A stretch of 64,000 nucleotides of DNA from Liolophura sinensis. Lineage: Eukaryota > Mollusca > Polyplacophora > Chitonida > Chitonidae. The stretch is from positions 21,227,295-21,291,294 of the forward strand of contig NC_088298.1 in the NCBI RefSeq assembly GCF_032854445.1, written 5' to 3'. A program made the translations under genes and the position numbers. This document shows, piece by piece, positions 1 to 64,000 of the stretch (position 1 is its first letter; every line of letters begins with the position of its first letter). The notes under the pieces were generated by a model. The model saw only the letters and a program-made list of their open reading frames with translations. It had not been told where the DNA came from and searched no databases.

Positions 1-315
1 TATCTCGGATTCTCGCATAATACAGCTTATTCAACAATGACAAAATACAATATGACAACATGACAAACCGCCTGATGTAAGGCCACAGTCAGCCCGGCTC
101 TAAAATTCGACGTTTTAACCACTCGGCCAGTGATGAATCCATCCATGGAATATTCGATAAACTAATATTTTATTTTATTTCTTGATAACTATGATTTTAT
201 ACATCGACACAGTCAGCACTGAACATTCCCCGGGGAACTAATCTGAAGTATCAATGAATGCAAAATTAATGCATGTATGTATAAGCTTATCATGCTCGCC
301 CATTAAGACCATTAA

Positions 316-579
316 GCGAGCCTCCGTGGCTCGGTTGGTTAGCGCGCTAGCGCAGCGTAATGACCCAGGAGTCTCTCACCAATGCGGTCGCTGTGAGTTC
401 AAGACCAGCTCATGCTGTCTTCCTCTCCGGCCGTACGTGGGAAGGTCTGACAGCAACCTGCGGAAAGTCGTTGCTTTCTGCCGGGCTGTGCTCGGTTTCC
501 TTCAACCATAATGCTGGCCGCCGTCGTATTAGTGAAATATTCTTGAGTACGGCTTAAAACACCCATGAAATAAATAAAT
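316..579 (+). repeat. tRNA-derived SINE, family S1, full length
   Basis: It starts with a tRNA-like head (GGCTCGGTTGGTTAGCGCGC as A-box region; GAGTTCAAGACC as B box), runs through a conserved body, and ends with the family tail TAAGTGAAATATTC-like / CTTGAGTACGGC plus (AAAT)n. Perfect 11-bp target duplications (AAGACCATTAA) flank it at 305-315 and 580-590. Confidence 0.9.
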
Positions 580-789
580 AAGACCATTAATTTCTTCGAT
601 AAAATGATTAACGGCATGTCTGGTCCTCCATAGTCCGCGGGCGTCAAAGGTGGTCGTAGAATGATAGCGTCAGTGTAACATGATGTACAACATAATGAAG
701 ATCTAAAAACAATCGGAAATCAGACAAGGTACGGGTGTGTAGAGATTGACAGGTGAGGCCTCTACGAATAAACTTTGGTTACTTATTTG

Positions 790-930
790 CCTTGGTGTTT
801 TATGCAGCACTCATGAATATTTCACTTATACGACCGCGGCCAGCATTATGGTGGGGGGATACCGGGCAAAACCCCGGAGGAAACATCCGCAGATTTCTGG
901 AAGACATCCCCACATACGACCACAAAGGAG
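790..930 (-). repeat. SINE family S1, 5'-truncated copy
   Basis: Minus-strand copy of the S1 tail and body (tail at 790, CCAGCATTATGGTGG block at 840-857). The tRNA head is absent. Confidence 0.8.
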
Positions 931-1024
931 GTTCCTTATTCAGAGGGCATGGTGTCGAATATCACATTTCTATCAACATGTTATTGATTTGTACATTGAT
1001 TTGTACAGTGATTGATTTGTACAG

Positions 1025-1500
1025 TGATTTGTATTGATTTGTACAGTGATTTATAAATTCACTGATTCACTGATTTAAAAATTTACTAATTGATTTAAAA
1101 ATTCACTGACTGATTTTAAAATTCACTAACTGAATTAAAAATTCACTATCTGATTTAAAAATTCACTAACCGATTCATAAATTACCTGATTCTTGGCCTG
1201 TATCTGGAGTTTCAGCCACCAGTTTTTACATTCATGGACTCAATTTTACCTTTAATGACACAATCATCCGCTAATTGTTACCTGCATTCGCGGATTCTTT
1301 TATTTTGTTGATTAATACCTTCACACAAAGGATCATTCTGACATTAAATGAGTGATTCCCACTTCATTGATTGATACATACACTTACTCACTGATTCTTC
1401 CATTCACTGAATGATTGTTACATACATTAACTGATTGTAACATACATTAACTGATTGTAACATTCATTAACTGATGGTATCATTGACTGATTGACATTTG
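1025..1500. repeat. Degenerate about 20-bp AT-rich tandem repeats
   Basis: Two runs. 1030-1185 has units like ATTCACTGACTGATTTAAAA. 1375-1490 has three close copies of a unit like CTGATTGTAACATACATTAA. There is no coding signal. Confidence 0.75.
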
Positions 1501-2598
1501 TTGACAGTCTTTCATTCTCTGAATAATTTTAACAAAAATCCTGTCGCATACGACTATTCATTGAATTATTTTAACACTATCTGTCGTATACTTACATTCG
1601 TGCACTGCTTACTGTAAAGTTTATGTTTCGTGATGTCTTATGAGTAAGTAACGGTTGTAACTGTTGAGATGCACAAATTTCTACCAACAGAAGAAGCTCA
1701 GTTTATAACGCCATAATATTATGGTGGAAACTCCGCACGTGATCTCAACCAAGCTTCATTTTAGATCACATGGCCTCTTATTGCCAGCGTGTAAGTCCAC
1801 AAGAGCGGAGGAGACGGGCGAAATTGGGAAAATGGTGCGTGGCCCGCACGCTAAACATTCGGCCTCGGAGACCACCGTCATTATAGGTTGGTGATATATG
1901 TGCATTGTTTTTTTTGGCGACTGATTAAAGTATAAAGCAGAGTTTTGTCTGTTTTGATGGGCTAGGACGAAAACTTTTTTCCCAGGGGTTAGGGACCATA
2001 TTGACAACAGACTGAAGGATGTATAACTTTGTAGTTGAAGCTGGACAATTTACTACATAAATGTTGAGGGAAATAATGGGCTCGTGTAAACATTATCTAT
2101 TTGAGGCCGTCTCACTTTTTGGTGGTTATGACACATCAACTTTATAAAACGCTGGTTCGGAAAATGTTAAGGTGTAAATCTTGGGGTTGAAGGGAGATAA
2201 CTCTTTCCTTACTAACGCCATAGGCCTGCAGTTCTGTTTTCTACGCTGTTATCGTCAGAGGCAGTCAAGTAACATTGGGAACAACATACCAATGTGTCCC
2301 TCAAACTTTGTTTCCAGTAAATGTCACAAAGATTATTTACGTTATTTTCCAGCAAATTTTCCAGGGCTTCCAAGATATGACTATTTAGGGGGTAAATAGT
2401 GAAAGGACAGCTTGACAAAAAGTAAAACAATGTAAGCCAGATAAATGAGTCTTAATTAGTAAGTTTACAAACACATTCATGGATCATTACCGTGAACGTG
2501 TATCACGTAAACCACAGCGTTTTTTCAGTAATAGCTGAGCACCTTAATAAACACAGGAAATAAAACATCGCCAGGCTGAAAGAAAATAAAAAAAAATT
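1501..2598. other. Unannotated AT-rich stretch
   Basis: No recognised gene, RNA or repeat. The short open frames on both strands have no recognisable domain and no splice-linked continuation. Confidence 0.6.
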
Positions 2599-2648
2599 GC
2601 GCTCCAAATGGGACTTGAACCCATGACCCGACTGAGCTATCCGAGCAG
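2599..2648 (-). pseudogene. tRNA-like fragment with intact A and B boxes
   Basis: On the minus strand an A box (TAGCTCAGTCGG) is followed almost directly by a B box (GGGTTCAAGTCCC). The anticodon arm and variable loop that should separate them are missing, and no cloverleaf can form. It is a tRNA pseudogene or the head of an old SINE. Confidence 0.55.
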
Positions 2649-2842
2649 CTGTTTGTTTGGGGCCAAGAGTACACTCATATTTAGGCTTGACGTACCCCAC
2701 GAGAACGTCAGCTGACAACAGAAAATCCCGATAATCGATGATCTCGAAAGATAGCATATCTACGAAGGATGTTAATTTCTACTATTTAAGCATTCACAAA
2801 AATAGACTGTCGCCACTGCTCTGGTTTTACTCGCCACTGATG

Positions 2843-2990
2843 TATTTATTTATTTATTTATTTATTTGATTGGTGTTTTACGTCGTACTCAAGAATATTT
2901 TACTTATATGACGGTGGCCAGCATTATGATGGGTGGAAACCGGGCAGATCCAGGGGGAAACCCACGACCATCCGCAGGTTGCGGACAGAT
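2843..2990 (-). repeat. SINE family S1, partial copy
   Basis: Minus-strand (TTTA)n tail, then the S1 tail and body, ending in GCAGGTTGCGGACAG. The head is missing. Confidence 0.82.
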
Positions 2991-3190
2991 CGCCATTGAT
3001 CTAGTATTTTATATTAACTTTTATTATCTTCGTGCGTCACGTGTGATTTGTATCTCGAGTTCCACTCTTAAGACCAAGTGACGACTGGTTAATAATGGCT
3101 TCAATTATTGGTTCCAGTCACGCACGCTATGAATTAATATTTGAGTACTAAAATGTTTCTTTTTGTATGTGTGTATGTATGTAAGTATGT

Positions 3191-3500
3191 ATGTGTGCTT
3201 TGGGTTTAACGTCGTACTTAAAAATTTTTCAGACATATGACGATGAGGCTTCATTATAGATGTGTGTGTATACATACTGTGTCTTCTTGTGGCAGGGCGA
3301 GTTCATGCCGTCAATGTGCCGCCGCCACTGAAGCATCATTCCGAAGACACCAAACTTGACTCCCCACCCAGTCACAATATGCTGACACACGGCCAACCAA
3401 CTCTGACTCTAACCTCTCATGCAGTACTGAGCGCAAAGCCCCATCTTTGATGTCTTTGGTATAACCCGACGCGTGTCTGATCCTCGGTCTCCCCACCTCG
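3191..3500 (-). repeat. SINE family S2
   Basis: Minus-strand copy of a second SINE family. It shares the blocks GTGTCTTCTTGTGGCAGGGC, CCGAAGACACCA and ACCCAGTCACAATATG with copies at 8249, 19250 and 28108. Its tail (GGTTTAACGTCGTACTTAA) is related to the S1 tail. Confidence 0.8.
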
Positions 3501-3600
3501 AGATGGATTTCTTTTTGTCTTGGATATACATGAATACGGTAGTGAAACGAACAATTCATCCCCCAGTAGCACTGAAAGAAATCTCCTCTGGCTTATTTAT

Positions 3601-3832
3601 GTGAACCGTCATTCTCGCTGCAGTCAAATGGCCTCTGACTAGCGAGTTCAAAGGCTCGATTCCAGCTCTTGGGTATGACTGTGGCAAGCGGTACTTTACA
3701 CCCAATATTCTGGTTTCCTCTATCCACATAAGTAGGTCTACTGACCAATAAGTCAAGAGTTTATGTGTATTAAGGCCCAGCACTGATAAATAAATAAACA
3801 AACAAATAATTAAAATAAATAAATAAATAAAC
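3601..3832 (+). repeat. Third tRNA-derived SINE type with (AAAT)n tail
   Basis: A B-box-like GGCTCGATTCC at 3652-3662 is followed by about 130 bp of body, then a tail of AAATAAATAAAC repeats. It occurs once in this window, so the family assignment is tentative. Confidence 0.5.
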
Positions 3833-4116
3833 TTTGATAAAAATGATAAATGTAAATGCATACACTTAATTAGAAAAATTTAGGGTTTTTCACTGCCTTA
3901 CTTCGTCATTTACCTTATACTGAAGGTATGCTGATATCCTGCTAATGTCTTTTGTAACAAAACACAAAAACTTGACCCTGGAATTGGCATCAACTTCGAC
4001 ACCAAGTGTGGCACTAAACGTTGATGATTCTTTGCTTTATCTTTGAAGGATTATTTTAAGTCATATAGACATACCGTCTATATTTCTTTTACCTATATAC
4101 CTGACTTTCAAGTTTC

Positions 4117-4117
<1 letters not shown>

Positions 4118-4193
<76 letters not shown>
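4118..4193. repeat. (TA)n microsatellite
   Basis: Uninterrupted TA dinucleotides for about 76 bp. The apparent Tyr-Ile peptide across it is an artefact of the repeat. Confidence 0.98.
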
Positions 4194-4197
<4 letters not shown>

Positions 4198-5855
4198 GAA
4201 ACAAATGATCAAACTTAAAATGGCTGCTCAAGTTTTGGCAGAGGTAAGGCGAGAAGATGACTACCAGTTCTATCACTGTAAGCAGAGTGAGAGGTATGCA
4301 GCTTTTGTCTGTTCATAGCTGAGCGACAGTTGTAGAGCTTGCGCAGTTTGTAGTGTAACTAAAGACGTAAAAGCTAGTGTCACATGTCACTAAGTTTCAG
4401 GACACATCGCCTCATACCAGACAGCTTTCATCGCAGACCTGTGAGAAAACCGTGGGCTGTAAATTGAAAAAAAAAAATATTGCGTTTGTATGTAGGCCTG
4501 TAGATAGAGATGGCCTTGCACGCAAGCAGGCAGGCATAATAAGTATAAACTTGTCAACTGCCCCTTAATTGTGATGGGCCTCCAACAGAGCTGATGTAGT
4601 CAAGTCGTCGTCAGTGACACAGGCGGAAGGGGGCGGGCCCCAGCCAGCTAAACGGCGAGTTCGACTCAGATGTGACGAACGTGACTGTCACGCTTGCGTC
4701 TTCGCTGCCTTTGCGTAAGGCGTGACATTGTCGGCTGTAGGCTTGACGTTTCCAAGCGTATAACAACACTGTGCTTGTTCTGGTTCTCGAATACCCTATA
4801 CAAGGAACCAGACATCTATTGTCCCACGAGGGATAATTTCTCAGGAGGCTGTTCATTTGACTACTTTGAATGACATTAAGTCACCGTAACAAGCCTGTGT
4901 CAACTATTCTGTGGACGGAGGAACGGCATGTAGGCTCTTACTTCTCTATGCGTATACTATACTCTATTGTACTTAGCCCATGTGTAGTGGCCCGGTAAGA
5001 GAGCAATCCTTGTGTACGGTGACGGCCGGGACTTAGTGTGGATCGAGGTCTAAATAGGCCAGTCTGCCGAGACGGGGTGGTTGTCTCTTTATCTAGGTCA
5101 ACTGCAGAAATACCCCGTCAAGCCTGTTTCACGAGGTGAGTATGAGCTAAATGCACACTAAGCTTAGAGAGTAACTTTTAATCAAGCCACTTCCATGGGT
5201 TCACCGTCTAAGTCACCACAACCACACTTCTTATAACTTTATAACTGTATGCCAACATTTTTCACTCTAAATTTCACACGTAAATTGAATCGGTCGCTGC
5301 TAAGCATAATTATGTTTCGTGTGATCCATGTCATATTTTTATCCCAGACATTAAAGGTTTATTTCAGTCCTGTTTCTTACCCGTTAGGTTGTCATAATCG
5401 GTTTTGTTAACGTGGAACGGTCGATCGCTAGGAGATTTACGGTACTGCTCAGCCTGAACACACAGTACAATACGATATACGCGTTTGTCATATCATTGCT
5501 ATTTTTTGGTCATAGTACGGTACTGGTGCATATTGACTGTTACAGTCATATTAACTTCATACATGTATGTTTATAGCCAAAGGCAAAACTGTGTTTGCTT
5601 CTCCTATTTTGTTTATCAGACTTTGACGCTAAACTGGAAATACAAGTGACAGTGCTCGACGTGCTGAATGTTGTGTGATATGTATTCAGAAGGTAGATTA
5701 GTTTGAATACCGTAATTATTGTAATAATAGGTAGTCCGAGATGCCATCTGACGTGGATACGAGTATATCTACCGAGCCAGGTAGTATATTTGCCCAATCA
5801 GGCAATATCCAAAATGTCATATAAAAACGTAACAATTTGATGGTAACTTGACTGT
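4194..5855. other. Stretch with no supported feature
   Basis: No SINE, MITE or tandem array recognised and no frame with a known domain. Somewhat higher GC around 4600-5110 could be old unique sequence. Confidence 0.5.
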
Positions 5856-5859
5856 AGTA

Positions 5860-6025
5860 AGCAAACATGATAACGAAAAATGTAATTAAACAATATGATA
5901 ACCGAAATGTAGTTACAAAATTGTAACAACCAAAATTTAATAACACAATCTGAAATAACCAAGTAAGACAACCAAAATGTAATAACAGAATTGTAAGAAC
6001 CAAAATGTAATAACAAAAATGTACG
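5860..6025. repeat. Degenerate AT-rich minisatellite
   Basis: Repeated, diverged units of about 15-17 bp built on AACCAAAATGTAATAACA. It explains the open frames on the minus strand here. Confidence 0.65.
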
Positions 6026-6074
6026 CCTATAACTATATGAATGGAGATAAATATTGGAACATTTTCAAGGTTGG

Positions 6075-6342
6075 GGGCCTACTTTACCGAGGTAGTCAGC
6101 GTGCTAGCGCGACACAGTGGCCTATGCAGGAGCCTCTCACCAGTGCGGTCGCTGTGAGTTCAAGTCGACCTCATGCTGGCTTCCACTCTAGCCGTACTTG
6201 GAAAGGTCTGCCAGCAGCTTGCGGGTTGTCTTGAGTTTTCCCTGGACTCTGCCCGGTTTCCATACACCATGATGTTGGCCGCCGTCGTATAAGTGAAATA
6301 TTCTTGAGTACGGCGTTAAACACCAATCATATAAATAAATAT
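6075..6342 (+). repeat. SINE family S1, full but diverged
   Basis: A diverged head followed by the S1 body and tail. Probable 14-bp target duplications with one mismatch (6061-6074 and 6343-6356) flank it. Confidence 0.8.
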
Positions 6343-6796
6343 ATTTTCAACGTTGGAACATTTATCGCCTGCATTATTTCACACGGCGTGAAATTGTCTG
6401 GGAAAACTAATGAGCATAAACCACGAATCTATAGTATTTTCAACTGCTAAACCCTTCGATAATATCATCCCTGCAAGTACAGTTTATATCTGGAGTGTTT
6501 GGTTTCATAAAGCGATTGACGCCTACGGATGAGAATACCAGTTTGAGGTTGAATTATCAACAGGTCAGCCGCTTTCAACGTATATTATTGATGTATGCAT
6601 GTGTGGGCATATTGGGGGATTATTGTCCTAGTCGGAAATCCTGTGACACATTGTCATGCTTAAATAGGCCCACTGAAAAAATCCAGAGAAATTCATGTAT
6701 TATTTTCATTTCCTAAAAGAGAATTCGTGCGAGCCATCGCGAAAAGGCTTAAAGTACAAATTTTTTCTCGTCGCAGAGTTACTCATACTGTAGCGA

Positions 6797-7060
6797 CGAG
6801 CCTCCGTGGCTCAGTTGGTTAGCGCGCTAGCGCAGCGTAATGACCCAGGAGTCTCTCACCAATGCGGTCGCTGTGAGTTCAAGTCCAGCTCATGCTGGCT
6901 TCCTCTCCGGCCGTACGTGGGAAGGTCTTCCAGCAACCTGCGGATGGTCATGGGTTTCCCCCGGGCTCTGCCCGGTTTCCACCCACCATAATGCTGGCCG
7001 CCGTCGTATAAGTGAAATATTCTTGAGTACGGCGTAAAACACCAATAAAGGAAAGGAAAG
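6797..7060 (+). repeat. SINE family S1, full-length young copy
   Basis: Very close to the copies at 316 and 17420. Perfect 13-bp target duplications (CATACTGTAGCGA) lie at 6784-6796 and 7061-7073. The A box TGGCTCAGTTGG and B box GAGTTCAAGTCC are intact. Confidence 0.92.
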
Positions 7061-7636
7061 CATACTGTAGCGAAGCTGTGAAGACACATGGCAAACTAAG
7101 TAAATATGCTCAAAATAAACGCTACCGGTATAAGAACTGGTCACTTGTGCAACCCATCGCCACGAAAATGACTGTAATACTGGAGAAATGGTGTTCAGCC
7201 ATAATCATCCGTTATACGAAGTGAAGGAAGAAACCATGAGTATCATGAGTGCCCATGACTGTCATTTTGTCAAGTTTTATTTGTCTTTTGATTCACTGAT
7301 TTCCACGACGATCGAATATAGATTCCTATAACGATTAAATAAACTAATAGCGGAAATAAAGCTCTTACTGAGATTGTTCTATTTCGTGACAATGGAACAG
7401 ATGTAGTTGTATAGCAAACATTGCAGAGGTGATACATAATAGTAGACATGCAGGGCATTAATTTTTCTTAAAATAAAAAAATTAATGCGTCATGGTTATG
7501 TGATGGCGTATATGCAACATATCCACCAAGTAGAAACTAAATTTTCAGTAAATTTCTTTTGACCTCAGATTTAAACACAGAACTTGAAGGAAATATAGTC
7601 CTAGGTCAGTTGGCAATTTTATTCCATTCCCGCGGG

Positions 7637-7735
7637 CATGATATTTCTCACTTAGTTCTCACATGATATTTCTCACTTAGTTCTCACATGATATTTCTCA
7701 CTTAGTTCTCACATGATATTTCTCTAGTCACTTAG
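7637..7735. repeat. 25-bp tandem repeat, four copies
   Basis: CATGATATTTCTCACTTAGT-type units start at 7637, 7662, 7687 and 7712. The first three are essentially identical and the fourth carries a small insertion. Confidence 0.92.
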
Positions 7736-7804
7736 TATCCAGATTATCATAATATTTTCCTGACATGCCATTGTGATGAAAAATTATACTTCCATATAGA
7801 TTAT

Positions 7805-7995
7805 AATAAGACTTACAGTATAGAGAGTAAAACTAGAGCGGCGACGACACTGTGATAGTTGGCAAATGATCACACGTAACCGGTGAAATTTGGCCTTTTG
7901 TAGGTTTACCTGTCAGGGTTTTATTCTAACTGTTCATGTCAGTGCTTAATTATTAGCAAATTACACGCCCTTTAGGACTATGACTTGAGCAAAAT
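7805..7995 (-). repeat. Interspersed repeat C
   Basis: Shares in order with 10490, 18140, 49745, 51600 and 54905: TATAGAGAGTAAAAC, CACACGTAACCGGTGAAAT, AGGGTTTTATTCTAACTGTT and a CCCCTTAG-like block. Class unknown; strand is arbitrary (antisense to the 49745 copy). Confidence 0.7.
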
Positions 7996-8248
7996 TAGGT
8001 GAAAAAATGTAGTGAGGATAATTGCAATTTATTAAACGTCACATACATACCTACTTATCCTGCGGTGACTATGTTCACAAATACGAATCTGACTCATACT
8101 GACGATGTGTTGAGGGCAGCTTTATTCCGGCCTGTCATGGCCGGTCTGTCAAGCACAGTGACAAGCCACCCGTTGCTCCGCTACATGGGGTATGTCTCCA
8201 ACCTTCTCATTGAAATTCTTCAATAGTTATGTACGTATGCAGTAATTC

Positions 8249-8662
8249 TTGGGGGTATAGGTCACTCTTAGCAATTTTTCAGTCATTTGACGACGAGTGG
8301 TCATTAGGTGTAAGCACATATATTGTGTCGTCTTGTGGAACAGCGACTTCATGCTGCCAAGGTGTTACCACCATTGAAGTATCGTGCCGAAGACACCAGA
8401 TAGGACACCCCATCCAGTATCACCATACTGACACCCCACCCAGTCTTATGATGCTGGCACCCCATCCAGTCTGATCGTACTGATACCCCACTCAGTCTCA
8501 TCGTACTGACACCCCACTCACACCGGGCCAACCAGTCATGTTTCCTTGCTCTAATCTCTGAGGGCTGAGCGCCAAGCGAGTCAGCCACAAGTACCATTTT
8601 TAAGGTCTTTGATATGACCCGAGACGGTCGCTCTAACCACTAACCACCGAAGCAGGCCACTT
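8249..8662 (-). repeat. SINE family S2 with internal expansion
   Basis: Same blocks as the other S2 copies. The ACACCCCACCCAGTC segment is repeated about five times between 8400 and 8525, which makes this copy longer than its relatives. Confidence 0.78.
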
Positions 8663-9645
8663 AAATTTGTTGAATGGACAATACATGACAGAATTGAGGT
8701 TTGAATGTATTTGCCTGTAAAAGCGATAGAAGCACGACAAATGCAGGCATCAGCAAGAAAGGTTTCATCAATATATAGGTTTGCTAGTTTTTTTGTTGAA
8801 TGAACAGTATATTGTAAATCTTTATACTAAACTGCCTTGTTGATAACGCATGGTGGTGGCCTACTTAACTTGAGCCTGTAAAATTTTCGAAAGGAAAAAC
8901 GTGAAGTTAAAAATCACGGACTGACTGGGTATTTTTGTCTGTATGCCGTGAAGCTCGGCTTAATCGCCCAGACGAAGAAAACGTCACGGCTAGAAAGAAA
9001 GTGATACATGCAAATGACACGACCGCCACTGAGCACGTGACACGGCGCCGAGTGTGTTGCACAGGAAATGACGCCATCATTAAAGGATGCATGAGATGCC
9101 TAGTTTTTCTTTCTTAATGTAGAGTTTAACATATAAAAGTAGAAAAAAAAAACTGCTCGGGGTTCCTGGGCCATAAAAATGGATTTAAAATACAGTTTTT
9201 CTCAGCTCCCGGCCGTCAGTCCGGATAATCAGTAGCATGGCTGTCAAAACAACAGTGTGTAGTGAGGGTGGGGGTGGGGGAAAGCAGGCTAAACTGGTCT
9301 CGCACGTTCTCATTAAGTTCATTTCCAAACATCTCTGACCACTGACTGAAAATATTCATAAAATATTTATTTATAAGGAGTTATAAGAGATATTTAAAAA
9401 AGGTATTTTTAACTCTTTGTCATATATAAACTTTCGTCATTTTCCAGCAAACCATAATGTTCGTTTTGCAGTTTGCTTTTTGTGTCATTAAATGAACATT
9501 ACAAAGTTTATGTATGGAAAAAACTTCTGAGTTATTTTTACCCACGTTTACATGTACATTCTAACATCAGTATCAAGGAAGATAAGATACAACCTAAAAA
9601 CACTGACTATAGACAAAAAGTATAGAGAAATGCAGAAAATTGTGA
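8663..9645. other. Stretch with no supported feature
   Basis: AT-rich, with a short G-rich patch at 9264-9280. Antisense open frames near 8907-9117 have no domain and no repeat relationship. Confidence 0.5.
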
Positions 9646-9649
9646 TGTT

Positions 9650-9945
9650 ACACTGTCAGCTTCAGTATGCGTCTTTGTGATGTCATACTGTCACCTTCTA
9701 TATGTCTCTTTGTGACGTTACACTGTCACCTTCTATATGTCTCTTTGTGACGTTACACTGTCACCTTCTATATGCCTCTTTGTGACGTTACACTGTCACC
9801 TTCAGTAAGCCTCTTTGTGACGTAATGCTGTCAGCTTCTATATGCCTCTTTGTGATGTCACACTGACAACTTCTATATGCCTATTTTTGTTGCTACTCTG
9901 TCAACTTCTATGTGCCTCTTTTTTTTTTTACTCTGTCAACTTCTA
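9650..9945. repeat. 35-bp minisatellite, about eight copies
   Basis: Unit of the type CTTTGTGACGTTACACTGTC plus ACCTTCTATATGTCT. Successive ACTGTCACC blocks are exactly 35 bp apart at 9687 and 9722. Copies decay towards the right. Confidence 0.9.
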
Positions 9946-10029
9946 TATGCCCCCTAAAGAACAAATATGTTGCTTAAAATACAACGTTTTGGAGGTCACA
10001 TTCAAGGCACAAAAATCTGGTCATTCTTA

Positions 10030-10188
10030 TGCAAACATTGTATTAATTCAACACAAAGATTCTTCTTAGACTGACAGAATGTTATGTTGAATATGGTACG
10101 TTATTATGTTATAATAACAGAATACAGAATAGCATCACTGAGACAACAGACGTTCTGTTGAAATCAACGGATTAATCTTTTGAGTTAG
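10030..10188. mobile_element. Palindromic MITE family M1, partial copy
   Basis: Right half of the M1 element: AATTCAACACAAAGATTC, then ATAATAACAGAATACA, then ATCACTGAGACAACAG, ending GATTAATCTTTTGAGT. The left end is missing. Confidence 0.7.
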
Positions 10189-10489
10189 TAGTTACGACAT
10201 CCGAAAAAAGTCCGCTTGCGCTGAGGTCTCGCCACGATATGTGGTTGAAATATTACCGATGTGGCGTTAAGTGTCAGTCATTTATTCATTCATTCAGGAA
10301 CTCAGACTGAGTTAAGTAAATGGCCCGAGTCAAAAAAAAATAGGATTTAAAAAATTTGAGCCACCAACCTATCGAGACAGACTTATAAATAGAGCTACTT
10401 GCCATAGCTGATAAATAGGGTCTTTTGAAGTCTTTAGAAATTTCTACTTCCTTTATTAAGTTTGATAAGTTTAATGAAAGACTTAGAGA

Positions 10490-10605
10490 CATAGAGAGCA
10501 AAACCGGAGCAGCGTCAACAATGTGATAACTGGCAAATGATCACACGTAACCGGTGAAATACGGCCTCCTGTCAATTTACCTCAGGTTTTTACCTTACAT
10601 TCAAA
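10490..10605 (-). repeat. Interspersed repeat C, partial
   Basis: ATAGAGAGCAAAACCGGAGC, then CACACGTAACCGGTGAAATA and CAATTTACCTCAGG, as in the 7805 and 18140 copies. Confidence 0.65.
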
Positions 10606-10623
10606 CCGTATTTACGTTTTACT

Positions 10624-10870
10624 TATTTATCTACATAAGTGGTGTTTTAGGCTGTTCTCAAGAATTGTTCATGTGTATAGAAGAAGTCAGGTTTATAGGT
10701 GGAAGAAACCGATGTACCCGAAGTAAACTACCTCCACTGACCAGGTGTACCTGACAAAGTAGATGAATTATGCCCAGAGTCGAACCATGCAGCCAGATGT
10801 GGATTTGAACACACGGCCTCATTGATCATCGTGGCACCGCTTTAGCCACCAGATCCGGTGAGAGCCTATG
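10624..10870 (-). repeat. tRNA-derived SINE, separate type
   Basis: The tail at the left (GGTGTTTTAGGCTGTTCTCA) resembles S1. At the right end the minus strand shows an A box (TGGCTAAAGCGG) and B box (GTGTTCAAATCC). The body differs from S1 and S2. Confidence 0.6.
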
Positions 10871-11024
10871 AGACAGTTTGATATCATTACAAACATTCCA
10901 ACTGACTCACCAGACCTAAGTAGTCACGTGAAAGTACTTCCGGAAAGGTCACATCCGCTTTCTCAGAACATCACTTGATTGTGCACCACATAATAGTTGT
11001 ACAACACATCCTAAATATAGGATT

Positions 11025-11101
11025 GCCTCAACATTTGCCAGCTATCGCACCGTCGTCCCTGCTGTGACTTTTGTCTCTATGCTGTAGGTCTTTAATTATG
11101 T
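11025..11101 (+). repeat. Interspersed repeat C, end fragment
   Basis: CATTTGCCAGCTATCGCACC followed by TCTCTATGCTGTAGGTCTT, the same as the ends of the 49745 and 51600 copies. Confidence 0.6.
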
Positions 11102-11392
11102 TATATTAGGACTTACCTTTATTTGTTACACAGCTTAAACGATGCCATATCTGCCATTTTCTGCTTTCATATTTTTTTTTCATTTATTTATTTGTTTGAT
11201 TGTCGTATATTTCACTTCTAGGATGGCGGTCAGTTTTCATGGGTAGAGAAAACTGGAGTGCCCGGGTTAAACCTTAAACCCCGGGCGACCTTTAGCAACT
11301 AACAACTTTGCCACTAGAACATCGACGAAGTGTATGGTTGGCAGATGGTCACATGTAACTGGTGAAATCCGACTTCTGTTTTTTTTTTCATC

Positions 11393-12120
11393 TAAATTAT
11401 TAAATAGTAACAACTTATACGGCCCCTTACTCCATGACTAGCAGAATTAGTTTAACCCAATTAGATATGTACAATTTAAACGGTCCCTAACTCCATGACT
11501 CTAGCAGAATTAGTTAAACATTTCAGTTATATACAATTTATACGGTCCCTATCTCCATGACTGTAGCAGAATTAGTTAAACCTTTCAGATATGTACAATT
11601 TATAAGGCCTCAAACTCCATGACTCTAGCAGAATTAGTTAAACATTTCAGTTATATACAGTTTATACGGTTCCCAACTCCATGACTGTAGCAGAATTAGT
11701 TAAACCTTTCAGATATGTACAATTTATAAGGCCTCAAACTCCATGACTCTAGCAGAATTAGTTAAACCTTTCAGATATATAGCAGAATTAGTTAAGCCTT
11801 TCATATATATACAGTTTATACGGTCCCTAACTCCATGACTCTAGCAGAATTAGTTAAACCTTTCAGATAATACAGTTTATACGGTCCCTAACTCCATGAC
11901 TCTAGCAGACTTAGTTGAACCTTTCAGACATATACAGTTTATACGGTCCCTAACTCCATGACTCTAGCAGAATTAGTTAAACCTTTCAGATATATACAGT
12001 TTATACGGTCCCTAACTCCATCACTGTAGCAGAATTAGTTAAACCTTTCAGATATATACGGTTTATACGGCCCCTAACTCCATCACTTTAGCAGAATTAG
12101 TTGAACCTTTCAGATATAGT
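11393..12120. repeat. 62-bp minisatellite, about 12 copies, grown from repeat C
   Basis: Unit contains GCAGAATTAGTTAAACCTTT, CAGTTTATACGGTCCCTAAC and TCCATGACTCTA. Tandem copies run every 61-63 bp, one internally truncated near 11760-11810. The flank at 11330-11393 and the unit itself match interspersed repeat C. Confidence 0.92.
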
Positions 12121-12170
12121 ACATGACAAATAAACCTGGTCAAATTACGAAATGTCCAAGTTCGAGGGTG

Positions 12171-12266
12171 ACCTGGGGATGGTCGTAGGTTTCCCTCTGG
12201 TTCTACCTGGTTTCGTCCCACTATAAGTGAAATATTCGGCGTAAAACATCAGTCAAGTAAAAAAAT
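12171..12266 (+). repeat. SINE family S1, tail fragment
   Basis: ATGGTCGTAGGTTTCCC, then CTATAAGTGAAATATTC and GGCGTAAAACATCAGTCAA. Shortened and diverged. Confidence 0.65.
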
Positions 12267-12850
12267 AAGGTCAAGAAAGGTTCTCAATCGCACTATACGT
12301 GGAAAGGTAATGTCCGTCAGCATACACAGACACACACAGAATGAATGATTACGCCGAGGTTTTAATGCCACATTGACGCTATTTCGACCACATCGTAGAC
12401 ACACGCTCCCACCAAGAACAAGTTATCAAATCTATACTCGTCGGTCTGTTGTCCCTAACTCATATATATTAACCCTGACCAGTTATGACATGTGTCGATA
12501 TAAGTAAAACACCAATAATACGGTGTAAAACGCCAATCAAGTAAATAAATAGTTCTAGGGTAATATGTCCCAAACGGCCTTCCGTAGCGTGTGCATTGAA
12601 TCTGAATCACGGGGTGTGTATACCGCATATCTCTTCCTATATGACAGTGTGTGTTGCGGCCGCACTATTGTTATCACATGCAAAGATTATAGCATCCGTG
12701 TGTTATCAGATACCAGTTGTTCTTTATCACTTATATAGAGAAAATACGGGGTATTGGTATATATACAATTACTTACTCAACATATGTACGCTCTGTAAAT
12801 GGCCAGGGATAATATTGTTTTATACACTGTCATATCGGTGTGAAGGGGAT
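12267..12850. other. Stretch with no supported feature
   Basis: AT-rich. The 100-residue open frame at 12596-12898 runs into the satellite and shows no domain. Confidence 0.5.
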
Positions 12851-12851
12851 A

Positions 12852-15822
12852 TAGGTAGATACAGAGGTATAATGGAGTGTGGGTCCGACTACTTGTAAGT
12901 ATACCGCCTATGTAGATATAGAGGTATAATGGAGTGTTGGTCCGACTACTGTAAGTATACCGCTATGTAGATATAGAGGTATAATGGAGTGTGGGTCCGA
13001 CTACTTGTAGCATACCGCTATGTACATACAGGGGTATAATGGAGTGTGGATCCGACTACTTGTAAATATACCGCTATGTAGATGCAGAGGTGGAATGGAG
13101 TGTGGATCCGACTACTTGTAAATATACCGCCATGTAGATACAGAGGTATAATTGAGTGTGGGTCCCAATATTCGTAAGTATACCGCTATGTATATACTGA
13201 GGTATAATGGAGTGTGGGTCCGCCTACTTGTAAGTATACCGCTATGTAGATACTGAGGTATAATGGAGTGTGGGTCCGACTACTCGTTAGTATACCGCTA
13301 TGTACATACAGGGGTATAATGGAGTGTGGGTCCAACTGCTGTAAATATACCGCTATGTAGATGCAGAGGTGTAATGGAGTGTGGATTCGACTACTTGTAA
13401 ATATACCGCTATGTTGATACAGAGGTATAATGGAGTGTGGGTCCAACTACTTGTAAATTTACCGCTATGTAGATGCAGAGGTGGAATGGAGTGTGGATCC
13501 GACTACTTGTAAATATACCGCCATGTAGATACAGAGGTATAATTGAGTGTGGGTCCCAATATTCGTAAGTATACCGCTATGTATATACTCGAGGTATAAT
13601 GGAGTGTGGGTCAGACTACTTGTAAATATACCGCCATGTAGATACAGAGGTATAATGGAGTGTGGATCCGACTACTTGTAAATATACCGCTATGTAGATA
13701 CAGAGGTATAATGGAGTGTGGGTCAGACTACTTGTAAATATACCGCCATGTAGATACAGAGGTATAATTGAGTGTGGGTCCCAATATTCGTAAGTATACC
13801 GCTATGTATATACTGAGGTATAATGGAGTGTGAATCCGACTACTTGTAAATATACCGCTATGTAGATACAGAGGTATAATGGAGTGTGGACCCGACTACT
13901 TGTAAATATACCGCTATGTAGATACATAGGTATAATGGAGTGTGGGTCAGACTACTTGTAAATATACCGCCATGTAGACACAGAGGTATAATGGAGTGTG
14001 GATTCGACCACTTGTAAGTATACCGCTATGTAGATACAGAGGTATAATGGAGTGTGGGTCAGACTACTTGTAAATATACCGCTATGTAGACACAGAGGTA
14101 TAATGGAGTGTGGATTCGACCACTTGTAAGTATACCGCTATGTAGATACAGAGGTATAATGGAGTGTGGGTCAGACTACTTGTAAATATACCGCTATGTA
14201 GACACAGAGGTATAATGGAGTGTGGATTCGACCACTTGTAAGTATACCGCTATGTAGATACAGAGGTATAATGGAGTGTGGGTCAGACTACTTGTAAATA
14301 TACCGCTATGTAGACACAGAGGTATAATGGAGTGTGGATTCGACCACTTGTAAGTATACCGCTATGTAGATACAGAGGTATAATGGAGTGTGGGTCAGAC
14401 TACTTGTATATATACCGCTATGTAGACACAGAGGTATAATGGAGTGTGGATTCGACCACTTGTAAGTATACCGCTATGTAGATACAGAGGTATAATGGAG
14501 TGTGGGTCAGACTACTTGTAAATATACCGCTATGTAGACACAGAGGTATAATGGAGTGTGGATCCGACTACTTGTAAATATACCGCTATGTAGACACAGA
14601 GGTATAATGGAGTGTGGATTCGACCACTTGTAAGTATACCGCTATGTAGATACAGAGGTATAATGGAGTGTGGGTCAGACTACTTGTAAATTATACCGCT
14701 ATGTAGACACAGAGGTATAATGGAGTGTGGATTCGACCACTTGTAAGTATACCGCTATGTAGATACAGAGGTATAATGGAGTGTGGGTCAGACTACTTGT
14801 AAATATACCGCTATGTAGACACAGAGGTATAATGGAGTGTGGATTCGACCACTTGTAAGTATACCGCTATGTAGATACAGAGGTATAATGGAGTGTGGGT
14901 CAGACTACTTGTATATATACCGCTATGTAGACACAGAGGTATAATGGAGTGTGGATTCGACCACTTGTAAGTATACCGCTATGTAGATACAGAGGTATAA
15001 TGGAGTGTGGGTCAGACTACTTGTAAATATACCGCTATGTAGACACAGAGGTATAATGGAGTGTGGATTCGACCACTTGTAAGTATACCGCTATGTAGAT
15101 ACAGAGGTATAATGGAGTGTGGGTCAGACTACTTGTAAATATACCGCTATGTAGACACAGAGGTATAATGGAGTGTGGATTCGACCACTTGTAAGTATAC
15201 CGCTATGTAGATACAGAGGTATAATGGAGTGTGGGTCAGACTACTTGTATATATACCGCTATGTAGACACAGAGGTATAATGGAGTGTGGATTCGACCAC
15301 TTGTAAGTATACCGCTATGTAGATACAGAGGTATAATGGAGTGTGGGTCAGACTACTTGTAAATATACCGCTATGTAGACACAGAGGTATAATGGAGTGT
15401 GGATCCGACTACTTGTAAATATACCGCTATGTAGACACAGAGGTATAATGGAGTGTGGATTCGACCACTTGTAAGTATACCGCTATGTAGATACAGAGGT
15501 ATAATGGAGTGTGGGTCAGACTACTTGTAAATATACCGCTATGTAGACACAGAGGTATAATGGAGTGTGGATTCGACCACTTGTAAGTATACCGCTATGT
15601 AGATACAGAGGTATAATGGAGTGTGGATCCGACTATTTGTAAATATACCGCTATGTAGATACAGAGGTATAATGGAGTGTGGACCCGACTACTTGTAAAT
15701 ATACCGCTATGTAGATGCAGAGGTGTAATGGAATGTGGATCCGACCACTTGTAAGTATACCTCTATGTAGATACAGAGGTATAATGGAGTGTGGATCCGA
15801 CCACTTGTAAGTATACCGCTAT
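12852..15822. repeat. 56-bp satellite array with higher-order structure
   Basis: About 53 copies of a 56-bp unit containing TAGATACAGAGGTATAATGG, AGTGTGGGTC, ACTACTTGTAAATATACCGC and TATG. From about 13970 to 15600 two variants alternate as a 112-bp dimer: GTAGATACAG/GGGTCAGACTAC and GTAGACACAG/GGATTCGACCAC. Diagnostic variants recur 841 bp apart (15 units plus one inserted T). The unit length is not a multiple of 3, so no protein repeat is encoded. Confidence 0.97.
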
Positions 15823-16015
15823 TATGGACATTCTTATACATGTACATGCAGTTATTGCGAATGTGGGCCCTGAATATATTATTATGCTTTTGTGATTGCA
15901 ACATGTTATAAATGTTCCTGCATAAAATGGTAGTTATTTATTACCCGCTCTTAACTAAAACATATATACAATCTAAGCTAGAGTGATTACGATATATAGC
16001 CTATATTTTTTCAAC

Positions 16016-16268
16016 GAATGCGGTCGCTGTGAGTTCAAGTCTAGCTTATGCTGGCGTCCTTGCGACGCACTAAAGCATATTTCACTTATACGACGGCGGC
16101 CAGCATTACAGTGGGAAGAAACCGGGCAAACCACGGACCATCCACAGGTAGCTGGCAGACCTTCCCACGTACGGTCCGTGATTTGCCTGATTTCCTCCAA
16201 CCGTAATTCTGACCGACGTCGTATAAGTAAAATATGCTTGAGTGCGGCGTAAAACGTCAATCAAAAAA
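16016..16268 (+). repeat. Rearranged SINE S1 with an inverted middle
   Basis: 16016-16060 reads as the plus-strand S1 head. About 16065-16182 reads as the S1 tail and body on the minus strand. 16183-16268 reads as the plus-strand tail again. The two tails form a foldback. Confidence 0.75.
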
Positions 16269-16487
16269 ATAAATGTATTTATTCATTGTAAATACCAGAG
16301 GCAAATGCAACCGATTTGACCATCTTATCAAGGTTGTGTTTTAATACTGGATCCAACCTCGTTTGAGAGTGTATTATCGTTACATGACACCAAATTACCA
16401 CCCCCATTTGGTAACGCTCGGATTTAAAACGCCTGTTGTTTGGGTGATGCCGAAATAGCAATTATTCTACTCGTATGTAGTCCTGTA

Positions 16488-16735
16488 CACTGAAGAATTT
16501 AATCTTTGAATTTGAACAGAAAGTCTTTGTCTGAGTGATACCAGAATGTATTCTGTTATTGCGACACATTGTTCTGTTAAGTATAACCTATATATTCTTT
16601 AGCAAAAAGATTCAATTAAACTAACAGGATATTATGTTGAATATGACAGAATGATGTGTTATAATAACAGTATACATTCTAGCATCACTCAGACAACTGA
16701 CTTTCTGGTAAATGAACAGATTAATATCTTCAGTG
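16488..16735. mobile_element. Palindromic MITE family M1, complete copy
   Basis: Terminal inverted repeats CACTGAAGAATTTAATC / GATTAATATCTTCAGTG, with TA on both flanks as expected for Tc1/mariner-type targets. The interior is itself near-palindromic (TGAGTGATACCAGAATGTAT left, ATACATTCTAGCATCACTCA right). No coding capacity. Confidence 0.85.
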
Positions 16736-17201
16736 TACAATGTACATACTTACATAAGAGTACAATAATTGTAATTCCTGCATTACCCAGACCACTTTCT
16801 TAAGTGTAAGTGGTGGGATTACGAATAGCTGTATGCGTGAAGTTATGTGATGACTGGCGTTATTCAATCTCATGCCTCTATTTCTGGTTTCAAATAGCCT
16901 TATACAGACATGGTGTAATACGGGATATAAATAGAGATACTTTTTTAACACTATGCTTTCCGTTTAAAAGAAGCACAACTCAAGCTGCACGTACAACCTA
17001 GTTTCTGCTAACTCTCAGAACTCCCACTGAGGAACGACTTGAGATGATCTGGTAACTCGAGGAATATAAGCTAGTGCAGATGTCGTGAGGTCACGTCGAT
17101 TTAACCTACATGTGCTCACGTCTTATAACGCACGTCATGAATACGAAATGACAGGAACAAGCTAAATGTCAAACATCTTCACTGAGTGTACGGAGATCTT
17201 T

Positions 17202-17720
17202 CACTCAAAAAATTATCTGTTAAGTTCAACAGAAAGTTTGAAAGCTAGAATGTATTCTGCTATTGCAGCAGATTGTTCTGTAAAATATAACACACATATT
17301 CTATTAATTCAATATAAAGATTCTATTGGACTGACAGGATGTTTTGTTGAATATTTATGTAATAATAACAGAATACATTCTACCATCACTCTGATGGTTA
17401 AATCTGTTAAAATCAACGGGGGGCCTCCGTGGCTCAGTCGGTTAGCGGGCTAGCGCAGCGTAATGACCCAGGAGTCTCTCACCAATGCAGTCGCTGTGAG
17501 TTCAAGTCAGGCCTCATGCTGGCTTCCTCTCCGGCCGTAAGTGGGAAGGTCTGCCAGCAACCTGCGGATGGTCATGGGTTTCCCCCCAGGCTGTGCCCGG
17601 TTTCCACCCACCATAATGCTGGTCGCCGTCGTATAAGTGAAATATTCTTGAGTACGGCGTAAAACACCAATCAAAAATAAAAATAAAAAAAATAAAATCA
17701 ACGGATTAACTTTTTGAGTG
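17202..17720. mobile_element. MITE family M1 split by a SINE
   Basis: Left part 17202-17419 and right part 17705-17720 of an M1 element, with a full S1 SINE between them. The M1 ends are CACTCAAAAAATTATCTG and GATTAACTTTTTGAGTG. Confidence 0.83.
17420..17692 (+). repeat. SINE family S1, full length, inside an M1 MITE
   Basis: Complete head, body, tail and A-rich end. Perfect 12-bp target duplications (TAAAATCAACGG) at 17408-17419 and 17693-17704 lie within MITE sequence. Confidence 0.93.
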
Positions 17721-17851
17721 TTTGTCATTACGGTGTACCAATAAATCTATTAAGCGGTTATCAGGCTGATATCTGGTGTATGTCTGGGAGGTGGGGTTGT
17801 GTCCTTCCGGGGTCGTGCTCATCTCACGTCTTTATTACGGGGATCGGATTA

Positions 17852-18113
17852 CACTAAAAACTGATCTGTTTTTTAACAGAATGTATGTCGTATGAGTGGT
17901 GGCTAGAATGTATTCTGTTATTATAACGTAATACTGTCACATTCAACCTAATGTCTGTTAGTCTAATAGAATCTTTATATTGAATTAACTGAATATGTGC
18001 CGTTACATTTAACAGAATAATTTGTTGCGATACAGAATACAATGTACATTCTAGCATCACTCAGACAAGAGGCTTTTATGTAAAATTAACAGATGAATCA
18101 ATTGTACTGTCAC
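17852..18113. mobile_element. MITE family M1
   Basis: Begins CACTAAAAACTGATCTG after a TA. Contains CTAGAATGTATTCTGTTATT and the mirror ACAATGTACATTCTAGCATC. The right end is degraded. Confidence 0.78.
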
Positions 18114-18134
18114 TAATATAGAATATAAAAGACA

Positions 18135-18735
18135 ACAGAATGGACAGCAAAACCAGAGCAGCAACATGAAGACAACATTGGACTGGCTTATAGATCGGCA
18201 GCAGAATCCTGGTTTATGCAGGAATACAATGCAAAGGACAACAGCATGGAAATAAAGCATAAATGTAAGCGTGATACTTGGCAACCCGTGAAATACACGT
18301 AACCGGTGAAATACACGTAACCGATGAAATACACGTAACCGATGAAATACACGTAACCGATGAAATACACGTAACCGGTGAAATACACGTAACCGATGAA
18401 ATACACGTAACCGTTGAAATACACGTAACCGATGAAATACACGTAACCGGTGAATAGACGTAAACGCTCAAATACATACAACCGGTGAAATACACGTAAG
18501 CGATGAAATACACGTAACCGGTGAAATACATATAACCGATTAAATACACGTAACCGGTGAAATACACGTAACCGATGAAATACACGTAACCGGTGAAATA
18601 CAGCCTCTGGTCAATTTATCTCAGGGTTTTATTCTAACTGTTCTTGTAATGCTTAAACAGTAATAACTAATACGCCCCTTAGCACTATGGCCTTAAGCAG
18701 AATTAAGGCAAAAAAGGACAGTGATGTCCATTCGT
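18135..18735 (-). repeat. Interspersed repeat C carrying an 18-bp array
   Basis: The flanks (CAGCAAAACCAGAGCAGC at left; TCTCAGGGTTTTATTCTAAC and ACTAATACGCCCCTTAGCAC at right) match repeat C. The centre has been expanded into a minisatellite. Confidence 0.72.
18278..18605. repeat. 18-bp minisatellite, about 18 copies
   Basis: Unit ACACGTAACCGGTGAAAT, with GGT/GAT/GTT variants. The same 18-mer occurs once in the unexpanded repeat C copies at 7805 and 10490. Antisense frames give a Val-Tyr-Phe-rich repeat peptide, an artefact of the array. Confidence 0.96.
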
Positions 18736-18775
18736 TCTTTTGGGCATGCCTTGAACAGGAAATGAACTTTGTATA

Positions 18776-19032
18776 CACTTAAAACATTAATCTGTTAATT
18801 TAAACACTAAATCTGTTGTCTGAGTGATGCTAGAATGTATTCCCTTATTATAACATTATACTGTGTTATATTCAACATAATATCCTGCTAGTCTAATGGG
18901 AATCTTTATGTTGGAATTAAAAAATATGTGTGCTATATTTAACAGAATAATATGTTGCAATAGCAGAATACATTCTAGCATCACTCAGACAACATACTTT
19001 CTCTAAAATTAACAGATTCATTTTTTTCAGTG
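18776..19032. mobile_element. MITE family M1, complete copy
   Basis: Starts CACTTAAAACATTAATCTG and ends in TTTTTTTCAGTG, with TA on both sides. Internal mirror blocks as in the 16488 copy. Confidence 0.85.
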
Positions 19033-19249
19033 TAGTGACAACAGACAACAGCGGGAAACTGTGACCTAATAATGTCCAGGACGTGTCAAAGGTGTTGGGT
19101 TATATACATTGCATATATGAGCAGTTGCAAACAAAACCGCAACTGTAAGATACATATGTTTTGATTACAGACAACTTATGGAATTAGGTCTACCATCCGA
19201 TACGATGTGAATACCGAAATTAATTCATTCGCCTGAGGCATTCCTTGGG

Positions 19250-19612
19250 GACCGCTTCCGTGGCCTAATGGTTACGAGGGTCTGCCTCGAAGTTGGGAGA
19301 TCCCGAGATCAAACACCGGGTCGGATTATACCAAAAACTTTAAAGATGGTACTTGCTGCTGAATTGCCTGGGCTCAGCAGTGAGAGGTTACAGCGAGGGA
19401 ACACGATTGGTTGGCCCAGTGTCAGTATAATGTGACTGGGTGGGGTGTCATGTCTGGTGTCTTCGGTATGATGTTTCAGTGGCTGCATCACTTCAGTGGC
19501 ATGGACTCGCCCTCCACAAGAAGACAACATATATGTACATACATCTAATTACTGATGACTCATATGACTGAAAAATTGATAAGTACGACGTTAAACCCAA
19601 GCAATCATTCAT
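19250..19612 (+). repeat. SINE family S2, near-complete copy with tRNA head
   Basis: The head GTGGCCTAATGGTTACGAGG and ATCAAACACCGGG resembles a tRNA 5' half and T arm. The S2 body blocks follow (CAGTATAATGTGACTGGGTG, GGTGTCTTCGGTATGATG). The tail is TTGATAAGTACGACGTTAAA. This copy defines the family's orientation. Confidence 0.82.
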
Positions 19613-20089
19613 CCAATCCATCTTTCCATGACCTTGTCATAATTTCTTACTTCATACATACTTTCGTGGTTCTGTTGTGGTTGATGTGGAACGTTGTTTT
19701 GGAAATTGGTCAGCCCTTATTGACACTGAACGTCCGTATGGGAATGTCCGTTTCGACGCAGTTAGATCATCCATGTGCACCTATCAAGATCAACATAACA
19801 GAATGAATAAAAAAGCCTTCCTTGAAAACCTATTTCTGTTGCTTGGAAAATGTCATCTCCTCTTGTTTTGAGTATTTTGTTTACATTTCTGTGCACATGG
19901 TGCTCTTTGCTCATGCCTTTTTCTTAACAACTTTGGATAACGTTAAAGCTAGGATAAACATACATTCAAATTTAGACAGATCTTTCTAAACTGTTCGAAG
20001 GATGATAAATGTCTGATTAGTAGTAATTTTTTTGTATTTTTCAGATTTTTTATTATCATTAATCCCATGCGGGTGTGACCGAAAGCAGA

Positions 20090-23000
20090 ATGGGCAGCCG
20101 GGCTAAGCCTCAGCAAGCCCGCCCCGGGGGGAAGCCTACCGGAAGTGGATTGAACGTGCAGCAGATTAAGGTCGTTTTACTGGGTGACCAAGGTGTTGGG
20201 AAGTCAAGTATAGCCCTTCGTTTCGTGCGAGGAGAGTTTCTGGAACACGGGGAAGCTACAATTGGTGGTAAATAAATTCCTCCTGTGGATTTTGCTCAAA
20301 ACATAATGCATAGAACGTTGATCTTTCAAATAAATTGTTACCATTCAAGCATAAGTGAAAAAGCTTGATTGTAAAACTTGCTAAAAGTGCAAAAGCGTAT
20401 ATGTCGTGTGAAACAATTGTTTTCAGCATTGGTGTTTCCAAAGACGTCTATTTTAGATCCACTTCTTTTGCTGGAGAACTAGTAAAATGATCATGTATAG
20501 ATTGCAGTTGGCCTATTATTGGCCTACTTTTGGCCAAAACTTCCAGAGACTAGCGTCTTCTTTTGGACTCTTCTATTTCCAAAGTATTCAGGCTAAATAA
20601 TGTACACGTTCTATTTCTAGCTGCATTTTTGACGCAGACGACAAAACTGGAGAATCGCGTGATCAAGTTTGATATCTGGGACACAGCGGGTCAAGAGAGG
20701 TATCACAGCCTCGCTCCCATGTACTACAGAGGTGCACAGGCCGCTGTTGTCGTTTATGACGTCACCAGTGAGGTACCACACTTATTCCATTATTTTGAAA
20801 TTTATTTTTTTGCGGAATATTATCCTCTGCCTTGAACTGGTGTTCAGTTTTTATGCTCAATGCACTACATAGTTTTTACATAATTCATTTCTTTTCGGTA
20901 ACTGAGGCCAGGGGCCAATTCCACTAAGCCATTTATGACTTTAGTCAAAATTTAAAATGCGATCTTGAAGCTTATTATTCAGCTTTGAAAATTCAAATTT
21001 CCACCTTATCAATGTTACCTTCGGACAAATGTGTCTAAATTTCAACTTTCAGTACCAAAATCTGAGCATTGTGAAGAGGTTTTAAATTTTGACTTAAGTC
21101 ACAAACGGCTTTGTGGAATCGGCCCCAGAAATAGGCTAATGTTATGGACACTCTGTTCTTTAATGGATCGATCTGTGATCTTTGATTTTTGTTTTATCCA
21201 TTAAAGCTTCCATCCAACCACCATTACCTACTTTGTGCGCATGCGTCACCAGCTTATTTGCTATAAAAGCCTGTATGTGTCTTAGTCATCAGTTCCAGAA
21301 TTATGGAGTATTTCCTCTTTTTCAGAATTCTTTTAAAAGAGCTTTATCCTGGATCAAGGAGCTTCAGCAGCAAGCTAACGCTCACATATTCGTGGTTTTG
21401 GCGGGAAATAAAGCTGACATGGCCACTGAGGAGAGGGCGGTACCAAACGAGGTAACACGTGTCAATCAAGTACCACCAAGCCACACCCATCGCCATGTGC
21501 AATGGGAAATCTGTAAAAGTTTTTGTTATAAATGACAGCGCTTTATTTATTTATTTATTTATTCATAACGTTCATTCATCCTCTGAACTCAGTGACATTC
21601 TGTCCAAAAGGGGACTCTGTGGTCGAGGGGATTAGCACGCCAGCGCTGTGCAATAACCCAGAAGCATAAGTTGCCGTGAGTTCAAGTCCAGCTCATGCTG
21701 GCTTCCTTTCCGGCCGTACGTGGAAAGGTCTGCCAGCAGCCTGCGGATGGTCGTGGGTTTCCCCCGGTTGCTGCCTGGTTTCTTTCCAGCATAATGCTGG
21801 TCGCCGTCGTATAAGTGAAATATTCTTGAGTACGATGTAAAACACCAATCAAATAAATAAATAAATAGAAGTCGCTTGAGCCTTGCCTGCAACACCAACG
21901 TTTATCTAACGCCACTTCTGTTGCTTCTGGTCTTAATAGTCAAAGTAGAAAATGGAGTTCTAGTTATTTGATAACTTAGATATTATTCCAATAAGACACA
22001 CAAGCACTTGCGGTAATCGTTTATTTAGCCATTTAGGCCGTACAGCTCCTAACCCTTCTCTTACATTTTTACAGGACGCCCGAATCTTTGCGGAGGAGAA
22101 CGATCTGTTTTTTGTAGAAACTTCCGCCAAAACAGGAATGGGGGTACCCGATGTATTTATGGCCGTGGGTGAGTATTCTTCAGTGGGAACGTTTCCCATC
22201 CCTACGTTTTCCCATAGTTCATTTCTACCTTGCAATGGCGATTCGTGGGCAAACTAGAAACGTTGTACTCATGCATTGCAAGTGAACAATGATCAGACCA
22301 GACTCGAGTCGCCATTACGTGGGAAAATGTACCCCATTCTTCTACATTTTCGTTCGTATTCGGACTATTTAACATGCAACATATACACATGTTAAATGAT
22401 ATAGATGGCGTAAATCAGATAAGTACTGGAATTCTAGGTCTACACTGAGACTGAGCTTGAGGCTCTGAGCTTCCCTGAGATTCTGAACTTGACACTCAGA
22501 TGTGTGAATCTGAACCTGATATACAGATACTGTGGTTCGAAGCTTTGGAATTCGGGCGTACCATCCTACACCTAACCAGATCAGATATGTATTTCACTGT
22601 CTAACGTATTTTGTGCTGACTATAGATCGTGTATCATGATGCTGTAATAATATGAACCATGATGCAATAATAAATTGCTACTCTGTTGGAAAGGCGATGG
22701 TTGGCCACCAAATAAAATCTGGCCTAAGACCTAAGGCATGTTGCATGATTAGAATAGGCAATCTCGTCTTCTCATAATAAAAGGTTTGAACTACAGTCAA
22801 CCTGTGAAGGGAGATAATCCAAATTCGACCACTTGACCTTCAGGTCACGGCGCATTCGCTGTGCGAGATCCGTATGCTTCCCTATTCCTATAGTTCTATG
22901 AAAAGACTTTGTTACACCTGCTGGACATATATATTTTTTTTTTACTTTTGACACTGACATTTTAGAGAGAGTGAAATGTCATGTTTACAGTGTGTCTTTC

Positions 23001-23260
23001 CTTAACGACTGCACTTGGGAAAGTCTGTCAGCAACCTGCGGATGGCCGTGGGTTTCCCCCGTGTTCTGCTCGTTTTCCTTCCTCCATAATGCTGGCCGCT
23101 GTGGTATGTATTAAATAAATAATGTGTATTTTCTTTTCCAGCCGATTGCTTAGCAGGGCACTCGAAACGAAGCGGATCGCAGCAACAACAACGTTCCAAT
23201 CAAAATGTCAGACTTCATGAGGCGGAAGATGGTGACAAGAAAAAAGGAGGCTGCTGTTAG
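20090..23260 (+). CDS. Rab5-like small GTPase, five coding exons
   Basis: Exons: 20090-20267, 20621-20772, 21326-21451, 22075-22168, 23142-23260; every intron is GT-AG, with phases 1, 0, 0, 1. The joined frame is 669 nt (222 aa plus stop). Visible motifs are P-loop GDQGVGKS (residues 32-39), switch I TIGAAFLTQT (57-66), [21 protein letters not shown] (79-99), NKAD (138-141), ETSAK (167-171) and a C-terminal GGCC (219-222) suited to double geranylgeranylation. The switch I and switch II stretches match Rab5 as known in animals, so a role in early endosome tethering and fusion through GTP-dependent effector binding is inferred. The start ATG at 20090 follows an in-frame TAA at 20060-20062, and the roughly 25-residue N-terminal extension is normal for Rab5. 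The P-loop and the C-terminal hypervariable region (Q-rich, KKK before GGCC) differ from canonical Rab5, so it may be a Rab5 paralogue rather than the single Rab5 orthologue. Introns 3 and 4 contain SINE copies and intron 2 a MITE. Confidence 0.93.
20911..21126. mobile_element. Short MITE with about 43-bp terminal inverted repeats
   Basis: The left end starts GGGGCCAATTCCACTAAGCC and the right end is CTTTGTGGAATCGGCCCC. Both ends continue into matching AAATTTTGACT blocks. It sits inside intron 2 of the Rab5-like gene. Superfamily unknown. Confidence 0.8.
21609..21868 (+). repeat. SINE family S1 in intron 3 of the Rab5-like gene
   Basis: A diverged head (TGTGGTCGAGGGGATTAGC), B box GAGTTCAAGTCC, full body and tail with (AAAT)n. 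Same strand as the gene. Confidence 0.85.
23012..23123 (+). repeat. SINE family S1 fragment next to a splice acceptor
   Basis: CTTGGGAAAGTCTGTCAGC to CCATAATGCTGGCCGC, then a short AT tail. It ends about 18 bp before the AG of exon 5 of the Rab5-like gene. Confidence 0.75.
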
Positions 23261-24780
23261 CACTGAAATGTCCGCTAGACAATGATACTGTGCTGTTGAG
23301 ACTCCCGAATATATCATATTTGATATGTATTCATTTATTACAGAACTCCTCCCGATTGGCGAATGTGTCGAGAAATACTATTGGCTGTTCACCTGGTAAT
23401 GAATCTGCTCTCCTACAGGAGTTTTCATTGGAAGATTATCGCTCAGCGAAAAATTAGTATTTCTTTTGTTGCGATGCATCATGCACCGTCAAATCATTGT
23501 ATCCAGTGTGAAAATAATGGAAAAGTGAATGTGACATAATTAGACTGCTGCAGTGGAGATTCGTACAATAACTTCGTCAAAGCGTTTTGTGCCTTTTAAG
23601 ATGCGACAATGGGGACTTCTTTTTTTTCATGAGATTACTTTGGACATCAAATATTATTTAACTGCGCTGTGACGGCGGCTTTGTTGGAAAACAGAAGTTG
23701 TCCTGCTAAATCGAACAAGATTAAAACGTTTCAAGTGATGAAAGGAAAATGACTGTTGAAATCCATTGAATTGAAAATCCCGGAAACTTTGGAAAAGTAA
23801 AAAATCCAGCAAAAATATATATGGAGACAGTACAATAGGCATGATAAAATAATTTTCAAATCGATATGAATTGATATTTCAGAAAACGTCATAATATTTT
23901 TCTCTAAGAAGGCTGTGAATCCGTCCAGCCTTGTATATGCAAATTACTAGTATTACAACAGCGTATTTACCTTTTATTGTTATTTAATGTTTGTGTGCCC
24001 ATATTCTGTTCTGCAATTGTGCTACAACTGTTTGTCCTTTTTTCTTTTTCGTTTTTACCTTGTCTTGCAACTGATGTTGATGTTTTCAAGCCAGATCAAA
24101 TCAGGCGGGAATGGTCAGTTTACTGTCCAATCAGGACCCTGGTAGCGGATGTTTGGTTATTGATAGTTGTACTTTGGGAAAACGTGATTGGTCACAGCAT
24201 CTCATAATGTACATGACTTTGCGTGGCCCAGAAAGCCGCATGCGTCATGAATGACGTAGATGCTGACTGTAGATGCTGACAAATATCTGTGAGCTGAGAT
24301 AAGACTTGTACTTTCATTCATATCAGTGAATGAATTCTTATCACGTCGACTGATGCATGTCCCATCATAATCGTATCTTCGTCTCTGAAGAAGTCTGTAT
24401 GGTCTTGAGACTATAAATGCGATCATACCTAGGTTTTAACCCCAAAGTCAGTTGTATACATTTAATGCACAGTTATAAGGTCATACCAGTTTTCAATCTA
24501 AGAAAGTGAGTTTTATTTAACGTAACTTTGTTGAATGATTCCAATTCATTGATTTACACCTGGATAGCTAACCTTAATCAAAACGGACTATTTTTTGGAC
24601 GGGTTACCTGTGGCTGTTTGACGCCTATTTGGTACCCAGGTAAGCTGTTTTACCTGGCTGCTTGCAAAAAGTTCCTTTACTTTTATAATCCTTAATTCGA
24701 ATAGTATCCTTGCTAGGAACTGTATGGTAACCATCGGTGATGAAGGCATTTGTATACTATTTTGTTAACTAAATGTGCCA
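23261..24780. other. Downstream region of the Rab5-like gene
   Basis: Includes the unmapped 3' UTR. No repeats of the families described here were recognised, and the open frames on both strands have no known domain. Confidence 0.5.
23720..23725 (+). terminator. Candidate polyadenylation signal for the Rab5-like gene
   Basis: ATTAAA, the common variant signal, 460 nt after the stop at 23258-23260. I saw no exact AATAAA until about 25618, so the 3' UTR end is undecided. Confidence 0.25.
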
Positions 24781-25275
24781 TAGTTATATCCTGTAAAATG
24801 ACTGTGTGCTGTTCAATCATGTAAACTAACGTGCTCATGCAGTTCAATATTCTGAACTAAATGTGTACAGTTCAATCCTGTAAACTAAACCGGTACATTT
24901 CAATCCTGTGAACTAATGTATCATCCTATCATCCTCCGTTTGTATACTAAACGTGTACAGGTCAGTCATCTGTAACAACCGTGTTGCAGTTCCATGTAAA
25001 CGAAATGGTTACAGTGTTGAATCCTACAAAACTAAACGTGTACAGCTACATAACGTAAACTGAATCTTGTTATAGCTGAATGATGAGAACGAGCATGTAC
25101 AGTTCAAACCTGTAAACCAATCGTGTAAAGGTCAATCTCTTGACCTTACAACGTGTTACAGCTCATTCCTTTGAACTTATAGCGTGTTACAGCTCAGTTC
25201 TGTAAAGTTAACGTGTACAACTCAACGCTGTAAACTGAACGTGTACAGCTCAGTTCTGTAAACACACATTTATCA
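24780..25275. repeat. Degenerate minisatellite, about 28-36-bp units
   Basis: Repeats of ACGTGTACAGTTCAATCCTG plus TAAACTAA with heavy divergence. Confidence 0.7.
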
Positions 25276-25529
25276 CATATCGTCCAGCATAAAAGTACAT
25301 TAATTCTACAGAACGTGTGTCTATTTTCTGCTCCATCTTGATGATCTACAGAAATCATATTGACATTATTGGTATGTGCTCATGCTAAAGAGGTGTAGGC
25401 CTTCATATGGATTTCAAACGCTTTGGGTACATATATATTGTAGGTATACAGCAATTTTTACACTACATTCTAATAATGCAAACATTTCCTATAGGCGATA
25501 TTATACCAATTCCAACTGAATTACAAAGA

Positions 25530-25543
25530 GGGGGGGGGGGGGG
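25530..25543 (+). repeat. Poly-G tract
   Basis: A run of 14 G. Similar runs occur at 49556-49570, 51933-51950 and 54818-54832. Confidence 0.9.
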
Positions 25544-25557
25544 CAAAATTGCATTTA

Positions 25558-25735
25558 GGCGAAAATTATCGATATCGAGAAATATTTATTGATATCGATA
25601 ATTCATTTTTCGATATGAATAAATGATTTTTCGATATCTATAAATGATTTATGGATGTCTATAAATAATTTGTCGATATCAATAAATGATTTATTGATAA
25701 TAAAAAAATCATTTATCGATGTTGATAATTCTCAA
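25558..25735. repeat. Degenerate about 30-bp tandem repeat
   Basis: Units built on TCGATATCAATAAATGATTT. The internal GATATC-type palindromes are repeated about six times. Confidence 0.75.
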
Positions 25736-25739
25736 TTAA

Positions 25740-26255
25740 ATGTTAACTTAGCCCCTCACAGATCACTGTCCTGCTCTGATTGTGATGTCTGTTAAACTTG
25801 AAGTAATTGTCGAAGGTGTCAGGCATTCAGACTAGTAAACTGTCTATAACACTCAAGAGTTCTTGAATATTTTTTGGTGCCATTGTAACATGTTATGGTC
25901 GAATTAAGGGATGGCGATTTGCGATGGTGCGATTGTTTTAGGCAATACTATAACACCTTTGGGCTACGGTGCGGTGTGACAGAAATAGGCGATGATACAG
26001 TGGTATTGGGCGATGATGAGAAACTTGACGTATTCGAAAAATGTCACGACGGAATGGCGATATGGCACGTGTCAAATCGCGTGACCGTGTCATCAATCGC
26101 GTCATGACGCCATCGATCGTGTCATAGATCGTATGATGCACTGTGACGAAACGGTACCACGATAGGATGTTGCTATGGCAATTGTATGATGGCATGTGAT
26201 ACTATATCAGATCCCGGCCATACACAAATATAATGCTATGGCTTGAGTGTATTCA
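25740..26255. other. Stretch with no supported feature
   Basis: Locally enriched in GGCGATG/GCGATTG and CATCGATCGTGTCAT-like short words near 25900-26150, but no gene or known repeat. Confidence 0.45.
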
Positions 26256-26257
26256 TT

Positions 26258-26376
26258 GAATTTGGTGTTTTACGCGGTAATCAAGAATATTTCCCTTATT
26301 CGACCGCGGCCAGCATTATGTTGGGAGGAAACCGGGCAGAGCCCAGGAAACCCCACGACCATCCCCAGGTAGATGG
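26258..26376 (-). repeat. SINE family S1, tail and body fragment
   Basis: GGTGTTTTACGCGGTAATCA, then CGCGGCCAGCATTATG and CGACCATCCCCAGGTAG on the minus strand. Confidence 0.75.
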
Positions 26377-26839
26377 AAGTGCTTGATAGCCTATGATGTG
26401 TGAAACTTGTCCTTCTCTTGCATTGTGCCACTGTTTACTATTGCACCATCCTATGATCAGCTCCGTCAGCCTTGGACACTGAATATGTAGATCCCCCCAC
26501 CTCACGTTCCTTTCTCACTCATACCAAAAACTGATAGGCAGATACATGTTAAAATAAAGGCTATTTGACCACTCTAGTATTGACATGTCAGATGTTTTCC
26601 ATAAAACACCAACGTTTTGGAGAAAACGTTGAAATTATTTACTGAAAACGTCAATGTTATAAAAAGAATGCCTATGTTTTAACCAAATCTTGTGCGTGTG
26701 GAACCCCACCATATACACGTAACGTCTTTATGTATAAGACGCTTGCGTTCAAATAAAAACATCGAGGCGTTTGCACATCAATATGTGTGTTTTTATAAAT
26801 ACATGTCATGCGTCGTTAATATTTGCATTGAGCTGCTCT

Positions 26840-26961
26840 CTATGGAAGCCGGATGCGGCCATGCTGTCTTTCCCGGTTTTGCCCCAAACCAGTAACAGTG
26901 ACATGTTACTGGTTTGGGGCAAAACCGGGAGAGACAGCATGGCCGCATCAGGCTTCCATAT
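26840..26961. repeat. Near-perfect 57-bp inverted repeat (hairpin), 6-nt loop
   Basis: The left arm (26841-26896) and right arm (26905-26960) match at 54 of 56 positions, and an A-T pair extends the stem at 26897/26904. The loop is GTGACA. The arms contain GCGGCCATGCTGTCT and GGTTTTGCCCCAAACC. Open frames here are a by-product of the stem. Confidence 0.95.
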
Positions 26962-27237
26962 TTCTCATTGTTTGTGAGGCCGATTTTATAATCGCCCCAA
27001 GGAAAGCAAATTAAAATGACATGCAACAAATGACGACAGCCAATGAACATGTACAAGTATTTCTATAGTACCTTTCAGTTGAAGGGCAAAACTGTACAAG
27101 ACAGGAATAAAGGTATCTGTGATATATCTATACATGTACACGCACGCTAATCTGTGCAAGAAAGGGAAATAAAAGTATGTATATTTGATATGCCTTATAG
27201 GCCGTTGTTTGTATTTTTGTTAGATTTTTTTTATCTT

Positions 27238-27363
27238 ATTTTTGTTTTGCGCTGTACTCAAGAATATTTCACTTATACGACTGCTATCAGCATTATGGTG
27301 CTACGAGGAAACCGGACACAATCCGGGGGAAACGCACGAGTATCCGTTAGTTACTGGAAGACC
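27238..27363 (-). repeat. SINE family S1, diverged fragment
   Basis: GCGCTGTACTCAAGAATATT, then CAGCATTATGGTG and CGAGTATCCGTTAG on the minus strand. Confidence 0.65.
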
Positions 27364-28105
27364 TTTTCTTGTAAGTAAAAGTTAATGTCTCGTTACAACT
27401 GACTGAAGCTCACCAAAGCGTGGCTAAGAGGTCGAAGGTCAGTAGTTTATAACCCGGGGATCTGGCCAGCTTCCCTCCACTCACATACCTGAAACCGTAA
27501 GCCATCGTGTACAGGAAAAATTCAAAATAAAATAAAATTTACCAATTTCGATTATTGTGCGTAAAAATAAATAAAGGAAACAAAACATAAAAGTAAACAA
27601 AGCGGAAATAGAACGAAAACAACAACAACAAAAAGAAAAAAGAGAGTGGATAAAAAAGGAGATAAAAAGAAGTTATTAATTTGCATACATCCGCTCATCG
27701 TTGGTGTAAATCAAAATCAAGTTAATTAAGCAGAATTTCCCATTTTACTCATGTGCTCTGGGGCAGGTCTTAAGGTTCACTCCTTGGGCACGGATAGCAC
27801 TGGTATGGTTGTGCGGAACGGTCAGTAAACAGTCGTTCTTTGTCTCTGTTGTTCAGCTTGAGCATCCGGAAATGATGAATGGATAATCAGCGGCCACATT
27901 TGTGCTTATAGACACATCACAGATTTAACTGCGATACATATCCGGATAACATCGTGACCATAGTTACGGTTATTTCATGTCAGTTGGCGGTAGCAAATTT
28001 CTGCTCTAACTAATGGCAAGTTTAGAAGTATCTTTTGTGTTTTAAATGAGTAAGTCACACACACAGTTTCAAAGATTTCAGTATGGTGCATATTACATTA
28101 TACTG
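27364..28105. other. Stretch with no supported feature
   Basis: A purine-rich patch at about 27540-27670. No gene or recognised repeat. Confidence 0.5.
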
Positions 28106-28107
28106 TA

Positions 28108-28448
28108 TGTAAGTATGCTTGGGGTTTAAGGTCGTACAATTTTTCGGTCGTATCGTTAAGAAGTCATTATGTGTGTGTACATATACTGTGTCTTCTTGTG
28201 GCAGGGCGTGTCCAAGCCGCCAAAGTGCTGCCGCCACTGAGGTATCATGCCGAAGACACCAGGCATGACACCTCCACACTGTCACATTATAATGACACCG
28301 GGCCCACCCATTCGGTTTCCTTGCTCTAACCTCTCAGTGCTGTACGCCAAGCGAGGCAGCACAGACCTTTGGTATGACCCAACCCGAGTTTAACCCCGGG
28401 TCTCCCAACTTCTAATGAGACGCTGTAACCATCAGGCCACCGATACGG
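28108..28448 (-). repeat. SINE family S2
   Basis: GCTTGGGGTTTAAGGTCGTA tail, GTGTCTTCTTGTGGCAGGGC, CCGAAGACACCAGGCATGAC, and the tRNA-like head at the right (ATCAGGCCACCGATACGG, minus strand). Confidence 0.8.
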
Positions 28449-28449
28449 T

Positions 28450-28720
28450 CGAAATTAAATTGAACGTGGTCACTAAAAACCCACAGTAAATTCAACTGAA
28501 TGTGGTTATTAAAGCCTACCATAAAATTCAACTGAATGTGGGGATTAAAACTCAAAGTAAAATTCTAACGAATGTGATTATTAAAACCCACCGTAAAATT
28601 CAAACGAATGTGGTTATTAGAACCCACCGTAAAATTCAAATGAGTGAGGTTATTAAAACCCACCGTAACATTTAACTGAAATGTGGTCATTAAAACCCAC
28701 CATACAGAAGTAGAATTCAT
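28450..28720. repeat. Degenerate minisatellite, about 7 copies
   Basis: Unit AAATTCAACTGAATGTGGTT plus ATTAAAACCCACCGT. Unit length varies from about 37 to 45 bp. Confidence 0.8.
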
Positions 28721-29029
28721 TTGAATGTGGTGTGTTATCCCACAGAACGAGTCCTGCCGCATACATTCCTTTTCTGCGTCCGGTAAGTCATATCGGTTCC
28801 GTTATACTTAGCGTGCAATCTCCCTAGCCCCTGTAGTTCAACAAGTCTGTGTTTACTTTTTACGAGAAATCTGATTTCCAAGAATTAAAACATGCTTGAG
28901 GCGTGGGTTTATCGAACTGAGGCTTACAACTAAACAATATCATATATATACGCACGCGTATTTCTACCAGGTGAATTAACACAAGAGTTTTAGATATCCT
29001 AAGGAGGGCACCATTTTGCGAATTTGAGG

Positions 29030-29610
29030 ACAGGGAAAATATCACTCTGGAAAGTATTGCACTAAGAAAGTATAACAGTAGGAAAGCCACGCACTGAAAA
29101 AGTATAGCACTAGAAAAGTATTGCATGCGGAAAGGATCACACCGGGAAAGAATCGCACTGGGAAAGTCACGTACCGGGAAAGAATCGCACTGGGAAAGTC
29201 ACGTACCGGGAAAGAATCGCACTGGGAAAGTCACGCACGGGAAAGTATTGCACTGGAAAGTATTACTCCAGGAAAGGATCACACTGGGAAAGCCATGCAC
29301 TGAAAAAGTATCACACTAGGAAAGTATTGCACTGGGAAAGCATCAAACCGAGAAAGGATCACACTTGAATATAATCGCACTGGGAAAGTATCGCACTGGG
29401 TAGGTATCGCAATGAAAAAGTATCGCACTGGGAAGGTATCGCAATGAAAAAGTATCGCACTGGGATATTGTCGCACTTCTAAAGTATTGCACTGTGCAAG
29501 GATCACACCGAGAAAGGATCACCTTGTTAAAGTATCGCACTGGAGAAGTTACGCACTGGGAAAGCATCGTACTCGGCAATAATCACACGAGGAAAGTATC
29601 TCAGGGGCTA
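29030..29610. repeat. 15-16-bp degenerate minisatellite
   Basis: About 35 units of GGGAAAGTATCGCACT with many substitutions. Both strands give long repeat-peptide frames with no real domain. Confidence 0.88.
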
Positions 29611-29663
29611 GGAATTAGCCTGACATCGCAAAGTGTGTCTTGGACTTCAGGTAATATTATATA

Positions 29664-30474
29664 CAGTGCAACAAAAGTAAGTTCCCCCCAAAACGTTGTT
29701 TGATATGTACCAGATCCCACACTATCCCAGTAACCCGGCGGACGTTGTATATCAAGGAAAATTGTTTGATCTCTTCTGTGGTATGTACCAGATCGCAATG
29801 AAATTTTGCACACACTATCCCAGTAATCCGGCGGGCGTGATATATCAAGGATTAATGTGCAGGTGCAGTTGTGCGCTATTGTGGCCTGCGCAAACTGAAA
29901 ATCAGTCCATTTTGAAAATTTCATAAAAGGAGGCAACCAGATTTTTCAATGACAATTCTTTATTTTATCACAGAATTCGATCATTTTCACTCGATGACCA
30001 GTAATTATCAATATCGTGTGTAGCCACCACGACGCTGTATCACATTTCAGCAACGCGCTCGCATTGTGTTGATGAGGCGTGCGATCCGACGTTGTGGGAT
30101 GGCTAACCACTCTTCCTGAAGGTGGCGTCTCAGACCTAATGCAGGTTATGTTTAACCGCATGATTTTCTTGTGATGCGTGTCATGTCCTTAATGCCCACC
30201 CGCACGAATATCTCAGGACTGGATACGAATTTTCTGATGAAATCAAAATTTGGCGGTGAAAAATCTGATTGATTCCTTTTGTGAAATTTTCAAAATCGAC
30301 CGATTTTCAGTTTGCGCATGCCCATTAGCGCACGACTGCACCTGCACGTTAATCCCTGATATTCCACGTCCGCTGGATCACAGGGATGGTGTGTACAAAA
30401 TTTTATTGCAATCTGGTACATATCCAGAGAGAGATCAAACAACGTTTTGGGGAGAAATTACTTTTGTTGCACTG
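29664..30474 (-). mobile_element. Decayed Tc1/mariner-type transposon with long inverted ends
   Basis: Starts CAGTGCAACAAAAGTAA and ends TTACTTTTGTTGCACTG. The inverse similarity continues inwards for about 200 bp (AACGTTGTTTGAT, TAATGTGCAGGTGCAGT, CTGAAAATCAGTCCATTTT and their mirrors at 30280-30450). A TA precedes the left end; the right flank is CT, so the target duplication has decayed. The interior holds a transposase remnant on the minus strand. Confidence 0.85.
30015..30130 (-). pseudogene. Tc1/mariner transposase C-terminal remnant
   Basis: The minus-strand frame reads EEWLAIPQRRIARLINTMRA, then RC, a stop, and VIQRRGGYTRY. This follows the known Tc1-family C-terminal pattern (EEW..IP...I..L..SM..RC..VI...GG.T.Y). 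It has an in-frame stop and no N-terminal or DDE/DDD catalytic part, so it is dead. Confidence 0.72.
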
Positions 30475-31415
30475 CTTACATTCCTTGAAAATGAAAGTCA
30501 GACCTTTGTAAGGCCTTTTTCTAAGGTAGCCGCCTTGTACAATGTTATGGTTAGGTGAGTTTTTTGTTAGAATTATACGTGTAGCTGTGACATAGCCAGA
30601 ACTGACTCGACTGTCATCATCGTCTATTAGTCAATCAGAATTTGTCTATCTCCAAAACGGCAGCACTGTCAGCGTTGAGTGTTGAGTCGTTTAACGATGA
30701 ATAGTTTTGGACAAATTTTGGAGAGGGTACTCGATTGTGTGTGTCGGTATAAATATCATGGTAGTATCCGTCCGCATGATGTATACGGCCACAGGCCGGA
30801 AGCGGAAGTACTCCATAATAAGTATGCCATAATAATGGCGGCATATTTCCTGTCAATAATTTTATAATATGATCACTAATCGTATTTGTGAGCTGAATAC
30901 TCATAACAAGAATTAAGAAGCTAAGGCCATGTATTATTATGAAATATTCCCGAATAACGTGGAACGGAACAGTAGCGTACAGTTAGCCAATAGTTCCAAG
31001 TTGTCAGGTGTGCATTTGACCTGCAAGTGGGGAGGTAGGTGCGGTGTACATCGGGGTTTGGTTAAGAGCGAATTTGCATATGATAGGCTTCCATTAGGCA
31101 CTTGTGGTGAGGGTAATATGAAGACGATTTTCGATTTTGTACAGCGGGTTTTAGTGTACCAGTATAGAGTTTTCGTATTGGTGAGTTTATAGAAGGTTTT
31201 GAAGGGGGGATTTTCTATAGCGGATCCTAGCGATTTTGTTTTTTATAGGGTTGTTGTGAAGGGGACTTTGTATAGCGGGTACCGTAGATTTTGTATATTT
31301 GGGTTTTGATTGTAAAAAAGATTTGTATACCATATTTGTATAGGTTTCAACTAGTTTCACATATAGGGGGATTCCTGTTTTGACTTGGCCTGCATATATT
31401 GAGCTCACGTCCTAA
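30475..31415. other. Stretch with no supported feature
   Basis: No repeat or domain recognised. 31200-31300 has short similar blocks (AAGGGGGATTTT / AAGGGGACTTTG) suggesting a small decayed duplication. Confidence 0.45.
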
Positions 31416-31419
31416 TAAA

Positions 31420-31546
31420 TCAGCGTGGTCGTGGATTTTCCCGGGTATTGCGCGGTTTCCTCCCACAATAATGCTAGCCGTCGACGTAAAGGTAAATATT
31501 GTTGAGGACGGCGAAAAACACCAATCAAATATATAGATATGTGACG
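31420..31546 (+). repeat. SINE family S1, tail fragment
   Basis: GGTCGTGGATTTTCCCGGG, then AATAATGCTAGCCGTCGACG and ACGGCGAAAAACACCAATC. It lies about 290 bp upstream of the second Rab gene's start codon. Confidence 0.72.
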
Positions 31547-31838
31547 TAGTAGTTCCCGGAATTCATCCCACCTACACATAGTAAAGCGCATACCCGCTCT
31601 GTAAATACTTATTGTAGTAAACCTACTTCCTGTTAACATAAATCGATAAAGCTGTGTCTATTTAATTTGATCGTCAATCTATATATAGCTCATTTAAACG
31701 CTTGTTCTACTTACAGATCCCGGCAATGTGCTCATGCCAACACACACATCTCAACAGGAAGCATATGCAGTGACGATATAGACCTACTCACAAAGCCTAT
31801 GCACATATACATTTGTTAAAGGGAGTCATGAAATCAAG

Positions 31839-34800
31839 ATGGCGGGCTTCCAAATTCAACAGATTTACAAACTCAAAGTTGTCATTGTTGGTCCCATCTC
31901 TGTGGGGAAGACGTCGCTAGCCGTCCGTTTTGCCAAGAACACCTACGAAGATATTTACAACCAGACGATCGGGGGTAAGTCACGTGATATGTATGCTAGA
32001 GTTAAATACGTTAGAGGGACGACGAGACAAAAACTTCGGGGGACTCTACAGACTTCGTGGCAACAAAGCAACAAGAGAATAGGACGCATCAGGACTTCTC
32101 ACTGATTGGTTGATTGTCTGATTTGTCGCCATATTCAACAACATTTCACTTATAACCTATGTACGATAGAGAGGAAATTGTGACTCTGAACAAGTGAAGT
32201 AAACCATTCAGGCGCCCGGGGGTAAAACTATAGGTCTTTGGCAAGTAATTGATAACTTTCCAACAAATGACTCAAAGATTTTCCTCTCCACAGCGATTTC
32301 AATATGCATGCCATATTTATGGAAGGCTATGGTGGCTGATGGCGGTAATATAGGCCGCAATCTCAGGGACCCCGCAGAACCAAACCAAACCGAAACCTTC
32401 AGAGGGCGCGAATATCGCAGGTCAGTGTCCTGCGTATCTTCCGCGGGTGCATAAGGGCCACGGTCAGAAATTGACCGGCGTTACGCCCGGGCTAAGGGGA
32501 TTAAACGAACATTTTCGTCTGTCCTGGCGACTGGCACACAAGCATGTTGATCGTATGGTCAGTCCCCCGTCTCCTCCATTCACAAAAATATTTCAGTTAG
32601 ATACTGAACGAATCAGTCCGTATTTTAAGTATAGTATCCATTATAAAGCACGGGCATTAAAACCATCTTAATACTCCGTTGAGATAAAAGCAGTCACAAA
32701 AAGACGAGATAATTAGCTTAAAATTTGTATTTATTTAATGTTTGTTACCTTAATCTTGCGCGAGGACTGACATAAACTTAGCCGATTGAAACTGATCTGG
32801 CTTCGAACTCCCCACCCAATACATATCTACTCACTCCCTATTAAATCAGTGTATAGCCGGAAACGTGTAAGGGCTCAAATCCAAGCAAAAGCCAATGATT
32901 TTATACACCATCACACAGGTAAAATTCAGGATAATTTATTATTGTTTTAATTGACTTTGTCTATTATTTTTCAGCATCATTTATTTCGAGATCTATGGAC
33001 GTAGGCAATCGGACTTTCATGTTCCAGCTATGGGATACTGCTGGACAAGAGAGATATCATTGTCTGGTGCCCATGTACCTACGTGACAGTCACATAGCCC
33101 TAGTCCTCTATGATATCACTGATATGGTGAGTGAGAACTGTGAGAGAGATATCACTGTCTGGTGCCCATATACTTATGGGACAGTCACATAACCCTGGTG
33201 CTCTATGATATCACAGATGTGGTGAGTGGAAACTGCGAGAGAAATATCACTGTCTGGGGCCCATATACTGATGGGACAGTCACATAACCCTGGTCCTCTA
33301 TGATATCACTGATATGGTGAGTGGGAACTGTGAGAGAGATATCACTGTCTGGTGCCTGTATACTTATGGGACAGTCACATAACCCTGGTCCTCTATGATA
33401 TCACTGATATGGTGAGTGAGAACTGGGAGAGAGATATCACTGTCTGGTGCCCATATACTGATGGGACAGTCACATAACCCTGGTCCTCTATGATATCACT
33501 GATATGGTGAGTGGGAACTGTGAGAGAAATATCACTGTCTGGTGCCCATATACTTATGGGACAGTCACATAACCCTGGTCCTCTATGATATCACAGATGT
33601 GGCAAGTTGGGAGTATGAGAGAATTATCACTGTCTGGTCTCCATGTACTTACGGAACAGTCACACGAGGCCCAGACGAGGCCCTTGGACAGGAATGGCCC
33701 CATCCTAATAGTTCTTTGTGACTTTGGGACAGGAAGCTGATGACGACACACATGTGGCGTTTGCGTGTTCTTTCACCAGCATGCTGCGCATATTAGAACA
33801 TCGCACGTAGGACAGTTTGTCAGTAATTTGCCTAAAGGCGGGTGGTTTATCTCGTGCACTTTGGTGTTCACCACCCAGAAAGACTGACTGCCATTGTATA
33901 GGTAAACATTTTTCAGTATGGCGTTAAACAATGAATAAATAAATAAATTTAATGCTATATTACTTTATAATTTAGCTTTTTTTTTATTTTAACATGTTCT
34001 TAACAAGGAGATTAATTGTGGCCCAAGGGCATATAAGAAGTGTTTTATTGTTTTCCTCGCAGACATCCTTCGGATTGGTGACCCTGTACCTAGACTTGTT
34101 ACAGAAAAACGCCCCTGAGAGAGTCGTCATCGTTCTGGTTGGGAACAAAGAGGACAGAGCCTCTGACAGAGTCGTCACGACGAAGGTTAGACCCCGTATA
34201 AAGTTCGTTCTTCGCAGTTTTTGTCATGGTCTTTATATGTATAGACTGCGCATGAACAGGATTTCGTCACATTCTCCTTACAGCGCACTCTCAGCTCTTC
34301 ATGTTTCCTGTACATCAGTGCCACCACTAATAAAGATTTGTACCGGTACAGAATGAACAACGCCGAGGTCACTTGGGTCATGCTGATGAGGCAGGAAATT
34401 TATTTATTTATTTGATTGGTGTTTTACGCCGTACTCAAGAATATTTCACTTATACGACGGCGGCCAGCATAATGGTGTGTGGAAACCGGGCACGACCACG
34501 ACCATCCGCAGGTTGCTGTCAGACCTTCCCACGTACAGCCGGAGAGGAAGCCAGCATGAGCTGGACTTGAACTCACAGCGACCGCATTGGTGAGAGACTC
34601 CTGGGTCATTACGCTGCGGTAGCGAGCTAACCAACTGATCCACGGAGGCCCCGATGAGGCAGAAAAAGATTTTAGAAATAACAAAAGCTTCTTTTGGTAA
34701 AGAAACTTGAACTTTTTTACCACATGTGCCGTTTATCATATTTTCAGATGGGAAGGGATTTCGCTCAAACAAACAAGCTGTTGTTTATGGAGACCTCTGC

Positions 34801-36103
34801 CAAAACCGGTCAAAACGTTGATGATGTTTTCATTTTAGCTAGTAAGTACCCGTATATATTACCGTACCCTAGGGCTGGGGTTAACATGCTTGTCTTATAA
34901 GTCTTAAAGGTAAAAAAAAATCCCACTAAAATGAAGTATAGATTAGATCCTTAAACACTGTCCAGGAAAACAGTTCAATTTACTTTTATAGAATTTTGCC
35001 AACCGAATAAAATGGTTTTAAAACATCATATTCTATATTGGTTTGTTGTGACCCAGAATGTATCAGCGACGTCACATCCAGCAGCGCATTGGCTGCTGGG
35101 TCGTTGCGCCGCGCCGGCGTGCATACCACTTTGGCCCCTCATACTCCATTCGACTGTGCAGTAATAAGTATATATGTTTATGCATTTTCAAGTGATGAAA
35201 TTTAACAGCCTATGTTTGTAAGGTGGTAAACACCTAATGTGACGTCAGCGGCCATAATATCGTCAGAAAAGGTCATCGAAGAATCTGATGTTTTAAACGC
35301 ATTTTGCTAGAATGAAAAAAAAAAAGCTACAAAAATTTGACGGAACTAATTTTATAAGCGGTGTTTAATAGTTCTTCATCTGAAATATCCTTCACGTTAA
35401 TGTTTTCTTGACCTTTACAACACAGGAAGACTGGGTTCAATCCCTGCGCCGCTCACGGTAATCCTCGAATCACTGCATCCCACCGACACCTCCCTCCCCT
35501 CGTAATGCCCGTATAAGAGTTTACCATTATTCGTTTATCAGTTTGCCATTGTTGTAAAGTTTCCGAAATGCTGAACTCCTAGTTTTTGTGTCTATAGAGT
35601 TTGCCAATTTTGTTGCTTGTCCTTCCTTTATTCTGTTTACATGTCAGAAACGACATCGAAACCGTCACTTATAATAAAGAAAGAAAGCTGTCAGCTGGAA
35701 GTAATTCGTTCATTTGTTCAACCACCATCTTCTATACGTTGGGCTACGTTTGTCTCTGACAAGCTTAAATACATTTACGTACAGAGACTAAAGCCGAAAT
35801 GCTACATAAATTCTCCGTCTTTATATCCCAAAGCTATATATTTACCATATGAAATTTTAAAACTTGAATTTTTTTTTGAATGAAAAATCATGAAGAGAGA
35901 CTAGAACAAAAATGTTATACGTTCTGTTTTCTTTTCCAACAGGTAAAAATTTACCCAACGAAATTTCAAGCCGTCGTCATTTTACGAAAGTGGGGACATT
36001 GTTTTTCCGGAGAAAGTTCGACGAGTGTCATCCACTCATGCGCAGAGAAGGTGTTGTTCCTCGTGATGCATCACGTGACTCAGATTTACACAAACTGTTA
36101 TAA
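31839..36103 (+). CDS. Divergent Rab5-related GTPase lacking prenylation cysteines, five coding exons
   Basis: Exons: 31839-31974, 32975-33126, 34063-34185, 34748-34841, 35943-36103; GT-AG introns, phases 1, 0, 0, 1, the same as the Rab5-like gene 8.6 kb upstream. The joined frame is 666 nt (221 aa plus stop). Motifs: P-loop GPISVGKT (18-25), TIGASF (43-48), [10 protein letters not shown] (65-74), NKED (124-127), ETSAK (152-156). All nucleotide-binding motifs are intact and the catalytic-position Gln70 is kept, so GTP binding and hydrolysis are expected. The C-terminal tail (169-221) is basic and ends DLHKLL, with no terminal Cys; Cys197 is the only cysteine in the tail. That is abnormal for a Rab, which needs C-terminal prenyl cysteines for stable membrane attachment. 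An AATAAA lies 75 nt after the stop, supporting this as the true last exon. The ATG has a good context (AAGATGG); an out-of-frame ATG sits 11 nt upstream. Exact subfamily is uncertain (Rab5- or Rab17-like). Confidence 0.87.
33048..33660 (+). repeat. 95-bp tandem duplication of the exon 2/donor junction
   Basis: The last 79 bp of exon 2 plus the first 16 bp of intron 2 (including GTGAGT) are followed by five more copies with an exact 95-bp period. Donor-like sites fall at 33127, 33222, 33317, 33412, 33507 and 33602 (the last is GCAAGT). A partial, diverged seventh copy runs to about 33660. Confidence 0.95.
33838..33950 (+). repeat. SINE-like tail fragment
   Basis: TTTCAGTATGGCGTTAAAC followed by AATGAATAAATAAATAAA, a relative of the S1/S2 tails, in intron 2 of the second Rab gene. 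Confidence 0.5.
34395..34652 (-). repeat. SINE family S1, full length, antisense in intron 3
   Basis: Complete element, with 10-bp target duplications GATGAGGCAG at 34385-34394 and 34653-34662. Antisense to the Rab-related gene. Confidence 0.93.
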
Positions 36104-36177
36104 TGAACCATGAACTTTTTAAGCAAAATTTAGACACATTTTGCATTTTGTTCTAATGTGTTCACTATACATTTGCA

Positions 36178-36183
36178 AATAAA
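36178..36183 (+). terminator. Polyadenylation signal of the second Rab gene
   Basis: Canonical AATAAA located 75 nt after the TAA stop at 36101-36103, in AT-rich sequence. It fits a short 3' UTR for the Rab-related gene. Confidence 0.6.
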
Positions 36184-36349
36184 GATTTGAATCTCGCGTG
36201 TGTTACCTGAATAATTTTAGGAGAAAAAAAATTAAAGTTATATGCAAAACTACCTTATTTTATTTCTGTTCTGAGTAAATTAAAATATTTGTATTTTCGA
36301 ATTCTATTTCTCTAGGGTTTCATGAACCACTGGTGTAAATTTCATTCGT

Positions 36350-36674
36350 GAATTTATTTGGTTGGTGTTATACGCTGTACTAAGAATATTTCATTTATAC
36401 GACGGCGGCAAGCATTATAATGGGGAATAACGGACAAAAAAATACTTTCATTTATTTTTAAAAATATTTTTGTGAAAAAGAGTTAAAGGCGCTCAGGCGC
36501 TTGAATTCTAAGGAGGGCTTTATGGCCATACTATCAGGAAGTTGTTCAAATCTATTTACGACAATGAATGTTGGAATACCCCTTTTTACCCATGGGTAAA
36601 AGATTACTGGCCGCCATCGTATAAGTGAAATATTCTTGATTGCGGCGTAAAACAGCAATCAGATAAATAAATGT
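36350..36674. repeat. Two SINE S1 tail fragments in opposite orientation
   Basis: 36350-36431 is a minus-strand tail (GTACTAAGAATATTTCATTT). 36596-36674 is a plus-strand tail (CGTATAAGTGAAATATTC). About 165 bp of other sequence separates them. Confidence 0.7.
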
Positions 36675-36726
36675 TAATCTGGGGCTAATGAACCCTGAGT
36701 GTAAATTTCATTTGCTTACTCACTTG

Positions 36727-36905
36727 TTTGGTGTTATACGCCGTACTCAAGGAATATTCTACTTACACGACGGCGGCCAGCATTATGGTGGGAGGAGACC
36801 GGGAACAGCTCACGAGGACCCGTAAGTTGCTGAAAATCCTTCCCACGTGTGACTGGAGAGAAAGCCAGTGAGCTGGACTTGAACTCACAGCTGCGTGGGT
36901 TAGAG
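36727..36905 (-). repeat. SINE family S1, near-complete
   Basis: Tail TACGCCGTACTCAAGG, body CGGCGGCCAGCATTATGG, B-box complement GACTTGAACTCACAG. The head is lost. Confidence 0.82.
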
Positions 36906-37001
36906 GCTTATCAGCGATAGTAAATTAGTGACAATCCACGAGAAGTTTTCCAAAACAGAAAATAATAGTATGGAAACTCACATCGCTGGCATCTAACATT
37001 A

Positions 37002-37161
37002 TTCCTCTCCGGCCGTACGTGGGAAGGTCTGTCAGCAACCTGCGGATGGTCGTGGGTTTCCCCCGGGTTCTGCCGGGTTTCCTCCCACCATAAAGCTGGC
37101 CGCCGTCCTATAAGTGAAATATTCTTGAGTATGGCGTAAAACACCAATCAAATAAATAAAT
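37002..37161 (+). repeat. SINE family S1, 3' half
   Basis: CCTCTCCGGCCGTACGTGGG through the tail and (AAAT)n. Followed at 37162-37215 by a minus-strand tail fragment. Confidence 0.82.
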
Positions 37162-37616
37162 ATTTGCTAGCGGTTTTACGCCGTGCTCAAGAATATTTGA
37201 CTTATAAGGTGGTGGGCAGCACAGGGACTGAATTATTCTCCCTTTTGTTTCAACCAATTAAAGAGGAAGCAACGGTGACTGTACATTGTTTTCGGGACTT
37301 TCAATACTCCATGTGGTGACACTTAGTTTACATATAACTTTCCAGTGCCAGCTAGGTGGTTCATCTTGATTGTTCACAGGCATTTGACGATATGTATAAA
37401 CCTGCGTGGATGTAGATTTCTTCTGATTCGCATGTCACAGATTCGTAACAAGTTTGGTTTAGTATTCTGCAGAACCAGAGAAATTTAGGGTGGTATAAAA
37501 AAGTAGCGCGGCAATTTCATCGGACAAACTTGTATAAGGTTTTCCAAAGTAAAGCTAAATATCGAAAATAAAACACACCACGTGTTGATTATTGTACTTC
37601 ACTGAAAATTGTAAAC

Positions 37617-37815
37617 TTATTTATTTGACTGGTGGTCTACGCCGTGCTGAAGAATATTTCACTTATACGACCGCTGTCAGCATTATAGGATTGGTGTTTT
37701 ACGCAGTACTAAAGAATATTTTACCTTAGCGACTGCCGCCAGTATTATGGTGGGATTTTATTTATTTGATGGGTGTTTTACGCCGGATTCAAGAATATCA
37801 TATAATGGTTTGAGG
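37617..37815 (-). repeat. Cluster of SINE S1 tail fragments
   Basis: Three minus-strand tail pieces in a row (37625, 37686, 37762), each with GGTGTTTTACGC- or GGTCTACGCCG-type starts. Confidence 0.65.
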
Positions 37816-39046
37816 GAACTCGTCAGAGCCAAGGGGAATCACTCTCTGTCTTTAAGGGATAACAAAGGTTAGAGGAGTGTGACTTTGAAAACAAAATGTA
37901 GTTTCACGAACACGGGCGGAACTGCAAAGTAGTAAAGCGTGAAGGCCGTGTTGGAATAACGTGAAATAACCAGTTTTAAGTCTTACCCACTAAAAACGAA
38001 CAAACCATCCTAAAAGTTTGCCACGCATGACAGTTTTCATCCTTTCGTGAAAATATTCTGTGAGGTATGTAGATCCATGCTTTCAGTATAATGTCGAGTG
38101 TGAGAATACACAACAGTTCCACGCCGAATTTTAAAAATTTAACAGATCGTAGGTGGACAGCCGCCATTTCACCTTCTATGAATGTACTTATTCGGCATTT
38201 CACACCCCGTGCTTACCTTTAACTAGAAGCCAAACAACAATGGACCCTGATGTTGTGGTTTCGTGGTTTTATTGTCTATTTCATTTTAAATACAAAAATG
38301 TTCACATATTCAAAAACGATTACGAGAACAATTTTATTAGAACAATTTATAAGACGAGAACAATTTATAAGCAGAGTTTACACTCTGCCTATGGACAAGA
38401 TTATCATTACGTGGATTAAAACTTCGATTTTCACTGGTTCTTTCCTTGTATTTTTAGGATTTGCACTGCCTTAGCAAAATGTTGAATATTGTTACTAGCA
38501 GGCTTTGTAGAGATTTGACAAACACGGGTTTTTCCATAACGTCATGAGGTCATGGATTTAAAATTTTTGAGAAAGCGCACAAATCCTCGCATTTTTGTCT
38601 GGACCCTCGACATGATCTCGTGCCGAGAGTAAGTGCTGATCTCTCAAAATACAAGCAGATCGTCAGCGCTTCTAAAGAGATTCTTACTGACGCCCTCACA
38701 ACAACAACAACAGCAACACTGACAATGGCGATCAATGTCCTCTCTACAATCTCCGGTATACTGCTACGTTTATTCCTCCCAACCACACTATCGTTCACTA
38801 CAGTTCACAACCATGCCTCCCTGTCGGTGTAATCATACAATCGCCCCTTGTTAAGTTGAATAGCTTCGATTTCACTCGTTTTAAACAAAATTCATGCGGT
38901 CTTGCATGTAAGAATGTTCACAATTCAACCAAAAAAGCCACTAGACCGAGACCGTTTCGTCAAAATCCCTCAAAATGAGATCATGGTAGTCATTTTTCAG
39001 GTGACACACTTGTCTCCCTTGTTTATAACTCCCCAATGAGGAGTCG
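37816..39046. other. Region between the convergent Rab-related gene and TAF5
   Basis: No repeat of the described families. Includes the TAF5 3' UTR. The open frames near 38153-38474 and 38550-38832 have no known domain. Confidence 0.5.
38769..38774 (-). terminator. Candidate polyadenylation signal for TAF5
   Basis: TTTATT on the plus strand reads AATAAA on the minus strand, 273 nt beyond the TAF5 stop codon. The position is plausible but the match is only a hexamer. Confidence 0.3.
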
Positions 39047-42000
39047 TCATGAAGGCACATAAGGTCCACAAGCCAGCAATAAGTTCCTACGCGTGAAATG
39101 GAGATTCAAAACAGGCGTGTTTTTCGTTCGGTAAGAACCAATCAGCAGCTTAGGGTTGTTGTTTCTGAAATAAAGAAAAACAAATAAAAAAAAACAATGA
39201 ACAAGTGTGTACAAATTTTCAGGAAAAATTTCCCCCAAACATTTCGGTCAGTAATTTAAGCTGTTCTTTAATTTAAACTAAAGAGATCCTTGTATTACCC
39301 TGAGTTTGTGAACGTTTTCTCGAATGTATACATCTTCTTGTCTTTATTTCAGGGATGTTTTACGCTGTACATAAGAATATTTCACTACTATTTCATACAA
39401 GTCCGGTTTAAAAATGTGGTAGGGGGGATACAAACCCACACAAAGCTGAAGCTAAACCAGGGGTAGCTGGGTTCGAACCTTCACTTCGTAGGTGAAGGGT
39501 GAGTGAGCCCTCCCACAGCCTTCAATCCACCAACACCAACTGAGGTCAGTACTTACACGATGAGTGAGGAAGGAATGCTGGCGTCACCGTCCGTGTCCAT
39601 CTCCGTCAATACCAGGTTCATGTCCCATAACTTCACAGTACTATCCAGTCCACCTGGTTAACAGAGCCACAAACTCGTATATTTATTTACTTATTTATTT
39701 CATTTAATTGGTGTTTAAAGTTACTATAAAGATTTTTTTAAAACTTATGCAACGGTGATAAGATTACAGGCTTAGTAAATCTGAGAATCAGGAGACGAAG
39801 TAAACCACTGCACTTCACCACGGGCCACTTTTTTTTTTTAAATTCACAGCGGAATCAGCGAGAGCTGGATTTGAGCCTGCGACCTCATGGGTCAGGTACC
39901 CACAATTTATGATCGGTCAGGTACCGCTAATTTATGATCGGTCAGGTACCCCTAATTTATGATTTACAGGAGACGAAAGAGTCAACATGTGCCATATGTA
40001 ACACAACAAGCGAGAAAGGTTTGTTTTGAGTTTCTAACATGTGTGAAAACCGTGAATTCACTGCTGTTTTCCAGTGAAGAAAGACAACGGCTTAATGTAA
40101 AATTCCATGACTTTTCAGGCCGTGATATTTTATTCCGCATCACACTTTGCTTTCATTGTCCGTTTGACATCACACATTTGCATACTCGGAAGTCTGTCTA
40201 AATTTGACTCAGTGGAGTGCATCACCCCTGTTTGGGCTTGGAAAACGCCATCCATTCATATTTATTCACTCACTTATTCACTAAATCTGACTCAACGTTC
40301 AAAGGGCTCTCCATGAAGTCTCCTTGTACTTCATACATGGCGCTTTGTGCAACAATCAAGGCGCAGCATTGGCAGTGCGTTTTTTTTTTCAGAAATATGT
40401 CAGCAATTAACCTAACCCTCACCTGAAGCCAGTACTCCACCCCCTCGGCTGAAGCAGAGACTGTAAACTGTGTCCGCGTGTGAGACAAACTGTGCCACCA
40501 TTACTCCGGAGGAGAGGTCCCACAGTAAGATCACCTTATCCCGACCTGTGATAAAACAGATAATAACCTAGAAAAGGCTCCGTTCATTCGACTGGAAACC
40601 AATGTTGTCAAAGTGATAGAATCACAATTACTACTGTTTTTATCTGCAAGGTAATTCTTGGTGTTTGTTTCGTTTTAGATCGTGAGGTGCATTTCTGAAA
40701 TGCTCAAGTGTCAACGGGTTGTGAACGTATATCGGTCATTTTACCTTGTTATTTATTTTCTTTGCGTCTATATGCTGAAGAACTCAAGACTTGGTAGCAA
40801 GGCTACTAAAGGGTTAGCGTGCAGGAGAAGTTGTGAATTTTGTAATTAATATGTACACAGAGCATTCACGATGGCACATCCTCCTCGTGTCATTGTGCTA
40901 TACATATGTGCAAAACCTGAGCCCAATACATGCAATACTCTTTCCGACGTTTACTTTAACAATGCATTCATTCATTATTGGACGTTGATGCCGAAGCTTG
41001 GGGTAATTAAGACATAAGCTACTAAAAATGTAAAGTAATTCAAATCCATGACATCCTGGTTTTCAACCTTCACTGTTCCACTTCTTTCAATGGTATTTAG
41101 ACGTTGAGTTGGATAATATAACAAACATATGGATCACAGCTTCTACTTATTCACTGAGCGACGTTTCATGCTTGAGAACGGTATTACCATCTACATGAAT
41201 ACTCAAACGTCGCTCACTGAATCGGTAGACGTTGTGATCCATATATTTGTTATGTGAAGTGCTCCATACTCTATTTCTTCATTTCTACCTAGGGTTTTAG
41301 CAGAATGAAGTGTGTACCAAATATCAGCCTATCTGACTGTGTGGTATCAAGTCCTATACAACGCATAGTAATTTTATTTATTTATTTAATAGGTGTTTTA
41401 CGCCGTCCTCAAGAGTATTTAACTTATAGGACGCCGATCAGCATTATGATGGGAGGATACCGGGCAGAGCGCACAGAGAAAATTTATGAGAAGAATTAGA
41501 CCGTGGTATTCTGTCATTACAGGCTCAGCCACCAAACCTGAATCAACCTAAAGACGCATTGTTGGAAGTGTGAGCCAATATTCCAGGTGAAAGACGTTGC
41601 TAACCTGGTGACAAGCATGTCACGACGTTTGAAAGCCACTATTCACGGAAGAGAAGGGCACACGAAGTACTAATGTTCATCATTACAGCTCATCATTCGC
41701 AATAAATCATATCGAATGCTGAGAGATGGTTTTACAAATAATATTGCCATTTATGCATGTGCTTCTCCGTACACATTTTCAAAACACGCGTAACAGGCTT
41801 ACTCAAAATGGCCGTTTTATTTTTTGACCAAATAAGCGATCGTGGTGAAATTATTGTCATTTCTGAAGTGCTATAAGAGAGAGAATAGAGAAATATAAAC
41901 AGTAAATGTTATTCTTATCAACATTATTTCATGCGACGCTCTCAAACTTCTGCAACAAGATATAATCTTATACGCACCAACCATTTTGGCAAAGACTGTG

Positions 42001-42540
42001 TGGTTAAACATCAAGTAAATCTCTTATACAGATTCTGTAAAACAATATTTTAAAGAACGCAAACAAAAGCAGTCTGATTTGGTCTTCAGAGATACGTTGA
42101 TTTACATGTGAATGCTGCTTTCTAAGACATGCCTTACCTGCTGATGCCAGATACTTCCCGTCAGGCGAGAAGCACAATGTGTGAACAGTTCCCTGAAATA
42201 CGGCAATAAACAAATTTTAATTCACCACATGAGAAGTCACACTAAACACATGATATGTGTGAATTATAAAACTCCTAACAACCCAATGTGAATCCTCCCC
42301 TTACTGTCTAATTGCCATATATACAAACTTCATATCTTTTGTGCTTTTATCACGGATTGATGCCATATATATGTTTATTCAAATATTTCTTAGTTCAACA
42401 CAAAGTTATCTCCCTTGGTACTGCACCTTGTGTCCTGTCATCACCCGCACACATTCTCCATTGAGGACATCCCAGAGACGAACCGTCCGGTCGCTGGAGC
42501 CCGTGGCCACGTAGTTGGAGTTTGGATGGAACAATACGCT
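39047..42540 (-). CDS. TAF5: TAF5 (TFIID WD40 subunit), last five exons only
   Basis: Exons in transcript order on the minus strand: 42540-42427, 42192-42138, 40545-40423, 39653-39557, 39164-39047 (stop TGA at 39049-39047). All introns are GT-AG and the phases join into 507 nt (168 residues plus stop). The peptide carries WD40 signatures: [43 protein letters not shown]. The C-terminus reads [16 protein letters not shown], matching the known TAF5 ending (FTRRNLVLAAGAYSPQ in human) rather than the TAF5L paralogue. TAF5 is the scaffold WD40 protein of TFIID, in the nucleus, and nucleates histone-fold TAF assembly. Human TAF5 is about 800 aa, so only the last part of the beta-propeller is here. 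No exon for the NTD2/LisH part or the earlier WD repeats was found between 42541 and 64000. The gene is convergent with the Rab gene on the left. Confidence 0.9.
39350..39525 (-). repeat. tRNA-derived SINE, short type, TAF5 intron
   Basis: Tail TTTTACGCTGTACATAAG at left; B-box complement GGGTTCGAACC at 39468-39480. Lies between the last two TAF5 exons. Confidence 0.55.
39679..39965 (-). repeat. SINE-like copy ending in a 26-bp triplication
   Basis: TTAATTGGTGTTTAAAG tail, then GGATTTGAGCCTGCGACC (B-box complement), then three copies of GGTCAGGTACCCCTAATTTA-type units (39892-39965). It is in the TAF5 intron upstream of the penultimate exon. Confidence 0.6.
41118..41260. repeat. Foldback element with about 49-bp arms
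   Basis: The left arm begins ATAACAAACATATGGATCAC and the right arm is its near complement, ending GTGATCCATATATTTGTTAT. The arms are about 85% matched with a 44-nt spacer. In a TAF5 intron. Confidence 0.82.
41374..41476 (-). repeat. SINE family S1, tail fragment
   Basis: Minus-strand tail TACGCCGTCCTCAAGAGTAT and body start. In a TAF5 intron. Confidence 0.72.
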
Positions 42541-42853
42541 CTGTGGAGAATAAAGGAAAACACAGTTCAGCTTGTTTGTTTATTTGCTGTCTTACCGATA
42601 ATCAACCGACTATTTGTTTCGGGTTATTCAAGCTGCATGAGCTATGAGGAAAAACGAATCTTGTCCCAAGAATAACCATTTTCTACATCTTGGTCCACAC
42701 GTCCTGCCCACAGCATCAAGCCACGTCGGGTGAGACTGGTTTAATATATGTATGTTGGGGTGTGGCTAGTCATAATAAACATAGATAAAGGGGCGAGCTG
42801 ATGAGATATACAATAATACGATGAGATATACATAATAATCTTTACCGAAATAA

Positions 42854-43094
42854 TTTATTTATTTATCTATTTGATTGTTTGATTGTGTTTTACGCCGTGC
42901 TCAAGAATATTTCACTTATACGATGGCGGCCAGAATTATGGTGGGTGGAAACCGGGCTCGGGGGAAAACCACGACCATCCGCAGGTTGCTGTCAGACCTT
43001 CTCACGTACGGCCGGACAGGAAGCCAGCATGAGCTGGACTTGAACTCACAGCGACCGCATTGGTGAGAGACTCCTAAGTCATTACGCTGCGCTA
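42854..43094 (-). repeat. SINE family S1, 5'-truncated, with target duplications
   Basis: Body and B box are intact, but the element stops at CATTACGCTGCGCTA, losing roughly the first 25 nt of the head. Perfect 12-bp duplications TTACCGAAATAA lie at 42842-42853 and 43095-43106. Confidence 0.9.
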
Positions 43095-43106
43095 TTACCG
43101 AAATAA

Positions 43107-44785
43107 AGGTTTACTCTGGAAATATAACAATGTTACTGTAAGACTATAACCAAATCATCAATTGTTTTCTCCTGGAATATATCCCATAATTGACGTGACT
43201 TTCAAGATTACTTCAGTCAAATCACGACCCTGGCTGCTTTCAACGGACTGGTTCCATTCTCGACATATTCTATAGTGATAGCTCACTGGAACGTCATGAC
43301 GTGGACACCAGATGCGACACCCAACGTATGCAGTCACAATACACTGTACCGAAGCAACACATGACGATGTAATGACTTTACCATTGTAGTATTGTCTGTG
43401 GGCATAACAAGGGAACGAGAACCGCAGAACCGCGCAACATTTTAGGACTATATTGCCAAAATAGCGGTCCTGAATCGTTAAAGAGAAATAAACGTTACAA
43501 GTAAGCCTGTGAGCATTATTTGACATACAGTTCCCCTGAAGCATATCAACTACTCCTTAATATGAAACACTCCTCTTCGTTGACATTCATTTCGTACCCA
43601 AATCCCCCTTGATTTTCCTATAGGGAACAAGAGGTGCAAAAATTTAGTATTTCAGCGACTCAATGGCGTATAGTCTGTGTACGAGAGCTGACGCTATACG
43701 CGTCAGAGGTGTGGGTTTTGAGAAGAAGAATACAGGGATCTACCGTCTACAAAATATTATCTCTACAACAACGCGATATCGCACGCACACTGCAACTGGC
43801 CTCTATTACCTTTGTTTTTAAACGTTTTTGTTTTCGTTTCAACAGAGGGAGTACCTTTGTCATCTCCGTTGCAAATTTACATTAATCAAGGTTTGAAAAT
43901 GGGGTGATATATTCTTTTGTGATAAATGTTTTTTTCTCTCTGAGTATAGGAACAAAAGGGAGCCCTTGACTAGTTGATCCATTTGTTAAATGTATCCAGA
44001 AGCCAATGAACAACTGTTGATGTACCAAAGACCGACATAATGCAATTTTTTTATTATTACATATATCAATCTCTATACTTCGATGCGGCTTTCTATTACA
44101 AGGGGAGGTAACTGTGCACCACATAAACAAAAGAATGATTTTGGGGGTTTGTCCCAAAAATGAATCATGAAATTACAATAACCTTATCAAAAATGTTGGG
44201 AAAAATCCGACAAAATTTCCACAACTTTAGGGTAAATTGTCATTTTCGACAACTGTGAAAGGTTACTTCTCAAAACTTTCCTCGAATCTGTACTTACTTG
44301 AAGTCCCACGTATTCCATACGGGAAATTCAATTTACGGACAAAAACTGATCGCTTATACTTTATCGTGTTCGCATCAAAATTTTTGACCCCCAAATGTTG
44401 CCGATGTGACTGGGAGAACCAATGAATGCATACCCAAATTGATCTGAACGTGAACCACGTGTATAATAAGACGAAGAGCTATCGATTCTGATCGACTGTT
44501 TACTGGTGACATCACACAATCTATATCACGCTCTGCAGTTGACTTCGAATACCTCCAACTCAACGTCAGAACGCTCTTCAAAATGTCTTATACGCCACCA
44601 ATACAGCTCATATTCATGTTTTTTTTTTTTTTTACATGCCTGATATGAACATATGTTGTTAAGTCCGTTAACAGTGAATTTGTCATATGTGGCATTTTGA
44701 ATGTTACACAATCCCATTTCAAAACATCATGGAAATTATCGCCAGGCACGTCTGTAAGATATGGCTAGTCTAATATTATTTGTAT
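43107..44785. other. Stretch with no supported feature upstream of the TAF5 exons
   Basis: Contains an unbroken 128-codon minus-strand frame (43158-43544) with no recognised domain. No TAF5-like WD40 exon was found. Confidence 0.5.
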
Positions 44786-44789
44786 ATTA

Positions 44790-45970
44790 CCCCAGTCGCA
44801 TTGGTAACGTGGGGACAAAAATTAATTTGATTAATGCTTAACCATCGAAATTTTCATTTAACTCCCACTTCACCGTTCATCACAACTATATCAGCGCTAT
44901 ATCATTGGCGTGGGCCCTCAAAAACTGATGTGTGTAAAGTACTATTTTTAAATTTTTAAATTACTTGTTTGTTTTGATTTCGACCAGCAATGAATAAAAC
45001 ATATACGCCCAATTATTCCTTGTTTTTAAAGACTTTTTCATCATAAAATCTTCCAATGTCTTGTTACACCTCACAAGATACGATCACAGCCGGAGAATGT
45101 ATGCATAATTGGACACTGTCACAGAAATTGCATGGCAGAAGGTTTGTAACGTGTAAAAGTCTGATATTAGTTTGCATGTACCCCAGTTACTTTGGTAACG
45201 TGGGGACAAAAATTGATTTGATTGGTGTTTAACAATCGAATATTTCACTTAACTCTGCGCAGTCGTTCAGTACAGTTGTACCACACTCACCCGTACCCAA
45301 GGTGTAGGCCCTAAGAGCTGCCACAAGCACATGAACAACATAAACCAGCGTAAATCACGGATGCCTCCAGAACATGAAAGTAATTTAAATGACTGGTTTC
45401 TACAAGCTTTTTACTCAGAAAATATTTGATACTATTGTTGTAATTATCAGAAAAAGCCAACCCCAAGCAGATGAAAAATGTCTCCCTAGACGAGCACCGC
45501 CTATCCTGCGTAATTCGTTGATATTGTACGAATTACTATTCACAGTTGTATAACCTGATATTACTTTGATAAGTACCCCAGTTACATTGGTAACGTGGGG
45601 ACAAAAATTAATTTGATTGATGTTTTACAATCGAATATTTCACTGAATACACGGAGGTCGTTCAACACACTTATATAAGCGCTATACGTGCCCAATGCGT
45701 GGGCCCTAAGACGTGTCAAAAACACACGGGTTTCAAGAAACAATGTAAATCACGGATTGTTTCAGTACGAGTATATTTCAAGTGCCTAGTTTTTAAAATA
45801 TTTTTAACGAGAAAATCTTTGACATTTCTGTTATAATTATCAGCAAAACCACATGTATAAGTATGTGAAAGGCGAAAAGCGAAGATGAGTGCCTGTAAGG
45901 CGTTAACTATCTGGCAGTATTGTTTTTCATGAGTCCCAGTTACTTTTTCTTTTTTTTTTCTTTGTAATTA
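44790..45970 (-). repeat. Element R, about 393-bp tandem units
   Basis: The core CCCCAGTTAC...TTGGTAACGTGGGG recurs at 44790, 45181 and 45576 (spacing 391 and 395) and in degraded form near 45935. Each is followed by GGACAAAAATTAATTTGATT and a GTGGGCCCTAAGA block about 100-150 bp on. Strand is set by the SINE-like tail, which reads on the minus strand. Confidence 0.88.
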
Positions 45971-46871
45971 CAGGATGCTAGCACGTAACTAATGGCAACC
46001 AGTTATGTAGGTATTGCGTCGACATCTCCGTCAAATACATCTCTGTACTCCTTACAGCTTATGTGCCGTTCACAACGCTCGATTTACACCACTGCCACCA
46101 CTAGACAGACTTGACCTTTGGAGCCAGGTCGACACACATAGGCTTGTTCAAGCTTAGTCTAACCACTGGTGTCCTGGAGTGGAACTATTTAGTAAGCACT
46201 CTTCAAGGAAATTGGTTTAGGTGTGGGTCAGAATCATGCTGCAAATATCTTTGATAAATGAATGCATGTGAATGAGATATTCTTAGAAATAAAGGTTGAG
46301 AGACAGAGTTTTTGCGTTTTCTGACATCACTTCCTGCCTCATCACCGTGATCCCAGTTACCCTGGTGTTGTTCAAGATTTCTGTACGAAATCTGCTAGCG
46401 TGGCAGTGATGTACAGCGAACGTAGAGCGTGGCGCTTAGGCTGTAAGCAGTATAGCGTGCGCTTTGCGAAACGAGCCGTTGATTCCTATATTTGAAAACT
46501 ACAATACAAAGTTGGCTTTATTACTGTTTGTAATTTCTTCTTGTTTTTATTTTCAAGTACACGATATATCTTTTACAACACAAATACAGGTAAGTATTTA
46601 CATTCCAAGCTAGTTAATTAAAAAGAAACTCTAGCCGTTTATTAATTGCGAATTGTACAACGTAACCCATAAGAACATCAAGAAGATTCAAATTGTTTTC
46701 TGGAATAACGACGTCGGAAAACAGGTAATATATGAGAATGCTATCACGAAATACTTCAAAAAATGTTGCCAAAAACTTCACACACTGACTTAATTTGGCT
46801 TTTACAGTGCATGATGTGTTTACTTGTGGTCAGGAAAAGAGAGGCGCAAGTCTGAGATTTATTTTGATATG

Positions 46872-46957
46872 AAAATTTATTTATTTCATTGGTGCTTTAC
46901 GTAGTACTCCAAAAAATTTCACTTATACGACGGCGGTCAGCATTATGGTGGGAGGAA
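46872..46957 (-). repeat. SINE family S1, tail fragment
   Basis: TTTATTTCATTGGTGCTTTA and ACGGCGGTCAGCATTATGG, minus strand. Confidence 0.75.
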
Positions 46958-48090
46958 AGATTTGAAAATTAATTTGATTGATGTTTAACTTAGCTGGATG
47001 TTTAACTTAACTTCTTAGGATCAGAGCAACCCGTGTTACCTTCACTAAAACTGCGGCAGATGCTTGACGCGACCTCTGTGACAAAAGACGGTCTCGACTG
47101 GGTGATCATCCAGCTTGAACACCTCAATCTCAGGGGATAACTGTAACGTAAATCATTGCGGTCGAAAATGACACCGTGGGGAGATCGTGCAAAAATTTAC
47201 TGCAGGGGTCTTTACGGGTGCAACTTGAAACCCTGTGAATGGCTGAGAAAATGTTGAGCTATGAGGCAAAAAAAACTTCCTTCGTGTTTGACATGTAAAT
47301 CGCTACCGACGATTCGCTATCTGTGAACTATGGGTGGCCAATGGACCCATATGACTGGCCAAAAACTTTTATCAAACTGGACACCGACACCATCTCACAA
47401 TGCATCTCCTTATAAGTTAATAACACAAAAAAACATGGGCCATAACTTCCGTTGAAAGGAAAAGACAACTCATGCACGGCTGCACCTGTCCAATTTTTAT
47501 CTGAGTTCAGCTCTTGTCTGTTGTTTCTGAGTATTTAAACCCACCCCCATTTAAATAATCTTCAGCATTTACACAGAACCCAGGTCCCTTAGCTGACAGA
47601 ATGGCTGCTCCCGTGACCTTCCAAGACATAAAATTTGATAGCCATTATCTTCCTTGTGATATTCATTTGTTTAGGATTGTAAAAATCGCCCTTCAATAAT
47701 ATATGCACGGATATTTTCCTTTCCGGCATAGCTGTGAGTAGAAATTCCATTTCCATCAATCTGTGGTACCCATGAATGGAAATGATAGGGAAGTATGTCA
47801 TAATAAACGAACGAACGAACGAACGAACATCATCGATTTCTAACAGGTTTGGGTACTGATTCTGATTCGCTGCTGTCAGAGAGAGGCAAGTCCAGGGCAT
47901 GCCTTGCTTAAGCTGATCTTTAGGTGTGGTACATTTATTCAGGGTTTTGCCCAGGCTGCAGGATTTATCCGAGGAAACCCTATGTTCAGTGCATTAGCAC
48001 AGGTTCTGAATCCCTTTATTATGTGGGACTTTCAGAGAAGAATAGAACTCGTGTCAGCAAAACTAACCTCTGTCTGCTCTTTCATTGAGA
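46958..48090. other. Stretch with no supported gene
   Basis: Only a (CGAA)n microsatellite at about 47808-47828 is evident. The open frames at 47589-47900 and 47904-48113 have no domain. Confidence 0.5.
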
Positions 48091-48095
48091 CTGTA

Positions 48096-48250
48096 CCCCA
48101 GTTACATTGGTAACACGGGGACAAAAATTAATTTGATTGTTGTTTAACTATCGAATTTTTCACTTAATACCGCCACGTGCGTTCAGCGAAAATATATCTG
48201 TACTGTCCGTGTCCTTTGTGTGGGCCTTTAGAGTTATCACAAATACAAAG
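48096..48250 (-). repeat. Element R, single copy
   Basis: CCCCAGTTACATTGGTAAC, then the antisense tail, then ACTGTCCGTGTCC and GTGTGGGCC. Confidence 0.82.
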
Positions 48251-48490
48251 GATATAGCTTATAATTAAACTTCACTGATTTGTTTTCATATAGGTTAGGT
48301 AAAAAAGGATTTATGCATATTATTTGCCTGTTTTTAATGATTTTTTCCTTTGGTGCACTAACATTTTTAGTTTTTTTTTTAAAATAATTTACATGAAACA
48401 GACAGCAGATTTAATACGACTGGCCTGTTGAGGACTGCTTGTACTTTGCTTGTCCTATATATGCCTTTAGGGGTCATACTCTGATATTAT

Positions 48491-48496
<6 letters not shown>

Positions 48497-48540
<44 letters not shown>
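48497..48540. repeat. (TA)n microsatellite
   Basis: About 44 bp of AT dinucleotides. Confidence 0.95.
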
Positions 48541-49740
48541 GTCAGATGATGTAGGGACACAAACGATTTTTTTTTAATAAAACATTATTTATGGATAAAT
48601 GGATATGAATAACACACAATGAATACCAATGTTAACGTCAATATTCGCCCAAGGATCACTCGCATATACAATAGAGAACCTGTCAAACGCATATATAGAC
48701 AAATAGGATAATACCTATAAGAAACAAAATATTTATACTAAGTACTAAACAGTGAAAGAGGATCCTCTCCGGTGTAACATTCTTAATATACCATTAGGGG
48801 ATAAAAAGATTTTTTTGTAATTATTTCCGAACCCACGAATTTAAATTCCCAAGTTTCGAGTTCGAACTCTTTTATCGTTGAAAGTAGAAAATGTCCAGCT
48901 GTATCATGTGACCTGTCAAATGTTAGACAACTATTTTTGATCACATTCACTGTGTAACATGGGCATCTGCAAGTAGTGTCATAAAAAGTAATTTAAAGTG
49001 GAGGAATGATAGAGAAGATTGACGATCTGAATGTTTGTGAACTTGAGAAGTTCCTAAAGGAAAGAGGTGTCGTTTGTGCCTCTGGAAAAGGGTGAGACTG
49101 GTAATCAGTAAATTAATGTCAACAAAGGCTGCCTAACGTTTTCCACCATTCCATGATACAGTAGGACTGTTTTTACCTTTGATGACAGAAGAGTTCCAAC
49201 TCGAAACTGCCCTATTAAAGTCTCGAGCTAAAATAAAACTAAGAGCTGTGCCCAGGAAATGAGATGATGGTCTGATGGCCGGAGGAAGAAAGCATATAGC
49301 TCTTACACTCCAGCGACTGACGATCGGCGTGTCCAGATCGGCGCGCCTAGATCTTCCTCAGTGGTGTTTGGATTTGTTTCCATTTGCTTCCGAATTGAAC
49401 ATGAATCTAGTTATACAACAACCCTCTTGTAATTTTGAAACATTAATATGGGCCAAAATCACCAGCACAACCCCTCAGGAGGCTACGACCTGAACCAGGA
49501 ATACCCCGGGCCTGCGTGTAAGGCTATTCAAACAGTTCTCCAGATTGGGAGGGGTGGGGGGGGGGGGGGGTGCTCTAGTTTATAAACTTAATCTATGGTT
49601 ACAGAAAATGAGCACGCAAACCAAAAATCGGACACTCCATAGATCAGTGGTACAGAAGCCAACGACCTATAAGAATCATTAACTTCATTAAATTTATAAA
49701 ACGTATACATGAATCGTGCTAGTTTTACTATCCGGTCTGA
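48541..49740. other. Stretch with no supported gene
   Basis: Holds a poly-G run (49556-49570). No recognised repeat or coding exon. Confidence 0.5.
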
Positions 49741-49744
49741 CCAG

Positions 49745-50000
49745 TGACGTCAGAAATTAAATTCCAATGAACATCACTGAATTTTTTTTAACCTAATTCT
49801 CCTTAATCCATGGTGTTAGGGGTGTATGTAAATTGCTACTATTTATGCATTTACATGAACAGTCAGAATAAAACCCTGACCCAGGTAAACTGACAATAGG
49901 CCATGTTTCACAGGTTACGTGTGAACAAGTGCAAGCTGTCACACTGTCCTCGCTGCTCTGGTTTTAATCTCTATGCTGTACGTCTTTGATTACACTGATA
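49745..50000 (+). repeat. Interspersed repeat C, near-complete
   Basis: Runs from CCAATGAACATCACTG through GCATTTACATGAACAGT, AATAAAACCCTGACCCAGGT and GCAAGCTGTCACACTGTCC to CTCTATGCTGTACGTCTT. Confidence 0.72.
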
Positions 50001-50910
50001 TATGCAATGTAGGCTGTGAATTTAATGAGTCTTGTTCTGTGTTCTTAGGTTCTCAGGCTCGTGATGAACGTCAACGTTGAGAACTGCATGGCCTTGCTAT
50101 TATTCATCGGTGGTGTCCACTGTCATTGAGAGTTAGTATATAATTGTGTGTTTTGACGGATGTAATGCTAATTAGTCTTCTAAACATGGCCAAATTACAT
50201 AAAACATGAAATTCATGAAATTAAACGTGCAAAACTGATCAAGCTCGTTTCGAAATTTAATTTGGAGTTACCCAAAATGGACATTCAATTTTATGAAAAG
50301 AAAACAATATTCAAAAGATACATTGCATAGAAACAACAACAACAACAACAATCAGAACCAAGGACACCATTAACTACGCAAACCTTAAGCATGAAACCTA
50401 CAGGTTTTCAAACGTAATCTGAGCTAACAGACAACCAACCTGCTGTTTTTATCAAAAAGCGGACAAGAGCAGTTACTGCATAGAAACCAGCGACCAGTGA
50501 GAACAAAGGAAAACATTAAATATTCAGTGCTGACGCGCATAATCTGAGGACGCGCATAGTCAAAGTAACCCGTAAGTTTGATGGATATGGAGCTATGCGT
50601 CGAAACGGACATCCGTATACCAAACGTCAACCAATAAGGACGTTCCGTGTCAATAATCGCAAGGCGAATTCCCAAAACGATGTTTAGTATAAATTTCAAA
50701 AGAATAAGAAAGTACATGAAGTAGGAAAACAGGGAGGGATCCTACAAAGAGAAGCAGTCAACACTTTCAAATGATGTATGGAAGACGCATGGTATTTTTC
50801 TAGCCGACTGAGAACCGATTCACAAGGCAGTCGTTAGGGCTCCATTTCTATTCAACTAGATAGGAGTAAGATGACAATTAAGATGCGTGTACAGTATTCT
50901 TTTCCATTGA
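50001..50910. other. Stretch with no supported gene
   Basis: (CAA)n at about 50332-50351. The region 50575-50665 resembles 52310-52455 (AAACGGACATCCGTATACCA / AAACAAATGTTCGTATACCA), a diverged duplicate. Confidence 0.5.
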
Positions 50911-50916
50911 AATGTA

Positions 50917-51080
50917 CCCCAGTTACATTGGTAACATGGGGACAAAAATTTATTTGATTGATGTTTAACTATCGAATTTTTCACTTATCTCTTAAACGAC
51001 CGTCCAGCGGGACTATATCGGAGCAACCCGTGCTCAAGATGTGGGCCCCAAGATCTGCCACATGCACAACGATTAAGCTT
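50917..51080 (-). repeat. Element R, single copy
   Basis: Core at 50917, antisense tail, then GACTATATCGGAGCAACCCG and ATGTGGGCCCCAAGA. Confidence 0.82.
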
Positions 51081-51536
51081 CACTTGTTTGAAAGCAGGTG
51101 AGCGATGTAACAATTAATGCAAATTATTTACTTTTCATTTTTTCACATATTTTATAACTGACACGAAAATAAATATTACGCCTAATGATTTGATACACCA
51201 TAGCTTTCTTAGCTCGGCCACATATCAATGTTTCAATGCTCTGCCCCGTGTACGTGCCTTTAATAGCTGTCACGAGCATAGAGGTAAAATGGCATCAGCA
51301 TTATCACTTGGTTTTGATTTGTGGCACTGATGAATGGAAACACAGAAACTAATCAAACATCTTGGTTCACATGTTGTTTTATACCTGAAGATGATTTCCC
51401 ATTATTATATATGCCACACGGACACCCACAAAGTGAGCTTCAAAGTCACTAACCATAAGAACCAGTCTGAAACACCAATGAAGGAAATAACGTTTGTACA
51501 GTGTCATGTTCTGATAATAACTTTATATGACACGCA

Positions 51537-51610
51537 CCCCAGTTACATAGTAACGTGGGGACAAAAATTAATTTGATTGTTGTTAAACTATCGAATTTTT
51601 TACTTCAGTA
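51537..51610 (-). repeat. Element R, core only
   Basis: CCCCAGTTACATAGTAACG and the antisense tail, then directly joined to interspersed repeat C. Confidence 0.75.
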
Positions 51611-51812
51611 AATTGCAATTAACACCACTGCATTTTTTTTTTTACCGAATTCTGCCTAAGGCATGCAGCTAGGGGCGTGTACATTGCTACTATTTATGCA
51701 TTTACATGAATAGTTAGCAAAGACCCCTAACCGAGGTGAACTGACTATAACACTGTCGTCGATGCTCTGGTTTTTCACTCTATGCTGTAGGTCTTAATTG
51801 CATGTAATCCTC
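51611..51812 (+). repeat. Interspersed repeat C
   Basis: GCAATTAACACCACTGC, TACTATTTATGCATTTACAT, AACACTGTCGTCGATGCTCT and TCTATGCTGTAGGTCTT, as in the 49745 copy. Confidence 0.7.
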
Positions 51813-51999
51813 AGTCACAAACTTCATTTCATGCATCAGCACGATGTAGCTCAAGTTCCGAAATGAACGGCGTTAAATTCTATAAATTCTATTTTCAAGT
51901 GAATTATAACAACACATTCAAAGATTTTAGTTGGGGGGGGGGGGGGGGGGCACGCAAATAAAATGCATATATGTCCATTTATCGCTGAATTAAATTTTA

Positions 52000-52155
52000 A
52001 ATTAAAACATTTTACTGTTGTATTTGTGACAAATCTAAGGGCCCACATGTAGGACACTGGTAATGCTGATATAGTTGTACTGAATGGATATTTTTGGGCT
52101 ACGTGAAAAATTCGATAGTTAAACATCAATCAAATTAATTTTTGTCCTCACTTTA
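52000..52155 (+). repeat. Element R, only copy in the opposite orientation
   Basis: Read on the minus strand it gives GAGGACAAAAATTAATTTGA, the tail block, AACTATATCAGCATTACCAG and GTGGGCCCTTAGA. All other R copies read that order on the plus strand. Confidence 0.75.
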
Positions 52156-52955
52156 CCCGTGCTAATGAGGTAAATTTCAAAACAATAACAGATCTTTAAG
52201 TGCGTTACATCTTACAGACAGTCAGCCACGGTTTTCTGGAAGACACTTATCAAGATGTTAGGGGTGGTATTCCCTGGCAATTATGAATCTGTACGCCGAA
52301 ACAGACCTTCGTATACCAGCCGTCAATCAATAAGGACGTTCCAGATCTACATTAAATCACAAGGCCAATCCCCACTAATGATGTACAAACCTATAGTCGA
52401 AACAAATGTTCGTATACCAGCCGTCAACCAATAAGGACGTTCACGATCAATAATCGCAAGGCCAATTCCCAAAAACGACGTATAACACAAACCACTAAAG
52501 AACTAAGAAAGTATATAAAGTACGAAAATAGGACGGAATCATGCAAAGAAGAAGCACTCAGTTTTCAATGATGTTGGAAAGACGCAAGGTATGTTCTACG
52601 CGAGTGAGTGAGATCAGTATTCAAATCGTGTACCACGCTGGAATATAAGCTGTCGATAACAAAATATGTATCACAGTTGCGCTTTGATTGCAACTCTTCA
52701 TATATCCAACAGGGCGATCTAATTCAACACGAACCACCAAAGAGACCACTGTCAGACATTCTCCAGGCGCATAAAACTCAGTCTTACTTGGATAGCAATA
52801 TACCGAAGGGTCCTGCACATGACGCGTACATATCTCGCCTTGTAGTATTTGTTAAATCCTGTGTGTTAAGTGACGATTTCAATCAACGTCACAAGTTATT
52901 ACTGTAAACCCTAGTGCGTCAAGGTTATTCCATCAAATGTGTTCGTTCTGTTTGT
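52156..52955. other. Stretch with no supported gene
   Basis: Two similar blocks at about 52310-52345 and 52405-52445 (GTATACCAGCCGTCAATCAA / GTATACCAGCCGTCAACCAA). A 99-codon plus-strand frame at 52608-52907 is unrecognised. Confidence 0.5.
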
Positions 52956-52957
52956 TT

Positions 52958-53211
52958 ATTTCATTACTTGATTGGTTTTTTCGCCGTACTCAAGAATATT
53001 TCACTTTTACGACAGCATTATGGTGGGAGTACACTGGGCAGAGCCCAGGGAAAAAGTACGACCACCCGCTGGTTGCTGTAAGAACTTCCCACGCATGGCC
53101 ACAGAGGGAGCCAGCATGAGCTTGACTTGAACTCACAACGACCGCATTGATGAGAGGCTCTTGGGTCATTGTGTCACGCTGGCGCGCTAACCACGTCGGC
53201 CGCGGAGCCCC
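52958..53211 (-). repeat. SINE family S1, near full length
   Basis: Tail at left, B-box complement CTTGACTTGAACTCACAACG, and head at right (GCTAACCACGTCGGCCGCGG). Diverged, so older than the 6797 copy. Confidence 0.82.
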
Positions 53212-53519
53212 ACCGCAGAGACACAAAACCACATTCGTAGCCATGCAGGGAGGCAAAAGTAACATTTCATTAAACAATGTCCAAAATTAAAATCCGCTAT
53301 ACTGGATTTAAGTCTAATACCCTCAAGTATGTTATTGGCGTTTGGCCTCAGTTCCACAATAAGCTGAATGAAATTCACTTTGCTGTTGATCAAGTAGTCT
53401 TAACCAGGCGCCGTATTCGGCATTGCCCGTAACACTCAATTTTATCCATGATGGGGGCACTGATCCCAGTGTTATCTCTCTCTCTCTCTCTCAAAAAAAA
53501 AAAATAAAAAAAAAATAAT

Positions 53520-53754
53520 AATAATCTATTAAACTGAACAGAAAGTCTGCTATCTTAGTGGCACTGGAATGTAAATACTGTTATTGCAGCACATTATCCT
53601 GTTAAATATCACACACATATTCTATTAATTCAACTAGCCATTCTATTAGACTAACAGGATATTATGTTGAATATGACAGAATATTGTGAATATACATTCT
53701 GGCATAACTCGGAGAACGGATTTCTGTTCAATTTAAAAGATTAATTTTTTGAGT
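53520..53754. mobile_element. MITE family M1, left end replaced by simple repeats
   Basis: GAACAGAAAGTCTGC to GATTAATTTTTTGAGTG. The expected left end is replaced by (CT)n and A-rich sequence at 53478-53519. Confidence 0.75.
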
Positions 53755-53859
53755 GAAACTTTGTTGTGATTTAATGCGATTGTATGTTAAAGTGATTGGC
53801 AAGCTTGCCAGAAAGATGCCTGTAGGTGTGCTAAGTCTACACTGTTTTAATATGTAATC

Positions 53860-53930
53860 CAACCAATTACAAGTAACGTTGGGACAAAAACGAGTTCAAT
53901 GGTGTTTAAGAATGGAATGTTTCACCAGGC
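53860..53930 (-). repeat. Element R, diverged core
   Basis: CAATTACAAGTAACGTTGGG, then ACAAAAACGAGTTCAATGG and TTTAAGAATGGAATGTTTCA. Confidence 0.6.
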
Positions 53931-54208
53931 TGAAAAATGTGTTCACAGCAAATATGTGACCGTCAACCGCTTTCTGCAGTTAAGAGGAATCACAAACATA
54001 GTAGTAAAATAAAAACAAATACATGCATCACTTCGTTTGTTTCATTCGTAAATATGATCGGAACATATATCATAACAACATACAATTCAAAATCAGGCTT
54101 CGAGTCAATTAACGGTGAGAAAATGGATTAGAGAGATTCGCCTCGTCCTTATCTCCCGACAGAACAATTTTCGTAATCCGTGTCAGTCTGACATTTGCTT
54201 GGAATGTA

Positions 54209-54365
54209 CCCCAGTTACGTTGGTAACATGGGGACAAAAATTAATTTGATTGATGTTTAACTATCGAATTTTTCACTTAACCTTCACACTTCCGTTCAGT
54301 CAACTATATCTGCTTTGTCCGTGTCCAAGTTGTGGGCCCTAAGACCTCGCACCAGCACAACAGCA
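54209..54365 (-). repeat. Element R, single copy
   Basis: Core at 54209, tail, GTTCAGTCAACTATATCTGC and GTTGTGGGCCCTAAGA. Confidence 0.82.
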
Positions 54366-54904
54366 AACTAAAATTTTACGCTTCAATTACTTTTTCCAGT
54401 TCATACTATGCACGCACGGATAAATTCGCATAAATCACTTGTTTTTAAAACATATTTCTTCGTACGGCCGTAAGAGACTGTAACTAAAATTCTAGATTAA
54501 GAACATTAGCATCGCTGGAGTAAAACTGACCCTGCCGCTATCAACGTGACGGGGAAACGTTGAATATCACTAAGTTAACTTTTCTACCACCGAATATTGC
54601 ACTAACACTGAAGAAAAGGTTGAAAGTAAATTAAGAAGTTCAACTCATTTACCTTCGCATCACTATAACGTATACATCTAAATATGCACACATACTCGTG
54701 TGTAAAAAAATGAATATTTACCTTTTTTTAAAGCTCTACGGAAGATCAGCCTTTAAATACTGGCAATGAATGGACTGTTGAGACTAAATAAAGCTAATAT
54801 TCATTTTTTTTTTGGGTGGGGGGGGGGGGGGGCAGCAGCTCATCTATTGGCCTTAAAAGAAATGGCAGAAGCTGTTCGCTATATTTGCATCGAAATAGCA
54901 ACTT

Positions 54905-55165
54905 TAGGACTGTGACGTACAATAAATTGCAATAAACATCACTGCAATTTTCCTCCCCTAAGTCTGCACAAGAATTGGTGCTAGGGGGCGTGTAATCTGA
55001 TACTATTTATGCATTTACATGAAACGGTTAGAAAAAAACCCTTTACTGAGCTAAAGTCGTATTTCATCGGTTAAGTGTGACCATTTGCCAGCTATCACAC
55101 TGTCACTCTTTTTGCACACTGTTGCTCTCTCGCAAGGCTGTACGTCTTAAATATATCGTATTTAT
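54905..55165 (+). repeat. Interspersed repeat C
   Basis: AATAAACATCACTGCAATTT, CTATTTATGCATTTACATGA, CCATTTGCCAGCTATCACAC and CTGTACGTCTTA. Confidence 0.7.
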
Positions 55166-55572
55166 GTAGAAGTCGTGAGGGGCTGGAGTATAGTCAGAAA
55201 ATGCATTGTAGTCATGAACAAATATAGCGTCTATCTCATTGGATAAGTAAGTTCTGCGTTCGGATCTGATTAATCAAAGAGAAGATCGTCTGCTTGAAAT
55301 TTGAAGTTATTGGGCATAAGACTTTCACACCTCACGAGGGCCCCTCAAATGAAGAGAAACAAGATGACAATATAAAATGCCAGGGTGGCCTTCTCAACCA
55401 GGAGAGAATGGTCGTTCGTATTTCAAGCTGACCATACGCTTTGTTGTTATGGGGTTCTCCCACTTGAGTAAACAAGTATAACTTCATCATTGTGTACACG
55501 ATGGACTTTGAATTACAATATCTACCCCTAACGTTCGTGAAGAGAATAAGGTTGCTATTTTTTCTTTAAATA

Positions 55573-55730
55573 CCCCAGTTACGTTGGTAACTTGGGGGCA
55601 AAAATTAATTTGATTGATGTTTTACAATCGAATATTTCACTTAACCTCACCTTCGCTGACGAGTAAAACTATATCAAAGTGACCCGTGTTCTCGTCGTGG
55701 GACCTAAGAGCTGCAATAACCAGTACAGTA
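55573..55730 (-). repeat. Element R, single copy
   Basis: CCCCAGTTACGTTGGTAAC, tail, AAACTATATCAAAGTGACCC and TCGTGGGACCTAAGAGC. Confidence 0.82.
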
Positions 55731-56284
55731 AAATAAAAGATCCCGCTCTATTAATCTGTTCGAATTCCATGTCAACGGTCAATAGATATTTAACACTTGT
55801 TTATAAATGTTTTTGTCCCAATCTCACATGAAAAGAATATTAGCAGAATGGAATAACCGCACCTGAAGTTCCCACCACCAAACCTGTGCAGAAATGACGT
55901 TCACAGAAGAACCGTTCATGCAGTGAATCAACATGGCCGCCAAAGCAATATGATAGGAACCGCGAGCTGAAGCGGGACGTTAAGAAGTCACAAATTTGTG
56001 GTTTCAATTAATACCTTATGTAAGTTTGAATTTGGCTTATTTGTTCAATTCTTTTTTTTTCTTCTGTTTTTTTTTTTAAATTGTTTTATACACGTATTGC
56101 CATTAGTGTTGTTACTGTGTGATATCTGCAGTGGGCAAAGATTCACTGTTTTGAACACAAATATGAAAGAAAGCATTTTGAAATTGTGTTCAGTAAACAT
56201 TCTGCAACGGTTATGCACATACAAAATATATAGATGATTGGCGACAAAATCACATGCTTATCGATGCCGGGTATATATACGCTC

Positions 56285-56500
56285 CATTTATTTATTTATT
56301 TATTACATCGTTGTTTTATGGCTGTACTCAAGAATATTCCACTTATGCGATGACAGACAGTATTATGGTGGAAAGAAACCGGGCAAGGCTCGGCGGGAAC
56401 CCAAAACCTTCCGTGTCTTGCTGGCAAACGGAGAGGAAGACCGCATGAGACTTGAACTCATAGCAACCGCATTGCTGCGAGGCCCCTTTCCCGGCTGCGT
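56285..56500 (-). repeat. SINE family S1, diverged copy
   Basis: (TTTA)n, TATGGCTGTACTCAAGAAT, GACAGTATTATGGTGG and GACTTGAACTCATAGCAACC. The head is partly replaced. Confidence 0.78.
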
Positions 56501-56793
56501 AGTCATTTGAGGCGAGGCGATGCGAGCCGGGTGGATTTGGTGGGAGTTACATATACACATTAACCAATGGCTGGTGCTAGATCTGTTTTCTCGCTGAAGA
56601 TTACCGTCTCTATCGAATGATGATATGAGATTAATTTACCACACTACACACAGAGGATACAAACGCGTCTATAGAGATCATCAGTTTCCTGATGTGAGTT
56701 CACTTTCACGGCAAAATGCTTGGAGGAAAGCGTCTCTGACATGTTGTCTGTAAGAATGTCAGGTGTATTAGTCAGATATTATTTTGGTACAAA

Positions 56794-56930
56794 TCCCAGA
56801 AACGTTGGTAACGTGGGGACAATAATTAATTCGACTGGTGTTTTAACAATCAAATATTTCAGTTAGCTGAATCAAAGGCGCTGAGTACGACTATACTAGC
56901 GCCATCCGAGTCCGCTGCTCTAAAATTCCA
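56794..56930 (-). repeat. Element R, diverged copy
   Basis: CCCAGAAACGTTGGTAACG, then AATAATTAATTCGACTGGTG and ACGACTATACTAGCGCC. Confidence 0.75.
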
Positions 56931-57147
56931 CATTTTTGAGTTGTCTTTCGTGGTACAGTGTAAAAACTTCTATCAACTGCAAATTATTAAAGTTCTTTTT
57001 CACAACAAAGCATCAACTGCAACTTTTCTTCTAATTTGATTGAACCAGCCAAACAATTCTGAGGTTAATTCGGCAATATATTCTCTTAACTCACTCGGTA
57101 AGACAAAATGGATTTTGGTTTCATGTCTGCTATTATTTGAATATGTA

Positions 57148-60100
57148 CCCCAGTTACTTTGGTAACTGGGGACAAAAATTAATTTGATTGGTGTTTAACA
57201 ATCGAATATTTTCACTTACCTGCACAAACAAGGCCGAGCATGGCAATATCCGCCTTACCCGTGTCCAGTGTGAGGGTTTTCCTTACCACTCAAAGAACAC
57301 AATTTTGATCATCGTTTTGGTACAACTTAACACCTCATATTAATTGTAAATTATTAAAGTTTTTTTTACGACAAAATTTTGGAAATGTTTGCCTGTATGT
57401 CTACAAGGGTCGAATTCCTAACAGAACAAAAAAGAAATTGGTTTGAAAAATGTTGGCGGAAAGTCAAAACAAATCTTGAATTTGAGTCGATATACTACTG
57501 CAATGTCTGAATGGAATAAACACATTTTGCAAGTTTAAGGATGGGAGAATGATTGAAAATACAAAAAACTTGCAAATTCAACAATTCTGCACCTACCAAA
57601 TATACCACTGATAAACAACCAAACTGTAGCTAAGTCCAGCTCATGCTGGCTTTCACTACGGCCGTATGTGGGAAGGTTTTCCAGCAACCTGCGGATAGTC
57701 GTGGGTTTCCCCTGGGGTCTGCCCGGTTCCCACCCACCATAATGCTGGCCGCCGTCGCATAAGTGAAATATTCTTGAGTACGGCGTAAAACACCAATCAA
57801 ATAAATAACTAAATAAATAAATAAATGTAGCTGAATTTTCTACACGTACCGAATTTATAATCAACTATACGGTGAATACCCTTCAGACAACGTCTACTAA
57901 AGAACCATACTGCATTGCCCAGGGCCAAAAACATTGTGCTGCTATTTTGAATGTCATTTACATTTTGAGTGGACAATCGAATGTTCACATTCATCCGGGG
58001 TTTCCCCATTGACCATCCACTCACCCAAGACGCTATATTTAGAAACTTGACCAAAGAATGACTTTTTTGACGGCCTTACCTCCAATTGTAGTGTAGACTA
58101 TCGGAGATGTTAAGTGAGCTTCAAATATCAGACATGGTATCATGTTGTAATTTTGTAGCCTACCAAATTTGAGAATTACGAATACTTTGTAATACATAAT
58201 TGATAGAAAAGACGATCATATGTGGTTTAGTACACTTACAATTCGCTTTTAATCTGTCATATTGTTCACATGTGGGACCCACGAACAAACGTTGCATTGC
58301 AGCAATCCCTGTGCTGTCTCATCTGCATGTTATCTCGTCGAATGACAGTTTAGGCCGGTGACGGAGTTCCTTTTCTAATTTTCTTAATTGAATTTATTTT
58401 GACCATTAGTTAAGAGTGAACTGTAACTTATCAACTAATTTAACTGTACCATTTAAACAAATCTGAGTTTCACTCGGCAATATGTTCTCTTAACTCACTC
58501 GGGTAAGACAAAATGGATTTTGGTTTCATGTCTGTCATTATTTGAATATGTACCCCAGTTACTTTGGTAACGTGGGGACAAAAATTAATTTGATTGGTGT
58601 TTAACAATCGAATATTTCACTTAGCTGAATAACCAAGGCTGGACGTGCCAATATCCGCCTTACCCGTGTCCAGTGTGAGAGTTTTTCTTACCCCTCAAAG
58701 AACAGACACTGTCCTAAATTTTCATATTTTTGATTTCTATCGTTTTGTGGTACAATGTAACAACTCATATCAATTGCAAATTATTGAAGTTATTTTTCAC
58801 AACAAAATTTTGGAAATGTTTGCCTGTACGTCTACAAGGGTCGAATTCCTAACAGAAGCAAAAAGAAATTGGTTTGGAAAATGTTGGCGGAAAGTCAAAC
58901 AAATCTTGGTTTTGAGTCGATATACTATAGCAATGTCTGAATGGAATAAACACATTTTGCAAGTTTAAGGATGGAGAATGATTGAAAATACAAAAAACTT
59001 GCAAATTCAACAATTTTGCACCTACCAAATATATCACTGATAAACAACCAAACTGTAGCTGAATTTTCTAAACGTACGGAATTTATAAACAATTATACGG
59101 TGAATAACTTCCAGACAACGTCTACTAAAGAGCCATACTGCATTGCACAGGGCCAAAAAAATGTGATGTGAAGTAAATTCAAGGTATCATGTTGTAATTT
59201 TGAAGCCTACCAAACTTGTGAATTACGAATACTTTATAATATATAATCGATAGAAAGGAAGACCATATGTGGTTTAGTACACTTATAATTCGCTTTTAAT
59301 CTGTCATATTGTCCACATGTGCGACCCACGAACAAACGTTGCATTGTAGCAATCCCTGTGCTGTCTCATTTGCATATTATCTCGTCGGATGACAGTTTAG
59401 GTCAGTGACGGAGTTCCCCCTATAATTCTCTTAATTGACAATTTTTGGGCAATTAGTGAAGAGTCAAATGCAACTCACGTTTTTATTTAACTGCACCATC
59501 TAGACACTGGGAGACAATATGGATTTTGGTTTCTTGTCTGCTATTGTTTGTATATGTACCCCACTTACTTTGGCATCTTGGGGAGAACAATGATTAGGGT
59601 TTAACAATGGAATATTTCGGTGAGCTAAATAAACAACGCTGTGCGTGCAAATATACACGTTACCCGTGTCCAGTGTGAGGGTTTTCCTTATCATTTAAAG
59701 AACAGACATTGCCCTACAATTGCACAGTTTTGATTTCAACCGTTACAAAATAGCAGTAATTGCAATTTAATAAAGTTAACTTCCACGTTAAAATCTTCGA
59801 AATAACTGCCCATACGTTGAAGCGAAAGACAGCACCTGACAAATGTTAATGTTCACTGAAAGACTACCATGCAAAGTATCTTAAACCGGCATTAAATATT
59901 TGCTTAGATTTTTTTCAACCCAGTAAAAATTTAGTGAAACTTCGTCTTGACACGGCTTCAACACGTCTCCTTTATGCAGAGAAGGGTGACGCCACGTTTA
60001 CTTCAACTCTCTAAGGTCGAAAGTTCTTTCAGAATAATAGTCTGAGCTGTGCCTAAGGCTGCTAAAAGTTGTGAACTTCGGCGATGAAGGCGCAAGTGGT

Positions 60101-60600
60101 AAAAAGCTTCCTCGGAAACTGGACATACTGCGAGAAAATTTCTTCCACTGGTTGAACTGTTGAGACAGTAGGCCTACTATAACATTTACAATGAACTCCA
60201 ACGACCCAGCATCTCTGCTTGAACACGCTATTTTCATAATTTTGTTGTATTTCATAAAAGAAAAAAACATCCCTTGAATGCGAAAAAGAGGCAACATTTA
60301 AATTCTTCAGATGCAATATGTTCAGAGAAAAAATATATCGTGATTTAAGATGATATGCTATAAACGTCTCAACGAAATAAGCACATTTGGCTATGGATAC
60401 AGTATGTTTAAAAATACTTAATAATTACATACTTTTAACAACAATAATAATAATAACTGCACACCCAACAACTCGCCACTTTTAAACTATACCGCCCATA
60501 AATTTTCGTACTATGTAGATTGTTGGCATATGTTAAAGTAGAACGGTGTAAAAACTGTCCAGGTAGCCTGATTCACTTCATACTAAATACTTGGTGTTTC
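57148..60600 (-). repeat. Element R, about 1-1.4-kb tandem units
   Basis: R cores at 57148, 58553 and 59559 (diverged). The first two units share long flanks: TTGGAAATGTTTGCCTGT, AAGGGTCGAATTCCTAACAG, and ACAACCAAACTGTAGCTGA with or without a SINE. Spacing is 1405, 1006 and 1073 bp. Confidence 0.85.
57632..57825 (+). repeat. SINE family S1, 5'-truncated, inside an R unit
   Basis: Starts at AAGTCCAGCTCATGCTGG and runs to (AAAT)n. The flanking duplicated bases are TGTAGCT (57625-57631 and 57826-57832). The matching site in the next unit, near 59054, has a single TGTAGCT and no SINE. Confidence 0.9.
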
Positions 60601-63600
60601 AGGTGCAGGTCTATTATTACCTCTATATGAACCCCAGTTACGTTGGTAACATGGGGACAAAAATTAATTTGATTGATGTTTTACAATCGAATATTTCACT
60701 TATTCACATGCGGTTTGCTGCTTACGCTAATACCGACATTACCCGCGTGTAGTGTGAGGGTTTTACTTAGTGTTTCATGGATACACACTGCCTTAAAAAT
60801 TCCACATTTCTGAGATCTGTTTTTTCGTGGTTGAGTGTTAGAATATATCTTAATTGCAATTTATTAAAGTTATTTTCCACTAGAAATTTTTCAAATAGTT
60901 ACCTATACGTCAAAAGGCGTCGAATTGTAAACAGGGCTACAAACACAAAGGTAAGGATAAACTTTTATACTTCATGTTTATTTCAACTCATAATTATGCC
61001 GTGTAAAACAAATCTGAAGTCAAATGTGATTACCTAATTTTCTACTAAAATCTTTGAGAAAGTTGGCGATGAGTCAAATAAAATCTGGAATTTATAACTG
61101 CGTGATTTGAGATGACATGCTATAAATGTCTCAACGAAATTAGCACATTTGGCAATTGATACAGTATGATTATAAATACGAAATAATTACATATTTTTAA
61201 CAATAATAATAACTGCACATCCAACACCTCGCCATTTTCAATCTATAATACCGATAAATTTACATACCATGGCGATTGTTGGCTTATGTCAAAGGACAAC
61301 GGTGTAAGAACTGTCCAGGTAGCCAGATTCACTTCACTACAATCACACTAAATACTTGGTGTTTCAGGTGCAAGTCTATTATTTCTTCGAAATGAACCCC
61401 AGTTACGTTGGTAACATGGGGACAAAAATTAATTTGATTGATGTTTTACAATCGAATATTTCACTTAATCACACACATCTGCTGTTCACGCTAATACCGG
61501 CATTACCCGCGTGTAGTGTGAGGGTTTTAATTAATTGTTTGACGGATAGATTCCATATTTTTCATTTCTGTTATTTCGTAATACAGTGTAAAAATTTATC
61601 TCAACTGCAAATTAAAGTCATTTTTCACTAGACATTTCTCAAATGATTACATATTCGTCAAAAGGCGTCGAATTGTAAACAGAGCTACAAACACAAAGGT
61701 AAAGACAAACTTTTATACGTCATGTTTATTTCAACTCATGATTATGCCGTGTCAAATAACCATTATTTCCAAAGTGATTAACTGATTTTCTACTGAAAAT
61801 CTTTGAGAAAGTTGGCGATGAGTCAAATAAAATTTGGAATTTATAACTGCGTGATTTGAGATGATATGCTCCATATATCTGAATGAAATAAGTACATTTG
61901 GCTATGGATACAGTGTGTTAAAAATACCAAATAATTACACATTTTTAACAATAATAATAACTGCACATCCAACACCTCGCCACTTTTTATCTATACCACA
62001 GATAAATTTACATACCATGGAGATTGTTGGCTTATGTCAAAGGACAACGGTGTAAGAACTGTCCAGGTAGCCTGATTCACTTCACTAGTGACACTAAATA
62101 CTTGGTGTTTCGGGTGCGGGTCTATCATTTCTTCGATATGAACCCCAGTTACGTTGGTAACATGGGGACAAAAATTAATTTGATTGATGTTTTACAATCG
62201 AATATTTCACTGAATCACATGGTATTTGCTGCTTGCGCTAATACCGACATTACCCGCGTGTAGTTTGAGGGTTTTACTTAGTGTTTCATGGATACACACT
62301 GCCTTAAAATTCCACATTTCTGAGATCTGTTTTTTCGTGGTTCAATGTTAGAATTTATCTTAATTGCAATTTATTAAAGTCATTTTTCACTAGAAATTTT
62401 TCAAATGGTTACCTATACGTCAAAAGGCGTCGAATTGTGAACAAAGCTACAAACACAAAAGTAAAGATCAACTTTTATACTTCATTATTATTTCAACTCA
62501 TGATTATGCCGTGTAAAACAACCCTGAATTCCAAACTGATTACCTAATTTTCCACTGAAATTTTTTGAGAAATTTGACGATGATTCAATCAAAATTTGGA
62601 ATTAATAACTGCGTGATTTGAGATGTTATGCTATAAAGGTCTCAACGAAATCAGCACATTTGGCTATGGATACAGCATGTTTAAAAATACTTAACAATTA
62701 CATACTTTTAACAATAATAAAAACTGCACATCCAACACCTCGCCACTTTCAAACTATACCACCGATAAATTTTCGTACTATGTAGATTGTTGGCATATGT
62801 TAAATTAAAACGGAGTAAGAACTGTCCAGGTAGCCTTGTTCACTTCACTAGAGCCACAATAAATACTTGGTGTTTCAGGTGCGGGTCTATTATTTCTTCT
62901 ATATGAACCCCAGTTACGTTGGTAACATGGGGACAAAAATTAATTTGATTGATGTTTTACAATCGAATATTTCACTTAATCACACATATCTGTTGTTCAC
63001 GCTAATACCGGCATTACCCGCGTGTAGTGTGAGGGTTTTACTTACTGTTTCACAGATAGACAATGCCTTAAAAATTCGATGTTTTTCATTTCTGTTATTT
63101 CGCTATACAATGTAACAATTTATCTTAATTGCAAATTAATCAAGTTATTTTCACGAGAAATTTTTCAAATGGTTACCCATGCGTCAAAAGGGGTCAAACT
63201 GCAAACAGAGCAGAAAAAAAAGCTACAAACACAAAGGTAAGGATAAACTTTTATACTTCATGTTTATTTCAACTCATGATTATGCCGTGTAAAACAATCA
63301 TCAATTCCAAAGAGATGACCTAGTTTTCTACTTAAAATCTTTGAGAAAGTTGGCGATGAGTCAAATAAAATTTGGAATTTATAACTGCGTGATTTGAGAT
63401 GATATGCTCCAAATGTCTGAATGAAATAAGTACATCTGGCTATGGATACAGCATGTTTAAGAATATCTAATAATTACATACTTTTAACAATAATAATAAC
63501 TGCACATCCAACAACTTGCCACTTTCAATGTATACCACCGATAAATTTTCGTACAATGCAGATTGTTGGCTTATGTTCCATTAGAACGGCGTAGAAACTG

Positions 63601-64000
63601 TCCCGGTAGCCTGATTCACTTCACTAGAGTCACACTAAATACTTGGTGTTTCAGGTGCGGGTTTATTATTTCTTCGATATGAACCCCAGTTACGTTGGTA
63701 ACATGGGGACAAAAATTAATTTGATTGATGTTTTACAATCGAATATTTCACTTAATCACAGACAGCTGCTGTTCACGCTAATACCGGCATTACCCGAGTG
63801 TAGTTTGAGGGTTTTATTTGTTTCACGGATAGACACTGCCTTAAAAATTCCATATTTTTCATTTTCGTTATTTCGTGTTACAGTGTAACTATTTATCCTA
63901 ATTGGAAATTACTAAATTTATTTTCACTTCAAATTTTTCAAATGGCTACCTATGCGTCAAGAGGAGTCAAATTGCAAACAGAGCAGCAAAAAAAGCTACA
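60400..64000 (-). repeat. Element R, about 760-bp tandem array running off the window
   Basis: Cores at 60632, 61397, 62143, 62908 and 63684 (spacing 765, 746, 765, 776). Long similarity fills the units: CTAAATACTTGGTGTTTCAG before the core, TACCCGCGTGTAGTGTGAGG after it, then GGCGTCGAATTGTAAACAG. Short frames recurring here (NPSYVGNMGTKINLIDVLQS) are read from the core and are not evidence of a gene. Confidence 0.93.

Follow-up and report, generated by a model that had tools for sequence, protein, structure and literature searches.

In the mollusc Liolophura sinensis, the junction between exon 2 and intron 2 of a Rab-type gene has, with a probability that we put at roughly 85%, been duplicated in tandem, giving rise to a 95-bp minisatellite in intron 2 of the type called a 'mirage'. 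Unless stated otherwise, all coordinates are positions on the forward (+) strand of the window, i.e., the whole stretch of 64,000 nucleotides that was analysed (NC_088298.1, positions 21,227,295 to 21,291,294), and the array analysis is based on a single sequence of the locus.

Two Rab-type genes, both on the + strand, lie in the window at ~20.1-22.2 kb and at 31.8-36 kb, and the array is located in the second. Exon 2 of this gene (32975-33126; 152 nt), assigned by its splice sites and reading frame, is preceded by the acceptor TTTTTCAG and followed by intron 2 (33127-34062), of which the array forms the 5' part and which terminates in the acceptor TTCCTCGCAG with pyrimidines at 12 of the 14 positions before the AG. 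According to the gene model exon 3 follows at 34063-34185, and exons 1-4, when joined, encode a continuous Rab domain. A query copy of the protein with one extra glycine matches Pfam Ras with an E-value of 2.3e-48 and has Rab-5B as its best solved match (E 2.5e-41). The Ras-superfamily domain contains, as judged by eye, the motifs that we take to be the P-loop, WDTAGQE, NKxD and SAK. The C-terminal region is less regular: an open reading frame ending in RRCCSS and a stop is found at 35947-36066, the CAG acceptor at 35942 opens a different frame, and within 35942-36066 a KNLPNE-like start is read in one frame and the RRCCSS stop in another. The last exon of the model is therefore tentative, and damage to the terminal part of the gene is possible. 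For the first Rab gene, an open reading frame at 23123-23260 that ends in KKKGGCC and a stop is a possible cysteine-tail exon. When viral contigs were searched for relatives of the Rab, two pattern matches emerged, none of which was confirmed.

Tandem Repeats Finder places the array at 33048-33664, with a period of 95, 6.5 copies, 90% matches and 0% indels. Self-identity within the array amounts to 0.906 at a lag of 95, 0.902 at 190 and 0.895 at 285, compared to 0.392 for the next-best value outside the array period (lags 20-299), so the periodicity is not a product of chance. The 95-bp unit consists of 79 bp of exon end and 16 bp of intron including the donor, and the array is made up of the real junction, five full extra copies at exact 95-bp steps and a truncated sixth extra one, all on the + strand. 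Unit 1 (33048-33142) comprises the last 79 nt of exon 2 and the 16 nt with which intron 2 begins; the donor that it contains, at 33127, is presumably the true one. The donor GTGAGT recurs in copy 2 (33143-33237; donor at 33222), copy 3 (33238-33332; 33317), copy 4 (33333-33427; 33412) and copy 5 (33428-33522; 33507). Copy 2 contains a TAA at 33190-33192, copies 3 and 5 each have a TGA in the frame corresponding to that of the exon, and in copy 4 the 38 nt around the donor (columns 56-93) are identical to unit 1. In copy 6 (33523-33617) the donor is altered to GCAAGT at 33602 and the intron-derived part departs from the copy 2-6 consensus at 6 of its 16 bases, while copy 7 (33618-33664) is cut after ~47 bp and has no donor. 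The sequence-only reading had described the end of exon 2 and its donor as repeated five more times at an exact 95-bp period, with GTGAGT in four of the extra copies and GCAAGT in one, and both the repeat analyses and the donor positions bear this out; the TAA that it expected on reading past 33127 is indeed in frame with exon 2. Its coordinates for the array were right as well, although it overlooked the truncated copy at 33618-33664.

Two other descriptions of the array do not hold. It is not a tandem exon duplication, as the unit leaves out the first 73 nt of the exon and no whole exon with an acceptor is repeated. Pseudo-exons within the array are ruled out by the lack of acceptors in a simple pyrimidine count: the sole AG with at least 10 pyrimidines at the 14 upstream positions has its end at 33596, which leaves 5 nt to donor 6.

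In the first Rab-type gene, exon 2 (20621-20772, +) likewise has a length of 152 nt, no array follows it, and Tandem Repeats Finder lists no tandem repeats in the adjoining 20773-21325. The two exons end at the corresponding residue and in the same phase (YDVTSE/NSF in the first gene, YDITDM/TSF in the second). As judged at the sequence level, this comparison shows that intron 2 predates the array, since in the paralogue an exon of equal length is followed by an intron that agrees in position and phase but lacks the array. This bears on the model of Rogers, by which intron 2 itself would have been born by tandem duplication of exon sequence. The 5' part of intron 2 does consist of exon-derived repeats, the duplication crosses an exon-intron border as in intron gain of this kind, and one paper cites the case of a fission-yeast intron that extends over a 24-bp segment of exon present in four duplicates (PMC4974935). 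However, the intron of the Rab gene existed before the duplication, as its counterpart in the paralogue indicates, the junction reads ATG/GT and not AG/GT, and the unit supplies no good acceptor; we rejected intron gain by tandem duplication and regard a birth of intron 2 by this route as extremely improbable.

The copies have diverged both from the exon and from each other. Identity is 86.3-97.9% among copies 2-6 and 82.1-90.5% between these copies and the exon unit; for copy 7, compared with the other units in 50 columns, three of which lie beyond its end, it is 78-84%. Some differences from the exon are common to the extra copies, which are thus more than plain duplicates of the exon as it now stands. 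The exon unit differs from the copy 2-6 consensus at seven sites in the exon part and one in the intron part, and five of the seven can be polarised by means of copy 7. All three exon-side changes (columns 13, 32 and 37) are synonymous, and at column 13 the paralogue by eye has C, as the copies do. Both array-side changes (columns 28 and 35) alter the amino acid, copy 7 having the exon state at both columns. The two remaining differences lie beyond copy 7: at column 50 the exon has GCC and the copies ACC, an amino-acid change at which the aligned paralogue codon, by eye, begins like that of the exon with G, and at column 55 the difference between CTA and CTG, which is unpolarised, is synonymous. 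If the exon were free of constraint, three synonymous changes out of three would be expected with a chance of 0.010-0.022, and four out of four, counting the unpolarised column 55, with a chance of 0.002-0.006. These figures are built on three to four sites at which gene conversion could mislead the polarity, and the few sites indicate that the exon probably evolved under protein constraint while the copies drifted. With 17.0 synonymous sites in 27 codons, the 3-4 exon-side changes correspond to ~0.18-0.24 per site, which suggests that the array is old, with the same caution about site number and gene conversion.

Within the array itself no such constraint is apparent. The copies carry stops and vary without codon-position bias, the pairwise differences among copies 2-6 at codon positions 1, 2 and 3 being 10/260, 16/260 and 14/270. 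Private changes in copies 2-6 affect 12 of 395 exon-derived and 10 of 80 intron-derived positions (Fisher P 0.0012), counts that do not represent independent events as some changes are common to two copies (e.g., columns 73 and 77 in copies 2 and 6). When copy 6 is left out, the numbers are 9/316 and 4/64 (P 0.25), and we read the excess in the intron part as an effect of copy 6 at the diverged edge of the array.

The divergence is also what speaks against an assembly artefact, in which a single junction would have been expanded by misassembly. The copy number of tandem arrays is prone to assembly error, and an artefact of this kind should yield near-identical copies. One of the amphioxus mirages appears aberrant in the genome draft according to the accessible part of the report on them (PMC3087553). 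In the Rab gene, however, copies 2-6 differ from each other and from the exon unit to the extent given above and their shared changes are ordered, and synonymous changes on the exon side set against amino-acid changes on the array side count against an error of assembly and in favour of an array of some age. We regard an artefact as very improbable, although the number of copies as assembled may be incorrect.

Is there anything in the sequence that favours the first donor over the others? The pairing energy with U1 is between -10.0 and -10.3 kcal/mol for donors 1-5 and -4.4 kcal/mol for donor 6. Around the donor, the stretch of identity to unit 1 spans 38 nt in copy 4, 31 nt in copies 3 and 5, 9 nt in copy 2 and 3 nt in copy 6. 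With nearly equal U1 pairing and the same 38-nt context at donor 4, donor 1 is not singled out by its local sequence. Moreover, splicing tends to prefer whichever donor lies closest to the intron's acceptor, by which a later donor would be favoured over donor 1. The expectation that any later donor would lead into a truncated frame holds in silico, as all five (donors 2-6) reach the TAA at 33190-33192 and give a product of 117 aa; this TAA sits at the column-50 change, in a different frame of the unit. If donor 2 is used, the stop ends 29 nt upstream of the exon 2/3 join and ~152 nt upstream of the exon 3/4 join, and the latter distance makes decay of a later-donor message plausible.

Taken as a regulatory device, the array would let competing donors divert a tuned share of the transcript to the stop-containing, decayed form, which we consider unlikely. 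Five donors of near-equal U1 pairing, a shared truncated outcome followed, over 100 nt further on, by one or more additional exon joins, and a junction repeat in human CBS that is reportedly associated, by the title of a 2001 paper by Lievers on this 31-bp repeat, with reduced CBS activity are in line with such a role; the donors themselves, however, show no sign of having been kept for it. The hexamer is intact in 4/5 copies, and among the 90 consensus hexamers of the unit 38 are intact in 5/5 and 19 in 4/5, so that its preservation is not unusual and no better than that of the rest of the unit. Furthermore, the donor is altered in copy 6 and missing in copy 7, and the available text on the amphioxus mirages states that the results suggest no interference with regular splicing (PMC3087553). 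A rheostat, in which the fraction of Rab message containing the stop would depend on copy number and selection would keep the donors competent, is quite unlikely too. The sequence-only reading had left a choice between tuning of expression through donor choice and neutral minisatellite growth. The latter fits the sequence, given copies without codon-position bias and a donor hexamer kept no better than other hexamers, and tuning has no support in it.

For the duplicated junction as a minisatellite, we propose that slippage or unequal exchange built the array from the exon-intron junction, and that its interior may have been kept partly homogenised while the far edge decayed. The first donor would serve most of the message because it defines the 152-nt exon, and with this donor the array would be removed as ordinary intron; constraint on the exon would likewise imply that enough message is presumably still made with the first donor. 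Occasional use of a later donor would give a stop-containing message that is probably degraded. A special RNA structure was looked for in the array and not found, with 20 of 20 shuffles folding at least as well (z 2.60).

The surroundings make an array at such a site unremarkable. The window is rich in minisatellites, 18 arrays covering 10.9% of it; these were hand-picked from the 44 rows of the Tandem Repeats Finder output (period at least 10, copies at least 2.8, overlaps mostly merged). When the 18 arrays are placed at random, 57% of 20,000 trials have at least one array on a Rab splice junction, out of 14 such junctions considered, a figure that is boosted by one 2,968-bp array and computed with some junction positions off by one or two bases. 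A single 617-bp array overlaps a Rab junction at 8.3% of positions. On both counts an array on a junction is not remarkable.

Several other features of the window were noted. At 12855-15822 Tandem Repeats Finder reports an array of 53 copies of a 56-bp unit. The + strand of the window has 61 GTRAGT hexamers, of which 22 fall in this array, often at a spacing of 112 bp; the minus strand of the window has 33 such hexamers. The part of intron 2 after the Rab array (~33869-33951) resembles 12 other places in the window with E < 0.01, some of which are short AT-rich runs. One of the 12 is a dispersed repeat at ~34400-34655, which is reminiscent of repeats of mollusc genomes and may be akin to them. 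A WD-repeat-like open reading frame on the minus strand at 40412-40567 weakly matches four WD40-type families of Pfam, in each case short of the curated cut-off.

Repeats that span an exon-intron junction have been described before. In the text available of the report on amphioxus globin genes, 'mirages' are minisatellite-like tandem duplications of exon-intron boundaries, found in these genes and earlier in Adh3 (PMC3087553). The same text gives 6 and 3 units for the BflGb6 mirage in two haplotypes with a unit identity of 81-100%, notes that splice signals are retained in many, not all units and that edge units escape homogenisation, and shows with BflGb9 that the donor side can be involved as well (PMC3087553). 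The Rab array resembles them in that its units span the boundary with 79 bp of exon and 16 bp of intron, that the identity between its units is alike, that its splice signals are partial (GTGAGT in 4/5, GCAAGT in 1/5, none in the truncated copy), and that its core is homogenised while copies 6 and 7 and the exon unit are distinct, as seen from counts and not from a tree. It differs from them in gene and in unit length, which is 95 bp compared to 150-160 bp in the globins and 10-72 bp in Adh3, as given in that text (PMC3087553). A human counterpart is the CBS repeat c.1444_1467+7(16_21), listed in the accessible part of one source with a 31-bp unit (PMC2630376) and in that of another as located at exon 13-intron 13 (PMC1395315). 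Its name gives 24 bp of exon end and 7 bp of intron; a donor thus recurs in every unit. The CBS repeat differs by its 31-bp unit, its 16-21 copies and its polymorphism (PMC2630376, in the part available) from the 95 bp and 6.5 copies in the Rab gene. The likeness is that in both the unit consists of an exon end with its donor.

The title of a 2002 paper by Romano implies the acceptor side for a further CBS variant, 844ins68. The passage available on this variant itself says donor, describing a duplicated intron 7/exon 8 junction of which the distal copy is used (PMC2630376). As in the Rab gene, a junction is duplicated in a working gene; unlike the Rab array, 844ins68 has one extra copy. In the open-licence literature, covered by searches not aimed at this gene or species, the array at the Rab locus was not found.

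The Rab array belongs with the mirages and the CBS repeat, which are the same kind of object, and it extends the documented examples, which in the literature covered come from amphioxus genes and human CBS. From sequence data its standing as a regulatory element is unproven. The locus offers a clear natural example of competition between near-identical donors within a single gene, and since donors 1 and 4 share their 38-nt context, RNA reads from the locus would test the choice between equal 5' splice sites.
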